Source: an uncultured Pelagibacteraceae bacterium (GTDB lineage: Bacteria > Pseudomonadota > Alphaproteobacteria > Pelagibacterales > Pelagibacteraceae). From it: a stretch of DNA of 53,443 nt. This document shows, piece by piece, positions 1-53,443 of the stretch (its first letter is position 1; the number at the start of each line of letters is the position of its first letter). The notes beneath the pieces are model-generated. The model was not told where the DNA came from. It saw only the letters and a list, made by a program, of their open reading frames with translations, and made no database searches. A program made the position numbers and the translations under genes. Where the stretch lies: assembly GCA_902542795.1 (NCBI GenBank), contig CACBVP010000002.1, forward strand, positions 1-53,443. The letters are read 5' to 3'.

Positions 1-625
1 GTTTAATTTTACCTAAAACGTAAGGAGTTTGCTTGCCAACATAAATATTAGTAAAACTACTTAGGAAACCAACCTTTTGATATATTACCTCATCAAGTGT
101 TTTTTTATTTTTATCTAAAAAATTTAAGTGTTGCTTATTAATATTGACTACTACCTGAGCTATCGGAAAATCAAAAACATTAGTCGAATCTTTTGCGAAT
201 AAGGCTCCAGCTTCAATTAAATGATAGTCAGTAATTTGTTTTGAAGCATTTAATATATAAACAACTGTTAGAACCTCAAAGATAGTTAAAGGAACTTTAA
301 GTTTTTTAATTAATGTTATTGATTGTCTAATTTCTTTATGAGTTAAATATCTATTACCCATCCAAAATCTTTCTTTAATATCTTTAAGAGATGGCGAGAT
401 ATACGCTGTACTACTCTGTTTATTTGCTTCGATAAAACATTTTAGAGAATAAAGAGTAGTAAATTTTCCACTAGATCCTAAAAAATTTATAACATTTTTT
501 AGTTTTCTCTCTGGATGATTTAATTTTTTAAGAACAAGTTTAATTCTCTTAAGATCAAAATTTATAGTTTTATTAAAGAGCTTGTGATTAGCTAGCAGCT
601 TGTAGAGACTTATCGACTGTGACAT
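1..625 (-). CDS. folC: FolC-like folylpolyglutamate/dihydrofolate synthase, partial (runs off left edge)
   Basis: The reading frame stays open from an ATG at 623-625 to the window edge (about 208 residues). It overlaps the end of accD by 38 bases, the usual alphaproteobacterial accD-folC order. FolC adds glutamate to folates using ATP in the cytoplasm. The N-terminal Mur-ligase-like fold is recognisable: a P-loop region at about residues 50-56, then a segment ending KDSTN that aligns with the family's RLDATN motif, then a TNIxxxH-like stretch (VVNINKQH). Both motifs are degenerate: the loop reads GSSGKFT where the family has GTNGKGS, and the GLGGR before LDATN is replaced by GALFA. It may be a divergent but working FolC or a protein drifting from that role. 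Family placement rests on local motifs plus gene order; the C-terminal part is not visible. Confidence 0.75.
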   Translation of the reverse strand, partial: MSQSISLYKLLANHKLFNKTINFDLKRIKLVLKKLNHPERKLKNVINFLGSSGKFTTLYSLKCFIEANKQSSTAYISPSLKDIKERFWMGNRYLTHKEIRQSITLIKKLKVPLTIFEVLTVVYILNASKQITDYHLIEAGALFAKDSTNVFDFPIAQVVVNINKQHLNFLDKNKKTLDEVIYQKVGFLSSFTNIYVGKQTPYVLGKIK

Positions 626-1502
626 TGGAGTCTTGTTTAGCTTGAGCCTCTGGTTTTTTCAATAGAACATTTAATAATGTTCCTATCGTTGTATTTAAAT
701 ATTTTCTCTCTACAACTAAATCAATACCGCCGTGATCTTTCACATATTCTGCAGTTTGGAATTCATCTGGAAGTGTTTCTCTAACAGTATCTTGAATTAC
801 TCGTCTACCAGCAAAGCCAATTGTAGCCTTTGGTTCTGCAATTAAGATATCACCTAACATTGCCCAAGAAGCAGTTACACCTCCTGTTGTTGGATCAGTC
901 AAAACTACCATGAAAGGAATATTTTTTTTCTTTAATTCATTTACTGCTAGAGCAGTTCTAGACATTTGCATTAATGCAATAGAGGACTCCATCATTCTTT
1001 GTCCACCTGAACAACTGAAGAAAATATAAGGAATTTTATTTTCGATTGCATGCTGAGCACCTGCAATAAATGCTTCACCCGATGCTGCCCCAAAAGATCC
1101 ACCTATAAATCTAAAATCTTGAGAACCAACTACAACATTAATATTTTGTACTTTTCCTTTTGCAATTAAAACTGCATCGTCCTGTCCAGTAAGTTTTCTG
1201 GCAGCTTTTAAACGATCTGTATATTTTTTCTTATCTTGAAAGTTTAAAGGATCTTCTTTTGGAAGAGGGGTCTCAATTAATTCAAATTCTTTATTGTCAA
1301 AAAAAGTTTCAAACCTTTCTTTGCATGTAAGTTTATGGTGAGCACCGCACTTAGGACAAACCTTTTGATTGGACTCTAAGTCCTCTTTATAAATTAAGTT
1401 TTTACATCCACATGTAGTCCAGAGATGTTCCTCAATCTTTGAAGATTTCTTTTCAAAAAGAGATTTTATTTTGGGTTTAATAAACTTTGTGATCCAATTC
1501 AT
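588..1502 (-). CDS. accD: Acetyl-CoA carboxylase carboxyltransferase beta subunit
   Basis: AccD pairs with AccA to move the carboxyl group from biotin-BCCP to acetyl-CoA, the first step of fatty-acid synthesis. The 304-residue length is normal. An N-terminal zinc ribbon lies at about residues 31-52, followed by the crotonase-like carboxyltransferase domain with the SCSGGQRMMES oxyanion segment and the RVIQDTVRE segment. The first zinc knuckle is odd: it reads C-G-C (C31, C33) where most AccD proteins have C-x-x-C; the second knuckle, CPKC, is normal. Its start overlaps the trpA stop by 4 bases, so it is probably translationally coupled to the trp genes. Confidence 0.96.
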   Translation of the reverse strand: MNWITKFIKPKIKSLFEKKSSKIEEHLWTTCGCKNLIYKEDLESNQKVCPKCGAHHKLTCKERFETFFDNKEFELIETPLPKEDPLNFQDKKKYTDRLKAARKLTGQDDAVLIAKGKVQNINVVVGSQDFRFIGGSFGAASGEAFIAGAQHAIENKIPYIFFSCSGGQRMMESSIALMQMSRTALAVNELKKKNIPFMVVLTDPTTGGVTASWAMLGDILIAEPKATIGFAGRRVIQDTVRETLPDEFQTAEYVKDHGGIDLVVERKYLNTTIGTLLNVLLKKPEAQAKQDSNVTVDKSLQAAS

Positions 1503-2299
1503 GTTATTTTTCTTTTAAGATTGTACACAACTTTATCTAACTTTGTGACAGGATTTTGTCTCATTTTGAGTGAATTAGTAATAGTTTTACACAATAAAGA
1601 CCCAACTACTAAGCCATTAGCTGATTTTAAAGAAGATATAGTTTTATCTGTGATACCAAAGCCAATTACTAAATTTTTTTTAGGATTGATTCTTTTTATC
1701 TTATTATAATTTTCTAATATCTTTTTTGGAGACACTTTTAGCTTACCCCCAGTAGTAGAAAGCATTGATATATAGTAAATCATGTCATGAGAGTCTTTTA
1801 TGATTTTTTTCATCCTCTCTCTTGAAGTAGTAGGTGATAAAAGCTGAACAAAATTAATACCTTTTTTTTTGCATTTATTTGCAAAATTTTTATTCTCTGG
1901 ATAAGGGAGATCAACGATTATTAATCCATCAACACCCGAAAGTTTACAATTTTTTATGAAATTGTTCTCTCCACTTTGATAAATAAGATTGTAATAACCC
2001 ATAAGTATTAAAGGTTTAGAAGAATTAGTTTTTTTAAATTTTTTAACAATTTGAAAAACATCTTTAAGTTTTATTCCGTTTTTTAAAGCACGATGTGAAC
2101 TACCTTGAATTTGTCCACCATCAGCAATTGGAGTATTATGAGGGAAGCCAAGCTCTAGAATGTCAGCATGTTTTGAAATTTTGTTTAAAATTTTAAAGGA
2201 ATTATTTTTTGTATTATCTCCTGCTACAGTATAAGTGATCAGAGCAGATCTATTTTCTTTTTTACAATTTTCAAAAGCTAAAGCGATTTTGGATTTCAT
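1499..2299 (-). CDS. trpA: Tryptophan synthase alpha chain
   Basis: TrpA cleaves indole-3-glycerol phosphate and passes indole to TrpB. It has 266 residues, normal for the family. The catalytic Glu49 and Asp60 are in place, at the same numbers as in the enterobacterial enzyme, and a loop-6-like STTGG segment and a VVGS phosphate-binding segment follow. Loop 2, between the two catalytic acids, is unusual: residues 53-57 read P-H-N-T-P where the family has P-F-S-D-P, so the Asp56 that contacts the beta subunit is Thr. The gene overlaps trpB and accD by 4 bases each. See the finding on the matching changes in TrpB. Confidence 0.95.
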   Translation of the reverse strand: MKSKIALAFENCKKENRSALITYTVAGDNTKNNSFKILNKISKHADILELGFPHNTPIADGGQIQGSSHRALKNGIKLKDVFQIVKKFKKTNSSKPLILMGYYNLIYQSGENNFIKNCKLSGVDGLIIVDLPYPENKNFANKCKKKGINFVQLLSPTTSRERMKKIIKDSHDMIYYISMLSTTGGKLKVSPKKILENYNKIKRINPKKNLVIGFGITDKTISSLKSANGLVVGSLLCKTITNSLKMRQNPVTKLDKVVYNLKRKIT

Positions 2300-3528
2300 C
2301 TGATGTAGGAGCCTAGTTTTTGTTTTATTATATCTTTATCTTTAAGACTATCTCCGCATGAATTTACAATTATGACTTCTGAACTTTTTAATTTTGGAGC
2401 AATTCTAATAGCTTCCGCAAAAGCGTGAGAAGGCTCTAAAGAAGGTGAAATATTTTCAAGTTTAGAAACCAGCTGATAAGCTTTTAGAGCATCTTCATCA
2501 CTTGCAGAAGTGTATTTTGCTCTTTTTGCATCTTTGAGAAAACAATGAAGAGGTGAAATACCAGGGTAATCTAATCCTGCTGAAATAGACTCAGTTGAAC
2601 CTATTTGCCCTTCTTTGTTTTGAATAACGTATTGGGCAGCACCATGAAGAATTCCTATCTTTGATCCATTGGTTAATGGTGCAGCATGTAGTTTGCTATT
2701 TTTAGGTCCACCTGCTTCCACACCTATGAACTCTGCATGAGTATTCATAAATTCATTCCAAAAACCAGCGGCTGAACTTCCTCCTCCAACACAATTAATT
2801 AGTTTTAATTTATTTGGTATTTTTCCAAATTCCTCTTTAACTTGTTGCATTAATTCTCTAGATATTTGTGCAGTTGACCAAGCACAAATCTTTATAAAAA
2901 TATTAGGCCCTACCGTAGACCCTACACACATGTGTGTAGTATCACAATTTGATACCCAGTATCGCATACATTCACTTACAGCATCAACCAATGTTTGACT
3001 TCCTGTTGTTACAGGAACAATTTCCGCACCATTTTTTTTTATTGCTTCGACGTTAGGCCTTTGTCTTTTGATATCTTTAGCTCCCATAAAAATTTTACAT
3101 TTAAGACCAAATTCTTTTGCAGCCATAGAAAGCATTTTTCCTGCATAACCAGCGCCAGTATCACCAATTATATATTTCTTACCTGCCTTTTTAGCTATAA
3201 GACAGTGTACGGTAGCATTATAAATTTTATGAGCCCCACCATTAGCCTCTGAAACTACTTTAGCGTAAATTTGAGCTCCACCAAGGTGGTCTGTGAGATT
3301 TTCCAGCTTTATAAATGGTGTGGGAGCTCCTATATAATTTTTAAAGTAATGATCTCTTTGATAAAGGAATTTTTTTTCTTTTCTTAATTTTGCAAATAAT
3401 ATTGTTAAATCATCTATAGGTTTTTTTAGAGTTTCAGGTATAAAATTTCCTCCAAACTTTCCACCATACATAAAATTTTTATCATGCTGGTCTATTAGCG
3501 GTATATTTCTTTTAATTCCTAAGCTCAT
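2296..3528 (-). CDS. trpB: Tryptophan synthase beta chain, divergent active site
   Basis: TrpB is the PLP enzyme that condenses indole with serine. The 410-residue protein has the PLP lysine in GGAHK (K101), the GGGSSAAG phosphate cradle and the SAGLDYPG segment, and it sits between trpF and trpA. Aligned from memory with the Salmonella enzyme, several near-invariant positions differ: catalytic Glu109 is Asp (DTGAG), Gln114-His115 are Tyr-Ala, the interface Lys167 is Val, the GPHPYP segment is GPNIFI, and the Ser that contacts the PLP ring nitrogen (NLSGRGDKD) is Cys in NSCGDSLKDKD. Operon context supports the tryptophan role, but kinetics or substrate preference may differ. Confidence 0.9.
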   Translation of the reverse strand: MSLGIKRNIPLIDQHDKNFMYGGKFGGNFIPETLKKPIDDLTILFAKLRKEKKFLYQRDHYFKNYIGAPTPFIKLENLTDHLGGAQIYAKVVSEANGGAHKIYNATVHCLIAKKAGKKYIIGDTGAGYAGKMLSMAAKEFGLKCKIFMGAKDIKRQRPNVEAIKKNGAEIVPVTTGSQTLVDAVSECMRYWVSNCDTTHMCVGSTVGPNIFIKICAWSTAQISRELMQQVKEEFGKIPNKLKLINCVGGGSSAAGFWNEFMNTHAEFIGVEAGGPKNSKLHAAPLTNGSKIGILHGAAQYVIQNKEGQIGSTESISAGLDYPGISPLHCFLKDAKRAKYTSASDEDALKAYQLVSKLENISPSLEPSHAFAEAIRIAPKLKSSEVIIVNSCGDSLKDKDIIKQKLGSYIR

Positions 3529-4120
3529 TAATTTTGTTTATAAAATTTGTAACTTTATGATGATCTTTGTAACCTAACTGACTCTCTAAACTAGAGGATA
3601 AATCAAAGAAGTTAATCCCCAGTTTATTGATATCTTTTACATTATACTCAGAGATTGAACCTGCTAAAGCAAATTTATCACCTAAAGGAATTTTTTTTAT
3701 TAGATTTTTTGGAAACTCTAAAGATTTTTCCATACCAGGAGTATCAAATAATATTATATCAGCTGCATTAAATTCTTGATGTTTATCAATATCCTGCTCA
3801 TCTTTAACTTTAATAGCTTTAATAATTTTAAATCCCATACTCTTTATTTCAACTAATCTTTCATTAGATTCTGATCCATGTAGTTGAATATAATTAAAAT
3901 TTCCAACTAAATTTTTCTTTATAAACTCATTACTAGGGTTTACAGTTACTGCAACAAAAGCAGAATTCATTCTATTATATTTAGAGAGAATCTTAATATC
4001 TGACAAATTAACGTTTCGTGGGGATTTCTCATAAAAAATAAATCCCAAGTAATTCACTTTTAGATCAATGCATAATTGAACATCCCTGGTCGGATTTAAA
4101 CCACAAATCTTTATTTTCAT
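3512..4120 (-). CDS. trpF: Phosphoribosylanthranilate isomerase
   Basis: TrpF performs the Amadori rearrangement of phosphoribosylanthranilate in tryptophan synthesis. The 202-residue TIM barrel begins KIKICG, with the catalytic Cys in the conserved KxCG motif at the end of the first strand. The general acid Asp is expected in the ILFDTPG segment, and the C-terminal phosphate-binding DLSSSLES segment is a variant of the family's DvSSGvE. The gene overlaps trpB by 17 bases and pyrF by one base. The rest of the trp pathway (trpE, G, D, C) is not in this window. Confidence 0.94.
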   Translation of the reverse strand: MKIKICGLNPTRDVQLCIDLKVNYLGFIFYEKSPRNVNLSDIKILSKYNRMNSAFVAVTVNPSNEFIKKNLVGNFNYIQLHGSESNERLVEIKSMGFKIIKAIKVKDEQDIDKHQEFNAADIILFDTPGMEKSLEFPKNLIKKIPLGDKFALAGSISEYNVKDINKLGINFFDLSSSLESQLGYKDHHKVTNFINKINELRN

Positions 4121-4782
4121 TAAATTAATTCTTTAGCAAGTTTTTGAATATTTTTTTTAATATTACCACGTGTGATTGCTCTTCCAATAACTAGCCAATC
4201 AGATTTAACTCTCTTAGCTTCCATAGAACGTTTTTGATCAAAATTTTTTTTTCCTATTTGAACACCAGGAGTAATAATTTCTTTTTTAAAAACTTTTCTT
4301 ACTGCATTTACTTCATGAGGACTGCAGACTATAGCGTCCAAAGAAGCTTTTTTGGCTAGTAGTGTTTGGTGCATTACCAGTTTATTTACAGTCTTATTAT
4401 ATCCAATTAGTTTTAAATCATTGTTATTTAAAGAAGTTAACGTTGTTACACCTATGATCTTTACCGATCCTGAAACTTTTTTTACAGCTTTTAAAGCGGT
4501 TAATCCTGATGAAATATGAACAGTGAGATAATTTATTCTTAAATCTTTTAAAGCTTTTATCGTCGAAATCATAGTATTTACTGTGTCATTTAATTTTAAA
4601 TCAATAAAAATAATTTTATTTTTTAATTTTGATACAAATTGTCTACCATTTTTAGAATTCATGAATTCTAAACCAAATTTATAACCAACTTTAAATTTTT
4701 TAGATTTTGACTGAAAAATTATTTTTTTTACTTTTTGAATATTTGTAGTATCACAAGCGATAAAAATTTTTTTTTTAATCAT
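4120..4782 (-). CDS. pyrF: Orotidine 5'-phosphate decarboxylase
   Basis: PyrF catalyses the last step of UMP synthesis, decarboxylation of OMP. The 220-residue TIM barrel has the diagnostic DLKLND (D-x-K-x-x-D) catalytic block after FI at about residue 60, and a late GVQIG / VIGRAIT phosphate-binding pair. It is shorter than the E. coli protein (about 245) but near the usual 220-240 of the short bacterial form. It overlaps ihfB by 8 bases and trpF by one base, which places a pyrimidine gene inside a tryptophan transcription unit. Confidence 0.93.
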   Translation of the reverse strand: MIKKKIFIACDTTNIQKVKKIIFQSKSKKFKVGYKFGLEFMNSKNGRQFVSKLKNKIIFIDLKLNDTVNTMISTIKALKDLRINYLTVHISSGLTALKAVKKVSGSVKIIGVTTLTSLNNNDLKLIGYNKTVNKLVMHQTLLAKKASLDAIVCSPHEVNAVRKVFKKEIITPGVQIGKKNFDQKRSMEAKRVKSDWLVIGRAITRGNIKKNIQKLAKELI

Positions 4783-5056
4783 TAATATTTTTTTTCAAAT
4801 TTTTACTAGCTTTAAATCTTATCTTATTTTTTTTTGGTACATAAATTAATTCACCTGTTTTTGGATTTCTAGCTGAAAACTTTTCGTTAATCTCTTTGAT
4901 AAAAAAGGTACCAAATCCCCTTATTTCAACCTTTCTATCATTTTTTAAGGCATTTTTAATACTATCACCAAAAACTTCAATTATTCTGTTTATCTCTTTA
5001 AGATTTAATGTTGGATTAGTTTTTTTAAATTGCTGTATCAGTTTTGCTTTGGACAA
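4775..5056 (-). CDS. ihfB: Integration host factor beta subunit
   Basis: This is a DNA-bending protein of the HU/IHF family, 93 residues. It shows the family's two N-terminal helices (KAKLIQQFKK), the RGFGTF turn, and the DNA-intercalating arm ARNPKTGE. It is called IHF-beta rather than HU because it lies directly downstream of rpsA in the classic cmk-rpsA-ihfB order. The gap to rpsA is 3 bases. An IHF-alpha partner is not in this window. Confidence 0.9.
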   Translation of the reverse strand: MSKAKLIQQFKKTNPTLNLKEINRIIEVFGDSIKNALKNDRKVEIRGFGTFFIKEINEKFSARNPKTGELIYVPKKNKIRFKASKNLKKNIND

Positions 5057-5059
5057 TTA

Positions 5060-6775
5060 TTATTTATTTTTTTTTTTACCCATTGCTTTTTCAAAAATAC
5101 CTTTTAGTGTTGCGCCCGATTTAGTTGCGCCTTCTCCAAATTTTGCTATTAATGATTTTTCATCATCAATTTGTGCTGCTTTAACACTTAGCTTTATTCT
5201 TCTTAACTTAATGTCTAGTTCAGTTATTTTAGCATCCAAAGCATTTCCTGGTGAAAAAACCTCTGGTCTTGCATCTGATAATTCTTTTGCTAAATCATTC
5301 TTTTTGATTAACACAATTAGTTTTTTATCTTTATCTATTGAAACTTTTACTCCAACTTTTAAAACCTCATGTACTCTGGTTGTTACTACATCCCCAACTT
5401 TTTTGTTATTATCTTTAAACCATTCCAACGGATCTTTTTCTAAAAATCTCTTAGAAAACTTTATTTTATCATCTTTAATTTCGATAATTTTTACATTAAT
5501 AATTTCATTTTTTTTAAATTTTTTTAAATCCTCAATATTCTCCTCGTATGAAATTTCTTTATAATGCAACATCCCTGTAAGCCTAAATTCTTCTAATTCA
5601 CCGAATATTGCTTTGTCGGTAATATTATTTATCTTTATCTTAACCTCATGACCAATTTTATCTTTTATTACGTCCCATGGATTAGGCAATAACGCCTTAT
5701 AAGACAAAGAAATTCTTTTTGTCTCCTTATCTATATTTACAATTTTAAACTTAATCTTTTGTGAAACTGATAAAATCTTACTTGGTTTAATATTCCTATT
5801 TGTCCAATCAAGCTCTGAGTTATGAATTAAACCTTCTAATCCATCTTCAATTCTTACAAAACATCCGTAATCCATTATTTTAGTTACTAAACCTTCATAA
5901 ATTTCTCCAACTTTGTATTTCTTATCAATACTTTCATAGGGGTCTTCAGTAAGAGCTTTTATTGAGGCTGATACTCTGTTAGTTTTTTGATCAATTTTTG
6001 TAATTTTAACTTTAAGTTTTTGGCCTATTGTGACTAAATCAGATGGTTTTTTTACTCGACCATGGCTTAAATCTGAAACGTGAAGTAGAGCATCAAGTCC
6101 GTTTATGTCTAAAAATATTCCCCAGTCAGTGGTAGCTTTGACTATCGCATTTTCTATGATGTCACCTTCATTAATATTTTTTAAAGCTTGTGAGATAACT
6201 GCATTTTTACTTTTTTCAAGAACTGCTCGCCTGGATACACAAACATTACCTCTATTTTTATCAATACGTGTAGCCAACACTTTAATTGGAGTATTTAGTA
6301 AGTGATCAATCTTTTTTAAAGGTTTCACGTCTATTTGAGAAGAAGGCATAAAACAAGGCAGCCCTTCAACAGAGGTAATAAAACCTCCTTTCACTTTACC
6401 AGTAATATATCCCGTCATTTCTTCTTGTGTGTCAAAAATTTTTTCAATTTTTCGCCATGCTTTTATTTTTCTCGCTTTATCTCTTGAAATTATAATCTCA
6501 CCTCTAAAACTTTCTATCCTTTCTAAAAAAACTTCTATTTTCGATCCTACACTTAATTTTGATAATTCATCATTGGCTTTAAATTCATCTACTGGGATCA
6601 TCCCTTCCATTTTTGCTTTGCAGTCTACAACCACAAAGTTTTTAGTTATTTCAGTGACCGTAGCGTTAATCACTTCATTTTCTTTAAGTTTTCTATCTTT
6701 AAAATCTTGGTCTAATAGATTTCTGAACTCTTTATGCAGAGGAGTGGTAACTTTAGTTTCTAATTCATTTTTCAT
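5060..6775 (-). CDS. rpsA: 30S ribosomal protein S1
   Basis: S1 binds mRNA upstream of the start codon and helps 30S initiation. The 571-residue protein consists of six S1/OB repeats. Clear copies are the segments with GFITSVEGLPCFMPSSQ, WGIFLDINGLDALLHVSDLS and YGCFVRIEDGLEGLIHNSEL; the last two repeats are more diverged, as is usual. The length is normal for alphaproteobacteria. It overlaps the end of cmk by 11 bases. Confidence 0.97.
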   Translation of the reverse strand: MKNELETKVTTPLHKEFRNLLDQDFKDRKLKENEVINATVTEITKNFVVVDCKAKMEGMIPVDEFKANDELSKLSVGSKIEVFLERIESFRGEIIISRDKARKIKAWRKIEKIFDTQEEMTGYITGKVKGGFITSVEGLPCFMPSSQIDVKPLKKIDHLLNTPIKVLATRIDKNRGNVCVSRRAVLEKSKNAVISQALKNINEGDIIENAIVKATTDWGIFLDINGLDALLHVSDLSHGRVKKPSDLVTIGQKLKVKITKIDQKTNRVSASIKALTEDPYESIDKKYKVGEIYEGLVTKIMDYGCFVRIEDGLEGLIHNSELDWTNRNIKPSKILSVSQKIKFKIVNIDKETKRISLSYKALLPNPWDVIKDKIGHEVKIKINNITDKAIFGELEEFRLTGMLHYKEISYEENIEDLKKFKKNEIINVKIIEIKDDKIKFSKRFLEKDPLEWFKDNNKKVGDVVTTRVHEVLKVGVKVSIDKDKKLIVLIKKNDLAKELSDARPEVFSPGNALDAKITELDIKLRRIKLSVKAAQIDDEKSLIAKFGEGATKSGATLKGIFEKAMGKKKNK

Positions 6776-7421
6776 TTTTTTTATTTAAAAACCTTTCAAT
6801 ATGCCATGACATTTTTGAAAGCATAGCTGATTTACTTAGTTTTCCGGTGTCGATTACTATCGAATTTCTATGTCTAAGTAAAGGGGAGTGTTTTCTTTTG
6901 CTGTCCATTTTATTTCTTATTCTAAGGGCTTTTTTAACTTCTATTAGTTTTAATTTACTATTATTTTTTTTTAACTCTCTAAATCTTCTTAATGCGGCAA
7001 CTTCTATATTACATTGAAAATAAAACTTGATGTCGGAGTTCGGCAGAATTTTTGTTGATATATCTCTTCCTTCAATACAACAATTTAAATTTTTTTTTGC
7101 AAACTTAACCTGAAATTTTTTCAGAATCTCTCTGATTTTTTTCACTTTTGCTATTTCTGAGGTGTGACTTGATATAATTGGTAAATGTAGATTAATTTTT
7201 TCTGTTTTTTTATAATTTAGATTTTTAAATTTCAATCTAATGAAATTTATTTCATTTTTTGGTTTATATTTTAAAATTAAATAACTTGCATATCTATAAA
7301 GCAAACCAGATGATAAAAATTTTAGTTTATATTTTTTAGAAATTAATTTAGCTCCGGTAGATTTTCCTGTAGCCGCACCACCATCACAAGAAATTTGAAG
7401 AGATTTATTTTTTAATTTCAA
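6765..7421 (-). CDS. cmk: Cytidylate kinase
   Basis: Cmk phosphorylates CMP and dCMP with ATP. The 218-residue protein opens with the P-loop GGAATGKST (residues 14-22) and has the EGRDIST nucleoside-binding motif and the late HRNSIVIDTGKLS segment. The usual DTGxxYR segment reads SSGLLYR. It sits between aroA (17-base overlap) and rpsA (11-base overlap), the typical alphaproteobacterial aroA-cmk-rpsA order. Confidence 0.95.
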   Translation of the reverse strand: MKLKNKSLQISCDGGAATGKSTGAKLISKKYKLKFLSSGLLYRYASYLILKYKPKNEINFIRLKFKNLNYKKTEKINLHLPIISSHTSEIAKVKKIREILKKFQVKFAKKNLNCCIEGRDISTKILPNSDIKFYFQCNIEVAALRRFRELKKNNSKLKLIEVKKALRIRNKMDSKRKHSPLLRHRNSIVIDTGKLSKSAMLSKMSWHIERFLNKKNEK

Positions 7422-8739
7422 ATTTTGCTCCTATATTTCTCATAATTTTTAAAAAAGATGGAGAAGACGTATTTACAGTTTCGAAATTTTTAATTTTTGT
7501 TCTTGCACCCGTCAAAATTGCTAGAATAAAAGATGACATACATATTCGATGATCACCTAAATTTTTCACTAAAACTTTTTTTTCATTTTTATCACTCAAT
7601 TTTTTACCGTAAATTTTAATTCTATCTTTAGTAGCATTATTCTTTATACCGATTTGATTTAATATTTTTTGCATTTCTTTAATGCGATTACTTTCCTTAT
7701 TAGCTAAATCCTTAATTCCGCTAAAGACAGAAGTTCCCTTAGTGCATGCAGCTATAATAAATAAGATTGGGTATTCATCTGTAGAATGAACATAATATTT
7801 CTTTGAAGCCTTGATAGGTTTAAGATTGCTGAACTTTACAATTATATCACCAGAAAGTTCACCATTTTTTTTACGTATATTTTTAAATTTAATTTTCGCT
7901 CCATGTTTTTTTAATAATTGATAAAAGCCTATTCTTTTGGGGTTAAGACCGACGTTTAAAATTTTTAAAGAAGAATTTTTTTTTAGAATTGTTAAAGCTG
8001 TAAAGAAAGCAGCAGACGATGGATCACCAAAAACATTAACGTTTATAGGTTTAAGAGTTTTCTTTCCATTTATCTCAATTGTATCCAAAATTTTATTTGT
8101 CTTAATAACTTCTTTATTATGTGAAAGCATTTTCTCAGTGTGATCTCTACTCTTTTCTCTCTCCAATATTTTTGTTAATCCGAAGGAATTAAGTCCCGCA
8201 AAAATTGTAGCGCTTTTTAATTGTGCAGAAACACCTGCTTCGTATTTTATACCGATTGGCATATTTGAAGAAATAATTTTTAAAGGAAAATGATATTTTT
8301 TTTTTGGATAAAATGAGGCTCCAAATTTATTCATTATTGTAATAAGTTTTTTCATGCTTCTTTTATTTAAAGAATGATCACCAGTTAATTTTAATTTAAT
8401 ATTTGGTGTTGTTGAGAGTAAACCAATTAATAATCTTGCCAGAGTTCCGGAATTTCCAAAATGCAATTCAGTATTTTCCTTGGCATATAATGAGCCAATA
8501 CCTTTGCCATATACAGAAATGGCACTTTTTTTTTTGACTATTTTTACCCCTAACCTTTGGAGGCACTTAATCGTGTCCATCACATCCTCAGATTTTAAAA
8601 TATTTTTTATAGTGGAGATATTTTGTGAAATTGCTCCAATTAGCAAACTTCTAATTGAAATTGATTTATCACTATCAACTGTAATAATCTTATTAAATGG
8701 TTTTATTTTTTTATTAATTATAACATTGTAATTTTTCAT
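7405..8739 (-). CDS. aroA: 3-phosphoshikimate 1-carboxyvinyltransferase (EPSP synthase)
   Basis: AroA transfers enolpyruvyl from PEP to shikimate 3-phosphate in aromatic amino-acid synthesis. The 444-residue protein has DKSISIR near the N-terminus (family DKSISHR), the PEP-binding GNSGTLARLL at about 93-102, SRDHTEKML at about 200, STDEYPI with the catalytic Asp, KESNR (family KESDR), and GDHRICMS near the C-terminus. The His-to-Ile and Asp-to-Asn changes are notable but the fold markers are intact. It supplies the trp genes transcribed further down the same run. Confidence 0.95.
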   Translation of the reverse strand: MKNYNVIINKKIKPFNKIITVDSDKSISIRSLLIGAISQNISTIKNILKSEDVMDTIKCLQRLGVKIVKKKSAISVYGKGIGSLYAKENTELHFGNSGTLARLLIGLLSTTPNIKLKLTGDHSLNKRSMKKLITIMNKFGASFYPKKKYHFPLKIISSNMPIGIKYEAGVSAQLKSATIFAGLNSFGLTKILEREKSRDHTEKMLSHNKEVIKTNKILDTIEINGKKTLKPINVNVFGDPSSAAFFTALTILKKNSSLKILNVGLNPKRIGFYQLLKKHGAKIKFKNIRKKNGELSGDIIVKFSNLKPIKASKKYYVHSTDEYPILFIIAACTKGTSVFSGIKDLANKESNRIKEMQKILNQIGIKNNATKDRIKIYGKKLSDKNEKKVLVKNLGDHRICMSSFILAILTGARTKIKNFETVNTSSPSFLKIMRNIGAKFEIKK

Positions 8740-8753
8740 TAAAATTGTTTAGC

Positions 8754-9509
8754 TTATGAAAAACTTGTACCAAAATATTGCTGTATAGCTTTTGTAGATT
8801 TGAGAATTTCTCTAGATGTGCCTTGAGCAATAACAGTATTTTCACCTAAAACATAACTACGGTCAGTTATGTCAAATAAATTTTTTACATTATGATCTGT
8901 TACTAAAATTGCTGTACCGTTGGATTGAATTTTAAGTATATATTTTTGAATGTCTTGTATGACGAGGGGATCTAAAGCCGCCAATGGCTCATCAAGTAAT
9001 ACTATTTTAGGTTTATTAATCATAATTCTAGCCATCATTAAACGCTTTACCTCTCCTCCTGATAAAACGGATGCACTTAAGCTCCTTAGATGCTGTAAAT
9101 TAAATTCATCTAAAATTTTTTCAGTAGTTTCTTTTTGATTTTGTACACCTTTAATTGAAATTTGAGCTATTCCAATTATGTTGTCGTAAACCGTCATATT
9201 AAATACACTTCTGTGCTGGGGTAAATAACCTATCCCCTCTTTAGATCTTAAATGTGTAGGAATGTTTACGATATTATTATTATTTAATAAAATTTTTCCA
9301 TCATCTACGTTTTGTTCCCCAATACACATTGAAAAAAGTGTTGTTTTACCACAACCATTTGGACCTAAAATCCCTACACACTCACCAGGGTAAACTTTGA
9401 TTGAAAGTTTTTTTAAAACAGGTCTTCCTCCAAAAGATTTACTCACGTTAACCACTTCAAATATTGGTTTATCTTTTTTAAATTTAAGTATTCTAAAATT
9501 TTTCTTCAT
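8754..9509 (-). CDS. lptB: LPS export ABC transporter ATP-binding protein LptB
   Basis: LptB is the cytoplasmic ATPase that powers extraction of lipopolysaccharide from the inner membrane with LptF/LptG. The 251-residue protein shows Walker A GPNGCGKTT, the signature LSGGEVKRLMMAR, Walker B IVLLDEPLAALDP and the switch His in LVTDHNVKN. The GYLPQHRSVF Q-loop segment is typical of LptB. Its start overlaps the lptC stop by 4 bases, with no lptA between them. Confidence 0.95.
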   Translation of the reverse strand: MKKNFRILKFKKDKPIFEVVNVSKSFGGRPVLKKLSIKVYPGECVGILGPNGCGKTTLFSMCIGEQNVDDGKILLNNNNIVNIPTHLRSKEGIGYLPQHRSVFNMTVYDNIIGIAQISIKGVQNQKETTEKILDEFNLQHLRSLSASVLSGGEVKRLMMARIMINKPKIVLLDEPLAALDPLVIQDIQKYILKIQSNGTAILVTDHNVKNLFDITDRSYVLGENTVIAQGTSREILKSTKAIQQYFGTSFS

Positions 9510-10135
9510 TTATAATTTAAATTAGCTTTGACTTTTTTATTTTTTGTAGAACTAATATTCAATGTATTTTTTTCTAAATCAAAAACTAATTTTTCAGCTA
9601 ACATTGTTCCTCTATAATCGTTTAATTTCACATTTTCTGTTATTATCAAGAGTTTTTTTGAATTAAAATACTCAGCCTTTTCAGCTAGTAAAGAGCTTTC
9701 TGTATATTTTCCAATTACGTTACCTTCAAATGTCATATCTAAAGTTTTATTGTTATAAAGACCTGCGTCAGATGAAATATTTAAGATATTATCATTTTTG
9801 AAATAAAAAAAAGCAGTTACAAACTTTAAATTTAACAATTCATCAATATTTCCATCGTTTTCAGCTTCTTTAGCTTTTAAAATATATCTATTTCCAGATA
9901 AATCAATTCCTGAATATTCAATATCGTAAAATACATTCCCGGTAGTATCTTTTTTTTTATTAATCTTACTATCTATTTCTATTTTTATGTCATCTGAAAA
10001 AATTTTATTTGACTTTTTTTCATCCAACTTTATGAATGTAAAAACAATTAAAAATAAACCTAACAAGAGTAAAATAAACTGAGTTAGAAAAATTTTTTTT
10101 TTTCTTAATGTCAGTTTAGAAAAATTTTTAATCAT
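9506..10135 (-). CDS. lptC: LPS export protein LptC
   Basis: LptC is an inner-membrane-anchored periplasmic protein that receives LPS from LptB2FG. The 209 residues hold a basic N-terminus, one membrane anchor at about residues 16-34 (a leucine/phenylalanine-rich stretch), and a beta-jellyroll domain with repeating short strands (YDIEYSGIDLSGNRYILKA, GLYNNKTLDMTFEGNV). The length fits LptC alone, so LptA is not fused to it. It lies between kdsD and lptB in an otherwise standard Lpt/Kds cluster. Sequence conservation in this family is low, so the call rests on topology plus position. Confidence 0.88.
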   Translation of the reverse strand: MIKNFSKLTLRKKKIFLTQFILLLLGLFLIVFTFIKLDEKKSNKIFSDDIKIEIDSKINKKKDTTGNVFYDIEYSGIDLSGNRYILKAKEAENDGNIDELLNLKFVTAFFYFKNDNILNISSDAGLYNNKTLDMTFEGNVIGKYTESSLLAEKAEYFNSKKLLIITENVKLNDYRGTMLAEKLVFDLEKNTLNISSTKNKKVKANLNYK

Positions 10136-11109
10136 TTTATCCCATCTTTTAAAAGAAAATGTATATGTATTATACCGAGTAGTTTTCTATTTTTTTTTAT
10201 AAAATCTTTTTCAGATACCACCAATAAAGATGTAATTTTTTTATCGTTACAGATGGCTAAAGCTTTAGAAGCCGGCATATTTTCATGAACTACAAGTGGA
10301 GATTTTTTCATAAATCTATTTAAATTATCATTTATTTGGTTGGTTCTAAGCTCTCTACGAAGATCTCCATCTGTAACTAAGCCCTTAATAATTTTATTTT
10401 TTAGGATAACAACAATTCCAAGTTTTTTTTTATTCATTTCTGCAAGTGCTTCTTTAAAATTTTTATTATAACTTACAACAGGCATTTTTTTTCCATATAC
10501 CATAATATCTTTCGCTAAAAGAAGAGAGTTTCCAATATTTCCTCCTGGATGAAAAACTTTGAATTTATCTTTTGAAAACTTTTTTTGATACATTACAGTT
10601 GATGCCAAACAATCACCAAGTAATAAAGAAATAGATGTACTCGAAGTTGGAACCATTCCAATTAAATCAGCTTCTTTAACTTTTGGTAAAATTAATTTAA
10701 CATCACTTGCTTTGAGCAGCACACTATCAATCTTTGAGGCGATACCAATTATTTTAATTTTAAAACGATTAGCGTATTTAAGCATGTTATTTAATTCTGA
10801 TGTGTTTCCAGAGTAAGAGAAAATTATAAGAATGTCTTTTTTTTCAATTTGGCCCATATCACCATGAAGCGCTTCTGAAGGGTGGCAAAAAAAACTTGGA
10901 ATTCCAATACTAGAAAAAGTAGCCGAAACTTTTCTGGCTATTAAACCTGATTTACCGATACCAGCAAAAATTACTTTACCTTTACAATTTAAAATCATAT
11001 CAACAGCTTTAATAAAATTATTATTAAATACTTTTTTAATTTTTTTTAATTCAGATATTTGAATTTTTGCTGACCTTGACGCTATTTTCAGATAATTTAA
11101 TTTATTCAT
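10132..11109 (-). CDS. kdsD: Arabinose-5-phosphate isomerase (KpsF/GutQ family)
   Basis: KdsD interconverts ribulose 5-phosphate and arabinose 5-phosphate, the first step to Kdo for LPS. The 325-residue protein has an N-terminal SIS domain (GIGKSGLIARKVSATFSS, HPSEALHGDMG, FSYSGNTSEL) and two C-terminal CBS domains from about residue 205 (KKLGIVVILKNK...GLVTDGDLRREL). It overlaps rnd and lptC by one and 4 bases. Position next to lptC/lptB supports the LPS role. Confidence 0.94.
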   Translation of the reverse strand: MNKLNYLKIASRSAKIQISELKKIKKVFNNNFIKAVDMILNCKGKVIFAGIGKSGLIARKVSATFSSIGIPSFFCHPSEALHGDMGQIEKKDILIIFSYSGNTSELNNMLKYANRFKIKIIGIASKIDSVLLKASDVKLILPKVKEADLIGMVPTSSTSISLLLGDCLASTVMYQKKFSKDKFKVFHPGGNIGNSLLLAKDIMVYGKKMPVVSYNKNFKEALAEMNKKKLGIVVILKNKIIKGLVTDGDLRRELRTNQINDNLNRFMKKSPLVVHENMPASKALAICNDKKITSLLVVSEKDFIKKNRKLLGIIHIHFLLKDGIK

Positions 11110-11732
11110 TAGTGCTCAAAAATATCAAATTTAAATCCATTTTGATCTAGTTCTACTCTGCTATCCAAAAAAGCTAAACAACTATTAAAGATATCCATTC
11201 TTCCTTCTCGTACTAGCATTTTCTCTAATTCAAATTTTATTTTATGAAGATAAACAACATCATTTGCAGCATACTCTAACTGTCTATCTGTTAGTTCGTT
11301 AATATCTTTATTCCAGTCACTACTACCCTGCCTTTTGTCTAAAGACTTATTACAGAATTCTTGCACTAAATTTTTTAAGCCATGACTATCTGTATACGTT
11401 CTCACGATTTTAGAGGCAATTTTTGTATCAAAAATATTTTTTATTTTACATTTAAGAAAAAATTCAAGAGCATTTTTATCAAATCTTAAAAAGTGTCCTA
11501 TTTTTAAAATTTTTTTATTTTCTAAAATTGAAACTAAATTGGGTGCTTTATAGTGATTTTTATTAGGTTGCACGATATAAACATTATCATTTTCATCACA
11601 TATTTGAATTAAACTTAATTTATCTCTTTCAGGTATTTGTAATCCTGTAGCCTCTGTGTCTATAGCAATGCTATTTTTAAAAGAGTTTGCAATCTCAGTA
11701 GTAATGTCACCTTTAAACTTAGTTATTTTCAT
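11109..11732 (-). CDS. rnd: Ribonuclease D, short form (3'-5' exonuclease domain only)
   Basis: A DEDDy-type 3'-5' exonuclease that trims stable-RNA 3' ends. Of its 207 residues, the catalytic acids are visible in IAIDTEATGL (D-x-E at about residue 23), KIGHFLRFD and YAANDVVYL (Tyr and last Asp). The HRDC domains of E. coli RNase D are absent, as is common for this short alphaproteobacterial form. It heads the 14-gene minus run; its start codon is only 20 bases from the divergent start of the next gene. Confidence 0.92.
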   Translation of the reverse strand: MKITKFKGDITTEIANSFKNSIAIDTEATGLQIPERDKLSLIQICDENDNVYIVQPNKNHYKAPNLVSILENKKILKIGHFLRFDKNALEFFLKCKIKNIFDTKIASKIVRTYTDSHGLKNLVQEFCNKSLDKRQGSSDWNKDINELTDRQLEYAANDVVYLHKIKFELEKMLVREGRMDIFNSCLAFLDSRVELDQNGFKFDIFEH

Positions 11733-11752
11733 ATATAAGTATTCTAATTACC

Positions 11753-12694
11753 ATGAAAAATCATATTTGCACAATTTTAGGTGGTGGTGGATTTATAGGC
11801 AGATATCTTGTCAGGAATTTGACCAAGAAAAACTATAGATGTATCATTTCAACTAGACAAGCTTTTCAAAAAGGGTATTTAAAAACTCAAGCTACACCAG
11901 GGGCGATTGAGCTTATAAATTGGAATTCAAATAATTTTTCAGAACTTAAAGAAGCTATTAAGAACTCTGATATCGTTATTAATTTAATCGGCATTCTTTA
12001 TGAGACAAGAAAACAGAAGTTTTACAATATACATTCAAGCATTCCTGAAGCAGTTGCTAAGATATGTAATGAGTCAGATGTAAAAAAATTCATTCATGTT
12101 TCTGCAATTGGTGCTAATGAGAACTCAAAATCTCTCTATCAAAAATCAAAGTATCGAGGAGAGATAAAAGCACTTGAAAATTTTAAAAATACAGTAGTGA
12201 TAAGACCAAGCGTTGTGTGTGGGACAGAGGATAATTTTACAAATTTATTTTCTAAGCTAAGCTTTCTCCCGGTTATCCCTGTTGTTGGTGTGAATTATAA
12301 ATTTCAACCCATTTTAGTAACTGATGTTACTGATGCAATTGTTCAAGCAATTGAAACAAAAGGCAACGAAGGAAAGATTTATGAAATAGGTGGACCAAAA
12401 ATTATTAGTTTTGGTGATATGGTTAAATCTATTTTAAACACAATAAACAAAAAAAGATATGTTGTGGAAATGCCAATGCCCTTAGCAAAAGTACAAAGCA
12501 CAATTACAGATCTTCTTCCTATTCCACCAATTCTAACCAGAGACCAATGCGAAATTTTATCTGAAGCGGATAATATTGTTTCGAACAGTCATCTTACATT
12601 AAAAGATTTAGATATAAATCCATCTGATGTTGAAGAGGCAATGAAGAAATGGCTATGGAGATATAAAGATGGTGGTCAGTTTGCAAAAGCTTAA
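11753..12694 (+). CDS. NDUFA9-like NAD(P)-binding protein (complex I-associated, atypical SDR)
   Basis: An extended short-chain dehydrogenase-like protein of 313 residues. The N-terminal Rossmann motif is TILGGGGFIGRYLV (residues 7-20), DIVINLIG follows at about 75, and there is a YxxxK pair in YQKSKYRGE. The family (COG0702 / NDUFA9-like) is widely found in alphaproteobacteria and is related to the mitochondrial complex I accessory subunit; its bacterial role is not settled. The start ATG is 20 bases from the rnd start on the opposite strand, leaving almost no room for a leader. The downstream SMR-like gene starts at the base after its stop codon. Confidence 0.88.
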   Translation: MKNHICTILGGGGFIGRYLVRNLTKKNYRCIISTRQAFQKGYLKTQATPGAIELINWNSNNFSELKEAIKNSDIVINLIGILYETRKQKFYNIHSSIPEAVAKICNESDVKKFIHVSAIGANENSKSLYQKSKYRGEIKALENFKNTVVIRPSVVCGTEDNFTNLFSKLSFLPVIPVVGVNYKFQPILVTDVTDAIVQAIETKGNEGKIYEIGGPKIISFGDMVKSILNTINKKRYVVEMPMPLAKVQSTITDLLPIPPILTRDQCEILSEADNIVSNSHLTLKDLDINPSDVEEAMKKWLWRYKDGGQFAKA

Positions 12695-13039
12695 ATGAAA
12701 AATATAAGTTTATTCTCTGGTTACATTTATTTAATATTAGCTATCATCACAGGAATTGCTTCTAATGGTTTTTTAAAAACAACAGAAGGATTTACAAAAT
12801 TAACGCCAACAATTTTTTGTGTAACAAGTATTGTTATATGTTTATTTTGTATTTCTAAAGCAATGACAATTATTCCAGTTGGTTTTACTTACGCAACATA
12901 TGGCGCCTTAACAATTACAGCTGTAACATTATTTGGAATATTTAAATATAATCAAACACCAAATCTTTATGGAACTCTAGGATTAATTTTAATTGTTATT
13001 GGAGTAGTTCTGTTGAATTTTTTCGGTAAAGTAAAATAA
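12695..13039 (+). CDS. SMR-family small membrane protein with Glu14 replaced by Gly
   Basis: A 114-residue protein with four membrane helices, clearly related to EmrE/small multidrug resistance proteins: YIYL, LK, EGFTKLTP, PVGFTYA and the final GVVLLNF all align without gaps. At the position of the essential EmrE Glu14 it has Gly20 (codon GGA), and the Trp63 position is Tyr69. It is therefore unlikely to be a proton-coupled drug exporter; a transport role closer to the ArnE/F-type lipid-carrier proteins, or an unknown one, is possible. It is directly fused in transcription to the NDUFA9-like gene (no spacer) and followed by a terminator. Confidence 0.85.
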   Translation: MKNISLFSGYIYLILAIITGIASNGFLKTTEGFTKLTPTIFCVTSIVICLFCISKAMTIIPVGFTYATYGALTITAVTLFGIFKYNQTPNLYGTLGLILIVIGVVLLNFFGKVK

Positions 13040-13040
13040 A

Positions 13041-13070
13041 AACCCCTGAATTTTAATTCAGAGGTTTTTT
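13041..13070. terminator. Bidirectional intrinsic terminator
   Basis: A hairpin with arms ACCcCTGAATT / AATTCAGaGGT (one C-A mismatch) is followed by six T on the plus strand and preceded by a run of A on the other side, so it can end transcription from both directions. It sits exactly between the convergent SMR-like gene and the 65-residue Lys-rich gene. Confidence 0.85.
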
Positions 13071-13084
13071 AAATTTTTTGCAAT

Positions 13085-13282
13085 CTAATTATTTAAAGAT
13101 GTAGCTATAGACTCTTTATTTTTTTTGGCTCTCTTCTCAGCAATTTTCTTTTCAATACTAGCAATCTTTAGTTCAATCCTTGATAGTTTTTTTTGTCTCG
13201 CACTAATCTTATTATTTAGTTTTTCAATTGATTTAAGAACCTTTTTCTTTTTCTTTTCGTTTTTTTTTAATTTTTTATTCAT
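13085..13282 (-). CDS. Small Lys-rich coiled-coil protein, unknown function
   Basis: A 65-residue, highly basic protein (over one third Lys) with a heptad-like pattern of Ile/Leu from about residue 15 to 52, so probably one long helix or coiled coil. I do not recognise a family. It is likely real because the start has an unusually strong Shine-Dalgarno sequence for this genome (GGAGGGACAACATG on the minus strand) and the gene ends at the bidirectional terminator. An overlapping plus-strand frame has no such signals. It could bind nucleic acid or ribosomes because of its charge; this is inference only. Confidence 0.7.
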   Translation of the reverse strand: MNKKLKKNEKKKKKVLKSIEKLNNKISARQKKLSRIELKIASIEKKIAEKRAKKNKESIATSLNN

Positions 13283-13382
13283 GTTGTCCCTCCAAAAAAG
13301 AAAATACTAAAATAGTCTTAAAAATTTTACAAATAAAATTTAAAAAATCTTTTAAACTTAAAGTTGAAAAATTTAGATTATA

Positions 13383-14279
13383 TTACGGAACTAATAAATT
13401 TATAAATCTGTCTGTTTTTTGGATTTCAAGAGTGTTATCATAACCGCAATTTTCACCATCAACCTGAGATAGCAACTTATTGTTAACACCATTTATTTTT
13501 AATCTATCTAATTCTTTTTTAATTACGCTTTTTGCAGCAGTTAAATCACCTTTAGTCAAAATCAACCAGACATAATAAAGCAATTTAATTCTTGTTAGAT
13601 CCTTAAATATATAAGCTACTATTTTGTTATCGAATATGTTTGTATCGTTTGTTATTGAATGGGGTCCAGCATAATATTTTGAATTGGTACATAAAATCCA
13701 ATCAGCCATTATTTTTTCATTTTCTATCTCGACCTCCATTTTTTCATTCTTTAAAAATAAAAAATGTTGGAAGCCTTTTAAAGCGAAAATTATTTTACCC
13801 AGATACTTTTTAATATTAGTGTTTATTGACTCAACAATCCTAGAGTCAAAACCTATACCTGCCATTAAGAAAAAATATTTATCATTTATTTTAGCTAAGG
13901 AAATTTTTTTGTGACGATCTGATACGAGAACATTGTAAATTTCCTCTGCTTTTTTCTTAATTTGAGTTTCTATTTGTAGAATGTTAGCAGTCCCTGCAGG
14001 TATGTACCCAACTAATTTATCTTTTAAAGTGTTACTTTTGAACATTTCATTGATACCAAAACAAACACTTCCGTCACCTCCAGCAAATATTAATCGATCA
14101 AACTGTTTATTCGATAATTCTTTGAAAACTTCTCTCGCATGTTCTTCGCTTTGTGTTTTAAAAAGATCGACATTGTGATTTTTCTCTAGCAGATGAATGA
14201 CCTTGTTAATTAGCTTAAGTTTTCTTCCGCCTGCTGCATTAGCATTAAAAATTACAGCAAAATTCATTTTTTTATTCAT
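13383..14279 (-). CDS. Diacylglycerol kinase-family lipid kinase (DagK/YegS-like)
   Basis: A 298-residue soluble lipid kinase of the DAGK catalytic family. FNANAAGGR near residue 13 and the nucleotide-binding FAGGDGSVCFGINEM at about 65-79 are the family markers; GYIPAGTANIL and AGIGFDSRIV follow. The substrate (diacylglycerol or another lipid) cannot be read from the sequence. It is divergent from plcP, whose product is diacylglycerol, and the 64-base spacer contains the PhoB-type box. A minus-strand TAGAAT -10 candidate (14308-14313) abuts the box, so PhoB binding could turn this gene down while turning plcP up. Met5 is an alternative start. Confidence 0.88.
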   Translation of the reverse strand: MNKKMNFAVIFNANAAGGRKLKLINKVIHLLEKNHNVDLFKTQSEEHAREVFKELSNKQFDRLIFAGGDGSVCFGINEMFKSNTLKDKLVGYIPAGTANILQIETQIKKKAEEIYNVLVSDRHKKISLAKINDKYFFLMAGIGFDSRIVESINTNIKKYLGKIIFALKGFQHFLFLKNEKMEVEIENEKIMADWILCTNSKYYAGPHSITNDTNIFDNKIVAYIFKDLTRIKLLYYVWLILTKGDLTAAKSVIKKELDRLKINGVNNKLLSQVDGENCGYDNTLEIQKTDRFINLLVP

Positions 14280-14323
14280 ATTTTAACAATTCTGTAACAG
14301 TTTTATGATTCTACTATTACTAG
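14280..14323 (+). promoter_or_regulatory. PhoB box and promoter of plcP
   Basis: The 20-mer ATTTTAACAATTCTGTAACA at 14280-14299 holds two 11-base-spaced units (TTTTAACA and CTGTAACA) resembling the PhoB box CTGTcAT-n4-CTGTcAT. A -10 candidate TACTAG lies at 14318-14323, 18 bases after the second unit. The identical 20-mer precedes pstS. There is no separate -35, as in PhoB-activated promoters. Confidence 0.7.
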
Positions 14324-14343
14324 AGATTCGTTTTACAAAAATT

Positions 14344-15159
14344 ATGAATACAATACAAACAAAATCTAAAGGAAACATTTTAAGTTACAGAAGTATTTTT
14401 ATTTCTGATGTTCACCTCGGTCACAGAAAAAGTTCTGCTAGTAAACTCTTAGAATTTTACAAACATTCAAGATCTGAGAATTTATATCTTGTTGGTGATA
14501 TTATTGATGTGTGGGCTTTAAAGACAAAGTTTTTTTGGCCACAAGAACATAACGATGTTATTCAAAAAACGTTAAGAAAAGCAAGACATGGAACTAAAGT
14601 TAAATATATTGTTGGAAATCATGATGATGTCTTTAGAAAGTTTTTACCATTACACTTTGGAGATATCGAAGTAATTAACAGAGCTATACATGTTTCAGCT
14701 GATAATAAAAAATATATCGTAGTTCATGGTGATGCTTGGGATGGCGTGATGAAGTATGCTCCATGGTTATCAAAGATCGGAGCTATAGCTTATAGTTTAT
14801 TGCTCGAGTTTAACTTTGTAATAAATTTTTTCAGAAGGTTGTTAAAAAAAGAAAACTGGTCTTTAGCAAAATATCTAAAACATAAAGTTAAAAATGCAGT
14901 TAAATATATAGGTGATTATGAAAAAACTTTAGCAAGTTACGCTAAGAGAAAAAAAGCTGACGGAATAATCTGTGGGCATATTCATCACTCTGCAGATCAA
15001 GTATTAGATGGAGTAAGATATTTGAATTGTGGAGATTGGGTAGAAGGAGCAACTTTCTTGGTTGAACATTTTGATGGAAGAATGGAAGTTATCGATTGGG
15101 ATAAGTTTAGGAAAGATGTAGTAAATTACGAACCTTATTTAAGAGCAGTTAACGAATAA
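14344..15159 (+). CDS. plcP: PlcP-type phospholipase C (metallophosphoesterase)
   Basis: A calcineurin-like metallophosphoesterase of the COG2908 family (LpxH-like), 271 residues from the ATG at 14344. That start is preferred over an upstream in-frame ATG at 14305, which lies upstream of the -10 candidate. Metal-binding motifs: DVHLG (22-26), GDIID (51-55), GNHDD (91-95), a VHGD segment and GHIHH near 220. Members are often annotated as UDP-diacylglucosamine hydrolases. Here the PhoB box, the glycosyltransferase overlapping by one base downstream and the neighbouring Pst system fit PlcP, which strips headgroups from phospholipids during phosphate starvation to give diacylglycerol. This is known in Sinorhizobium and SAR11. 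Confidence 0.85.
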   Translation: MNTIQTKSKGNILSYRSIFISDVHLGHRKSSASKLLEFYKHSRSENLYLVGDIIDVWALKTKFFWPQEHNDVIQKTLRKARHGTKVKYIVGNHDDVFRKFLPLHFGDIEVINRAIHVSADNKKYIVVHGDAWDGVMKYAPWLSKIGAIAYSLLLEFNFVINFFRRLLKKENWSLAKYLKHKVKNAVKYIGDYEKTLASYAKRKKADGIICGHIHHSADQVLDGVRYLNCGDWVEGATFLVEHFDGRMEVIDWDKFRKDVVNYEPYLRAVNE

Positions 15160-16163
15160 TGAAAATACTTATTTGCACTGACGCATGGTATCCACAAATA
15201 AATGGAGTTTGTAGGACACTTAAAAATTTAGGTGATGAGCTAATAAAAGTTGGCCACCAAGTAGAATATATTGAGCCCAATCAGTTTTTCACAGTTCCTA
15301 TGCCGAAGTATAATGAGATTAAATTATCATTAAACGTTTGGCCAAGAGTTGGAACTTTAATTAAAAAAGCAAAAGCAGATATTGTTCATATTGCAACAGA
15401 AGGACCGATTGGAATATTTGCAAAAAGATACTGTGTTAAAAATAATATTAAATTTACAACTTCTTACCACACACAATTTGATAAATATTTAAAACTTTAT
15501 TATCCATATTTACCGATCAAATTAGCTCAAAAGTTTTTAAAAAATTTTCATAGGAAAGCTGAGAAAATATTAGTTACCACGCAATCTATGAAAGAGGAGT
15601 TGGAGGAAATAGGTTTTAAAAAAGAACAAATGGTAGTTTGGACAAGAGGGGCAAATCATGGAAGTTTCAATAAACCTAAAAAAATAAACTTAGAATATAA
15701 AAGGCCAATTTATTTATATGTAGGCAGAGTTTCTATTGAGAAGAATATAAGAGCGTTCTTAGACTTAGACCTTAAAGGAACTAAACTGGTTGTTGGTAAA
15801 GGACCAGATCTAAACAAACTTAAAAAAGAATATCCTGATGCAATCTTTAAAGGAGAGAGAACTAACGGTGAGTTAGCTTCATACTTTGCCTCATCTGATG
15901 TTTTTGTGTTCCCAAGTAAAACAGATACTTTTGGCATTGTAATTATCGAAGCATTAAAATGTGGCTTACCTGTTGCTGCTTATCCTGTGGCAGGACCAAA
16001 AGACATATTCAATGGAACTAACATTGGTTCGCTTAACAATGATTTAAAAAAAGCTGCAGAAGATGCACTAAAAGCTGATAGACAAGCCTGCATAGAACAT
16101 GCAAAAAAATATACTTGGGAAAATTGTGCTAAAATTTTTTTAGACTCCGCTGTTGGTAATTAG
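15159..16163 (+). CDS. GT4-family glycosyltransferase, probable glycoglycerolipid synthase (Agt)
   Basis: A 334-residue GT-B glycosyltransferase of family 4. The N-terminal half starts ILICTDAWYPQINGVCRTL; the donor half has YVGRVSIEKN, GKGPDLNKLKKEYP and the donor-binding TDTFGIVIIEALKCGLP. It overlaps the plcP stop by one base (TAATG), so the two are made together. In SAR11 and other marine bacteria the plcP partner (Agt) transfers glucose or glucuronic acid to diacylglycerol to make phosphorus-free glycolipids. The sugar donor cannot be told from sequence. Its 3' end overlaps the convergent acyltransferase gene by 35 bases. Confidence 0.85.
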   Translation: MKILICTDAWYPQINGVCRTLKNLGDELIKVGHQVEYIEPNQFFTVPMPKYNEIKLSLNVWPRVGTLIKKAKADIVHIATEGPIGIFAKRYCVKNNIKFTTSYHTQFDKYLKLYYPYLPIKLAQKFLKNFHRKAEKILVTTQSMKEELEEIGFKKEQMVVWTRGANHGSFNKPKKINLEYKRPIYLYVGRVSIEKNIRAFLDLDLKGTKLVVGKGPDLNKLKKEYPDAIFKGERTNGELASYFASSDVFVFPSKTDTFGIVIIEALKCGLPVAAYPVAGPKDIFNGTNIGSLNNDLKKAAEDALKADRQACIEHAKKYTWENCAKIFLDSAVGN

Positions 16164-16896
16164 TCAAAGATAGAACCTTTTTTCTCATACGATCAGCTAG
16201 TTGTAGATTACTTTCGTGGGTAAATTCAATAATTTCAAAAGGTTCACCAATTGTTAAACGTATAGTTTTTTTCTTTTTATTTAAAAGTTCTTGAATGAAT
16301 AAAACTCTTCTTAAATTATTATTTATACATCCTATTAATTGAAAAAATAAACTATTTTGACCTGAAAAAAAAACTGGAACAATTTTACATGGTGATTGTT
16401 TGTAAATAGAAGCTACTAAAGGTTTCCACTGTCTTTCTTTAGCTTTATCAAAAATAAATTTAGAAGTTGCAACCTCTCCAGAAGGAAAGGTAATGAGCAA
16501 GCCATTATTTTTAAGGTGTGTTATGGCTTTATTTTTTGAATTGATATTAGAAATTTTTGCACTCTTTGTTTTTGCAAAACTTAAAGGTAATAGGTATTTT
16601 CTTATATGATCAACTTCAGCAAGTTCTTCGTTAATTAATATTTTATAATCTTCTCTTACTTCTGCAACCAGGGCGCTGATAATTAAACCATCGGCTATTC
16701 CAAAAGGGTGATTACAAATAATTAAACAAGGACCAGAAGAAGGAATATTGATTTTACCATCAACTTTATGAGAAATGTTTAATATTTTTAAAGTTTTAGC
16801 CCAAAAATTTTTGTTAAAATCTGGATCATTGTAATTATCTTTATAAATCTTTCTAATCTTTTTAAATTTGAAAATACTTTCAATTAAAGAACGCAT
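16129..16896 (-). CDS. PlsC-type acyltransferase, OlsA-like (probable lyso-ornithine lipid acyltransferase)
   Basis: A 255-residue lysophospholipid acyltransferase-fold protein. The catalytic motif is NHPFGIAD at about residues 72-79, with five residues between His and Asp (most PlsC proteins have H-x4-D), followed by FPSGEVATSKF as the second motif. The HPFGxxD form is typical of the group associated with a GNAT partner. It lies 25 bases downstream of the OlsB-like gene, the two together forming an ornithine-lipid-type pair: OlsB adds the amide-linked acyl chain, OlsA the ester-linked one. A general lysophosphatidate acyltransferase role is the alternative. Confidence 0.75.
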   Translation of the reverse strand: MRSLIESIFKFKKIRKIYKDNYNDPDFNKNFWAKTLKILNISHKVDGKINIPSSGPCLIICNHPFGIADGLIISALVAEVREDYKILINEELAEVDHIRKYLLPLSFAKTKSAKISNINSKNKAITHLKNNGLLITFPSGEVATSKFIFDKAKERQWKPLVASIYKQSPCKIVPVFFSGQNSLFFQLIGCINNNLRRVLFIQELLNKKKKTIRLTIGEPFEIIEFTHESNLQLADRMRKKVLSLTNYQQRSLKKF

Positions 16897-16921
16897 CCTT
16901 ACTTTATAAATGATAGGTAAA

Positions 16922-17737
16922 TTAATTGCTAAATTTTTTTAGATAAGTCTCTTTAATTTTAGAAAATGGAAGAAATATGAAAACATCGGTAGTTTTAAAG
17001 TGATTATCTAAAACTGCACCATCTCCGATATAAGCGTTTAATCTCAGATATGCTTTAATAAGAGTAGGTAATTTTTTTGCAATATCCATTTTTGACAATA
17101 TGGGTATGTTGTTGCTTAAATTTACTTTATATTCATCAAGTGCTTTTACTTTAATTTCGTCAGGCATTGCAAAATTTTCATTTAAGAATTTTAGTTCTGG
17201 TTCAATTACTTTTATATTTGTTTCTAAAAAACTAGCTGTTCCAAATAAGGCATCTACTTTATTTTCGACAACGTATTCATGAATTTTCTTCCACATAAGT
17301 TGTAAAACATTTTTTTTCCTAAATTTTTTATTAATACAAGATCTACTTAACTCTAATAAATTATTATATTTATTTGATTTTAGAAGATTAGATAGATCGT
17401 ATTCATTAGATGAATAAAAACCTTTATTTTTCAAAGCAATGCTTTGCCCAAGAAGTCGATAGGTTCCAATAACTCTAGTTTTACTAAATTTAGTTTTCTT
17501 ATAAGTGACGATTATATGGTCTGCATATTTATCGTAATCGTCAGTTTCTCTTTTAAATGAATTGAGTCTTATAATTTTATTTTCTCGTTCTGCAAAAAAA
17601 ACCTTATACCTTAATCTTTGGGCAGCTTTTATTTCAGACTTGCTATCTGCCAAATAACATTCAAAAGTAGGTTGAAAAAAGTTATTCGTGTTAATGAATA
17701 ATTTTTTTTTGTTAAATTTTTTAAAATAAAGCAACAT
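16922..17737 (-). CDS. GNAT-type N-acyltransferase, OlsB-like (probable ornithine N-acyltransferase)
   Basis: A 271-residue protein of the Acetyltransf_5/OlsB group, recognised by AQRLRYKVFFAE at about residues 39-50, VIGTYRLL, LELSRSCI and the later FGTASF segment. OlsB joins a 3-hydroxyacyl chain from ACP to the alpha-amino group of ornithine, giving lyso-ornithine lipid, a phosphorus-free membrane lipid precursor. It is followed by the OlsA-like gene and is divergent from phoR across a 104-base spacer that contains a GTAACA element similar to the plcP/pstS boxes. Substrate amino acid is inferred, not visible. Confidence 0.78.
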   Translation of the reverse strand: MLLYFKKFNKKKLFINTNNFFQPTFECYLADSKSEIKAAQRLRYKVFFAERENKIIRLNSFKRETDDYDKYADHIIVTYKKTKFSKTRVIGTYRLLGQSIALKNKGFYSSNEYDLSNLLKSNKYNNLLELSRSCINKKFRKKNVLQLMWKKIHEYVVENKVDALFGTASFLETNIKVIEPELKFLNENFAMPDEIKVKALDEYKVNLSNNIPILSKMDIAKKLPTLIKAYLRLNAYIGDGAVLDNHFKTTDVFIFLPFSKIKETYLKKFSN

Positions 17738-17780
17738 TTTAAGTAGGTAGTCGATTCACCTTAAAGAAATGTGAAGTATT

Positions 17781-17802
17781 TATTTCAAAAGTGTTACAAA
17801 GA
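17781..17802 (-). promoter_or_regulatory. Candidate PhoB half-site upstream of olsB-like gene
   Basis: On the minus strand TTTGTAACACTTTTGAAAT differs by one base from the TCTGTAACA unit of the plcP and pstS boxes. The following -10 candidate (TACTTC) is at a different spacing (13 bases), so the site is weaker than the other two. Confidence 0.35.
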
Positions 17803-17807
17803 TACGC

Positions 17808-17835
17808 TTTAAATAACCTTGTCTTAAAGTATAAT
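17808..17835 (+). promoter_or_regulatory. Candidate phoR promoter, near-leaderless
   Basis: TTTAAA (17808-17813) and a perfect TATAAT (17830-17835) are 16 bases apart. The predicted transcription start falls at or next to the A of the phoR ATG at 17842, and no Shine-Dalgarno sequence precedes the ATG. Confidence 0.5.
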
Positions 17836-17841
17836 TTAATT

Positions 17842-19083
17842 ATGGAGTATTTATTATACATTGTAATTGCTGCAATTTTTGGAACTGTTATTTTTTTAGC
17901 CATGCGTTCAGTTAATGAGGGTATGAAAGCTAGATCAGAACTTAAGCGAGATGGAACTTTAGATAAAAATAGGGAAGATCAATATAAATTTGAAAGTGTT
18001 ACTCCGCACGAAGATGAAATTGAAACTGAAACTTCAATAGAAAATGATGAACGAACAGACTCTAGATCTACAAATATAATGGACGAGGTAGATGATTATT
18101 TAATTGTTGTCGACAAGTACAAAAATATTCAACATCTTAATCGAAGTGCAGAAAAAAACTTTGGAAAAAATTTAAAGGGAAAACATATTGCTACATTAAT
18201 GCGAGTACCAGAATTGCTGCAAAATATAGATAGCGTTCTTCAAGTTAAAAAAACCTTAACTATGGATTTAGAACTAAATGAACCCTCTTTTCAGTTTTTT
18301 AAAATTTATATTATACCAGGTCCATCTGTTTTTGTTAAAATTCCAGAGTCGGCCATCATTTTTTTAAAAGATTTATCCGATATAGTAAAAGCTCAAAGAT
18401 TTAAATCTGACTTCGTTGCTAATGTAAGCCATGAATTAAAAACACCATTAGTTTCCATTAAGGGTTTCCTTGAAACAATTAACGATCAAGCCAAAGATGA
18501 CATTGAGGCACAAAAAAAGTTTATCCCTATTATGCTTGATCAAGCAGAGAGAATGGAAAATTTAATAAATGATTTACTCTCTTTAAGTAGAATTGAATTA
18601 CAAGAACATATTCAACCGCAGGATAAAGTAAATTTAAAAGAGGTTTTAGAAAATGTAGTAGATATCCATCAAAGAAAACTAAAAGAGTTTAATTTTAAAA
18701 ACAATATTAATGAAGATATTTTTATTAAAGGTGATCATGAGAAACTTATCGAGGTATTTTCAAATATCATTGATAACAGCATTAAATATTCCGAAAAAGA
18801 AAAAAACATAGAAGTCAATTTACAAAGAGACTTAGGAAAAATAATCGGGAAATCTTATACAGTTTCGGTCAAAGACAAAGGAATTGGGATACCCTCTGAT
18901 AAAATAGAAAGAGTTACGGAAAGATTTTTTAGAGCAGATGCTAAAAAAAGTAAAAAAGTCGGTGGCACTGGTTTAGGTTTAGCGATAGTCAAGCACATTA
19001 TTAAACAGCATAGAGGAGATCTAGAAATCAAAAGCGTGCCCCAAAATGGCACTGAAACTAAAGTTCATTTTCCAATATTTTAA
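17842..19083 (+). CDS. phoR: Phosphate regulon sensor histidine kinase PhoR
   Basis: A 413-residue membrane histidine kinase: one N-terminal transmembrane helix (about residues 2-22), an acidic linker, a PAS-like region (about 75-175), the HisKA box FVANVSHELKTPLVSIKG with the phosphorylated His, an N box IDNSIKYS, and the G boxes DKGIGIP and GGTGLGLAIV. The start ATG at 17842 is chosen over an upstream GTG because it places the membrane helix at the N-terminus and lies just after TATAAT. PhoR senses phosphate status through Pst/PhoU and phosphorylates PhoB, encoded at the far end of the same gene run. Confidence 0.93.
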   Translation: MEYLLYIVIAAIFGTVIFLAMRSVNEGMKARSELKRDGTLDKNREDQYKFESVTPHEDEIETETSIENDERTDSRSTNIMDEVDDYLIVVDKYKNIQHLNRSAEKNFGKNLKGKHIATLMRVPELLQNIDSVLQVKKTLTMDLELNEPSFQFFKIYIIPGPSVFVKIPESAIIFLKDLSDIVKAQRFKSDFVANVSHELKTPLVSIKGFLETINDQAKDDIEAQKKFIPIMLDQAERMENLINDLLSLSRIELQEHIQPQDKVNLKEVLENVVDIHQRKLKEFNFKNNINEDIFIKGDHEKLIEVFSNIIDNSIKYSEKEKNIEVNLQRDLGKIIGKSYTVSVKDKGIGIPSDKIERVTERFFRADAKKSKKVGGTGLGLAIVKHIIKQHRGDLEIKSVPQNGTETKVHFPIF

Positions 19084-19089
19084 AGGGTT

Positions 19090-19124
19090 AATTCTGTTAT
19101 TTAAATTATAAGTTGAAATATAAT
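19090..19124 (+). promoter_or_regulatory. Candidate PhoB-type promoter of the secreted-protein gene
   Basis: AATTCTGTTATT (19090-19101) matches the AATTCTGTAACA core of the plcP and pstS boxes in its first eight bases. A TATAAT -10 follows at 19119-19124, 17 bases after the CTGTTATT unit, the same spacing as at pstS (17) and plcP (18). Confidence 0.45.
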
Positions 19125-19146
19125 TTTAAATAAGTAGGATTTTATT

Positions 19147-19755
19147 ATGACTAAGGTTGTAAAAATTTTAGTTACAGTTGCTTTAACGTACTTCATGAGT
19201 TCTGCATCATTTGCGGAAATGAACATAGAAAAAACTTTAAGATCACAACAATTAACAGCTTTCGATTTAGGTATCCTTCGCCTTAGAGAAGACCTAAATG
19301 TTGCAAAAAACAATATTCATAAAATCATTCAAATTGAAGAAACAAATATTTATTCAGAAGTTCTATACTCAGGTAGAAATCAGAAAGTACAAATGATAAT
19401 TTCTGCTCCTCTAGAAAAACATCTTAATGAGAGGTCTTATATGGCCGATTCAATTAAATGTAGAAAAGTTTTTGAAAAAATTAAAGAAAACCTGTTATTT
19501 GGACAAAGCGAGTCAAATGGAGTTTACGATAGGGCCTCAGCGTACTTAACAGCTATTTTCACATCACCAACGCAATGGAGCGCTTGGCGATATGATAAAA
19601 AATTCACAAAACATTTGGTTGAATTTGTTGACTTAGAAGTCACTCTTAGACCTACAAAAGAATATGCGATCAAAAATAAAGTAAGACCATTCAGTTGTGG
19701 GGGTAACTTAGCAAGTGAATATCAAGAAATTCAAATAACTCGAAAGTTCAACTAA
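19147..19755 (+). CDS. Secreted protein of unknown function between phoR and pstS
   Basis: A 202-residue protein I do not recognise. It has a clear signal peptide (Lys-containing start, hydrophobic residues 4-20, cleavage likely after SFA at 23), so the mature protein of about 179 residues is periplasmic or exported. The mature part has two Cys, in SIKCRKVFEKI and RPFSCGGNL, which could form one disulfide. It is mixed alpha/beta by pattern, with no obvious catalytic motif and no further membrane segment. The start has an AGGA Shine-Dalgarno 7 bases upstream. It sits in the Pho gene run and appears to have its own PhoB-type promoter, so a role in phosphate acquisition or sensing in the envelope is plausible but not shown. 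Confidence 0.85.
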   Translation: MTKVVKILVTVALTYFMSSASFAEMNIEKTLRSQQLTAFDLGILRLREDLNVAKNNIHKIIQIEETNIYSEVLYSGRNQKVQMIISAPLEKHLNERSYMADSIKCRKVFEKIKENLLFGQSESNGVYDRASAYLTAIFTSPTQWSAWRYDKKFTKHLVEFVDLEVTLRPTKEYAIKNKVRPFSCGGNLASEYQEIQITRKFN

Positions 19756-19764
19756 AAAGTTAGC

Positions 19765-19818
19765 ATTTTAACAATTCTGTAACAAATCTGTCATACAAAC
19801 GAGTCCTGAAAGTACTAG
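19765..19818 (+). promoter_or_regulatory. PhoB box and promoter of pstS
   Basis: Three tandem 11-base units: ATTTTAACAAT, TCTGTAACAAA, TCTGTCATACA (19765-19797). The last two contain CTGTAAC-AAAT-CTGTCAT (19777-19794), an almost perfect match to the E. coli Pho box. A -10 candidate TACTAG is at 19813-19818. The first 20 bases are identical to those upstream of plcP. Confidence 0.82.
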
Positions 19819-19867
19819 GAGTCAATCGTTTATTAATTAATTAAAAAACTAAACAAAAGGATAAAAC

Positions 19868-20872
19868 ATGAGAAAACTATCAATCGCTTTAGCTTCTTTA
19901 GTTGCAATGTTAGTTGTAACTTCTGCACAAGCTAGAGATCAGATTAAAATCGTAGGTTCTTCAACTGTATTCCCGTACGCAACTATCGTTGCTGAAAGAT
20001 TTGGTTCTTCTGGTAAATTTAAAACTCCAGTAATCGAGTCAACTGGTACAGGTGGTGGAGCTAAATTATTCTGTGCCGGTGTTGGTACAGAGCACCCAGA
20101 CATTACAAATGCTTCTAGAGCTATGAAAGCAAAAGAGTATGCATTATGTAAAAAAAATGGTGTTGATGAAATCGTAGAAATTACAGTAGGTAACGATGGA
20201 ATTACATTAGCGTATTCTAAAGATGCTGCACCTGTAAACTTTACAAAAAAACAATTATGGGCAGCTTTAGCAAAAGAAGTTGCTAAAGATGGTAAGTTAG
20301 TACCGAATCCATATAAAAATTGGAGCGATATTGACTCTTCATTACCAAACTACCCAATTAAAGTGATGGTACCTCCAGGAACATCTGGAACAAGAGATGC
20401 TTGGAATTCATTAGTAATGAAAAAAGGTATCGATAAAGCTTCAAAAGACGCTGGTGCTAAATATAAAGCATTAAGAGAAGACGGTGCTGTAATTGAAGTT
20501 GGTGAAAATGATTCACTTATCATTCAAAAACTAGCTGCTGATAAAGAAATGTTTGGTTTCTTTGGCTTCAGTTATTTCTTAGCTGCAAAAGATAAATTAC
20601 AAGCAGCGAGCATTGAAGGTGGTCAACCAAGCTTAAAATCTATCCAAGATTATAGCTATGCAGTTGCTAGACCTTTATTCTTCTATGTGAAAAAAGCTCA
20701 CGTAGGCGTTGTCCCTGGTTTACATGAATTTGTAAAAGAATTCACAAGTAAAAAAGCTATGGGCACAAAAGGTTATTTAACTGATATCGGGTTAGTACCT
20801 CTAGATGGAGGTCTTTATAAGACATCTAGAACGAACGCTACGAAGTTAGTTAACATGCCTGCTAAAAAGTAG
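19868..20872 (+). CDS. pstS: Phosphate-binding periplasmic protein PstS
   Basis: The high-affinity phosphate receptor of the Pst ABC importer. It has 334 residues with a signal peptide cleaved after AQA (about residue 22). The N-terminal phosphate loop is IVGSSTVFPYA, followed by STGTGGGAKLFCAG, and the PPGTSGTRDAWNS segment completes the binding site. A good Shine-Dalgarno (AAGGAT) is present. It is preceded by the Pho box and followed by a GC-rich hairpin that probably makes pstS mRNA more abundant than the membrane genes. Codon use is richer in optimal Ala/Gly/Lys codons than its neighbours, fitting high expression. Confidence 0.97.
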   Translation: MRKLSIALASLVAMLVVTSAQARDQIKIVGSSTVFPYATIVAERFGSSGKFKTPVIESTGTGGGAKLFCAGVGTEHPDITNASRAMKAKEYALCKKNGVDEIVEITVGNDGITLAYSKDAAPVNFTKKQLWAALAKEVAKDGKLVPNPYKNWSDIDSSLPNYPIKVMVPPGTSGTRDAWNSLVMKKGIDKASKDAGAKYKALREDGAVIEVGENDSLIIQKLAADKEMFGFFGFSYFLAAKDKLQAASIEGGQPSLKSIQDYSYAVARPLFFYVKKAHVGVVPGLHEFVKEFTSKKAMGTKGYLTDIGLVPLDGGLYKTSRTNATKLVNMPAKK

Positions 20873-20898
20873 TTAATACTTTTTAAAATTTTTATATT

Positions 20899-20921
20899 GA
20901 GGGGGCGCAAAAGCCCCCTTT
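20899..20921 (+). terminator. Hairpin between pstS and pstC (attenuator / mRNA 3'-end stabiliser)
   Basis: GGGGGC (20901-20906) pairs perfectly with GCCCCC (20913-20918) around a GCAAAA loop, followed by TTT. The T-run is short, so it likely lets part of transcription through. A stable hairpin at this spot is usual for ABC importers whose binding protein is needed in excess. Confidence 0.75.
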
Positions 20922-20944
20922 AATATATAGTGTGGAGCAACAAT

Positions 20945-22321
20945 ATGAATCTTGTACTTATATCTACTATCTTGCTCCTTGGATTCTCCAGTTACTTCTT
21001 TGGCAGAAAAAAAGCTATAGTTATTCAATCCTCTCAACGTCTTACTGCTCTCCCTAAATTTTATGGTTACTATCTTGCAATTTGGTGCGCTGTTCCGGCT
21101 TTAATTATATTTGCACTGTGGTCAGTATTTGAACCAAGCATAGTTAAAGGATTTATATTAGATGACTACGATGGACAAAATCTATCAAAGAATGAACTTC
21201 AACTTATTTATACTAAGGTTAAAGCTTTAGCACTTGGGACTTATAGTGGAGAAATAACAAATTATTTAGATAATTCTGCAAATAAATATCTTCGAATAAA
21301 GGGTATTGCCGATAATTCAAAAGTTTTAATAATCTTATCAATTTTAATATTCTCCATAAGCTACGCATATAAATCTGTAAAAAATAACAGTAGAATGAGA
21401 GAGCCAGTAGAAATATTTTTAAAATGGCTTCTATTTTCTGCCTCGCTTGCTGCAGTTTTAGTCACAATCGGAATAGTGTTCTCGCTTCTATTTGAGGCTA
21501 TTAAATTTTTTCAAGCTGTAAGAATAGTAGATTTTATTTTCGGCACTCATTGGTATCCAGCTAAAACTTTTGTGAGGGATGGTATGCCAGATCCTGAATT
21601 AATGAAGGATGCGTTTGGAGCCGTACCTTTATTTGCAGGCACTTTTTTTATTGCGTTCATTGCAATGTGTGTAGCAATACCCATAGGTTTGTTAAGCGGT
21701 ATTTATTTATCAGAGTACGCAGGTTTTAAAGTAAGAAAATATGCAAAGCCAATAATTGAAATTTTAGCAGGTATACCGACAGTGGTTTACGGTTTTTTTG
21801 CAGCACTAACAGTTGGACCTTTTTTAAAAGAAGTTGGTGGAGCAATGGGCTTAGATGTTTCTGCAGAGAGTGCTTTAGCAGCAGGTGGAGTAATGGGAAT
21901 TATGATAATTCCATTTATTTCAAGTTTGAGCGATGATGTAATTACAGCAGTTCCTCAAAGTTTAAGAGATGGAAGTTACGCTATCGGAGCAACAAAATCA
22001 GAAACTATCAAAAAAGTTATTTTTCCTGCAGCGTTGCCAGGAATTGTTGGATCAATATTACTTGCTGTTTCCAGAGCAGTTGGAGAAACAATGATTGTAG
22101 TAATGGCTTCAGGGTTAGCCGCAAACCTTACAGCAAATCCTTTAGAGTCTACGTCTACGATTACAGCTCAAATTGTTGTGATATTAATTGGAGACCAACA
22201 ATTTGGAGATCCAAAAACTCAATCCGCATTTGCTCTTGGAATTTCATTGTTCCTTGTAACATTGTTTTTAAATGTAATTGCTCTATCAGTAGTAAAAAAA
22301 TATAGAGAAAAATATGACTGA
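20945..22321 (+). CDS. pstC: Phosphate ABC transporter permease PstC
   Basis: Inner-membrane permease of the Pst importer, 458 residues from ATG 20945 (GGAG 8 bases upstream; an in-frame GTG at 20930 lies at the edge of the hairpin and is less likely). It is longer than E. coli PstC (about 319) because of an N-terminal extension with two to three extra membrane helices and a periplasmic loop, the usual alphaproteobacterial form. The permease core from about residue 210 has the EAA loop SLRDGSYAIGATKSETIKKVIFP-like segment. It overlaps pstA by 8 bases. Confidence 0.95.
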   Translation: MNLVLISTILLLGFSSYFFGRKKAIVIQSSQRLTALPKFYGYYLAIWCAVPALIIFALWSVFEPSIVKGFILDDYDGQNLSKNELQLIYTKVKALALGTYSGEITNYLDNSANKYLRIKGIADNSKVLIILSILIFSISYAYKSVKNNSRMREPVEIFLKWLLFSASLAAVLVTIGIVFSLLFEAIKFFQAVRIVDFIFGTHWYPAKTFVRDGMPDPELMKDAFGAVPLFAGTFFIAFIAMCVAIPIGLLSGIYLSEYAGFKVRKYAKPIIEILAGIPTVVYGFFAALTVGPFLKEVGGAMGLDVSAESALAAGGVMGIMIIPFISSLSDDVITAVPQSLRDGSYAIGATKSETIKKVIFPAALPGIVGSILLAVSRAVGETMIVVMASGLAANLTANPLESTSTITAQIVVILIGDQQFGDPKTQSAFALGISLFLVTLFLNVIALSVVKKYREKYD

Positions 22322-23585
22322 AGCAAAAGCTCAATTATTAAGAAAAAGATATAACGCAGAGCGTAGGTTTAAACTATACGGACAAATTGCAATTGCTTTA
22401 GCATTAATGTTTTTGGCAGTATTCATGTACAAGATTTTTTCTAAAGGTTACACGGCTTTCCAAAAAACATGGATACAGACTGAAGTTCACTACGATCAAG
22501 AATTAATGTTAATTGAGGGATCTAATCCAACGTTACAAGATTTAGAGGATGCTGACTATTATGATGTGGCATACCAAGCTATGACTAGATTAGATCCTAA
22601 TTTACCAGAGGAACTCGACCGTCAATTAATTCAATTAGTTGCTTATTCTTATGAAAAAGAGGTTAAGGAACTACTACTAGATAACCCTGATTATCTTGGC
22701 AAGATTGTACCCATTCGTTTAACCGCGTCTGATGATTTAGATCAAGTTCATAAAGGCAACTATCCTAGAGATATCCCTGAAGAAGATAGAAGGGTAAATG
22801 ATTACCAATTAAAAATTTATGACATGCTAAATGAAAGAGGAGATATTATATCTAAATTTAATTTTAGCTTCTTCACCAACCCAGACTCTAGAGAAGCTGA
22901 ACTAGCTGGTATAGCAAGTTCTTTTATGGGAACAGTTTTTAGTATATTAGTATGTTTAATTTTTTCATTTCCAATTGCTGTATTAGCAGCAATATACTTA
23001 GAAGAATTTGCGCCAAAAAATAAATTTACAGATTTCATCGAGGTAAATATTAATAATCTAGCTGCAGTTCCATCCATAGTTTTTGGATTGCTGGGTTTAG
23101 GTGTCTTGCTGGCAGTATTTAATCTACCTAGATCTACTCCTCTTGTAGGCGGAATAACTTTATCATTAATGACCTTGCCAACAATCATTATAGCAGCAAG
23201 AGCATCTCTAAAAGCCGTGCCTCCAAGTATTAGAGAAGCAGCTTTAGCTATGGGTGCAAGTAATATGCAAACTACTATGCATCATACAGTTCCATTATCT
23301 ATGCCAGGAACTTTATCTGGAACTATAATTGGTTTGGCGCAGGCATTAGGAGAAACAGCGCCATTAATATTGATTGGAATGGTGGCATTTGTAAACACGA
23401 TACCAGGGACACCAGTTGACCCTGCAGCAAGTTTACCAGTGCAGATTTATATTTGGTCTGAAAGCGCTGAGAGAGGCTTTGTAGAAAAAGTTTCAGCTTG
23501 TATAATGGTTCTACTTGCTTTTTTAATACTAATGAATTTAGCCGCACAGGTTGTAAGACATAAATTTGAAAAAAAATGGAGTTAA
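22314..23585 (+). CDS. pstA: Phosphate ABC transporter permease PstA
   Basis: Second permease subunit, 423 residues. One N-terminal membrane helix (about 20-40) is followed by an acidic periplasmic region of roughly 150 residues, then the permease core with the EAA motif [14 protein letters not shown]. The periplasmic insertion makes it longer than E. coli PstA (about 296) and matches the alphaproteobacterial form. It overlaps pstC by 8 bases and ends 4 bases before the preferred pstB start. Confidence 0.95.
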
Positions 23586-23589
23586 AAAA

Positions 23590-24345
23590 ATGAATAAGAT
23601 AACAGCAAGAGATGTGAATGTTTTTTATGGTTCAAAACAAGCTTTGTTTGATGTTTCTATCAACATTCAAGAAAAGGAAGTAACAGCTTTAATTGGCCCT
23701 TCAGGTTGTGGGAAATCTACTTTTTTAAGATGCATGAACAGGATGAATGATGTGATTGATATTTGCAGAGTTGAGGGCAGTATTAAAATGGACGATTTAG
23801 AACTTAATTCAAATAAATTAGATGTAGTTAGACTAAGAGAAAATGTGGGGATGGTTTTTCAAAAACCCAATCCTTTCCCAAAAACAATTTATGAAAACAT
23901 TGCATATGGTCCAACTATTCATGGTCTTGCTCAAAGTAAAGAGGAAATGGATCAAATAGTTGAAACCAGTTTAAAGAAGGCCGCTTTATGGAATGAAGTA
24001 AAAGATAGGCTAGATGAAATAGGTACCGGGCTCTCTGGAGGACAACAACAACGACTATGCATTGCAAGAGCAATTTCTGTTAGCCCAGAAGTTATTTTGA
24101 TGGATGAGCCTTGTTCTGCACTAGACCCAATAGCTACAGCTCAAATTGAGGAGTTGATTGATGATCTTAAAAAAGAGCATACAATCGTTATAGTAACCCA
24201 TTCAATGTCCCAAGCGGCTAGGGTATCTCAAAAAACTGGTTTCTTTCATTTAGGAAAACTTATAGAATTTGGGGAGACAGAAAAAATATTTAAAAATCCT
24301 GATAATCAGCAAACACAAGATTATATAACTGGGAGATTTGGATAA
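23590..24345 (+). CDS. pstB: Phosphate ABC transporter ATPase PstB
   Basis: Cytoplasmic ATPase of the Pst importer, 251 residues from the ATG at 23590. This start is chosen because GGAG precedes it at good spacing and [14 protein letters not shown] matches the family N-terminus; the longer frame from 23566 would overlap pstA. Motifs: Walker [10 protein letters not shown], the PstB-specific [11 protein letters not shown]-loop VFQKPNPFP, signature [13 protein letters not shown], Walker [14 protein letters not shown] and switch His in VTHSM. Confidence 0.96.
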
Positions 24346-25025
24346 TGAGCGAAAAACCACATATCGTTAAATCATACGAAGAACAATTACAATTATTAAA
24401 AGATACTATTATCAAAATGGGAGCGGGAGTTGAAAAGCAACTAGAACAATCAATCCAATCTGCAACAAAAAAAGATTTATCATTAGCTGAAAAAACTATT
24501 AAAGATGACGAGACTATTGATAGATTTGAAGTAAATATTGAAGAACAAGTAGTTAATTTAATTGCTTTAAGACAACCCATGGCGATTGATCTAAGAGAAA
24601 CGGTGGTTGCTCTTAAAATTTCCTCTGACTTAGAGCGAATTGGCGATTTAGCTAAAAATATTTCTAAAAGATTAATATCAGTTGGTGTTGATTTACCTAC
24701 TGAGATAGTAAAAAACTTAGAGATAGCAGGTTTGAAAGCAGCAAAACAAGTAAACTCTGTTTTGAATTCTTATTTACACAGAGACAAAGCAGTAGCAGAA
24801 AGTGTTTGGAACTCTGATGAAGAAATAGATCAAATTACGAACGTTAATATGGAGGCTGCAGTCAAACATCTTGAAAAAAATAAAAGTGATATTAAAAAAG
24901 TAACACAGCTATTATTCGTGCTTAAAAATATTGAAAGAATCGGAGATCACGCAACTAATGTTGCAGAACAAACTTACTTTTTAATCACTGGCGAATATTT
25001 AGAGGGCGATAGACCTAAAGCATAA
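24345..25025 (+). CDS. phoU: Phosphate signalling protein PhoU
   Basis: PhoU links the Pst transporter to PhoR and keeps the regulon off when phosphate is sufficient. The 226 residues form two PhoU three-helix repeats, each with the metal-binding E/DxxxD pattern (DDETIDRFEVNIE in the first, SDEEIDQITNVNME in the second) and LKISSDLERIGDLAKN / LKNIERIGDHATN. It overlaps pstB by one base and is 3 bases before phoB. Confidence 0.96.
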   Translation: MSEKPHIVKSYEEQLQLLKDTIIKMGAGVEKQLEQSIQSATKKDLSLAEKTIKDDETIDRFEVNIEEQVVNLIALRQPMAIDLRETVVALKISSDLERIGDLAKNISKRLISVGVDLPTEIVKNLEIAGLKAAKQVNSVLNSYLHRDKAVAESVWNSDEEIDQITNVNMEAAVKHLEKNKSDIKKVTQLLFVLKNIERIGDHATNVAEQTYFLITGEYLEGDRPKA

Positions 25026-25028
25026 TAG

Positions 25029-25712
25029 ATGAAGGCAAACTTATTTATAGTAGAAGATGAAATGCCCATCATCACGCTGCTTAAATATAATTTAGAGAAA
25101 GAAGGCCACAAAGTAAATTACTCTTTAAACGGAGAAGATGCTATTAGACAAATAAAAGAAAAAAACCCAGATTTAATCTTATTAGATTGGATGTTACCAG
25201 ATATCTCAGGTGTTGAAGTTTGCAAAAATTTAAAAAGAAGTAATCTTCACAAAAACATCCCAATCATTATGTTAACAGCTAAAGGCGAGGAAGAAGACAA
25301 ACTAAAAGGATTTGAGACAGGAGCTGATGACTACGTAACTAAGCCATTTAGTCAAAAAGAACTCATTGCAAGAGTTAATGCTTTGTTGAAGAGATCAAAA
25401 CCAAGTGTTGCAGCTGATGTTGTAGTATTTGAGGATTTAAAAGTAGATAGAGTTCAACGGAGAGTTTACAGAGCAGATAAACAAGTCACAGTAGGCCCAA
25501 CAGAATTTAAGCTAATTGATTTTTTAATAAAGAATCCAAAAAGAGTGTATTCCCGCGAGCAACTTCTTAATTCTGTATGGGGAGATGATATTTACGTGGA
25601 ATCAAGAACTATAGATGTTCATATAAGAAGACTTAGAAAAGCAATAAATATTGATGGCAAGAAAGATCTTATTAGAACAGTAAGATCTGCCGGTTATTCC
25701 TTAGATGCTTGA
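25029..25712 (+). CDS. phoB: Phosphate regulon response regulator PhoB
   Basis: OmpR/PhoB-type regulator, 227 residues. The receiver domain has the acidic pair EDE near residue 9, the phosphorylated Asp in LILLDWMLPD (about 54), the Thr in MLTAKGEEED and Lys in VTKPF. The C-terminal winged helix (about 130-225) contains FKLIDFLIKNPKRVYSREQLL and the DNA-reading VESRTIDVHIRRLRKAI. It is the likely binder of the CTGTAAC/CTGTCAT boxes upstream of plcP and pstS. Its end overlaps the convergent sixA-like gene by 19 bases, so no separate terminator exists. Confidence 0.96.
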   Translation: MKANLFIVEDEMPIITLLKYNLEKEGHKVNYSLNGEDAIRQIKEKNPDLILLDWMLPDISGVEVCKNLKRSNLHKNIPIIMLTAKGEEEDKLKGFETGADDYVTKPFSQKELIARVNALLKRSKPSVAADVVVFEDLKVDRVQRRVYRADKQVTVGPTEFKLIDFLIKNPKRVYSREQLLNSVWGDDIYVESRTIDVHIRRLRKAINIDGKKDLIRTVRSAGYSLDA

Positions 25713-26218
25713 AGATCTTTTGGTGTTGTAAATGATGTTAATTTTCCTTTAATCTTTGTTAACTTCTCCCAACCATTGAAATTAAAGTTTACTTCAGCAA
25801 CGGCTGCAGTAGGAAATTTTCTTTTTAAATTTTGCATTTGATCAGATTTTTCATTTAAGCAAATTTGACTTATTAGTTCACTCATTGAGGGTTCATGATT
25901 TATTAAAAGTAAGGTATTATAATTATTACCTGTTTGTTTTAAGATATGAATAATCTCATCCGCACTGGCATGATAAAGCGCTTTCTTATGAATAATTTTT
26001 TTAAAATTTATTTTTTTTGATAATATATTTAATGTTTGCATTGTTCTTTTTGAGGATGAGCAATAAACTAAATCAAACTTTATTTTCTTTTTAATAAAAA
26101 ATTCACAAATTAATTTTGCTGAATTTACACCTCTTTTATTTAGTGGCCTGTCATGATCATCTAAATTTGGAAAATCCCAACTAGATTTAGCGTGTCTCAT
26201 CGCATATAATTCGAACAT
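25694..26218 (-). CDS. SixA-like histidine phosphatase
   Basis: A 174-residue member of the histidine phosphatase superfamily close to SixA. The catalytic MRHAKSSW (phospho-His in RHA) is at residues 7-14, DRPLNKRG at about 23, SSSKRTMQT, and the second catalytic His in LLINHEPSM. SixA dephosphorylates phospho-His on signalling or phosphotransfer proteins. It lies between phoB and ppk, so a role in phosphorus signalling is tempting but not shown. Only 22 bases separate its start codon from the divergent ppk start. Confidence 0.85.
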   Translation of the reverse strand: MFELYAMRHAKSSWDFPNLDDHDRPLNKRGVNSAKLICEFFIKKKIKFDLVYCSSSKRTMQTLNILSKKINFKKIIHKKALYHASADEIIHILKQTGNNYNTLLLINHEPSMSELISQICLNEKSDQMQNLKRKFPTAAVAEVNFNFNGWEKLTKIKGKLTSFTTPKDLQASKE

Positions 26219-26240
26219 ATTTTTAATTTAACATTTATAT

Positions 26241-28367
26241 ATGTCGAAAGCATCATTTACAGAAAACGCCAATATAAGCAATCAACTCATAAACAGAGAA
26301 TTATCTTGGCTTCAGTTTAATGATCGTGTTTTAGAGGAGTCAAAAGATAAAACAAATCCTCTATTTGAAAGAGTAAAATTTTTATCAATCGCAGGTACAA
26401 ATTTAGATGAATTTTTTATGGTTAGAGTCGCAGGACTTTTTAATCAAATAAAAGATGGTTTTGACGAACTAAGCGCAGATGGATTAACCGCAGAAGATCA
26501 ATTAAATAGAGTTGTATTAAAAACTAAAGATCTATTAGAGAAGCAAAACGAAGCGTTCCTTGAGTTGAAAAAAGAGCTTTCAAAAGAAAAAATTTTCATT
26601 CGAAAAATATCAGAACTAAATAAGAAGGATCTTATTTATTTAAGAGAATATTTTCAGGAAACAATTTACCCTATAATAACACCTACTGCTATTGACCCAT
26701 CACATCCCTTTCCTTTTATACCCAATAAAGGCCAAGCAATATTATTAAGAATGAGTAGGATTAAAAAAAAAAGAGAACTAAATGCAATTATAGTTATACC
26801 AAGAGCACTTCCAAAATTTATATCGCTAAGTAATTCTGAAACAATAAATGAATTTGTCACAATTGATGACGTAATTTGTAAATTTGCAAATGAAATATTT
26901 CCAGACCATAATATCGAGGCAAGTTTACAGTTTAAAATAATTAGAGACAGTGAAATTGAAATAGACGATGAAGCTGCTGATCTTGTTAGATATTTTGAAA
27001 AAGCAATTAAGAAAAGAAGAAGGGGAAACGTAGTTAAACTTGAGGTGCTCACCAATTCAAATAAAAACCTTTTAAATTTTATCTCAAAAAAGTTCAAAAT
27101 GGATGAAGATCATATTTATGAGGTTGAAGGATTAGTTGGAATACAGGATATAGATGAAATTTGTAAAAAGAAAGATCCAAAGTTAAGATTTAAAAAGTTT
27201 AATCCTAGAGAGGTTGAAAGATTAAAAGAATTCGATGATAAATTTTTTTCAGCTATAAGAAGTAAAGATTTTGTTGTGCATCATCCTTTTGAAACATTTG
27301 ATGTAGTAATTCAGTTTTTAGAAGCTGCAGCAAAAGATCCCAAAGTTATCGCTATCAAACAAACTTTATATCGAACCACTCCTGACTCTCCTATCGTAAA
27401 AGCACTAAGTAGAGCAGCAGAAAACGGAAAAGCTGTGACAGCTGTAATAGAAATTAAAGCACGATTTGATGAGGAAGCCAATATTGAATTATCAAGGAAA
27501 CTGGAAAAAGCTGGTGTTCAAATTGTTTATGGTTTCGCAAAATATAAAACCCACGCAAAGGCAAGTTTAGTTTTAAGAAAAGAAGGAAGTAAAACTCGAA
27601 GTTATGTTCACTTAGGCACAGGAAACTACCATCCAATTAACGCAAAAATTTATACTGACTTATCACTGTTTAGCTCTAATCAAGAATTGGCCAAAGATGT
27701 TGAAAAATTTTTCAATTATGTAACAGGTTATGCAAAACCAAAAAAATTAAATAAAATCTTTATGTCTCCAATTAATAGTAGAAATTTCTTTGAAAAAAAA
27801 ATTGAAAATGAAATTGAAAATGCAAATAAAGGAATACCTGCAGAAATATGGGCAAAAATGAATTCTCTCGTAGACCCTGGAATTATTAAAAAATTTTATG
27901 AGGCTTCAAACGCAGGTGTAAAAATAAATTTATCAGTAAGAGGTGTGTGTTGTTTAAGACCTGGAATTAAGGGTCAATCCGAAAATATAAAAGTTAAAAG
28001 CCTTATTGGTAGGTTTTTAGAACACTCAAGAATTTATTGTTTTGCTAATGGTAGTTCTATGCCCTCTCGAGAGAATCAGGTATATATTTCATCTGCTGAT
28101 TTAATGCCTAGAAATTTAGATAGAAGAATTGAAATTATAATTCCGATAGAAAATAATACTGTGCATGAGCAAATTTTAGATCAAATTATGTTAGCTAACT
28201 TTAAAGATAAATCAGAAACATGGTATTTAGATAGCTTAGGAAACTATCATAAAGAACAAGAAAAAGGCTTTTCTGCACATTCCTATTTCATGAAGAACCC
28301 AAGTTTATCAGGTCGTGGTAAGTCGATTTTAAAAGTTAAACCTCAAAATTTAAGATTGGTGAAATGA
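26241..28367 (+). CDS. ppk: Polyphosphate kinase 1
   Basis: Ppk1 reversibly makes polyphosphate from ATP. The 708-residue protein has the N-terminal NRELSWLQFNDRVLEE block, HPFPF, and the two phospholipase-D-like halves. The autophosphorylated His is in YVHLGTGNYHP, and the second active-site His is in RFLEHSRIYCF. Length and order of domains are normal. Its stop overlaps the start of the exopolyphosphatase gene by 4 bases, so synthesis and breakdown enzymes are co-expressed. I see no PhoB-box-like sequence in the very short upstream spacer. Confidence 0.97.
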   Translation: MSKASFTENANISNQLINRELSWLQFNDRVLEESKDKTNPLFERVKFLSIAGTNLDEFFMVRVAGLFNQIKDGFDELSADGLTAEDQLNRVVLKTKDLLEKQNEAFLELKKELSKEKIFIRKISELNKKDLIYLREYFQETIYPIITPTAIDPSHPFPFIPNKGQAILLRMSRIKKKRELNAIIVIPRALPKFISLSNSETINEFVTIDDVICKFANEIFPDHNIEASLQFKIIRDSEIEIDDEAADLVRYFEKAIKKRRRGNVVKLEVLTNSNKNLLNFISKKFKMDEDHIYEVEGLVGIQDIDEICKKKDPKLRFKKFNPREVERLKEFDDKFFSAIRSKDFVVHHPFETFDVVIQFLEAAAKDPKVIAIKQTLYRTTPDSPIVKALSRAAENGKAVTAVIEIKARFDEEANIELSRKLEKAGVQIVYGFAKYKTHAKASLVLRKEGSKTRSYVHLGTGNYHPINAKIYTDLSLFSSNQELAKDVEKFFNYVTGYAKPKKLNKIFMSPINSRNFFEKKIENEIENANKGIPAEIWAKMNSLVDPGIIKKFYEASNAGVKINLSVRGVCCLRPGIKGQSENIKVKSLIGRFLEHSRIYCFANGSSMPSRENQVYISSADLMPRNLDRRIEIIIPIENNTVHEQILDQIMLANFKDKSETWYLDSLGNYHKEQEKGFSAHSYFMKNPSLSGRGKSILKVKPQNLRLVK

Positions 28368-29869
28368 AACCAGAATTAAAAAATCTTTTCAAATTTCAAT
28401 CTAATAAAAAGTCTAAACAAGCCATAATAGATCTTGGATCAAATTCAGTAAGAATGCTCATATATGACAATTTTAAAATTTCTCCAATTCCAGTTTTTAA
28501 TGAAAAAGCAGTCTGTAAACTTGGAAAAAATTTAGATAAATCTAAAAAATTAAACCCTGATGGAATTAAAAGCTCTTTAAAAGTTTTAAACAGATTTAAA
28601 GAAATTTTAGATATTTCAGACGTTCTAGATTTAGAAATTATTGCCACAGCGGCTTTTAGAGAAGCTACAGATGCAAGTGGTTTTTTAAGTGAAATTGAAA
28701 AAATATTTAATAAAAAACCATTAGTATTATCTGGCGAGGAAGAAGCAAGAACATCAGCAAACGGTGTAATTGTAGGATTTGATGAAGTAGATGGACTAGT
28801 TGCAGATTTAGGAGGTGGAAGTTTGGAGCTTGCTAGAGTTTCTAAAAATCAAATTTTTGAAACTACTTCTTTACCTCTTGGAGTATTGAGACTTGAAAAC
28901 AATCCCATTATAAAAAAAAGGAATTTAGGAAAATATGTTAGAAAACTTTTAAAAGATGAGAAATGGCTTTTTAAAAAGAAATTCAAAAATATTTATTTGG
29001 TAGGAGGGACTTGGAGATCACTATTTAAGTATCATCTTTTTAAAGAAAAACACCCGTTACATATTTTACATCAATATAAGCTTTCTAAAGATTTAGCAGT
29101 TAAATACTTAAATAGAGTTTCAAAATTGAATAAATCATCTTTGAAATCTATGGAATATATAACTAAATCTAGAACTCCCTATTTACCTTTTAGTTCTATA
29201 ATACTTAACGAAATAGTAGAGGTAGCAAGCCCCTCAAAAGTTATTTGTTCAATCAGTGGATTGAGAGAGGGACATATGAATACAATTATTAACCATGGAA
29301 TGAGTGAGGATGAAATTTTTAAACTAAAAACTGATGGTATATCTTTTAAAAAAGGGGACTATGGAAAAAGTTTTGAGAAATATTTTAATTTTATTTCACC
29401 ATTATTCGAGGACAACGAATATTTTAATCGAAGATTACTAACCTTAGCTTGTATCTTAAGCAAAATGGATTGGGGCCTAGGCGCTTTTCAAAAAGCAGAG
29501 TTAGTTTTTATGGAAGTGTTAAATACTCCATTACTAAAACTAGAACATAAAGATAGAGTAAAAGTTGCATCGGCAAGTTTTTGGAGACATTGTGGCTTAA
29601 AATATAATCCGGATTATCAGTTTCTAGCCTTATTAAATAACAACGAAATTTTATCCTCAAAGCAAGTAGGATCTGCTTTAAGGTTAGCAGAGTCGCTTAC
29701 AAGCATGTCTTCTTTGTTGTTAGATGAATTTAAAATTTATAAAAGAAATAAGACAATTTTTTTAAAAATACCAAATAATCACAGCGATATAGTCTCTAAG
29801 CAGGTAACCAAAAGACTTAAAAATTTAGCTAAAGAAATGAATGTGAGTTCAAATATTATTTATTCTTAA
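28364..29869 (+). CDS. ppx: Exopolyphosphatase / pppGpp phosphohydrolase family
   Basis: A 501-residue ASKHA-fold phosphatase. IIDLGSNSVRMLIYD (about 21-35), TAAFREATD, LSGEEEARTS and VADLGGGSLELA are the Ppx/GppA motifs, followed by a C-terminal HD-like helical region. It removes terminal phosphate from polyphosphate, and some members also cleave pppGpp. Pairing with ppk (4-base overlap) favours polyphosphate as substrate. Confidence 0.93.
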   Translation: MKPELKNLFKFQSNKKSKQAIIDLGSNSVRMLIYDNFKISPIPVFNEKAVCKLGKNLDKSKKLNPDGIKSSLKVLNRFKEILDISDVLDLEIIATAAFREATDASGFLSEIEKIFNKKPLVLSGEEEARTSANGVIVGFDEVDGLVADLGGGSLELARVSKNQIFETTSLPLGVLRLENNPIIKKRNLGKYVRKLLKDEKWLFKKKFKNIYLVGGTWRSLFKYHLFKEKHPLHILHQYKLSKDLAVKYLNRVSKLNKSSLKSMEYITKSRTPYLPFSSIILNEIVEVASPSKVICSISGLREGHMNTIINHGMSEDEIFKLKTDGISFKKGDYGKSFEKYFNFISPLFEDNEYFNRRLLTLACILSKMDWGLGAFQKAELVFMEVLNTPLLKLEHKDRVKVASASFWRHCGLKYNPDYQFLALLNNNEILSSKQVGSALRLAESLTSMSSLLLDEFKIYKRNKTIFLKIPNNHSDIVSKQVTKRLKNLAKEMNVSSNIIYS

Positions 29870-29932
29870 GAATTAATAAATCTTTAACTTAATTTAAATA
29901 TTTCTTTTATAAATTCAAACTATTAATTAGCC

Positions 29933-29951
29933 AAAGAGTCTCCCACTCTTT
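29933..29951. terminator. Small hairpin after ppx
   Basis: AAAGAGT and ACTCTTT pair perfectly around CTCCC. It lies between the convergent ppx and aquaporin genes. There is no T-run, so termination strength is uncertain. Confidence 0.4.
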
Positions 29952-29968
29952 AATGTTGTTAATTAATT

Positions 29969-29997
29969 AGCCCAAGGTATCAATATTACCTTGGGCT
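29969..29997. terminator. Perfect 11-bp hairpin between ppx and aquaporin gene
   Basis: AGCCCAAGGTA (29969-29979) and TACCTTGGGCT (29987-29997) pair without mismatch around a 7-base loop. It may serve both convergent genes as mRNA 3'-end or terminator. The flanking TTAATTAGCC also precedes the first hairpin, so the two look like a diverged tandem duplication. Confidence 0.6.
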
Positions 29998-30006
29998 GCC
30001 CTCCAA

Positions 30007-30657
30007 TTATAAAATAATTTTCCTGATTAAATAGACAGCCAATATTCCACCAATAATTTCAGCAATGATATAGCTAGGTGTATTCAAGTAATTAATTCCA
30101 GTAAATGTGTCTGTAAAAGTTCTTGCAATTGCCACCGCTGGATTTGCAAATGAGGTTGAAGAAGTAAACCAATAACCTGCTGTTATAAAAGTAGCAACTG
30201 ATGAGGCAACCGCAAGTTTACCACTCTTTAAAGATCCGAATATCACAAAAACTAATCCAAAGGTTGCAATGATCTCAGCTGTAAAAATATTTATTCCAGG
30301 CCTAACCTTCTCTGATAGCTGCAACAAAGGAAGATCGAACATAAAATTTGCCAACATTACTCCTAGCATGCAACCTAAGATTTGAGCGGAGATATAAGTT
30401 AAAATTAAGTTTTTTTTAATCTTATTGGTGAAATACATTGCTAATGTAACAATAGGATTAAAATGTGCACCTGAGATATCACTGATTGAAGTAATCAGAA
30501 CAAATAATCCCGCGCCAGTTGCTAAAGTATTGGCAATTAGCATAACAGCAATATCTTCTGTTAAGTTTTGTGCCATTATACCAGAGCCAACAATAATCAT
30601 AACCAGGAAACAACTGCCGATAAACTCTCCGTAAAAAATTTTAGTATTATTTTTCAT
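30007..30657 (-). CDS. Aquaporin / MIP-family channel
   Basis: A 216-residue inner-membrane channel with six helices. The two half-helix motifs are present: SGAHFNPIVTLA (NPI, a variant of NPA) at about residue 67 and FANPAVAIAR at about 171. Members move water, glycerol or other small neutral solutes; the selectivity cannot be stated from sequence alone, though the NPI variant and gene-poor filter residues make a non-water solute possible. It overlaps the upstream HAD gene by 11 bases. Confidence 0.88.
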   Translation of the reverse strand: MKNNTKIFYGEFIGSCFLVMIIVGSGIMAQNLTEDIAVMLIANTLATGAGLFVLITSISDISGAHFNPIVTLAMYFTNKIKKNLILTYISAQILGCMLGVMLANFMFDLPLLQLSEKVRPGINIFTAEIIATFGLVFVIFGSLKSGKLAVASSVATFITAGYWFTSSTSFANPAVAIARTFTDTFTGINYLNTPSYIIAEIIGGILAVYLIRKIIL

Positions 30658-31222
30658 TTTTTATCCAAACAGTTTTCATTCCTAATTCGTAAGCTGGTTT
30701 TAAATTTCTTGCTATATCTTCAAAGAATATACAGTATTGTGGCTCAATTTTGTAATTTTCTACTAATTTTTTATAAGGTTCTATTGAAGGCTTAGGAATA
30801 AAATCACAATCTCGAATATCGAAAATTCCGTCAAAAAGTCTATCAATTCCAATTCTTTTTGTTACATTTAAAGCGTGAGCTTTTGATCCATTAGTAAAAA
30901 TTATTTTTTTCCCTTTTAGTTTTTTGATTTCTTCCTCTAAAAACTCATTTTTATTTAAAAAACTAAGATCAACATTATGTACAAATTCTAAAAATTCATC
31001 TGCGTCTATTTTATGATGTTTTATCATTCCGTTCAATGTGGTGTTATATTCTTGGAAATAATTTTTTTGAATTTTCCTAGCTTCTACTAAACTTACATTT
31101 AGTTTCTCAGATATAAATTTTGACATTTTTTTATCTACTTGGTCAAAAACTTTTGTTGCACCATCGTAAAGAGTGTTATCAAGATCAAATAACCAAAATT
31201 TTATTTTTGTTAAGCTTTTCAT
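30647..31222 (-). CDS. HAD-family pyrimidine 5'-nucleotidase-like hydrolase
   Basis: A 191-residue HAD phosphatase. Motif I is FDLDNTLYD (catalytic Asp pair, about residues 13-21), motif II FTNGSKAHA, motif III Lys near KPSIEPYKKL and motif IV FFEDIARNL. This is the Sdt1/Phm8-like group that takes the phosphate from UMP/CMP or similar small substrates. The neighbours (argB upstream, 4-base overlap) do not reveal the substrate. Confidence 0.88.
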   Translation of the reverse strand: MKSLTKIKFWLFDLDNTLYDGATKVFDQVDKKMSKFISEKLNVSLVEARKIQKNYFQEYNTTLNGMIKHHKIDADEFLEFVHNVDLSFLNKNEFLEEEIKKLKGKKIIFTNGSKAHALNVTKRIGIDRLFDGIFDIRDCDFIPKPSIEPYKKLVENYKIEPQYCIFFEDIARNLKPAYELGMKTVWIKNEK

Positions 31223-32088
31223 TCTCTTATTAAGGTTCCAGAACCCTGATCGGAAAAAATTTCATGTAATATTGAATGCGATTTTCTTCCATCAAGTATA
31301 ACAACCCCTCTTACTCCATTCTCGACAGCATCAACACAATTTTGTATTTTAGGTATCATACCTCCTTGAACAACTTTCCATTTAATCAGATTTTCCAGGT
31401 CTGAAGGTTTTATTTCTGAAATTAGTTTCTTTTGATCGTCATAAACTCCTTCAACATTAGTCATAAGTAATAACCTTCTAGATTTAAGTTTTTTAGCTAT
31501 TGCACTAGCTGCTGTATCTCCATTTATATTATAAGTTAGTTGATTTGCTCCAATGCCAAGAGGAGCTACAATAGGAATTTGTTTTTGGTCTATTGCATCT
31601 TCAATTAATTTTGAATTAATTTTATTTGGGATCCCAACAAAGCCCAACTCTTTTCTTTCAGGACTTACTTCGATTATATTATTTTTTTTCGAATGAAAAG
31701 ATACAGCGTTAGAACCTAACTCCTTTAAATTTTGAACAATATCATCATTAAAATCAATTAGAACTTTTTCCACAATATCTATAATATTTTTATCGGTTAC
31801 TCTTAATCCATCGATAAATTTTGACTCAATTTTCTTTTGATCTAATTCTCTTTTAATTCTAGGACCACCACCATGAACAATAATTACTGACAAACCCAAT
31901 TTATTAAGAATATTAATATCTAAAATAAAATTATTAAATACGTTTCTATCAATTAAAACGTTTCCCCCGTATTTAATTACAATCTTTTCATCTTTATATT
32001 TTGAAACATACTTTTGAACATTGTTTATATCCGGTGCATCTTTTGGCCAAAATTTTTTAATTTCTTCCAAAGAAATGTTTTGAGACAT
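31219..32088 (-). CDS. argB: Acetylglutamate kinase
   Basis: ArgB phosphorylates N-acetylglutamate, the second step of arginine synthesis. The 289-residue amino-acid-kinase fold shows VIKYGGNVL (about residues 35-43), IIVHGGGPRIKREL, NINGDTAASAIAKKL and GGMIPKI near the C-terminus. It starts at the base after the yidC stop. In many alphaproteobacteria the GTPase gene engB lies between yidC and argB; here it does not. Confidence 0.95.
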   Translation of the reverse strand: MSQNISLEEIKKFWPKDAPDINNVQKYVSKYKDEKIVIKYGGNVLIDRNVFNNFILDINILNKLGLSVIIVHGGGPRIKRELDQKKIESKFIDGLRVTDKNIIDIVEKVLIDFNDDIVQNLKELGSNAVSFHSKKNNIIEVSPERKELGFVGIPNKINSKLIEDAIDQKQIPIVAPLGIGANQLTYNINGDTAASAIAKKLKSRRLLLMTNVEGVYDDQKKLISEIKPSDLENLIKWKVVQGGMIPKIQNCVDAVENGVRGVVILDGRKSHSILHEIFSDQGSGTLIRE

Positions 32089-33774
32089 TTAATTTGTTTT
32101 TACAGTAGTTTGTTTGACGATTACGTATTGCTGAGCAATTGTTAAAATATTGTTTACTGTCCAATAAACAACTAGACCTGATGGGAATGAAGCTAAAATG
32201 ATTGTTAAAAATAGCGGGAAGAAAGCAAAAATCTTAGCTTGAATTGGATCTGCAGGAGCTGGGTTAAGTTTTTGCTGCACCCACATTGATGCTCCCATCA
32301 GAATTGGCCAAATACCAATAATCATGAAACTCGGAGGATCCCATGGGATTAGTCCAAATAAATTAAAAATAGTTGTAGGGTCAGCTGCTGATAAATCTTT
32401 AATCCATCCAAAAAATGGCTGATGTCTCATCTCGAGAGAAATAAAAAGCATTTTATAAATTGCAAAAAAGAATGGAATTTGAATTAATACTGGCAAACAG
32501 CCAGATGCTGGATTAATTTTTTCTTTTCTATAAAGAGCCATCATTTCTTGCTGTAATTTTACTTTATCGTCTTTATGAAGTTCCTTAAGCCTCATCATTT
32601 CTGGTTGAACAGCCTTCATCTTTGCCATTGATTTAAATGAAAAGTTTGCAAGCGGGAAGAATATTACTCTCAAAGCAATAGTTAATAGAACAATAGCAGT
32701 TCCAAAGTTTCCTGAAATTTTGAATAAATAATCAATCACGAAAAATAATGGCTTTGTAAAAAAATAAAACCAACCCCAATCAATTACTAAATCAAACTTT
32801 TTAATGTTCTGGTTTTCAGCGTAAGCATCTATTGTTTCAACTTCTTTAGCAGCAACAAATAATCTAAGTTCATTAATTCCTGTTGAGGATTGATTAATTA
32901 CAGTTGGCTTATTAATGATATAGTTTGCTTTAAATCCCTCATCATAAAGAAAAGTTGATTTGAAATTTTTACCAGACTCAGGAACAAAAGCTGTCATCCA
33001 ATATTTATCAGTTATACCAAGCCAACCTTCATTTACCTCTCTAACAATTTTTTTCTCTTTTACATCATCGTAATCATCCTCTTTCAATTCATCATCAAAT
33101 ACACCGATAAATCCTTCATGTTGAATATAAAAGTTTTGAATATCATCTGGAATCTTATTTCTAGTCATTTGAGCATACGGAAAAAGCTCAACAGAACTAT
33201 TAGTATTGTTCTTTACTTGTTGTGATATTTTAAAAAGATATTTATCATCAATCTCTATTTTTTTTTCAAAAACAATTCCCTCTTTGTTGTCCCATTGAAT
33301 AATTACTGGGGATTTTTCAGTTAAATTATTGTTATCTTTTACAGTCCAGATAGAATTATTTGACGGCACTTTTATTTTATTGCCAATACTTGTCCATCCT
33401 GTTTCAATAAAGAATCCATTTTCTGTCTCTGATGGGTATAAAAAAATTGAATTCTCGCCATCAACTACTTTTTGTTTATGTTTTTTAAATGATATATCAT
33501 CAATTAAAGCTCCCTTTAAAGATAGTGATCCAATAATACTATCATTTTCAATTGTAATTCTTTTACTTTTATTTATTGCCTCCTCTCTAGTAATTTTTTT
33601 AATAATTACGGGTTGATTTATAGTAGGTGCTATTGAAGATTTGTTATTATTTTGTTCAACTTGTTGAGTGGTGTTCTGTTCAGCAGTTTTTCTTGGTGTT
33701 TCAAAAAAAGCTCCCCAAAATAATAATACAGACATTGAAAGAGCTATTGCTACAAAAACGTTTCTATTATCCAT
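32089..33774 (-). CDS. yidC: Membrane protein insertase YidC
   Basis: YidC inserts and folds inner-membrane proteins. The 561-residue protein has one N-terminal membrane helix (about 6-24), a large periplasmic beta-sandwich domain (about 60-330), and the conserved five-helix core with FPLANFSFKSMAKMKAVQPEM, the cytoplasmic hairpin KLQQEMMALYRKEKINPASGCLPVLIQIPFF (shown only as start and end of that block: KLQQEMMALY / GCLPVLIQIP) and a final GLVVYWTVNNIL. It belongs to the rpmH-rnpA-yidD-yidC unit, overlapping yidD by 8 bases. Confidence 0.96.
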   Translation of the reverse strand: MDNRNVFVAIALSMSVLLFWGAFFETPRKTAEQNTTQQVEQNNNKSSIAPTINQPVIIKKITREEAINKSKRITIENDSIIGSLSLKGALIDDISFKKHKQKVVDGENSIFLYPSETENGFFIETGWTSIGNKIKVPSNNSIWTVKDNNNLTEKSPVIIQWDNKEGIVFEKKIEIDDKYLFKISQQVKNNTNSSVELFPYAQMTRNKIPDDIQNFYIQHEGFIGVFDDELKEDDYDDVKEKKIVREVNEGWLGITDKYWMTAFVPESGKNFKSTFLYDEGFKANYIINKPTVINQSSTGINELRLFVAAKEVETIDAYAENQNIKKFDLVIDWGWFYFFTKPLFFVIDYLFKISGNFGTAIVLLTIALRVIFFPLANFSFKSMAKMKAVQPEMMRLKELHKDDKVKLQQEMMALYRKEKINPASGCLPVLIQIPFFFAIYKMLFISLEMRHQPFFGWIKDLSAADPTTIFNLFGLIPWDPPSFMIIGIWPILMGASMWVQQKLNPAPADPIQAKIFAFFPLFLTIILASFPSGLVVYWTVNNILTIAQQYVIVKQTTVKTN

Positions 33775-34036
33775 TAAATTTTTCTTTCTTTATCTGTTCT
33801 TTACTTGGAGCATAATTGTAGCTGGACCCACCACCTAATATTTTTATTGGATGACAAGTTAATATTCTTTTAAATCCTAATAAAGATCCACTTAGCAAAC
33901 CATGTTGTTTTAATGAGCTAATATAATATTCGGAGCATTCTTGATCATATCTACAATTATTACCTATTATTGGTGATAATAGATATTTATAAATTTTAAT
34001 TAAATATATTTGAAAGTTTATAACTTTTTTGATCAT
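33767..34036 (-). CDS. yidD: Membrane protein insertion efficiency factor YidD
   Basis: An 89-residue UPF0161/DUF37 protein with the family pattern YLLSPIIGNNCRYDQECSEY and the later CHPIKILGG. It is a membrane-associated helper of YidC-dependent insertion. It lies in its standard place between rnpA (one-base gap) and yidC (8-base overlap). Confidence 0.94.
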   Translation of the reverse strand: MIKKVINFQIYLIKIYKYLLSPIIGNNCRYDQECSEYYISSLKQHGLLSGSLLGFKRILTCHPIKILGGGSSYNYAPSKEQIKKEKFNG

Positions 34037-34037
34037 A

Positions 34038-34388
34038 TTATTTATTTATTTTACCAAAACATTTTTCCATTATAGGCAATAGCAAATCATGTTTCTGAGC
34101 ATAGGCACTAGATTTACCAAAAACTATATAAGTGTAATCTTTGTTAATTGCACCTCTTTTTTTTAGCAGCTTCTGAACAATTGCTTTTAATTTCCTTCTA
34201 ATTTTGTTTCTTTTAACAGCATTTCCAATTTTTTTTTTCATCACAAAACTGATTAATAAGCTAGATTTATCTTTGGGTTTATAAAAATTCTTTGTTGCGA
34301 AAATTGAAAAATAGTCTGAATGAACTTTTTTTTCTTTTAATGTTTTTTTGAATTGGAAGCTTTTCTTTAAACTCTCAAGCTTAACCAT
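34038..34388 (-). CDS. rnpA: Ribonuclease P protein component
   Basis: The protein subunit of RNase P, which cuts tRNA precursors at their 5' ends. It is 116 residues and very basic, with the RNR-type motif GNAVKRNKIRRKLK at about 60-73 and the N-terminal KKTLKEKKVHS substrate-leader face. It is 8 bases after rpmH, the near-universal arrangement. The RNA subunit (rnpB) is not in this window. Confidence 0.93.
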   Translation of the reverse strand: MVKLESLKKSFQFKKTLKEKKVHSDYFSIFATKNFYKPKDKSSLLISFVMKKKIGNAVKRNKIRRKLKAIVQKLLKKRGAINKDYTYIVFGKSSAYAQKHDLLLPIMEKCFGKINK

Positions 34389-34396
34389 TAAATAAA

Positions 34397-34531
34397 TTAT
34401 GTTGAAAGGCTTTTTCTACCTTTAGCTCTTCTTCTAGCAATAAGCTGCCTACCAGTTTTAGTTGCCATTCTAGCTCGAAAACCATGTCTTCTTTTTCTCA
34501 CTAGATTACTTGGCTGATAAGTTCTTTTCAT
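34397..34531 (-). CDS. rpmH: 50S ribosomal protein L34
   Basis: A 44-residue gene read directly from the minus strand: ATG at 34529-34531, stop at 34397-34399. It translates to [18 protein letters not shown] and continues with a very basic tail ending RKSLST, which is the L34 sequence pattern throughout and the normal length. It heads the rpmH-rnpA-yidD-yidC unit. No dnaA or replication origin is seen on the other side, so this is not the oriC region here. Confidence 0.97.
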
Positions 34532-34566
34532 AAATATTTTAAGGTATATATTTTAAATGATCTCTA

Positions 34567-35295
34567 ATGTACAGGTTTAAAATGGATAAAAATTTAAAAA
34601 TAGCTTTAGGAACAATTTATTTGTTTATTTTAATCTTATTTTTGTATTTTTTATTTTCAAAATTTGATGTTTCTAGGATAAATGATTTTTCTTATTATAA
34701 AATATTGCAAGGTAACATCGATCAATTTATAGGTCAAAACATAACATTAAATCTTTTTCTTTTTTTTATTTTTGCAATAATCTGGATAATGCTTCTGGGT
34801 TTTGGTACTCCGATTGTTTTATTATCAGGAATTCTATTTGGGAAATGGATTGGAACTTTTATTTCAACAATTTCTATTTCAGTTGGAGCTTTGTTTCTTT
34901 ATATAGTTGCAAAATTTTTCTTTATAGATTTAGTTAATTCTTTGCTTAAAGACAAATTTATCAAATATATAAAACGTTTTCAAAAAAATGAATTTTATTA
35001 TTTCTTTGCTTTTCGAATTGCAGGAGGTCTTGGGATGCCTTTTCCTTTACAAAATGTTCTTCCTGTAATTTTTAATATTAAAAATAGCAATTATTTTTTT
35101 GCAAGTTTTTTAGGTTTTATCCCTCATTTTTTTATTTGGAATTCAGTTGGAGCAGGAATAAATAACTTTATAAAAATTTCTGATAACTTTAGTTTTATGA
35201 ATTTAATTTTAAACAAAGAAATTTACTTTCCGATAATAATTTTTTTAATTTTAATTTTAATATCATTTATAGTAAAAAAAATTTTTTTTAAATGA
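34567..35295 (+). CDS. VTT-domain (TVP38/TMEM64, DedA-related) membrane protein
   Basis: A 242-residue inner-membrane protein with about six hydrophobic segments. The VTT core is seen as GTPIVLLSGILFGKWIGTFIS, FAFRIAGGLGMPFPLQNVLPVIF and FLGFIPHFFIWNSVGAG. Relatives act in phospholipid flipping or undecaprenyl-phosphate recycling, but the function of this subgroup is unsettled. An ATG at 34582 (AGG 6 bases before it) is an equally possible start. It overlaps the next gene by 4 bases. Confidence 0.85.
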   Translation: MYRFKMDKNLKIALGTIYLFILILFLYFLFSKFDVSRINDFSYYKILQGNIDQFIGQNITLNLFLFFIFAIIWIMLLGFGTPIVLLSGILFGKWIGTFISTISISVGALFLYIVAKFFFIDLVNSLLKDKFIKYIKRFQKNEFYYFFAFRIAGGLGMPFPLQNVLPVIFNIKNSNYFFASFLGFIPHFFIWNSVGAGINNFIKISDNFSFMNLILNKEIYFPIIIFLILILISFIVKKIFFK

Positions 35296-37031
35296 TCAAT
35301 ATTAATAAAAACAATTTGTTTAATGACCCCAGTCCTTATTTAAAACAACATAAAAATAATCCTGTTCATTGGCAAACATGGTCAAATGAAGTTTTAGATC
35401 AAGCAAAAAAAAATTCTAAGCCCATTTTATTAAGCATAGGATATGCAAGCTGCCATTGGTGTCATGTAATGGCACATGAAAGTTTCGAAGATAAAGAGAC
35501 AGCTGATCTAATGAACAAATATTTTTTAAATATTAAAGTTGATAGAGAAGAAAGACCTGATCTTGATTTTGTATTTCAAAGTTCATTTCAATTATTTAAT
35601 CAATCGGGAGGAGGTTGGCCTTTAACTATGTTTCTCGATGAAAATGGAGTACCGTTCATGGGCGGAACTTATTTTCCAAAAAATTCAAAAAATGGTTTAC
35701 CCTCTTTTAAAGAAGTTTTACAAAAAGTTTACAACGCATACAAAGAACAGAAAACGAATATTATTAAACAAAAAGACTTAATTATAAAAAATTTAGATTT
35801 AAAAAAAAATTCAGTTCTAAGTCAGGATCTTGAACCAATCATAGAAGGGTCCTTAAATTATTTAGATTCAGAAAAGGGAGGATACAAAGGTGCTCCTAAA
35901 TTTCCTACATTTAATTTATTCGAAACACTTTTATACTTTCACAACACAACTAAAGATAAAAAATATTTAGAACCTGTAAATATTCTTATTAAACAACTTT
36001 GTTCAAAAGGAATTTATGATCATGTTGAGGGAGGCATTTCTAGATATACTGTTGATGACGCCTGGATCATTCCTCACTTTGAAAAAATGTTATACGACAA
36101 TACTCAATTTATCTTACTTTTAGCTAAGTACTGTAAAATTAATAATGAAAAGTACTTTAAAGATAAATTAGAGCAGACAGTAGATTTTTTAAGGTTAGAG
36201 TTTTTAAACAAAGATAAATTATTAGGGTCTGCTTATGATGCAGACAGCGAAGGCGAAGAAGGTAAATACTATGTTTTCAAATATGAAGAAATTAAAAATA
36301 TAGATAAAATAAATGAATACTTTGAAGTAAGCGCATCAGGAAACTGGGAAAATAAAAACATTTTAGTTGAAAAAAGCAAGCCGCCAAAAGTGATAATAGA
36401 CAAACTTTTAGAGATAAGAAAAAAAAGAAAAAAACCTTTTTTTGATGATAAATCCCAACTTGATTTAAATTGTTTGTGGGTCAGTTCTTTAATTGCAGCT
36501 CATGAAATTTTGCCTGAAAAAAAATATCTTAATCTAGCCGAAAACTTTTTTTCAATTATTGAAGAAAAATATATAAAAAAAAATATTCAACATTCTTATT
36601 CTAAAAAAATTGTGTTTTTAGAAGATTATGCTTTTTTAATTAATGCATTGAACGATCTCTCTGATAAGACTATGAATTTTAAATATAAAGATTATGCTAA
36701 TAAATTAAGTGATGAAGTTTTTTCAAAATTTTATGTAAAAGAAAAGAATATATTTCAGAAAAATCAAAAAGATAATAATGACATTTTTTTCAATCCGATT
36801 GATATTGGTGACAATACTATTCCAAATGGAAATGCAATGATGCTTATAAATTTAGTCAGACTAGGAAAGATGAAAGAAGCTAAAATATTATCAGATAGTC
36901 TAAATGGATATTTAAATATTTACAAAAATCACATGATGACAGCTTTAAGGGCTTTAGATTATTTTAATAATATAAATTCTGGTAAAAAATGCACTGAACA
37001 AGGTTGCTTTGTAGATGAGACAAAAAATTAA
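35292..37031 (+). CDS. Thioredoxin-domain protein of the YyaL/DUF255 family
   Basis: A 579-residue cytoplasmic protein. The N-terminal thioredoxin-like domain (about 1-150) has NDPSPYLKQHKNNPVHW and the redox-type CHWC motif near residue 54-57, then KVDREERPD and GGWPLTMFL. The remainder is an (alpha/alpha)-barrel like those of glycan-acting enzymes (GAPKFPTFNLFE, HFEKMLYDN, AYDADSEGEEG). The family (SPATA20 / COG1331) is widespread but its reaction is unknown. It is somewhat shorter than the usual 650-700 residues. Confidence 0.9.
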   Translation: MININKNNLFNDPSPYLKQHKNNPVHWQTWSNEVLDQAKKNSKPILLSIGYASCHWCHVMAHESFEDKETADLMNKYFLNIKVDREERPDLDFVFQSSFQLFNQSGGGWPLTMFLDENGVPFMGGTYFPKNSKNGLPSFKEVLQKVYNAYKEQKTNIIKQKDLIIKNLDLKKNSVLSQDLEPIIEGSLNYLDSEKGGYKGAPKFPTFNLFETLLYFHNTTKDKKYLEPVNILIKQLCSKGIYDHVEGGISRYTVDDAWIIPHFEKMLYDNTQFILLLAKYCKINNEKYFKDKLEQTVDFLRLEFLNKDKLLGSAYDADSEGEEGKYYVFKYEEIKNIDKINEYFEVSASGNWENKNILVEKSKPPKVIIDKLLEIRKKRKKPFFDDKSQLDLNCLWVSSLIAAHEILPEKKYLNLAENFFSIIEEKYIKKNIQHSYSKKIVFLEDYAFLINALNDLSDKTMNFKYKDYANKLSDEVFSKFYVKEKNIFQKNQKDNNDIFFNPIDIGDNTIPNGNAMMLINLVRLGKMKEAKILSDSLNGYLNIYKNHMMTALRALDYFNNINSGKKCTEQGCFVDETKN

Positions 37032-37203
37032 TTGGTTGGTTTGGTTAATACTTGTAATTTTATGGAATTATGGTTTTCCTTATGCAACTCCATTTCAAGA
37101 TGTTTTAGTCGCCGTAATTTTGTCTGTATTATTGATAATTATACAGAAGTTACAATCAATAGGCTTGCAAAAAACAAGCTCAAGAAGTAAATTTAAGAAT
37201 TGA
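37015..37203 (+). CDS. Small membrane protein, unknown
   Basis: A 62-residue frame that starts 17 bases inside the end of the YyaL-like gene. It has two closely spaced hydrophobic stretches (about residues 7-22 and 27-45) and a basic C-terminal tail (KTSSRSKFKN), as in small inner-membrane proteins. I recognise no family. Overlap with the upstream gene and continuation of the same-strand run support it; without comparative data it stays tentative. Confidence 0.55.
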   Translation: MRQKINWLVWLILVILWNYGFPYATPFQDVLVAVILSVLLIIIQKLQSIGLQKTSSRSKFKN

Positions 37204-37219
37204 TGAAGAGGTACTTGTT

Positions 37220-37414
37220 ATGGGAATTCATTATGATTACAAATCTACTCGTGGCGATAAAGCTATGAAAAAAGAAGCTAAAAGAAAAGCACGAATAGAA
37301 CAAAGAAGAGCAAAAAGAGCCAGCAATAATCCTAAAGAGTCCGAAGAAAAGGTGATGCATGACATCGATAAACCTATAACACTTGAGGACTTAACGAACC
37401 CAGATAAGAATTAG
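37220..37414 (+). CDS. Small basic hypothetical protein
   Basis: A 64-residue protein with a strongly basic helix in the middle (AMKKEAKRKARIEQRRAKRA) and an acidic tail (DIDKPITLEDLTNPD). An AGAGG Shine-Dalgarno-like sequence lies about 10 bases before the ATG, and the gene sits 16 bases after the preceding small gene. I recognise no family with confidence. The charge pattern suggests RNA or ribosome contact, which is inference. Confidence 0.65.
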   Translation: MGIHYDYKSTRGDKAMKKEAKRKARIEQRRAKRASNNPKESEEKVMHDIDKPITLEDLTNPDKN

Positions 37415-37421
37415 TTCTTAA

Positions 37422-37529
37422 ATGAAATCTTTTGAAAAAAAGGATTCCCTAATTAAGAGTAGGGAAACAGCCTTAAAAAAAAATTTAAAAAAAAGAAAAA
37501 AAATAAAAGAAAAAAATAAAAGAAAATGA
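37422..37529 (+). CDS. Tiny Lys-rich ORF coupled to dcd
   Basis: ATG at 37422 to TGA at 37529, 35 residues, about half Lys/Arg ([20 protein letters not shown] then a nearly all-basic tail). Its stop overlaps the dcd start as ATGA, a typical coupling signal, and it fills the gap between two genes exactly. It could be a leader peptide whose translation controls dcd or an RNA-binding micro-protein. An accidental frame through an A-rich spacer is the alternative. Confidence 0.45.
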
Positions 37530-38080
37530 CAGTTCTTTCTGACAAGTGGATAAAAAATCTAGCCATAAAAAAAAGCATGATCAAACCTTTTGTGAGCAAA
37601 CAAGTGAGAAAGGGAAAAATTTCTTTTGGTTTATCTTCATATGGTTATGACGCAAGGGTTTCTAATGAATTTAAAATATTTACTAACGTAAATTCAGGCA
37701 TTGTTGATCCAAAAGTTTTTAAAAAAGAGAGTTTTGTTACAAAAGTGGGTAAAGAATGTATAATTCCACCTAACTCTTTTGCTTTAGCTAGAACTATGGA
37801 ATACTTTAAAATTCCTGATAATGTTCTAGTTATCTGTCTAGGCAAATCAACTTACGCCAGATGTGGAATTATTGTTAATGTAACACCTTTGGAGCCCGGT
37901 TGGGAAGGGCACGTAACATTAGAGTTTTCAAATACCACTCCTTTGCCAGCAAAAATTTATGCCAATGAAGGTGTTGCTCAATTTGTCTTTCTTAAAGGTA
38001 ATGAAAAACCTAGTATTACTTATGCCAAAAGGAAAGGCAAATACATGAAGCAAAAAGGTGTAACGTTACCTAAAGTTTAA
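37526..38080 (+). CDS. dcd: dCTP deaminase
   Basis: Dcd converts dCTP to dUTP for thymidylate synthesis. The 184-residue protein has [14 protein letters not shown] at about 34-47, the KSTYARCGI segment, and the catalytic Glu in [16 protein letters not shown]. The length is normal for the proteobacterial trimer. It is overlapped at its start by the 35-residue ORF and lies 8 bases before murA. Confidence 0.95.
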
Positions 38081-38088
38081 ATTCTTAA

Positions 38089-39345
38089 ATGCAAAAACTC
38101 ATAATTAAAGGTAAGAGGTATCTGAATGGAAAAATTTTGATATCAGGTTCTAAAAATGCAACATTACCAATTTTAGCAGCTTGCATATTAAGTAATAATA
38201 TTAAACTTCAAAACATTCCTTTAGTAAAAGATATCTTTACGATGGTCGAGCTTTTAGAGTTCATTGGGCTTAAAGTTAAAATATTTAAAAAACAGAATAC
38301 TTTAGAGATTTTGAATAATGGCAATAAAATTAATACGTTAGCACCATACAGACTTGTAAAGACAATGAGAGCTGGAGTATTAGTCCTTGGTTCGTTATTA
38401 ACAAAATATAAAAAAGCAAAAGTCTCTTTACCTGGTGGTTGTGCTATAGGAACTAGACCCGTTGATCTACATTTATTTGCATTAAAAAAAATGGGTGCAA
38501 AAATTAAAATCAAGAACGGATATATAATAGCTGAAGCAAAAAAAGGGTTGAGAGGATCTACAATTAAATTTCCGTCTATTTCGGTTGGAGCAACTGAAAA
38601 CGCTTTATTGGCTGCATTCAATGCAAAAGGAAAAACAATTTTAAAAAATTGTGCTATCGAACCTGAAATTAGAGATTTAATTTCATTTTTAATAAAATTA
38701 GGAGCCAATATTAAATTTTCTGGAAGAACTATAACTATAAATGAAAGTATCAATAAAAAATTAAAAGCTAATCATGAAGTTATGTTTGATAGGATAGAAG
38801 CCGGAACTTATTTAATTGCGAGCGCTTTAGTTGGTGAAAGGATTACTATAGATAGAATTAATCCTGAAATAATAAAAACAGAAATAAATACACTAAAAAA
38901 GATAGGTGTCAAAATTAAAAAAGATAAATCTTCAATTACCATTCTTAATAGTAAATATTTGAAAAAGATAAATATTTCAACCAAACCCTATCCTGGATTT
39001 CCTACCGATCTTCAAGCTCAACTAATGGTTCTCTTAACTCAAGCAGAAGGTACTTCTAAAATAAAAGAAGATATATTTGAAAATAGATTTATGCATGTTC
39101 CAGAGTTAAATAGAATGGGTGCAAAAATAGAAACAAACAATAAAATTGCAATTATCAATGGTCCTACAAAGCTTACAGGAGCAGAGGTAATGGCAACTGA
39201 TTTGAGAGCTTCAGTAAGTTTAGTTTTAGCAGGACTAGTTGCTGAAAATAGAACAGTAATAAATAGAATTTATCACCTCGATCGAGGCTATGAGCTTTTA
39301 GAAAAAAAATTAAAAAGTTGTAAAGCAGAAATTAGAAGAGTCTAA
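38089..39345 (+). CDS. murA: UDP-N-acetylglucosamine 1-carboxyvinyltransferase
   Basis: MurA adds enolpyruvyl from PEP to UDP-GlcNAc, the first committed step of peptidoglycan synthesis. The 418-residue protein has ISGSKNATLPILAA near residue 20, the catalytic-Cys loop LPGGCAIGTRPVDLH at about 115-130, the KTEINTLKKIG segment and TDLQAQLMVL. The reactive Cys is present, so it would be the fosfomycin-sensitive type. It overlaps the DUF2948 gene by one base. Confidence 0.96.
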   Translation: MQKLIIKGKRYLNGKILISGSKNATLPILAACILSNNIKLQNIPLVKDIFTMVELLEFIGLKVKIFKKQNTLEILNNGNKINTLAPYRLVKTMRAGVLVLGSLLTKYKKAKVSLPGGCAIGTRPVDLHLFALKKMGAKIKIKNGYIIAEAKKGLRGSTIKFPSISVGATENALLAAFNAKGKTILKNCAIEPEIRDLISFLIKLGANIKFSGRTITINESINKKLKANHEVMFDRIEAGTYLIASALVGERITIDRINPEIIKTEINTLKKIGVKIKKDKSSITILNSKYLKKINISTKPYPGFPTDLQAQLMVLLTQAEGTSKIKEDIFENRFMHVPELNRMGAKIETNNKIAIINGPTKLTGAEVMATDLRASVSLVLAGLVAENRTVINRIYHLDRGYELLEKKLKSCKAEIRRV

Positions 39346-39788
39346 TGGCAGTTAAAAATTTAAAATTAATAGCAAAAACTGAAGAAGATATAAAAGTTGT
39401 ATCAGCTCACCTTCAAGACTCAATTTTGAGTGTTGCAGATATTGCTAATTTAAAAAAAAATAAGATTTTTCTTATGCAATTAAATCGTTTTATGTGGGAA
39501 GATGTAGAAAAAGGAGTTTTTAGAAAAAATAAGCGAATTAGAACAGTTTTGAAATTTGATAATGTCTTAAAGGTATTCTCAAAAAATATTAATCAGAAAA
39601 AAAAAGATAATTTCTTGGACTTTCTAGCTATTGAAACTATAAAGATGCCTGATAATAACTATGAAATGAAAATAACTTTTGCTGGTGATTCAATTATTAG
39701 AATTATCGCAGAAGTCATTGAAGTAACTTTAGATGATCAAGGAGAAGCTTGGGATACTAAAAATAAACCAAAACACCAAGTAATGTAA
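39345..39788 (+). CDS. DUF2948 family protein
   Basis: A 147-residue protein recognised by LKLIAKTEEDIKVVSAHLQDS at the start, FLMQLNRFMWED and the final DDQGEAWDTKNKPKHQ. The family is alphaproteobacterial and of unknown function; it typically lies between murA and hisD, as here, with one-base overlaps on both sides. Confidence 0.9.
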   Translation: MAVKNLKLIAKTEEDIKVVSAHLQDSILSVADIANLKKNKIFLMQLNRFMWEDVEKGVFRKNKRIRTVLKFDNVLKVFSKNINQKKKDNFLDFLAIETIKMPDNNYEMKITFAGDSIIRIIAEVIEVTLDDQGEAWDTKNKPKHQVM

Positions 39789-41083
39789 TGCTAAAAACTT
39801 TTAATTATAATAAAAATGGAGCTTCTAAAACGTTAGAGGTCTTTTTAAATAAACGAAAATTTACTCAAAAAAATATAGCTTCTTCGGTTTATAAGATAAT
39901 TAAGGACGTCAAAAGAAATGGAGATAAAGCTGTTTTAAACTACGAAAAAAAATACTCAAAGATAAAAACAAAATCTAATAAAATTTTTTTCTCAAATAAA
40001 GAAATTAATCAAATTGCAAAAAAAACAGATATTAAAATAAAAAAGGCAATAGATTTAGCATTTTCAAGAATTAAAAAATTTCACTTAAAACAAAAAGTTT
40101 CAAATTTTAAGTTTAAGGATAAGTATAATAACGAACTTTCTTATAAATATTCATCGATTGGTAAAGTTGGAGTATATGTGCCTGGTGGTACTGCAAGTTA
40201 CCCAAGTACAGTTCTAATGAACTGCATTCCTGCTATTGTAGCAGGTGTAAAAAATATATATTTAACTACACCCTCTTTAGACTCAAAAATAAATCCTGCT
40301 GTAGTTTATGCTGCTAAAAAATGTGGAGTAAAAAAAATTTACAAAACTGGAGGAGCTCATTCAATTGCTGCTTTAGCATATGGTACAAAAAACTTTGAAA
40401 AAGTTGACAAAATAGTTGGACCTGGAAATGCTTTTGTGGCATTTGCAAAAAAAGAGGTTTTTGGAGATGTAGGCATAGATATGGTAGCTGGCCCTTCGGA
40501 AGTGAGTATTGTTGGTGATAAATATTCTGATCCAAAATTAATAGCTGCAGACTTAATTGCCCAAGCAGAACATGATGTTTATGCTCAATCAATTTTAATT
40601 ACAGATAACAAAAAATTGATAAGCTTAGTTAATAAAAATTTAAAACAACAATTATTTGATTTACCTAAAAAAAAAATTGCCATTCAAAGCTTAAAAAATT
40701 TTGGATTAGCAATTTACACTAATAAAAGAAATAAAATTTCAGAGATAGTTAATATAATAGCACCAGAACATTTAGAATTATGTACTTCATTCAATGACAG
40801 ATTAATTAAAGATGTTAAGAACGCAGGTTCGATATTCATTGGAAAATTTTCGCCTGAAGCCATCGGTGATTATTTGGCAGGACCTAATCATGTTCTGCCT
40901 ACTTCTGGTTCAGCACGATTTTCTTCAGGTTTATCTGTTAACGATTTTTTAAAAAGGCATTCGTTAATAAAAATAACAAAAACAGGTATTGAAAGATTAG
41001 GCGCATCGGTTATAAATTTAGCAAAGTATGAGAATTTGGATGGTCATGCAAACTCTGTAAAAATAAGATTAAAAAAAGGTTAA
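39788..41083 (+). CDS. hisD: Histidinol dehydrogenase
   Basis: HisD oxidises histidinol to histidine in two NAD-dependent steps. The 431-residue protein has YVPGGTASYPSTVLMN, the KIVGPGNAFVAFAKKEVFG block, GPSEVSIV, the zinc-site AQAEHDVYAQS and HVLPTSGSARFSSGLSV. A normal-length enzyme. It ends 4 bases before infA, whereas relatives often have one or two extra genes there. Confidence 0.96.
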   Translation: MLKTFNYNKNGASKTLEVFLNKRKFTQKNIASSVYKIIKDVKRNGDKAVLNYEKKYSKIKTKSNKIFFSNKEINQIAKKTDIKIKKAIDLAFSRIKKFHLKQKVSNFKFKDKYNNELSYKYSSIGKVGVYVPGGTASYPSTVLMNCIPAIVAGVKNIYLTTPSLDSKINPAVVYAAKKCGVKKIYKTGGAHSIAALAYGTKNFEKVDKIVGPGNAFVAFAKKEVFGDVGIDMVAGPSEVSIVGDKYSDPKLIAADLIAQAEHDVYAQSILITDNKKLISLVNKNLKQQLFDLPKKKIAIQSLKNFGLAIYTNKRNKISEIVNIIAPEHLELCTSFNDRLIKDVKNAGSIFIGKFSPEAIGDYLAGPNHVLPTSGSARFSSGLSVNDFLKRHSLIKITKTGIERLGASVINLAKYENLDGHANSVKIRLKKG

Positions 41084-41087
41084 ATAA

Positions 41088-41303
41088 TTGGCGAAACAAG
41101 AAACTTTAGAATTTAAAGGAAAAGTTACAGAACTTTTACCTAATGCTATGTTTAGAGTTAAACTAGAAAATAATCATGAAATCTTAGCTCATACGGCTGG
41201 GAAACTTAGGAAAAATAGAATAAGAGTTTTAGCTGGAGATAATGTAATGGTTGAAATGACACCGTACGATTTAACTAAAGGTAGAATTACTTTTAGATTT
41301 TAG
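41088..41303 (+). CDS. infA: Translation initiation factor IF-1
   Basis: A 71-residue OB-fold protein that binds the ribosomal A site during initiation; the sequence [20 protein letters not shown] and the final [15 protein letters not shown] are diagnostic. The start codon is TTG (41088); no in-frame ATG fits the full-length family N-terminus. Its stop codon TAG (41301-41303) shares its G with the first base of tRNA-Phe, so processing of a joint transcript would remove the last base of the stop codon. Confidence 0.95.
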
Positions 41304-41377
41304 GCCTTGTAGCTCAGTAGTAGAGCAGTACCCTGAAAAGGTATGTGTCGTAAGTGCGATTCTTACCAAGGCCACCA
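41303..41377 (+). tRNA. tRNA-Phe (GAA), with encoded CCA
   Basis: All arms fold: acceptor GGCCTTG/CAAGGCC, D stem GCTC/GAGC, anticodon stem GTACC/GGTAT with loop CTGAAAA (anticodon GAA at 41335-41337), variable GTGTC, T stem GTAAG/CTTAC, then A and CCA. Phe identity bases A73, G44-T45 and T59-T60 are kept. Two features are odd: the D loop is AGTAGTA (seven bases, only one of the two conserved Gs), and the T loop reads TGCGATT, with G in place of the U that becomes pseudouridine 55. It begins on the last base of the infA stop codon. Confidence 0.93.
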
Positions 41378-41430
41378 TCCTCAAGTTTTACACATCGAAA
41401 AATAAAAATTTATCTGATAATTATTAAAAG

Positions 41431-42831
41431 ATGAATAAAAAGATAGGATTATTTTGGTTAAGAGATGACTTTCGATTTATAAAAAATCATGGATTAATTG
41501 AGGCCACTTCTAAACATAATCAAGTGGTGGTTTTTTATCTTTATAAAAAAGATATATATAGTGATCAAGAGGCACAAAAATGGTGGTTAAGCAAATCACT
41601 ATCAAATTTTAAAAAAAAACTTAATGAATTAAACATTTCTCTTGAAATAGTTGAAACTCATTCATTTAAAATTTTCTTTGACTCTCTACTTAAAAAAAAA
41701 GACTTCGCAATTTATTGGAACAAAGTTTATGAGCCAGATTATTTAAAATTTGATGAATATTTATTAAAAATTTTAAAAAACAAAAACATCATTCACAAAA
41801 GATTTAAAGGAAATGCTCTTAATGAAATTCATGAAGTAAAAAAAGGTGACGGAACTCCATTCAAGGTGTTCACTCCTTTTTGGAGAACAGCAGAAAAATT
41901 TTTCTCTGAAAAGATACCACCGAAAGAGAGAGCAATTAAGAAATGTATAAATAAAAAAAATTATTTTAAAAATTGTATTAATGCAGAGAAGATATTGCCT
42001 AAAAAAGATTGGTTTAAAAATTTTGAAAAAATTTGGTGTCCAGATGAACTACATGCTTTAAAAGAATTACAAAATTTTGTTAAAGAACGGATAACGAATT
42101 ATTCTGAAGGGCGGAACTTTCCAAATATAGTAGGCACATCTAAATTGTCTCCATTTATAAAATTTGGCCAACTTCATGTTGAAACAATATGGGATGAATG
42201 TATTAAAAAAAAATCAAAAACAATTGGAACCTCAAAGTTTCTAACAGAAATCGGCTGGCGTGAATTCAATCATTCATTAATAAATCATTTTCCACACATG
42301 TTAAAAAGCAATTACTCGAAAAAATTCGATAAGTTTCCGTGGCAAAAAAATTCTAAATTTTTAAATGCATGGAAAAAAGGACTAACTGGATATCCAATAG
42401 TTGATGCAGGGATGAGAGAACTTTATTCTACTGGCTGGATGCATAATAGAGTTAGAATGATAGTTGGGTCATTTTTAGTAAAACACTTATTAATTAATTG
42501 GAAAGAAGGTGAAAAATATTTCAGAAACTGTTTGTTAGATTATAGCCCGGCAAGTAATGTTGCAGGATGGCAGTGGGTTGCAGGCTGCGGGGCAGATGCC
42601 GCACCATACTTTAGAATATTTAATCCAATTCTACAAGGAGAGAAATTTGACAAGGAGGGAGAATATGTAAAAAGATGGTTACCTGAATTAAAAGATTTAT
42701 CTAAAAAATTTATTCATAAGCCTTGGGAATTAAAAGATGAAAAATTTAAATTAGGAAGAGACTATCCATATCCGATTGTAAAGCATGAGGAAGCAAGATT
42801 AAAAGCTTTAAATGCATTTAAAAAAATTTAA
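41431..42831 (+). CDS. phr: Cryptochrome/photolyase family, probable CPD photolyase
   Basis: A 466-residue flavoprotein of the class I photolyase group, which repairs cyclobutane pyrimidine dimers with blue light. The N-terminal antenna domain opens GLFWLRDDFRF (family W-x-R-x-D-L-R). The FAD domain has the TGYPIVDAGMRELYSTGWMHNRVRM block, DYSPASNVAGWQWVAGCGADAAPYFRIFNP and the lesion-facing Trp residues within it. Convergent with secA at only 3 bases. A DASH or cryptochrome role is less likely given this motif set. Confidence 0.93.
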   Translation: MNKKIGLFWLRDDFRFIKNHGLIEATSKHNQVVVFYLYKKDIYSDQEAQKWWLSKSLSNFKKKLNELNISLEIVETHSFKIFFDSLLKKKDFAIYWNKVYEPDYLKFDEYLLKILKNKNIIHKRFKGNALNEIHEVKKGDGTPFKVFTPFWRTAEKFFSEKIPPKERAIKKCINKKNYFKNCINAEKILPKKDWFKNFEKIWCPDELHALKELQNFVKERITNYSEGRNFPNIVGTSKLSPFIKFGQLHVETIWDECIKKKSKTIGTSKFLTEIGWREFNHSLINHFPHMLKSNYSKKFDKFPWQKNSKFLNAWKKGLTGYPIVDAGMRELYSTGWMHNRVRMIVGSFLVKHLLINWKEGEKYFRNCLLDYSPASNVAGWQWVAGCGADAAPYFRIFNPILQGEKFDKEGEYVKRWLPELKDLSKKFIHKPWELKDEKFKLGRDYPYPIVKHEEARLKALNAFKKI

Positions 42832-42834
42832 AAA

Positions 42835-45396
42835 TTATATCCTTCCGTGACAGTGTTTGAATTTTTTACCTGAACCACATGGGCATTTATCATTTCTTCC
42901 AACTTTTTTATCAGATTTACTTTCAAAAATTTCCTCATTTTCTTTATTTTTGTCGTCAGAGGAAACTACAATATTCAGATTTAGGAGAAATTTAATTAAA
43001 TCATTTTTTATTTTTGATAATAATCCCTCAAATAGTACAAAAGCTTCTTTTTTAAACTCAGATAAAGGATCTTTTTGACCATATTGTCTAAGTCCAATAA
43101 CTTGTCTTAATTGTTCGAGATATTGCAAATGAGATCTCCAAGAAAAATCAATAATTTGTAAAAATATTTTTTTTTCAAGATTACTATTTTGATCTTTACC
43201 TAAAATTTGAATTCTTGAGGTTTTCTTTTCATAATAAATTCTCTTGATTTTGTTATAAAATTCACTTTCTTTCATCTTGCCATAATTGATCAAACGATCG
43301 TCATTAATTGAATTACCGGTAATATTTTTAAACTCGCTGAGGTATTTCTTTTCATCTCCAGATTTCTGAAAGTTTAATCTAATTAAATTAAGGATTTTTA
43401 AAACCTCATCAAAAAAATCATTTAAAATTATCTCAATACTATCTTCTTTAAGCACCTTTAATCTTTGAGAAAATATTACTTGTCTTTGATCATTCATTAC
43501 ATCATCAAATTTAATTAATGTTTTTCTTATATCAAAGTTTCTACTCTCAACTTTTTTTTGAGCTCTCTCCATAGCTTTATTAATCCAAGGATGGTCTATA
43601 GACTCATTTTCTTTGAGACCAAGTTTTTTAAGCATCCCGTCGATTGAGTCTCCTCCAAAAATTCTCATTAATTCATCTTGAAGACTTATAAAAAAAATTG
43701 TACCACCAGGATCTCCTTGTCTTCCCGATCTACCGCGTAATTGATTATCAATTCTTCTACTTTCATGACGCTCTGTTCCTATAATAAACAAACCTCCAAG
43801 TTCTTTTACTTTTTTTTCATTTACACTGATTTCTTCAATATTTTCTTTTTTTCCATCTAATATAAAATCTTTATTTCCTCCAAGTTTAATGTCTGTACCA
43901 CGGCCAGCCATATTAGTAGCTATTGTTACAGCTCCAATTTTTCCCGCTTCTGCAATTATTCTTGCCTCCTGTTCATGATGTTTCGCGTTAAGTACATTAT
44001 GTTTGATTTTCTTAATATTTAAAAAATTTGAAATTTTTTCTGATTTTTCAATACTTGTTGTTCCAACTAATACTGGCTGACCTTTGCTATTACATTCCAT
44101 TATTTTATTTGATATTGCATTGTATTTTTCTTTTTCAGTACGATAAATTTGATCATTAAAATCTTTTCTTAGCATTTTTTTATTCGTAGGAATTGAAACC
44201 ACATTTAATTTATAAATATCAAAAAACTCCTCGGACTCCGTCATAGCGGTTCCAGTCATGCCAGCTAGTTTATTATAAAGTCTAAAATAGTTTTGGTATG
44301 TGATTGAGGCTAACGTTTGATTTTCTTCTTGGATTTGAACATTTTCTTTTGACTCGATTGCCTGGTGAAGTCCATCTGAAAATCTTCTCCCATCTAGCAC
44401 TCTTCCAGTAAACTCATCTATGATTTGAACTTTACTATCTCTAACGATATAATCTGTATCTTTCTTGAATATCAAATTAGCCCTAAGAGCTTGATTAACG
44501 TGATGGACAAGATCTAGATTAGCCGGGTCATAAAAGTTCTTATTTTTAAGAATCCCTTTTTGAATTGCAAGTTTTTCGATCTTATCAATTCCATGATCTG
44601 TTAAAATCACATTTTTATTTTTTTCATCTAATTCATAATCCTTTTTTTCAAGTCGTTTTATAAAATTGTTTGATGTTGCGTATAATGTTGTTTTGTCTTC
44701 TAGTTTTCCTGAAATAATTAAAGGTGTTCTTGACTCATCAATAAGAATACTATCCACTTCATCCACAATGCAAAAATTATGTTGTCTTTGAACCATATCA
44801 TCAAGTTCGTATTTCATATTGTCTCTTAAATAGTCAAATCCAAGCTCATTATTGGTTGCGTAAGTAATGTCTTTGGCATAATTATTTTTTCTTTGAGTAT
44901 CATCTATGTCATTAGTAATACATCCAGTTGTTACACCTAAATAATTGAAGACTTTTCCCATCCATTCAGAATCTCTTTTAGCTAGATAGTCATTAACAGT
45001 AACTATGTGTACTCCTTTTCCCATTAATGAGTTTAAATATGCGGGTAGAGTTGAAACAAGAGTTTTACCTTCACCAGTTTTCATTTCGGCTATCTTACCT
45101 TGATGAAGAATTAGTCCCCCCGCAAGTTGAACGTCATAGTGCCTTTCGCCTAAGGTTCTCTTTGCAGCCTCTCTTACTAAAGCAAAACTCTCTGGAATTA
45201 TACTGTCAAGGTTAAACAATCCATTTTGAGCACTTTTTTTAAATTTCAATGTTTTTTCTTTAAAGTCTGCTTCACTTAATTTTTTTAACTCTATTTCTTT
45301 ACTATTGATAGATTGGATTAAATTTTGAATTTTATCTAATTCTTGTTGATTAGAGCTTTTAAATATTTTACTTAAAGTTCTTGTAAATAAATTCAT
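42835..45396 (-). CDS. secA: Preprotein translocase ATPase SecA
   Basis: SecA drives proteins through SecYEG using ATP. The 853-residue protein has Walker A MKTGEGKT at about residue 100, DEAD-like VDEVDSILIDESRTPLIIS, the GRGTDIKLGG and GRSGRQGDPG helicase motifs, and the C-terminal zinc motif CPCGSGKKFKHCHG (SecB/ribosome binding). Length is normal. It is divergent from argJ across 44 bases. Confidence 0.97.
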   Translation of the reverse strand: MNLFTRTLSKIFKSSNQQELDKIQNLIQSINSKEIELKKLSEADFKEKTLKFKKSAQNGLFNLDSIIPESFALVREAAKRTLGERHYDVQLAGGLILHQGKIAEMKTGEGKTLVSTLPAYLNSLMGKGVHIVTVNDYLAKRDSEWMGKVFNYLGVTTGCITNDIDDTQRKNNYAKDITYATNNELGFDYLRDNMKYELDDMVQRQHNFCIVDEVDSILIDESRTPLIISGKLEDKTTLYATSNNFIKRLEKKDYELDEKNKNVILTDHGIDKIEKLAIQKGILKNKNFYDPANLDLVHHVNQALRANLIFKKDTDYIVRDSKVQIIDEFTGRVLDGRRFSDGLHQAIESKENVQIQEENQTLASITYQNYFRLYNKLAGMTGTAMTESEEFFDIYKLNVVSIPTNKKMLRKDFNDQIYRTEKEKYNAISNKIMECNSKGQPVLVGTTSIEKSEKISNFLNIKKIKHNVLNAKHHEQEARIIAEAGKIGAVTIATNMAGRGTDIKLGGNKDFILDGKKENIEEISVNEKKVKELGGLFIIGTERHESRRIDNQLRGRSGRQGDPGGTIFFISLQDELMRIFGGDSIDGMLKKLGLKENESIDHPWINKAMERAQKKVESRNFDIRKTLIKFDDVMNDQRQVIFSQRLKVLKEDSIEIILNDFFDEVLKILNLIRLNFQKSGDEKKYLSEFKNITGNSINDDRLINYGKMKESEFYNKIKRIYYEKKTSRIQILGKDQNSNLEKKIFLQIIDFSWRSHLQYLEQLRQVIGLRQYGQKDPLSEFKKEAFVLFEGLLSKIKNDLIKFLLNLNIVVSSDDKNKENEEIFESKSDKKVGRNDKCPCGSGKKFKHCHGRI

Positions 45397-45440
45397 TTTA
45401 CATCTATATATGTATTATTAATTTAAATTAAACAGTAATA

Positions 45441-46745
45441 ATGACAATAAATATTAAAAATTTTTTAAACGAAAAAACAAAACTATCAAAAATGGGTGAG
45501 TTTCAGAACCTCAAGCAAATTGACGGTTTAGAAATGGCTTCTATATCAGCAGATTTATACAAAGATGGAAGAGACGATATGGCGTTATTCTATTTTTCAA
45601 AGGGAGCCAATTACGCAACATTAACAACATCAAATAGTATCACCGCAGAATTTATACCTTGGAATAATAATTCTCATAAAAAAATAATTAAAGGTCTTTT
45701 AGTCAACACCAAAAACGCAAATACATTCACAGGCAAACAAGGCAAAGAAAGTATTGATACACTAGCAAAAAATTTATCTAGGATATTAACAATTAAAGAG
45801 TCTAAAAATCAAAAAGGTACAAGTGAAACGGTAAAAGTAAAAGATCTCATTTTTGCGTCTACAGGAGTAATAGGAGAGGAATTTCCAGTTGAACAAATTA
45901 AAGATAGACTTCCTGACTTAGTAGACAAATTAAGAAAAGAACATAATAAAATGTATTGGATAAAAATGGCTTCAGCAATTATGACAACTGATACGAAACC
46001 TAAAGTGGCTTATGAGGAAATAATAATTGGAGATGAACTAATCAAAATTTCTGCTATTGCAAAAGGATCTGGAATGATTGCTCCAAATTTAGCTACTATG
46101 CTCTCATTTATATTTACTAATGCTGATATAAATTCTAATTTATTAAAAACATTATTAAAAAGAGCAGTTGCCAACTCTTTTAATGCAATTACAGTAGATA
46201 GCGATCAATCAACAAATGACATGGTTACTATTTTTTCTACAAGGGCAGTTAAAATCGGACCAAATATTTCTTTAAATGATAAAGCAGTACAGAAGTTTGA
46301 AATAGCTTTAAAAAATTTATGTTTAAATCTAGCTAAGCAAATAGTTGTAGATGGAGAAGGAGCAAAAAAATTTATAACAGTTAATGTAATTAACGCTAAG
46401 TCCTTAGGGAGTGCAAAAAATATTGCTTTTTCAATTGCTAACTCTCCTTTATTCAAAACAGCCATTGCCGGAGAAGACCCTAATTGGGGGAGAATTGTTA
46501 TGGGGATTGGTAAGTCTGGAGAACTAGTAGATCAAAAAAAATTAAGAATTAAAATTGGAAACTTTGTTGTAGCAGAAAATGGGAGAATTTCTGAGAGCTA
46601 TGATGAAAAAAAATTAAAAGAATATATGCAATGGGGTTCGATAAGTATTGAAATAAACCTTAAACTAGGTAATGATAGTTTTACATGTTACACGTGCGAT
46701 TTTACACACGACTATATAGACATCAATGCAGATTACAGAAATTAG
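45441..46745 (+). CDS. argJ: Glutamate N-acetyltransferase / amino-acid acetyltransferase
   Basis: ArgJ recycles the acetyl group from N-acetylornithine to glutamate in arginine synthesis. The 434-residue precursor has the self-cleavage site in PNLATMLSFIFTNAD (cut before the Thr of TML), giving alpha and beta chains; KGSGMIAPNLA precedes it and GEDPNWGRIVMGIG lies in the beta chain. It is next to secA as in other alphaproteobacteria, without the peptidyl-prolyl isomerase gene often found between them. One base before DUF1178. Confidence 0.95.
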   Translation: MTINIKNFLNEKTKLSKMGEFQNLKQIDGLEMASISADLYKDGRDDMALFYFSKGANYATLTTSNSITAEFIPWNNNSHKKIIKGLLVNTKNANTFTGKQGKESIDTLAKNLSRILTIKESKNQKGTSETVKVKDLIFASTGVIGEEFPVEQIKDRLPDLVDKLRKEHNKMYWIKMASAIMTTDTKPKVAYEEIIIGDELIKISAIAKGSGMIAPNLATMLSFIFTNADINSNLLKTLLKRAVANSFNAITVDSDQSTNDMVTIFSTRAVKIGPNISLNDKAVQKFEIALKNLCLNLAKQIVVDGEGAKKFITVNVINAKSLGSAKNIAFSIANSPLFKTAIAGEDPNWGRIVMGIGKSGELVDQKKLRIKIGNFVVAENGRISESYDEKKLKEYMQWGSISIEINLKLGNDSFTCYTCDFTHDYIDINADYRN

Positions 46746-47168
46746 ATGATAAAATATAATTTAAAATGTCATAAAGATCATGAGTTTGAAAGTTGGTTCT
46801 CTAGCTCTGAAGAGTTCGAGAAATTAAATGGCAGAAATCTATTAGAGTGTATTTATTGTTCTTCAAAAAAGATAAATAAATCAATCATGGCTCCTATGAT
46901 TTCAAGTTTAAAGAAAAAAGATTATCAATTTGAGATCTTAGATAAAAATTTCAACGAAAATAAAAATAAATTATTACAATTAAGAAAATATATTGAAAAA
47001 AACTTTAACTATGTTGGTAAAGATTTTAGTAAAAAAGTAAGAGAAGTATATTATGATAAAAAAAACAATAAAGCTATTTATGGAACTACCACCCCTGAAG
47101 AAAGAGAAGAACTAGCCGATGAAGGAATAGATTTGTTGTCAATTCCATGGGTAAATAAAGATAATTAA
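46746..47168 (+). CDS. DUF1178 family protein
   Basis: A 140-residue protein with the family N-terminus MIKYNLKCHKDHEFESWFSSS and a CxxC-type pair in ECIYCSSKKINKSIMAP, suggesting a small zinc-ribbon; C-terminal YGTTTPEEREELADEGID is also typical. Function is unknown. It starts immediately after argJ, and its end overlaps the convergent ubiG by 4 bases. Confidence 0.9.
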   Translation: MIKYNLKCHKDHEFESWFSSSEEFEKLNGRNLLECIYCSSKKINKSIMAPMISSLKKKDYQFEILDKNFNENKNKLLQLRKYIEKNFNYVGKDFSKKVREVYYDKKNNKAIYGTTTPEEREELADEGIDLLSIPWVNKDN

Positions 47169-47893
47169 TTTTTAATACTACAAATAATATAATTTACGGA
47201 TAAGTCTTTTGATTTTTTCCATCTTTTCGTAAAAGGATTAAATTTTAATCCACTAATATCTTGTGTATTTAGTTTTTCTTTATTTAAGTAGTTTTCCAAC
47301 TCTTCGGGTTTTAAAAACTTATTCCAATTATGGGTTCCGATAGGAAGCCATCGTAAAATATACTCAGCGCCAATAATTGCTTTTACGTATGAAATCAAAG
47401 ATCTATTTAAAGTAGCAGTAAACATTAATCCATTTTTTTTTAATAATTTCTGGCAAGATTTAATATACAAATCGACATTATCAACATGTTCCACAATTTC
47501 TAAATTTAAAATCACATCATAAATTTCAAAATCTTTTAATTTTTCTGGTGAAGTATTGATATAATTTATTTCCAAACCACTTTTTTTAGAATGCATTTTT
47601 GCAATATTGATATTTTTTTCAGAAGCATCAATCCCTGTAACTTTTGCTCCAAGTCTTGTCATAGGCTCACTTATTAACCCGCCGCCGCATCCAATATCTA
47701 GAATTTTTAGTCCCTCTAAATAATTTATTTTTTCTCTTTTTATCTTAAAATGTTTTTTTATATTTTCTGTTATGTATTCAATTCTTATAGGATTAAACAT
47801 ATGAAGGGGTTTAAATTTTCCATTAACATCCCACCATTCTTCAGATAATTTTGAAAACTTTTGAATTTCTTCTTTATTTATAGTAGTACTCAT
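47165..47893 (-). CDS. ubiG: Ubiquinone biosynthesis O-methyltransferase
   Basis: UbiG performs both O-methylations in ubiquinone synthesis with S-adenosylmethionine. The 242-residue protein has FSKLSEEWWDVNGKFKPLH near the start, the SAM-binding LDIGCGGGLISEPMTRLGA (about 66-84) and LEIVEHVDN, followed by NRSLISYVKAI and LRWLPIGTHNWNKF, all specific for UbiG. It is divergent from lysC, the standard alphaproteobacterial arrangement. Confidence 0.96.
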   Translation of the reverse strand: MSTTINKEEIQKFSKLSEEWWDVNGKFKPLHMFNPIRIEYITENIKKHFKIKREKINYLEGLKILDIGCGGGLISEPMTRLGAKVTGIDASEKNINIAKMHSKKSGLEINYINTSPEKLKDFEIYDVILNLEIVEHVDNVDLYIKSCQKLLKKNGLMFTATLNRSLISYVKAIIGAEYILRWLPIGTHNWNKFLKPEELENYLNKEKLNTQDISGLKFNPFTKRWKKSKDLSVNYIICSIKN

Positions 47894-47949
47894 TTTTAAA
47901 TAATTTAAATTAATATTAATATCTATATTTTATTATATTGCATTCTTAA

Positions 47950-49161
47950 ATGGCTAAAAAAGTACTAAAGTTTGGTGGAACATCTGTTGGAACTGTTGAA
48001 AGGATCCAGCATGTTGCTAGTATTGTTAAAAAAGAGCTTTTAGATGGGAATAATTTAGTTGTAATCGTTTCTGCAATGGCAGGACAAACAAATGAACTTA
48101 TTAAACTTTCAAATGAAATTTCTGATAAATTTAACAAAAGAGAGCTCGACGTTCTTTTATCTTCAGGAGAGCAAGTGACAAGTGCACTTCTCGCTGGAGC
48201 CTTAATAGAATTAAATATCAAAGCTAAATCATTGTTGAGCTGGCAAATACCAATCCTAACAGAAGGGCAGCACTCTAATGCACGAATAATTAATATGAGT
48301 GTAGAAAAGATTAATAAATATTTGAGCGAAGAAGGGGTTGTAATAATTCCAGGCTTTCAAGGTATTTCAAAAAGTGCAGAAGTTACAACAATTGGAAGAG
48401 GGGGTTCTGATGCAACAGCAGTTGCTGTAGCTAAAATATTAAATGCCGACACTTGTGAGATATATACCGATGTAGATGGGGTGTATTCTACTGACCCAAA
48501 TAAAATTCCAGTAGCAAAAAAAATCGATAAAATTTCGTACGATGAAATGCTCGAGCTATCCTCTCTTGGAGCAAAAGTTATGCAATCATCTGCAGTTCAA
48601 ACTGCGATGATGTATGATGTTCCCCTAGAAGTTAAATCAACTTTTACTGAAAGAAAAGGTACGAAAATTTTTAATCAAGAAAATATTGATTACTCAAAGA
48701 GTGTCACAGGTGTAGCTTACTCAAAAGATGATGCAAAAATTACACTCATTGGTGTAGAGGATAGACCAGGTGTTGCTGCTAATATTTTCGAACCTCTTAG
48801 CAAAGCGCAGATTAATGTTGATATGGTAATACAAAATATTTCATCGGATCAAAAAACTACAGATGTTACATTCACTGTAAAAAGGGACGATGTAGCTAAA
48901 ACTAAAGGGATTTTAAAAGAAAAGAGTGAAATTACATATAAAGACATTATCCAAAATGATAAAGTTGCTAAGATTTCTATTGTAGGAGCAGGAATGGTTT
49001 CTACTCCCGGTATAACATATAAAATGTTCAGAGCTCTTTCAGACGAGAGAATAAACATTTTAGCTATCTCTACCTCTGAAATTAAAATATCTGTTATTAT
49101 AGATGAGGATAAAACTTTAGATGCAGTAAAAAAATTACATACAATTTTTGATTTAGATTAA
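47950..49161 (+). CDS. lysC: Aspartate kinase
   Basis: LysC phosphorylates aspartate, opening the lysine/threonine/methionine pathway. The 403-residue protein has [13 protein letters not shown] (residues 7-19), [16 protein letters not shown], and two C-terminal ACT domains (about 265-403) for feedback binding ([19 protein letters not shown] and [16 protein letters not shown]). A TATATT -10 candidate at 47934-47939 lies only 10 bases before the ATG. It overlaps ispG by one base. Confidence 0.96.
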
Positions 49162-50246
49162 TGGAAATTAGACCCCATAGAGTAATTAAAAGAAAAGTTA
49201 CAAAAGAAATTAAGGTTGGCAATGTTAAAGTTGGTGGCAATGCACCAATTAGCGTCCAATCGATGACAAATACACTAACAACAGATGTTAGAGGAACTAT
49301 TAATCAAATCCATTCATTGGAGGATGCAGGTGTAGACATTGTTAGAGTTTCCTGTCCAGATGAGGACTCCACTAGAGCTTTAAGAGAAATTATTAAAGAG
49401 GTTTCAGTACCAATAGTTGCTGATATTCATTTTCACTATAAAAGAGCGATTGAAGCTGCAGAAATGGGAGCAAGCTGCTTAAGAATTAATCCAGGCAATA
49501 TAGGAGATCAAAAAAGAATTTTAGAAGTTATAAAAGCTGCTAAAAATAATAATTGTTCTATAAGAATAGGTGTTAATGCAGGTTCACTTGAAAAAAATTT
49601 GTTAGAAAAATATAAAGAACCTTGTCCTGAAGCACTAGTAGAAAGTGCCCAACATAATATAAAACTTTTAGAAGATAATGATTTCTTTAATTTTAAAATT
49701 AGCGTTAAATCCTCAGATATTTTTTTGACTGTTAAAGCATACAAAAAACTATCAGAAATCTGCAACTATCCTTTACATCTTGGAGTAACTGAAGCTGGAG
49801 GTTTATTTACTGGAAGTATAAAATCCTCAATTGGTATTGGTCAACTACTAATGGATGGAATTGGAGACACAATAAGAGTTTCCTTGTCATCAGATCCCAT
49901 TGATGAAGTAAAAGCTGGTTATGAAATTCTCAAATCTTTAGGAATTCGATCAAGGGGGGTAAATATTATTTCATGCCCATCATGTGCTAGACAGGCTTTT
50001 CCAGTAATTGAAACTGTAAAAGTTTTAGAGGAAAAATTATCACACATAAAAAAACCAATTAGTTTGTCGATAATTGGTTGCGTTGTAAACGGACCGGGTG
50101 AAGCTGCTCAAACTGAAATAGGTCTTACTGGCGGTGGTCAGGATAGTAATCTTTTGTACCTATCAGGTGTTCCACATTCAAAAGTTCCAAGTTCTGAAAT
50201 CATTGAAAAAATTGTAAAAATGGTTGAAGAGAAAACAAAAGACTAA
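49161..50246 (+). CDS. ispG: 4-hydroxy-3-methylbut-2-enyl diphosphate synthase
   Basis: IspG (GcpE) makes HMBPP in the MEP isoprenoid pathway and carries a 4Fe-4S cluster. The 361-residue protein has [13 protein letters not shown] at the start, the TIM-barrel [17 protein letters not shown], and cluster ligands in ISCPSCARQ (C-x-x-C) and [12 protein letters not shown]. Length is normal for the bacterial two-domain form. It overlaps lysC by one base; prfA starts 7 bases after its stop. Confidence 0.96.
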
Positions 50247-50253
50247 ATTAATT

Positions 50254-51330
50254 ATGGTTCCTATTAACAAAGTGAAGGATATTATTAATAAACATCTTAA
50301 TTTGGAAAAAGAGCTTTCTGCTGGAAATATTGATCCAAAGTTATTTGCAAAAAAATCAAAAGAATATTCAGATCTTGGCAGTATAATTGATAGCGCTAAG
50401 TCATTTGTTAAATTTGAGGATGAAAAAAAAGATTTAGAAAATTTAGTTAATGATAAATCTAATGATCCTGAGATGATCGAGTTAGCTGAGAAAGATCTTA
50501 GTGAATTATTGAAAAGCAAAGAAAAGTGGGAGAATGAACTAAAAATCTTTTTACTTCCAAAAGATGAAGATGATGACAAAAACGCAATTGTAGAGATTAG
50601 AGCTGGAACTGGAGGATTAGAAGCCTCACTTTTCTGTGCAGATTTATTTAAAATGTATGAAAAAGTTTGTTCTAAAAAAAAATGGAATTTAGAAATTATT
50701 AATATTTCTAAAAGTGATGCAGGTGGCTTTAAAGAAGTAATTTTTTCAGTTAACGGTAATGATATCTATTCATACCTTAAATACGAATCTGGTGTTCACA
50801 GAGTGCAAAGAATACCTGAAACAGAAACGCAAGGAAGAGTACATACGTCAGCAGCTACCGTTGCAGTACTTCCGGAGGCCGAAGAGGTTGATATAGAAAT
50901 TAAAGATTCAGATTTGAGAATAGATGTTTTTAGAGCTGGTGGACCCGGTGGTCAGTCAGTCAACACAACAGACAGTGCTGTTAGAATTACACATATTCCG
51001 AGTGGTGTAGTTGTAAGCCAACAAGATGAAAAATCTCAGCACAAAAATAAAGCTAAAGCCCTTAAGATTTTAAGATCAAGAGTTTATGAGGCGGAGAAAA
51101 GAAAAAAAGATCAGGAAAGATCAAGTAATAGAAGAAGTCAAATTGGATCAGGTGATAGATCAGAAAGAATAAGAACTTATAATTTTCCACAGGGAAGAGT
51201 TACCGATCATAGAATTAATTTAACATTGCATAAATTAGATGAATTTTTAAGTGGGGATATACACGAAGAAATAAATCAAGAACTACGATTAAAAGAACAA
51301 AATTTAAAACTCGAAAATTTAAATTCATGA
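50254..51330 (+). CDS. prfA: Peptide chain release factor 1
   Basis: RF1 ends translation at UAA and UAG. The preferred start is ATG at 50254, giving 358 residues, close to E. coli (360); a TTG at 50224 would add ten residues inside ispG. The peptidyl-tRNA-hydrolysing GGQ is in [12 protein letters not shown], and the stop-codon-reading tripeptide is PET in [11 protein letters not shown], where E. coli has PAT. It is followed by prmC, which methylates the GGQ Gln. Confidence 0.96.
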
Positions 51331-52166
51331 AAGTTCTGGAAGCAATTAAATTAGGATCAAAACTACTTAAAGAAAAAAATATTCATACATATATTCTTGA
51401 CTCAGAGTTGCTTCTTTCTAAAAGTTTAAATAAATCAAGAGAGAAAATATTGATAAATCTAGAGCAAAATATAAACAAAAGAGCTTTAACAGATTTTAAT
51501 AAATATTTAGTTAGAAGATCCAGAAGAGAGCCAATTGCTTATTTACTCGAAGAAAAAGAGTTCTGGAGTAAAAAATTTTTTGTAAATAAAAATACTTTAA
51601 TTCCAAGACCTGAAACTGAGTTAATGGTAGAAAAACTAGTTACTTTTTTTAAAAAAAAAAGAATAACTATTTTAGATATCGGCACAGGTACAGGATGCAT
51701 AATTGTCAGCTTATTAAGTGAGTTAAAAAATTCTACAGGTATAGCAGTTGATATTTCTAGTAAAGCGATTATGGTAGCAAAGAAAAATGCTTATAAATTT
51801 AAATTATCTGATAGGATTAAGCTTTTAAATAAACCTTTTGAAGATCTCCATGATAAGAAATTTGATTTAATTGTTTCCAATCCACCATATGTTAAGCGAA
51901 TGGAAATCAAAAATTTAAGCGATGATATTAAAAAGTTTGAGCCTAGAATGGCCTTAGATGGAGGGAATGATGGACTTGACCTTATTAAAAAAGTTATTTA
52001 CAAATCTAAGAAAATCTTAAAGATTAATGGAACGCTCGCCCTAGAAATTGGTAATGAGCAAATAAATAAAGTTTCAAAAATATTAATTGAAAAAAAATTT
52101 AGAATTAAATGCGTTATTAAAGATTATAGAAACAATGTAAGGTGCGTATTTGCGGAGCTTAGGTAA
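51327..52166 (+). CDS. prmC: Release factor glutamine methyltransferase
   Basis: PrmC (HemK) methylates the Gln of the GGQ motif in release factors. The 279-residue protein has an N-terminal helical domain (about 1-75), then [33 protein letters not shown]-binding [14 protein letters not shown] and the catalytic NPPY in [10 protein letters not shown]. It overlaps prfA by 4 bases, as is standard. Confidence 0.96.
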
Positions 52167-52547
52167 ATGAATAATAATAGAAGAAGAAATTTTAGACCTA
52201 GAATTCAAAAGAATAACTTCAGAAGAAGAAGCGGTTCATTAAACTCAAATAATTCAAATAGTTTAAATAATAACGGCAATGTAAATTTTAATAGAAATGG
52301 ATCTATGAACAACATTCATAATGTTGAAAAAACAATGCAAAAGTATCAGCAACTTGCAAAAGATGCTCAAAGTAATGGAGATCCGGTTTTATCACAAAAC
52401 TATTTGCAACATGCTGATCATTACTTAAGAAGATATAATGAATTGAATGAAAGAAGAGAGAATTCAATCGAAAAATCTATACCAGAAGAAAAAAATTTAT
52501 CAAAAGAAGAAAATCAAAAATCAGAAATTCAACAAACTACTAATTAA
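52167..52547 (+). CDS. DUF4167 family protein
   Basis: A 126-residue protein with an Arg/Asn-rich N-terminus (NNNRRRNFRPRIQKN), a low-complexity Asn/Ser stretch (about 22-50), and the conserved segment VEKTMQKYQQLAKDAQSNGDPVLSQNYLQHADHYLR. This alphaproteobacterial family regularly follows prmC and is thought to bind RNA because of its basic N-terminus; no reaction is known. It starts at the base after the prmC stop. Its end is 7 bases from the convergent peptidase gene. Confidence 0.9.
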   Translation: MNNNRRRNFRPRIQKNNFRRRSGSLNSNNSNSLNNNGNVNFNRNGSMNNIHNVEKTMQKYQQLAKDAQSNGDPVLSQNYLQHADHYLRRYNELNERRENSIEKSIPEEKNLSKEENQKSEIQQTTN

Positions 52548-52554
52548 AGTAAAT

Positions 52555-53443
52555 TTATCTAAGTCCTGCGAGTTTTAAATCTATCTTTATTCTATCCAAC
52601 TCAAATTGTTTTCTTTCCTCACCTTTGAGAGTTTTACCAGATGGTAATTTTAATTTTTGAGAATTAACTTTTTTACCGTTAACTATAACTTCATAATGTA
52701 AATGTGGACCAGTTGATAATCCTGTTGATCCTACATAACCAATTATTTGACCTTGTTTTACTTTTCTTCCTTCTTTGATGCCTTTAGCAAATCCCTTCAT
52801 GTGAGCATAAATAGTTTCATAGGTTGAGTTGTGTTTAATTTTTACGCAATTACCTCCGCCACCACACCATCTAGCTCTGGTAACCGTTCCAGAACCGGAG
52901 GCCATTATTGGCGTCCCGCTTGGTGCCGCAAAGTCTGTTCCTCTATGCATTTTATTGTAACCGAGAATTGGATGTTTTCTCATGCCAAAGGAAGAAGATA
53001 AGCGAGCTCCATTGATGGGAGTTTTCATTAAAGATTTAGTAATACTTTTCCCTTTTATGTCGTAATAATCTTCTTCATTTTTGTATTTAAAATTATATAA
53101 ATTTATTTCTTCTCCATTTACATACATTGACGCATAAATTATTTTTCCAGTATCTCTAACTTTATTGTTATCATCTTCAAATTTTTCATAAAGAATTTCA
53201 AACCAATCCCCATTTCTTATATCTCTCTGAAAGTCTACTTCGAATCCAAAGATTCTAGCAAATTCTACTATTATATTTGGCTCTACACCCGAAGAAACTG
53301 CTGAACTGTATAAATTATTTGTAATAATTTTTTTTACTACAACTTCTTTTTTATATAATTGTAAAATATTTTCTTTAACAATGAAGTTGTCTTGTGTTTT
53401 TCTAATTTCTACACTAGTTGTATTATTTATTGGATATAAAAAA
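52555..53443 (-). CDS. M23 family metallopeptidase, partial (runs off right edge)
   Basis: The frame is open from the right edge (position 53442) to the stop at 52555, about 295 residues of the C-terminal part; an internal ATG at 53127 is not the real start. An OapA/LysM-like segment (SSGVEPNIIVEFARIFGFEVDFQ, then RNGDWFEILYE) precedes the LytM/M23 domain with SSSFGMRKHPILG, the zinc ligands in MHRGTDFAAP and GPHLHYEVIVNG, and AHMKGF. It cuts peptidoglycan cross-links, like MepM/NlpD-type proteins. The signal sequence or anchor must lie outside the window. Confidence 0.9.
   Translation of the reverse strand, partial: FLYPINNTTSVEIRKTQDNFIVKENILQLYKKEVVVKKIITNNLYSSAVSSGVEPNIIVEFARIFGFEVDFQRDIRNGDWFEILYEKFEDDNNKVRDTGKIIYASMYVNGEEINLYNFKYKNEEDYYDIKGKSITKSLMKTPINGARLSSSFGMRKHPILGYNKMHRGTDFAAPSGTPIMASGSGTVTRARWCGGGGNCVKIKHNSTYETIYAHMKGFAKGIKEGRKVKQGQIIGYVGSTGLSTGPHLHYEVIVNGKKVNSQKLKLPSGKTLKGEERKQFELDRIKIDLKLAGLR

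Follow-up and report, generated by a model that had tools for sequence, protein, structure and literature searches.

Tryptophan synthase is a textbook model for allostery and channelling, and a standard contact between its two subunits is the ion pair of alpha Asp56 and beta Lys167. SAR11 bacteria, in which we studied this enzyme, rank among the most abundant bacteria of the ocean. The one paper found with both Asp56 and Lys167 links each of them to beta Tyr279 (PMC8187860). Changes of alpha Asp56 in the enzymes studied caused a significant drop of activity only in the complex (PMC6608616, available part), and in the R state of the canonical enzyme beta Arg148 is hydrogen-bonded to Gln114 (PMC9512447, available part). 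A divergent SAR11 trpB cluster was published in 2008, when P. ubique HTCC1062 was placed, with one copy, in a distinct trpB_1 cluster (PMC2395257, Genome Biol 2008, 9:R20). This is very probably the group of the TrpB described here; the available sections of that paper describe it without residue-level analysis and without a link to TrpA residue 56. The open-licence papers searched held neither a residue-level description of the cluster nor a report on these SAR11 TrpA and TrpB residues.

The window, a stretch of 53,443 nucleotides from an uncultured Pelagibacteraceae bacterium, belongs to a draft genome (61% complete, 48 contigs) and carries an ordinary SAR11 (Pelagibacterales) trpBA pair, single-copy and at a conserved locus. 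A sequence-only reading had placed the two genes correctly: trpA (266 aa) lies at 1499..2299 and trpB (410 aa) at 2296..3528, and the 3' end of trpB shares four bases with the start of trpA. All features given here are on the minus strand. The locus also holds trpF for phosphoribosylanthranilate isomerase (3512..4120), with pyrF upstream (4120..4782) and accD downstream (588..1502); the last two were named from their translations and the published gene order (PMC2395257). The same trpBA neighbours are found in a genome with the canonical type (G063). TrpA matches PF00290 with 225.8 bits and TIGR00262 with 212.6 bits, above the cut-off of 102.35. TrpB has the fold-type II fold and homology of TrpB1, and its nearest solved chains are TrpBs at about 40% identity. 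Its score of 388.8 bits is 3.65 bits short of the curated TIGR00263 cut-off (392.45), which was passed in 10 of the 29 genomes searched; nine of these carry SAR11-type genes, and the tenth, G554, has a different type. A second, canonical trpB elsewhere in the genome had been named as a possible objection. The draft, at 61% completeness, gave a single TrpB and otherwise one hit of 17.4 bits that covers 88 of the 385 positions of the model, and six one-contig relatives with SAR11-type TrpB gave no further match above about 40 bits. Non-TrpB matches reached at most 40.2 bits, as is usual for other PLP enzymes of fold type II, and the idea of a second gene was dropped.

We defined the SAR11 type by Asp at the Glu109 position of TrpB, which gave 132 distinct pairs. 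This type differs from the canonical alphaproteobacterial and E. coli enzymes at alpha D56T and at beta K167V, E109D, Q114Y, H115A, R148A, H195N, P196I, N236S and R379D. Mapped to E. coli, the window TrpA reads P53-H54-N55-T56-P57, as first reported. Thr56 (codon ACT, 2132..2134) takes the place of an Asp found in 26 of 26 canonical sequences, and the position is Thr, Cys or Ala in all 132 SAR11-type pairs. The catalytic residues Glu49 (2153..2155; 132/132), Asp60 (2120..2122; Asp in 131, Glu in one) and Thr183 (132/132) are shared with the canonical enzyme. Alpha Asn104 is likewise retained throughout. Two alpha changes had been overlooked, Phe54 to His54 and Gly181 to Ser181, the latter found in 131 of the 132 pairs.

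The earlier mapping of TrpB was also sound at most positions. Glu109 itself is absent, and Asp123 (3160..3162) stands in its place, as it does by definition in all 132 SAR11-type pairs, against Glu in 26/26 canonical sequences. Gln114-His115 is Tyr128-Ala129 (3142..3147), with Tyr in 128 pairs and Met in four, and Ala in 130 and Gln in two. Lys167, invariant in the 26 canonical sequences, is Val181 (2986..2988), with Val in 129 pairs and Ile in three. In the alignment to E. coli, His195-Pro196 is Asn209-Ile210 (2899..2904; GPNIF versus GPHPY). Because the changed positions are near-invariant across 132 distinct pairs, the substitutions are not due to chance. The alignment is gap-free around position 167 (GSQTLVDAVSE versus GSATLKDACNE), so the shifted gap that might have undone the residue matching does not exist. 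Four further changes had escaped notice: Arg148 to Ala162 (3043..3045), Asn171 to Ser185, Asn236 to Ser252 and Arg379 to Asp393. Two supposed anomalies disappear. Cys391 (2356..2358), at the Ser377 position of E. coli, is ordinary, being Cys in 26/26 canonical alphaproteobacterial TrpBs, and the two-residue insertion proposed there is unnecessary, as CGDSLKDKDI pairs ungapped with SGRGDKDIFT and Lys396 matches Lys382. The Schiff-base lysine Lys87 (Lys101, 3226..3228), the Arg141-Asp305 closure pair (Arg155 and Asp320), Asn145, Glu350 (Glu365) and Lys382 are retained in 132/132 SAR11-type TrpBs, as are Arg175 and Gly292. Since a carboxylate is kept at the Glu109 position, the protein may still act like TrpB.

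The sequence-only reading had proposed, from the loss of both partners, a rewired interface and possibly altered chemistry. We compared alpha 56 with beta 167 in 163 distinct pairs of TrpA and TrpB: where alpha 56 is an acid, beta 167 is Lys (28/28), and where the acid is lost, beta 167 is Val, Ile or Leu (135/135). This concordance counts sequences and not events, as about two co-losses underlie it. The window pair, Thr and Val, lacks the canonical Asp and Lys, and the paired loss was seen again in a very different TrpBA type of the same genus. The first part of the proposal is supported on these sequence grounds, because the paired loss is fixed in the main SAR11 TrpB clade, fully concordant and found in a second instance; the alpha-beta contact appears to have been re-built. 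Altered chemistry is not supported: no other trpB was found, the locus is conserved, the core catalytic residues are kept, and the same residues occur in the genome taken as HTCC1062, a strain grown with glycine as the sole amino acid listed for its medium. The position of beta Tyr279 is Leu both in the window and in canonical alphaproteobacteria. An AlphaFold model from a SAR11-only alignment (pLDDT 68.6) was too poor for side-chain contacts.

In a protein tree, the SAR11-type TrpBs form one clade (SH-aLRT 100) on a stem of 2.22 changes per column. Identity to canonical TrpBs is 41-45% for the best of the canonical matches listed. A match of at least 53% identity to the window TrpB was found in 117 of the 147 family genomes sampled. 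The one-contig genome G506, which we take to be HTCC1062, reads PHNTP, DTGAGYA and TLVDA. Other TrpBA types occur in six SAR11 genomes (G554, of the Glu56/Lys167 type, G056, G074, G042, G058 and G005), low-identity TrpB matches in five (G550, G596, G548, G607 and G526), and TrpB is wholly absent from some of those searched, among them G033 (94% complete). The divergent enzyme is therefore not universal in SAR11. At the replaced loci L046 and L047-L049, trpB and trpA were exchanged as a block.

We consider it very likely that the window encodes a working SAR11 tryptophan synthase, in the diverged form of most SAR11 genomes sampled, with the alpha-beta interface and the beta pocket re-built. TrpA most likely still cleaves indole-glycerol phosphate, and TrpB most likely still joins indole to serine on PLP, with Asp123 as the carboxylate that would steady indole N1. 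The two subunits seem to have changed together, such that a small residue would now face an aliphatic one in place of Asp56 and Lys167, and Tyr (or Met) would face Ala in place of the Gln114-Arg148 network. Because the Arg141-Asp305 lock is kept, the coupling of open and closed states probably survives, routed through a re-packed and less charged interface. The substitutions, their concordance and fixation in the clade, the lack of a second copy, the synteny and the conservation are observed; the activity of the window protein, its channelling and any altered strength of coupling are inferred.

A complete loss of coupling, in which TrpA and TrpB would work as independent enzymes and indole would diffuse between them, is unlikely. 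It would account for the changes at Asp56, Lys167 and Asn171 and for Ser181, but both subunits co-vary, also in the second TrpBA type, the two genes were exchanged together, and Arg141-Asp305, Arg175, Gly292 and alpha Asn104 are intact in every SAR11-type pair. It is less likely still that TrpB turned to another beta-substitution or elimination, with tryptophan being imported or made by an enzyme that escaped recognition. The changes of Glu109, Gln114 and His115 in all 132 pairs and the long stem of the clade could be read in this way, and, as some relatives have no TrpB, members of the group may take up tryptophan. However, trpA is adjacent in 19/19 loci read and trpF is present in 15 of them, the alpha catalytic residues are kept, and the six one-contig genomes offer no substitute TrpB above about 40 bits. 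In addition, HTCC1062 grew in an artificial seawater medium for which the available part of the source lists no amino acid but glycine (PMC5069961). From copy number and this growth, SAR11 TrpB most likely makes tryptophan from indole and serine. The prototrophy evidence comes from HTCC1062 and not from the window organism, and no biochemistry was found for any SAR11 TrpAB. As the source of the substitutions, errors of alignment or assembly and the neutral decay of a gene on its way to loss have practically no probability left. The incomplete draft might raise such a suspicion, but these residues recur in 132 distinct pairs across many genomes, some of them in one contig, which refutes it. Compared with HIMB114, TrpB is also more conserved (81% identity) than its neighbours (TrpA 66%, flanking genes 30-46%).

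The active-site loop DTGAGY is intact in the window (GAT ACT GGC GCT GGT TAT, 3145..3162), and it is the site at which trpB of some relatives needs a +1 frame change. Of 169 genomes in the same genus, 14 have a trpB made of two overlapping ORFs, which rejoin if one base is skipped (GUG GGG GAU ACC, then the skipped A, then GGC). Twelve distinct split genes were compared. GTGGGG, GAT and ACC followed by AGGC are invariant in them, except for CGGC in one (G052), and the pattern of substitutions switches frame at the junction. The +1-frame codons directly after it, GAGYAG, vary only synonymously and lie upstream of the first in-frame ATG, and the junction region has the lowest synonymous change among 383 windows. 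An assembly error was ruled out by the common junction in 14 genomes, the frame-specific substitutions and this minimum. No split allele was found in the 14 genomes of the genus with a completeness of 90% or more, the motif had 0 matches in viral contigs, and covariation for an RNA structure at the site was weak (two-sided change in 4 of 51 predicted pairs).

These observations suggest that trpB in the 14 genomes is probably translated whole only through a prfB-like programmed +1 frameshift in the catalytic loop. With ACC in the P site, the ribosome would stall on AGG (once CGG), a rare sense codon for arginine, and GGC would then be read in the +1 frame, giving a junction peptide that carries IVGDTGAGYAGK. 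It is unlikely that the two ORFs make separate proteins, or that the transcript slips on GGGGG. Although the ORFs do overlap, and a +1 slip of tRNA-Gly or the loss of one G would also restore the frame and give GIPGAG, such a slip would remove Asp109-Thr110, kept in 132/132 SAR11-type TrpBs, and the G run is merely five long. A separate second protein fits poorly with the conserved codons ahead of the first ATG, and in L096 the TTG that might serve for a restart is disrupted. The frameshift allele, which spans some 10-25 codons and brings upstream amino acids of its own, appears to move between lineages by local recombination, and closely related cells therefore have or lack the shift. Nine of the 12 shifted genes group in the protein tree, and a single clade of them is rejected (p-AU 5e-95) by a DNA tree from which the shift region was left out. 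A summary table of the DNA tree shows one change; it sets the shifted genes against four outgroup rows only.

If true, the supply of TrpB, and of TrpA through its overlapping start, would hang on arginyl-tRNA supply and frameshift efficiency. As far as the open-licence papers searched go, the case would also be newly seen, a bacterial gene of metabolism with its programmed +1 shift at a sense codon: none of these papers was found to report a frameshift in trpB, 'frameshift' is absent from the main text of PMC2395257, and 'trpB' is absent from PMC3711429 and from the available part of PMC5009743. The shift would fall in the catalytic loop of an enzyme of biosynthesis, and it could be compared with intact sister alleles. 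More broadly, a SAR11 synthase that lacks the standard inter-subunit contact and has Asp for the indole-activating Glu amounts to a natural experiment, one that can tell which parts of the signal path an enzyme can do without.

The closest known parallels to the split trpB are prfB and Ty1. The prfB genes of the same genomes have AGGGGG, TAT, CTT and TGA in 11/11 captured; the search covered 13 split genomes, and two of them yielded no prfB. Split trpB shares with prfB a G-rich, Shine-Dalgarno-like run at a set distance, with a single codon between the run and the P-site codon, and a slow A-site codon that has C after it. It differs in its sense A-site codon, AGG or CGG, instead of an in-frame stop, and in having no CUUU slip site; its P-site ACC re-pairs poorly in the +1 frame, and the gene is metabolic. 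In Ty1, a yeast retrotransposon, a slow AGG also stands in the A site, and its P-site CUU can re-pair on slipping, unlike the ACC of trpB. According to the available parts of the sources, used for prfB (PMC12421855) and for Ty1 (PMC5009743), the likeness to the Ty1 site CUU_AGG_C includes the +1 codon GGC, read by tRNA-Gly.

On the minus strand of the window the genes run rpsA, hup, pyrF, trpF, trpB, trpA, accD and folC, with trpB (2296..3528) and trpA (1499..2299) sharing four bases. The names of trpF, trpB and trpA were tested with family models, and the others were assigned from the translated sequences and the order of genes in PMC2395257. Residues were mapped on TrpA and TrpB of E. coli K-12 (NC_000913.3), whose numbering is used here. 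Most of the substitutions claimed by the sequence-only reading stood: loop 2 of TrpA reads P53-H54-N55-T56-P57 with E49 and D60 kept, and in TrpB Lys167 is replaced by Val (window residue V181), Glu109 by Asp (D123), Gln114-His115 by Tyr-Ala (Y128, A129) and His195-Pro196 by Asn-Ile (N209, I210). The Schiff-base position 87 is occupied by K101. As a trait of the lineage the residue pattern is real, although it was partly misread in detail. Cys at the Ser377 position, taken for an anomaly, is common to 26 of 26 canonical alphaproteobacterial TrpBs in our set, and the supposed two-residue insertion nearby dissolves, CGDSLKDKDI and SGRGDKDIFT aligning ungapped; the KD of CGDSLKDKDI is invariant among 15 SAR11-type proteins. 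Changes missing from that reading are R148 to A162, N171 to S185, N236 to S252 and R379 to D393 in TrpB, and F54 to H and G181 to S in TrpA. It had also allowed for a second trpB elsewhere, but the window's own draft genome (656,782 bases, 61% complete) holds one TrpA and one TrpB, the other TrpB-model match being weak, at 17.4 bits over 88 of 385 model positions.

The SAR11 type, a divergent TrpB-TrpA with Asp at beta109, was found in 42 of 60 same-genus genomes at 70-95% identity, counting partial and split copies; another TrpB type occurred in 4 (28-34%), spurious matches alone in 2 and no match in 12. Identities in another family of the order (40 genomes) were mostly 68-70%, apart from a single match at 55% and two in the range 37-41%. 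The family sample of 147 genomes gave 125 with a match, 117 of them with an identity of at least 53%. A match was present in 52 of the 53 genomes with a completeness of at least 90%, the exception being G033 (94% complete). When 18 such match-less genomes were searched with the TrpB model, no hit exceeded 36.6 bits. Therefore, some SAR11 seem to be without the beta subunit of tryptophan synthase. G033, G002, G028 and others yielded no TrpB by protein or by family-model search.

Across the class (385 genomes), the SAR11 type was recovered from the window's own genome and four others of the same family; the next matches among those listed began at 45% identity, and the 25 that were read (L059-L083) were all canonical. 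When 84,980 species genomes were scanned, each of the best 80 named loci bore one of the labels Pelagibacteraceae, Pelagibacterales, Pelagibacter, Fonsibacter or alphaproteobacterium. They included HIMB114, whose TrpB is identical to that of the one-contig genome G475. HIMB114 (L099) and the window share 81% identity in TrpB and 66% in TrpA, with flanking genes at 30-46%, a contrast that may stem from unusual conservation of TrpB within SAR11 or from its exchange. The TrpB of HIMB058, which we take to be SAR11 subclade II, is 94% identical to that of the window and groups with it. The stem of the SAR11 TrpB clade measures 2.22 changes per column.

The proposed paired loss on both subunits was borne out by 168 loci carrying both genes (163 distinct pairs), all of them concordant. 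Asp or Glu at alpha56 accompanied Lys at beta167 in 28 pairs (26 D/K, 2 E/K), and Thr, Cys or Ala accompanied Val, Ile or Leu in 135 (132 of the SAR11 type, 3 of the type in L047-L049); no mixed pair was seen among the 163. Genome G554, outside this set, adds one more E/K pair. Because most pairs share ancestry, the concordance amounts to roughly two co-losses, not 135. In L047, L048 and L049 (G042, G058, G005), TrpB carries ETGAFQN and Leu at 167, and TrpA has Thr at 56; this TrpB is 28% identical to the window's and keeps E109. At these loci trpB, trpA and accD all diverge from the genus norm (27-35% identity), beside pyrF at 73-76% (L048, L049), trpF at 64% (L048) and folC at 60, 60 and 29%. 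In L046 a divergent trpB-trpA (32 and 30%) is flanked by trpF at 66% and accD at 70%. Since the divergent genes lie within the conserved locus, the trpB-trpA pair seems to be exchanged as one unit. L046 (G056), L045 (G074) and L216/L265 (G554) represent a further type that combines alpha Glu56 with beta Lys167; L045 and L046 also have Ala114-His115 and Asn at 305 in TrpB. As a single case, trpA of L029 (G003; 704-1525) is interrupted by one in-frame TAA after YFNLILQ, which may reflect an error or decay.

Gln114 forms bonds with Asn145 and Arg148 when the canonical enzyme is in its closed state (PMC9512447). The SAR11 type combines Tyr or Met at beta114 with Ala, Ser or Val at beta148 in 131 of 132 pairs, Asn145 being kept in all 132, and positions 114 and 148 appear to be a second coupled change. 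Also kept in 132 of 132 are beta K87, T110, R141, R175, D305, E350 and K382 and alpha E49, N104 and T183, and alpha D60 in 131. In six one-contig genomes with the SAR11 type (G198, G475, G397, G307, G506, G515), further matches to the TrpB model reached at most about 40 bits; G506 has PHNTP, DTGAGYA and TLVDA. The seventh one-contig genome, G554, has another TrpB type. A distinct trpB_1 cluster of SAR11 had been reported before in PMC2395257, where the one trpB of P. ubique was argued to be necessarily functional. HTCC1062 was cultured in an artificial seawater medium whose list of nutrients contains a single amino acid, glycine (PMC5069961). Together, the kept residues, the single copy, the published argument and this growth indicate that tryptophan is very probably made by the SAR11-type enzyme, which belongs to a known cluster and, as far as we found, is uncharacterised. 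Glu109 stabilises the charge at indole N1 (PMC9512447), and Asp109 may have a role toward indole. Changes at alpha Asp56 had a significant effect only within the complex (PMC6608616); loop 2 of TrpA may signal to TrpB without the ion pair.

For a specialist the greatest surprise would be a probable +1 frameshift in trpB of relatives, absent from the window's own gene. In six of the 60 same-genus genomes, trpB consists of two overlapping ORFs with an identical junction. A degenerate pattern allowing an extra base matched 13 of 397 family genomes, all of the same genus, and 14 of 169 genus genomes, and all 14 of the latter were confirmed by reading as two ORFs (L034-L039, L084-L096, L246); the reversed pattern, used as a control, had no match in the same searches. 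No split trpB was present in the 14 genus genomes at least 90% complete, so the split gene rests on less complete drafts. The signal, GUG GGG GAU ACC followed by the skipped A or C and GGC, is homologous to window positions 3145-3162. Frame 0 reads ATT GTG GGG GAT ACC AGG CGC (ACC CGG CGC in the G052 variant) and stops after 6 to 18 further codons; if one base is skipped after ACC, the product reads IVGDT-GAGYAG again. Slippage on the GGGGG run would turn Asp109-Thr110 into Ile-Pro and is therefore the weaker alternative. Variable columns were counted by frame in 12 distinct split genes. Over 84 nt upstream, 24 columns are synonymous and 4 are not when read in frame 0, against 3 and 25 in the +1 frame. 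Over 87 nt downstream, the corresponding figures are 1 and 24 for frame 0, and 21 and 4 for the +1 frame. These counts indicate that selection acts on frame 0 before the core and on the +1 frame after it. The 16-nt core varies only at the skipped base. Its V-G-D-T-G codons (GTG GGG GAT ACC GGC) do not differ among the 12 genes, which gives this stretch the least synonymous change of 383 five-codon windows. At the same sites 25 intact homologues use GTG 0 times, GGG 3, ACC 3 and GGC 4. Besides the two halves, 13 split genomes held no trpB match above 20 bits. AGG, CGC and CGG make up 12%, 0.9% and 0.7% of Arg codons in the window. One split genome, 86% complete and with 25 tRNA genes, yielded the Arg tRNAs UCU, ACG and UCG, none of them an exact match for AGG or CGG.

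In a DNA tree of trpB from which 22-28 codons on each side of the shift were excluded, the 12 shifted genes were scattered among intact ones, and a single clade was rejected (p-AU 5e-95); L087 grouped with the window, G022 and HIMB058 (support 100/100). Over the ten codons ahead of the shift, the four shifted genes tested (L087, L092, L036, L038) each had an identity of 0.87-1.00 with another shifted gene but of just 0.47-0.57 with the nearest intact relative. The shifted genes have in common a local stretch, AGLR[Q/E]IV, missing from nearby intact relatives; LR[Q/E]IV occurs in 12 of 12, versus KK[Y/F][I/V][V/I] in 25 intact genes. With the rest of the gene not forming one clade and this stretch held in common, a short shift allele exchanged by recombination, the upstream residues travelling with it, fits best.

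The split-trpB signal has a layout like that of the prfB shift site. A search of 13 split genomes recovered prfB from 11 (L202-L212), each time with the classical AGGGGG-TAT-CTT-TGA site. The prfB site described in PMC12421855 has a conserved C at the following position, whereas prfB of the split genomes has T (8) or A (3) there.
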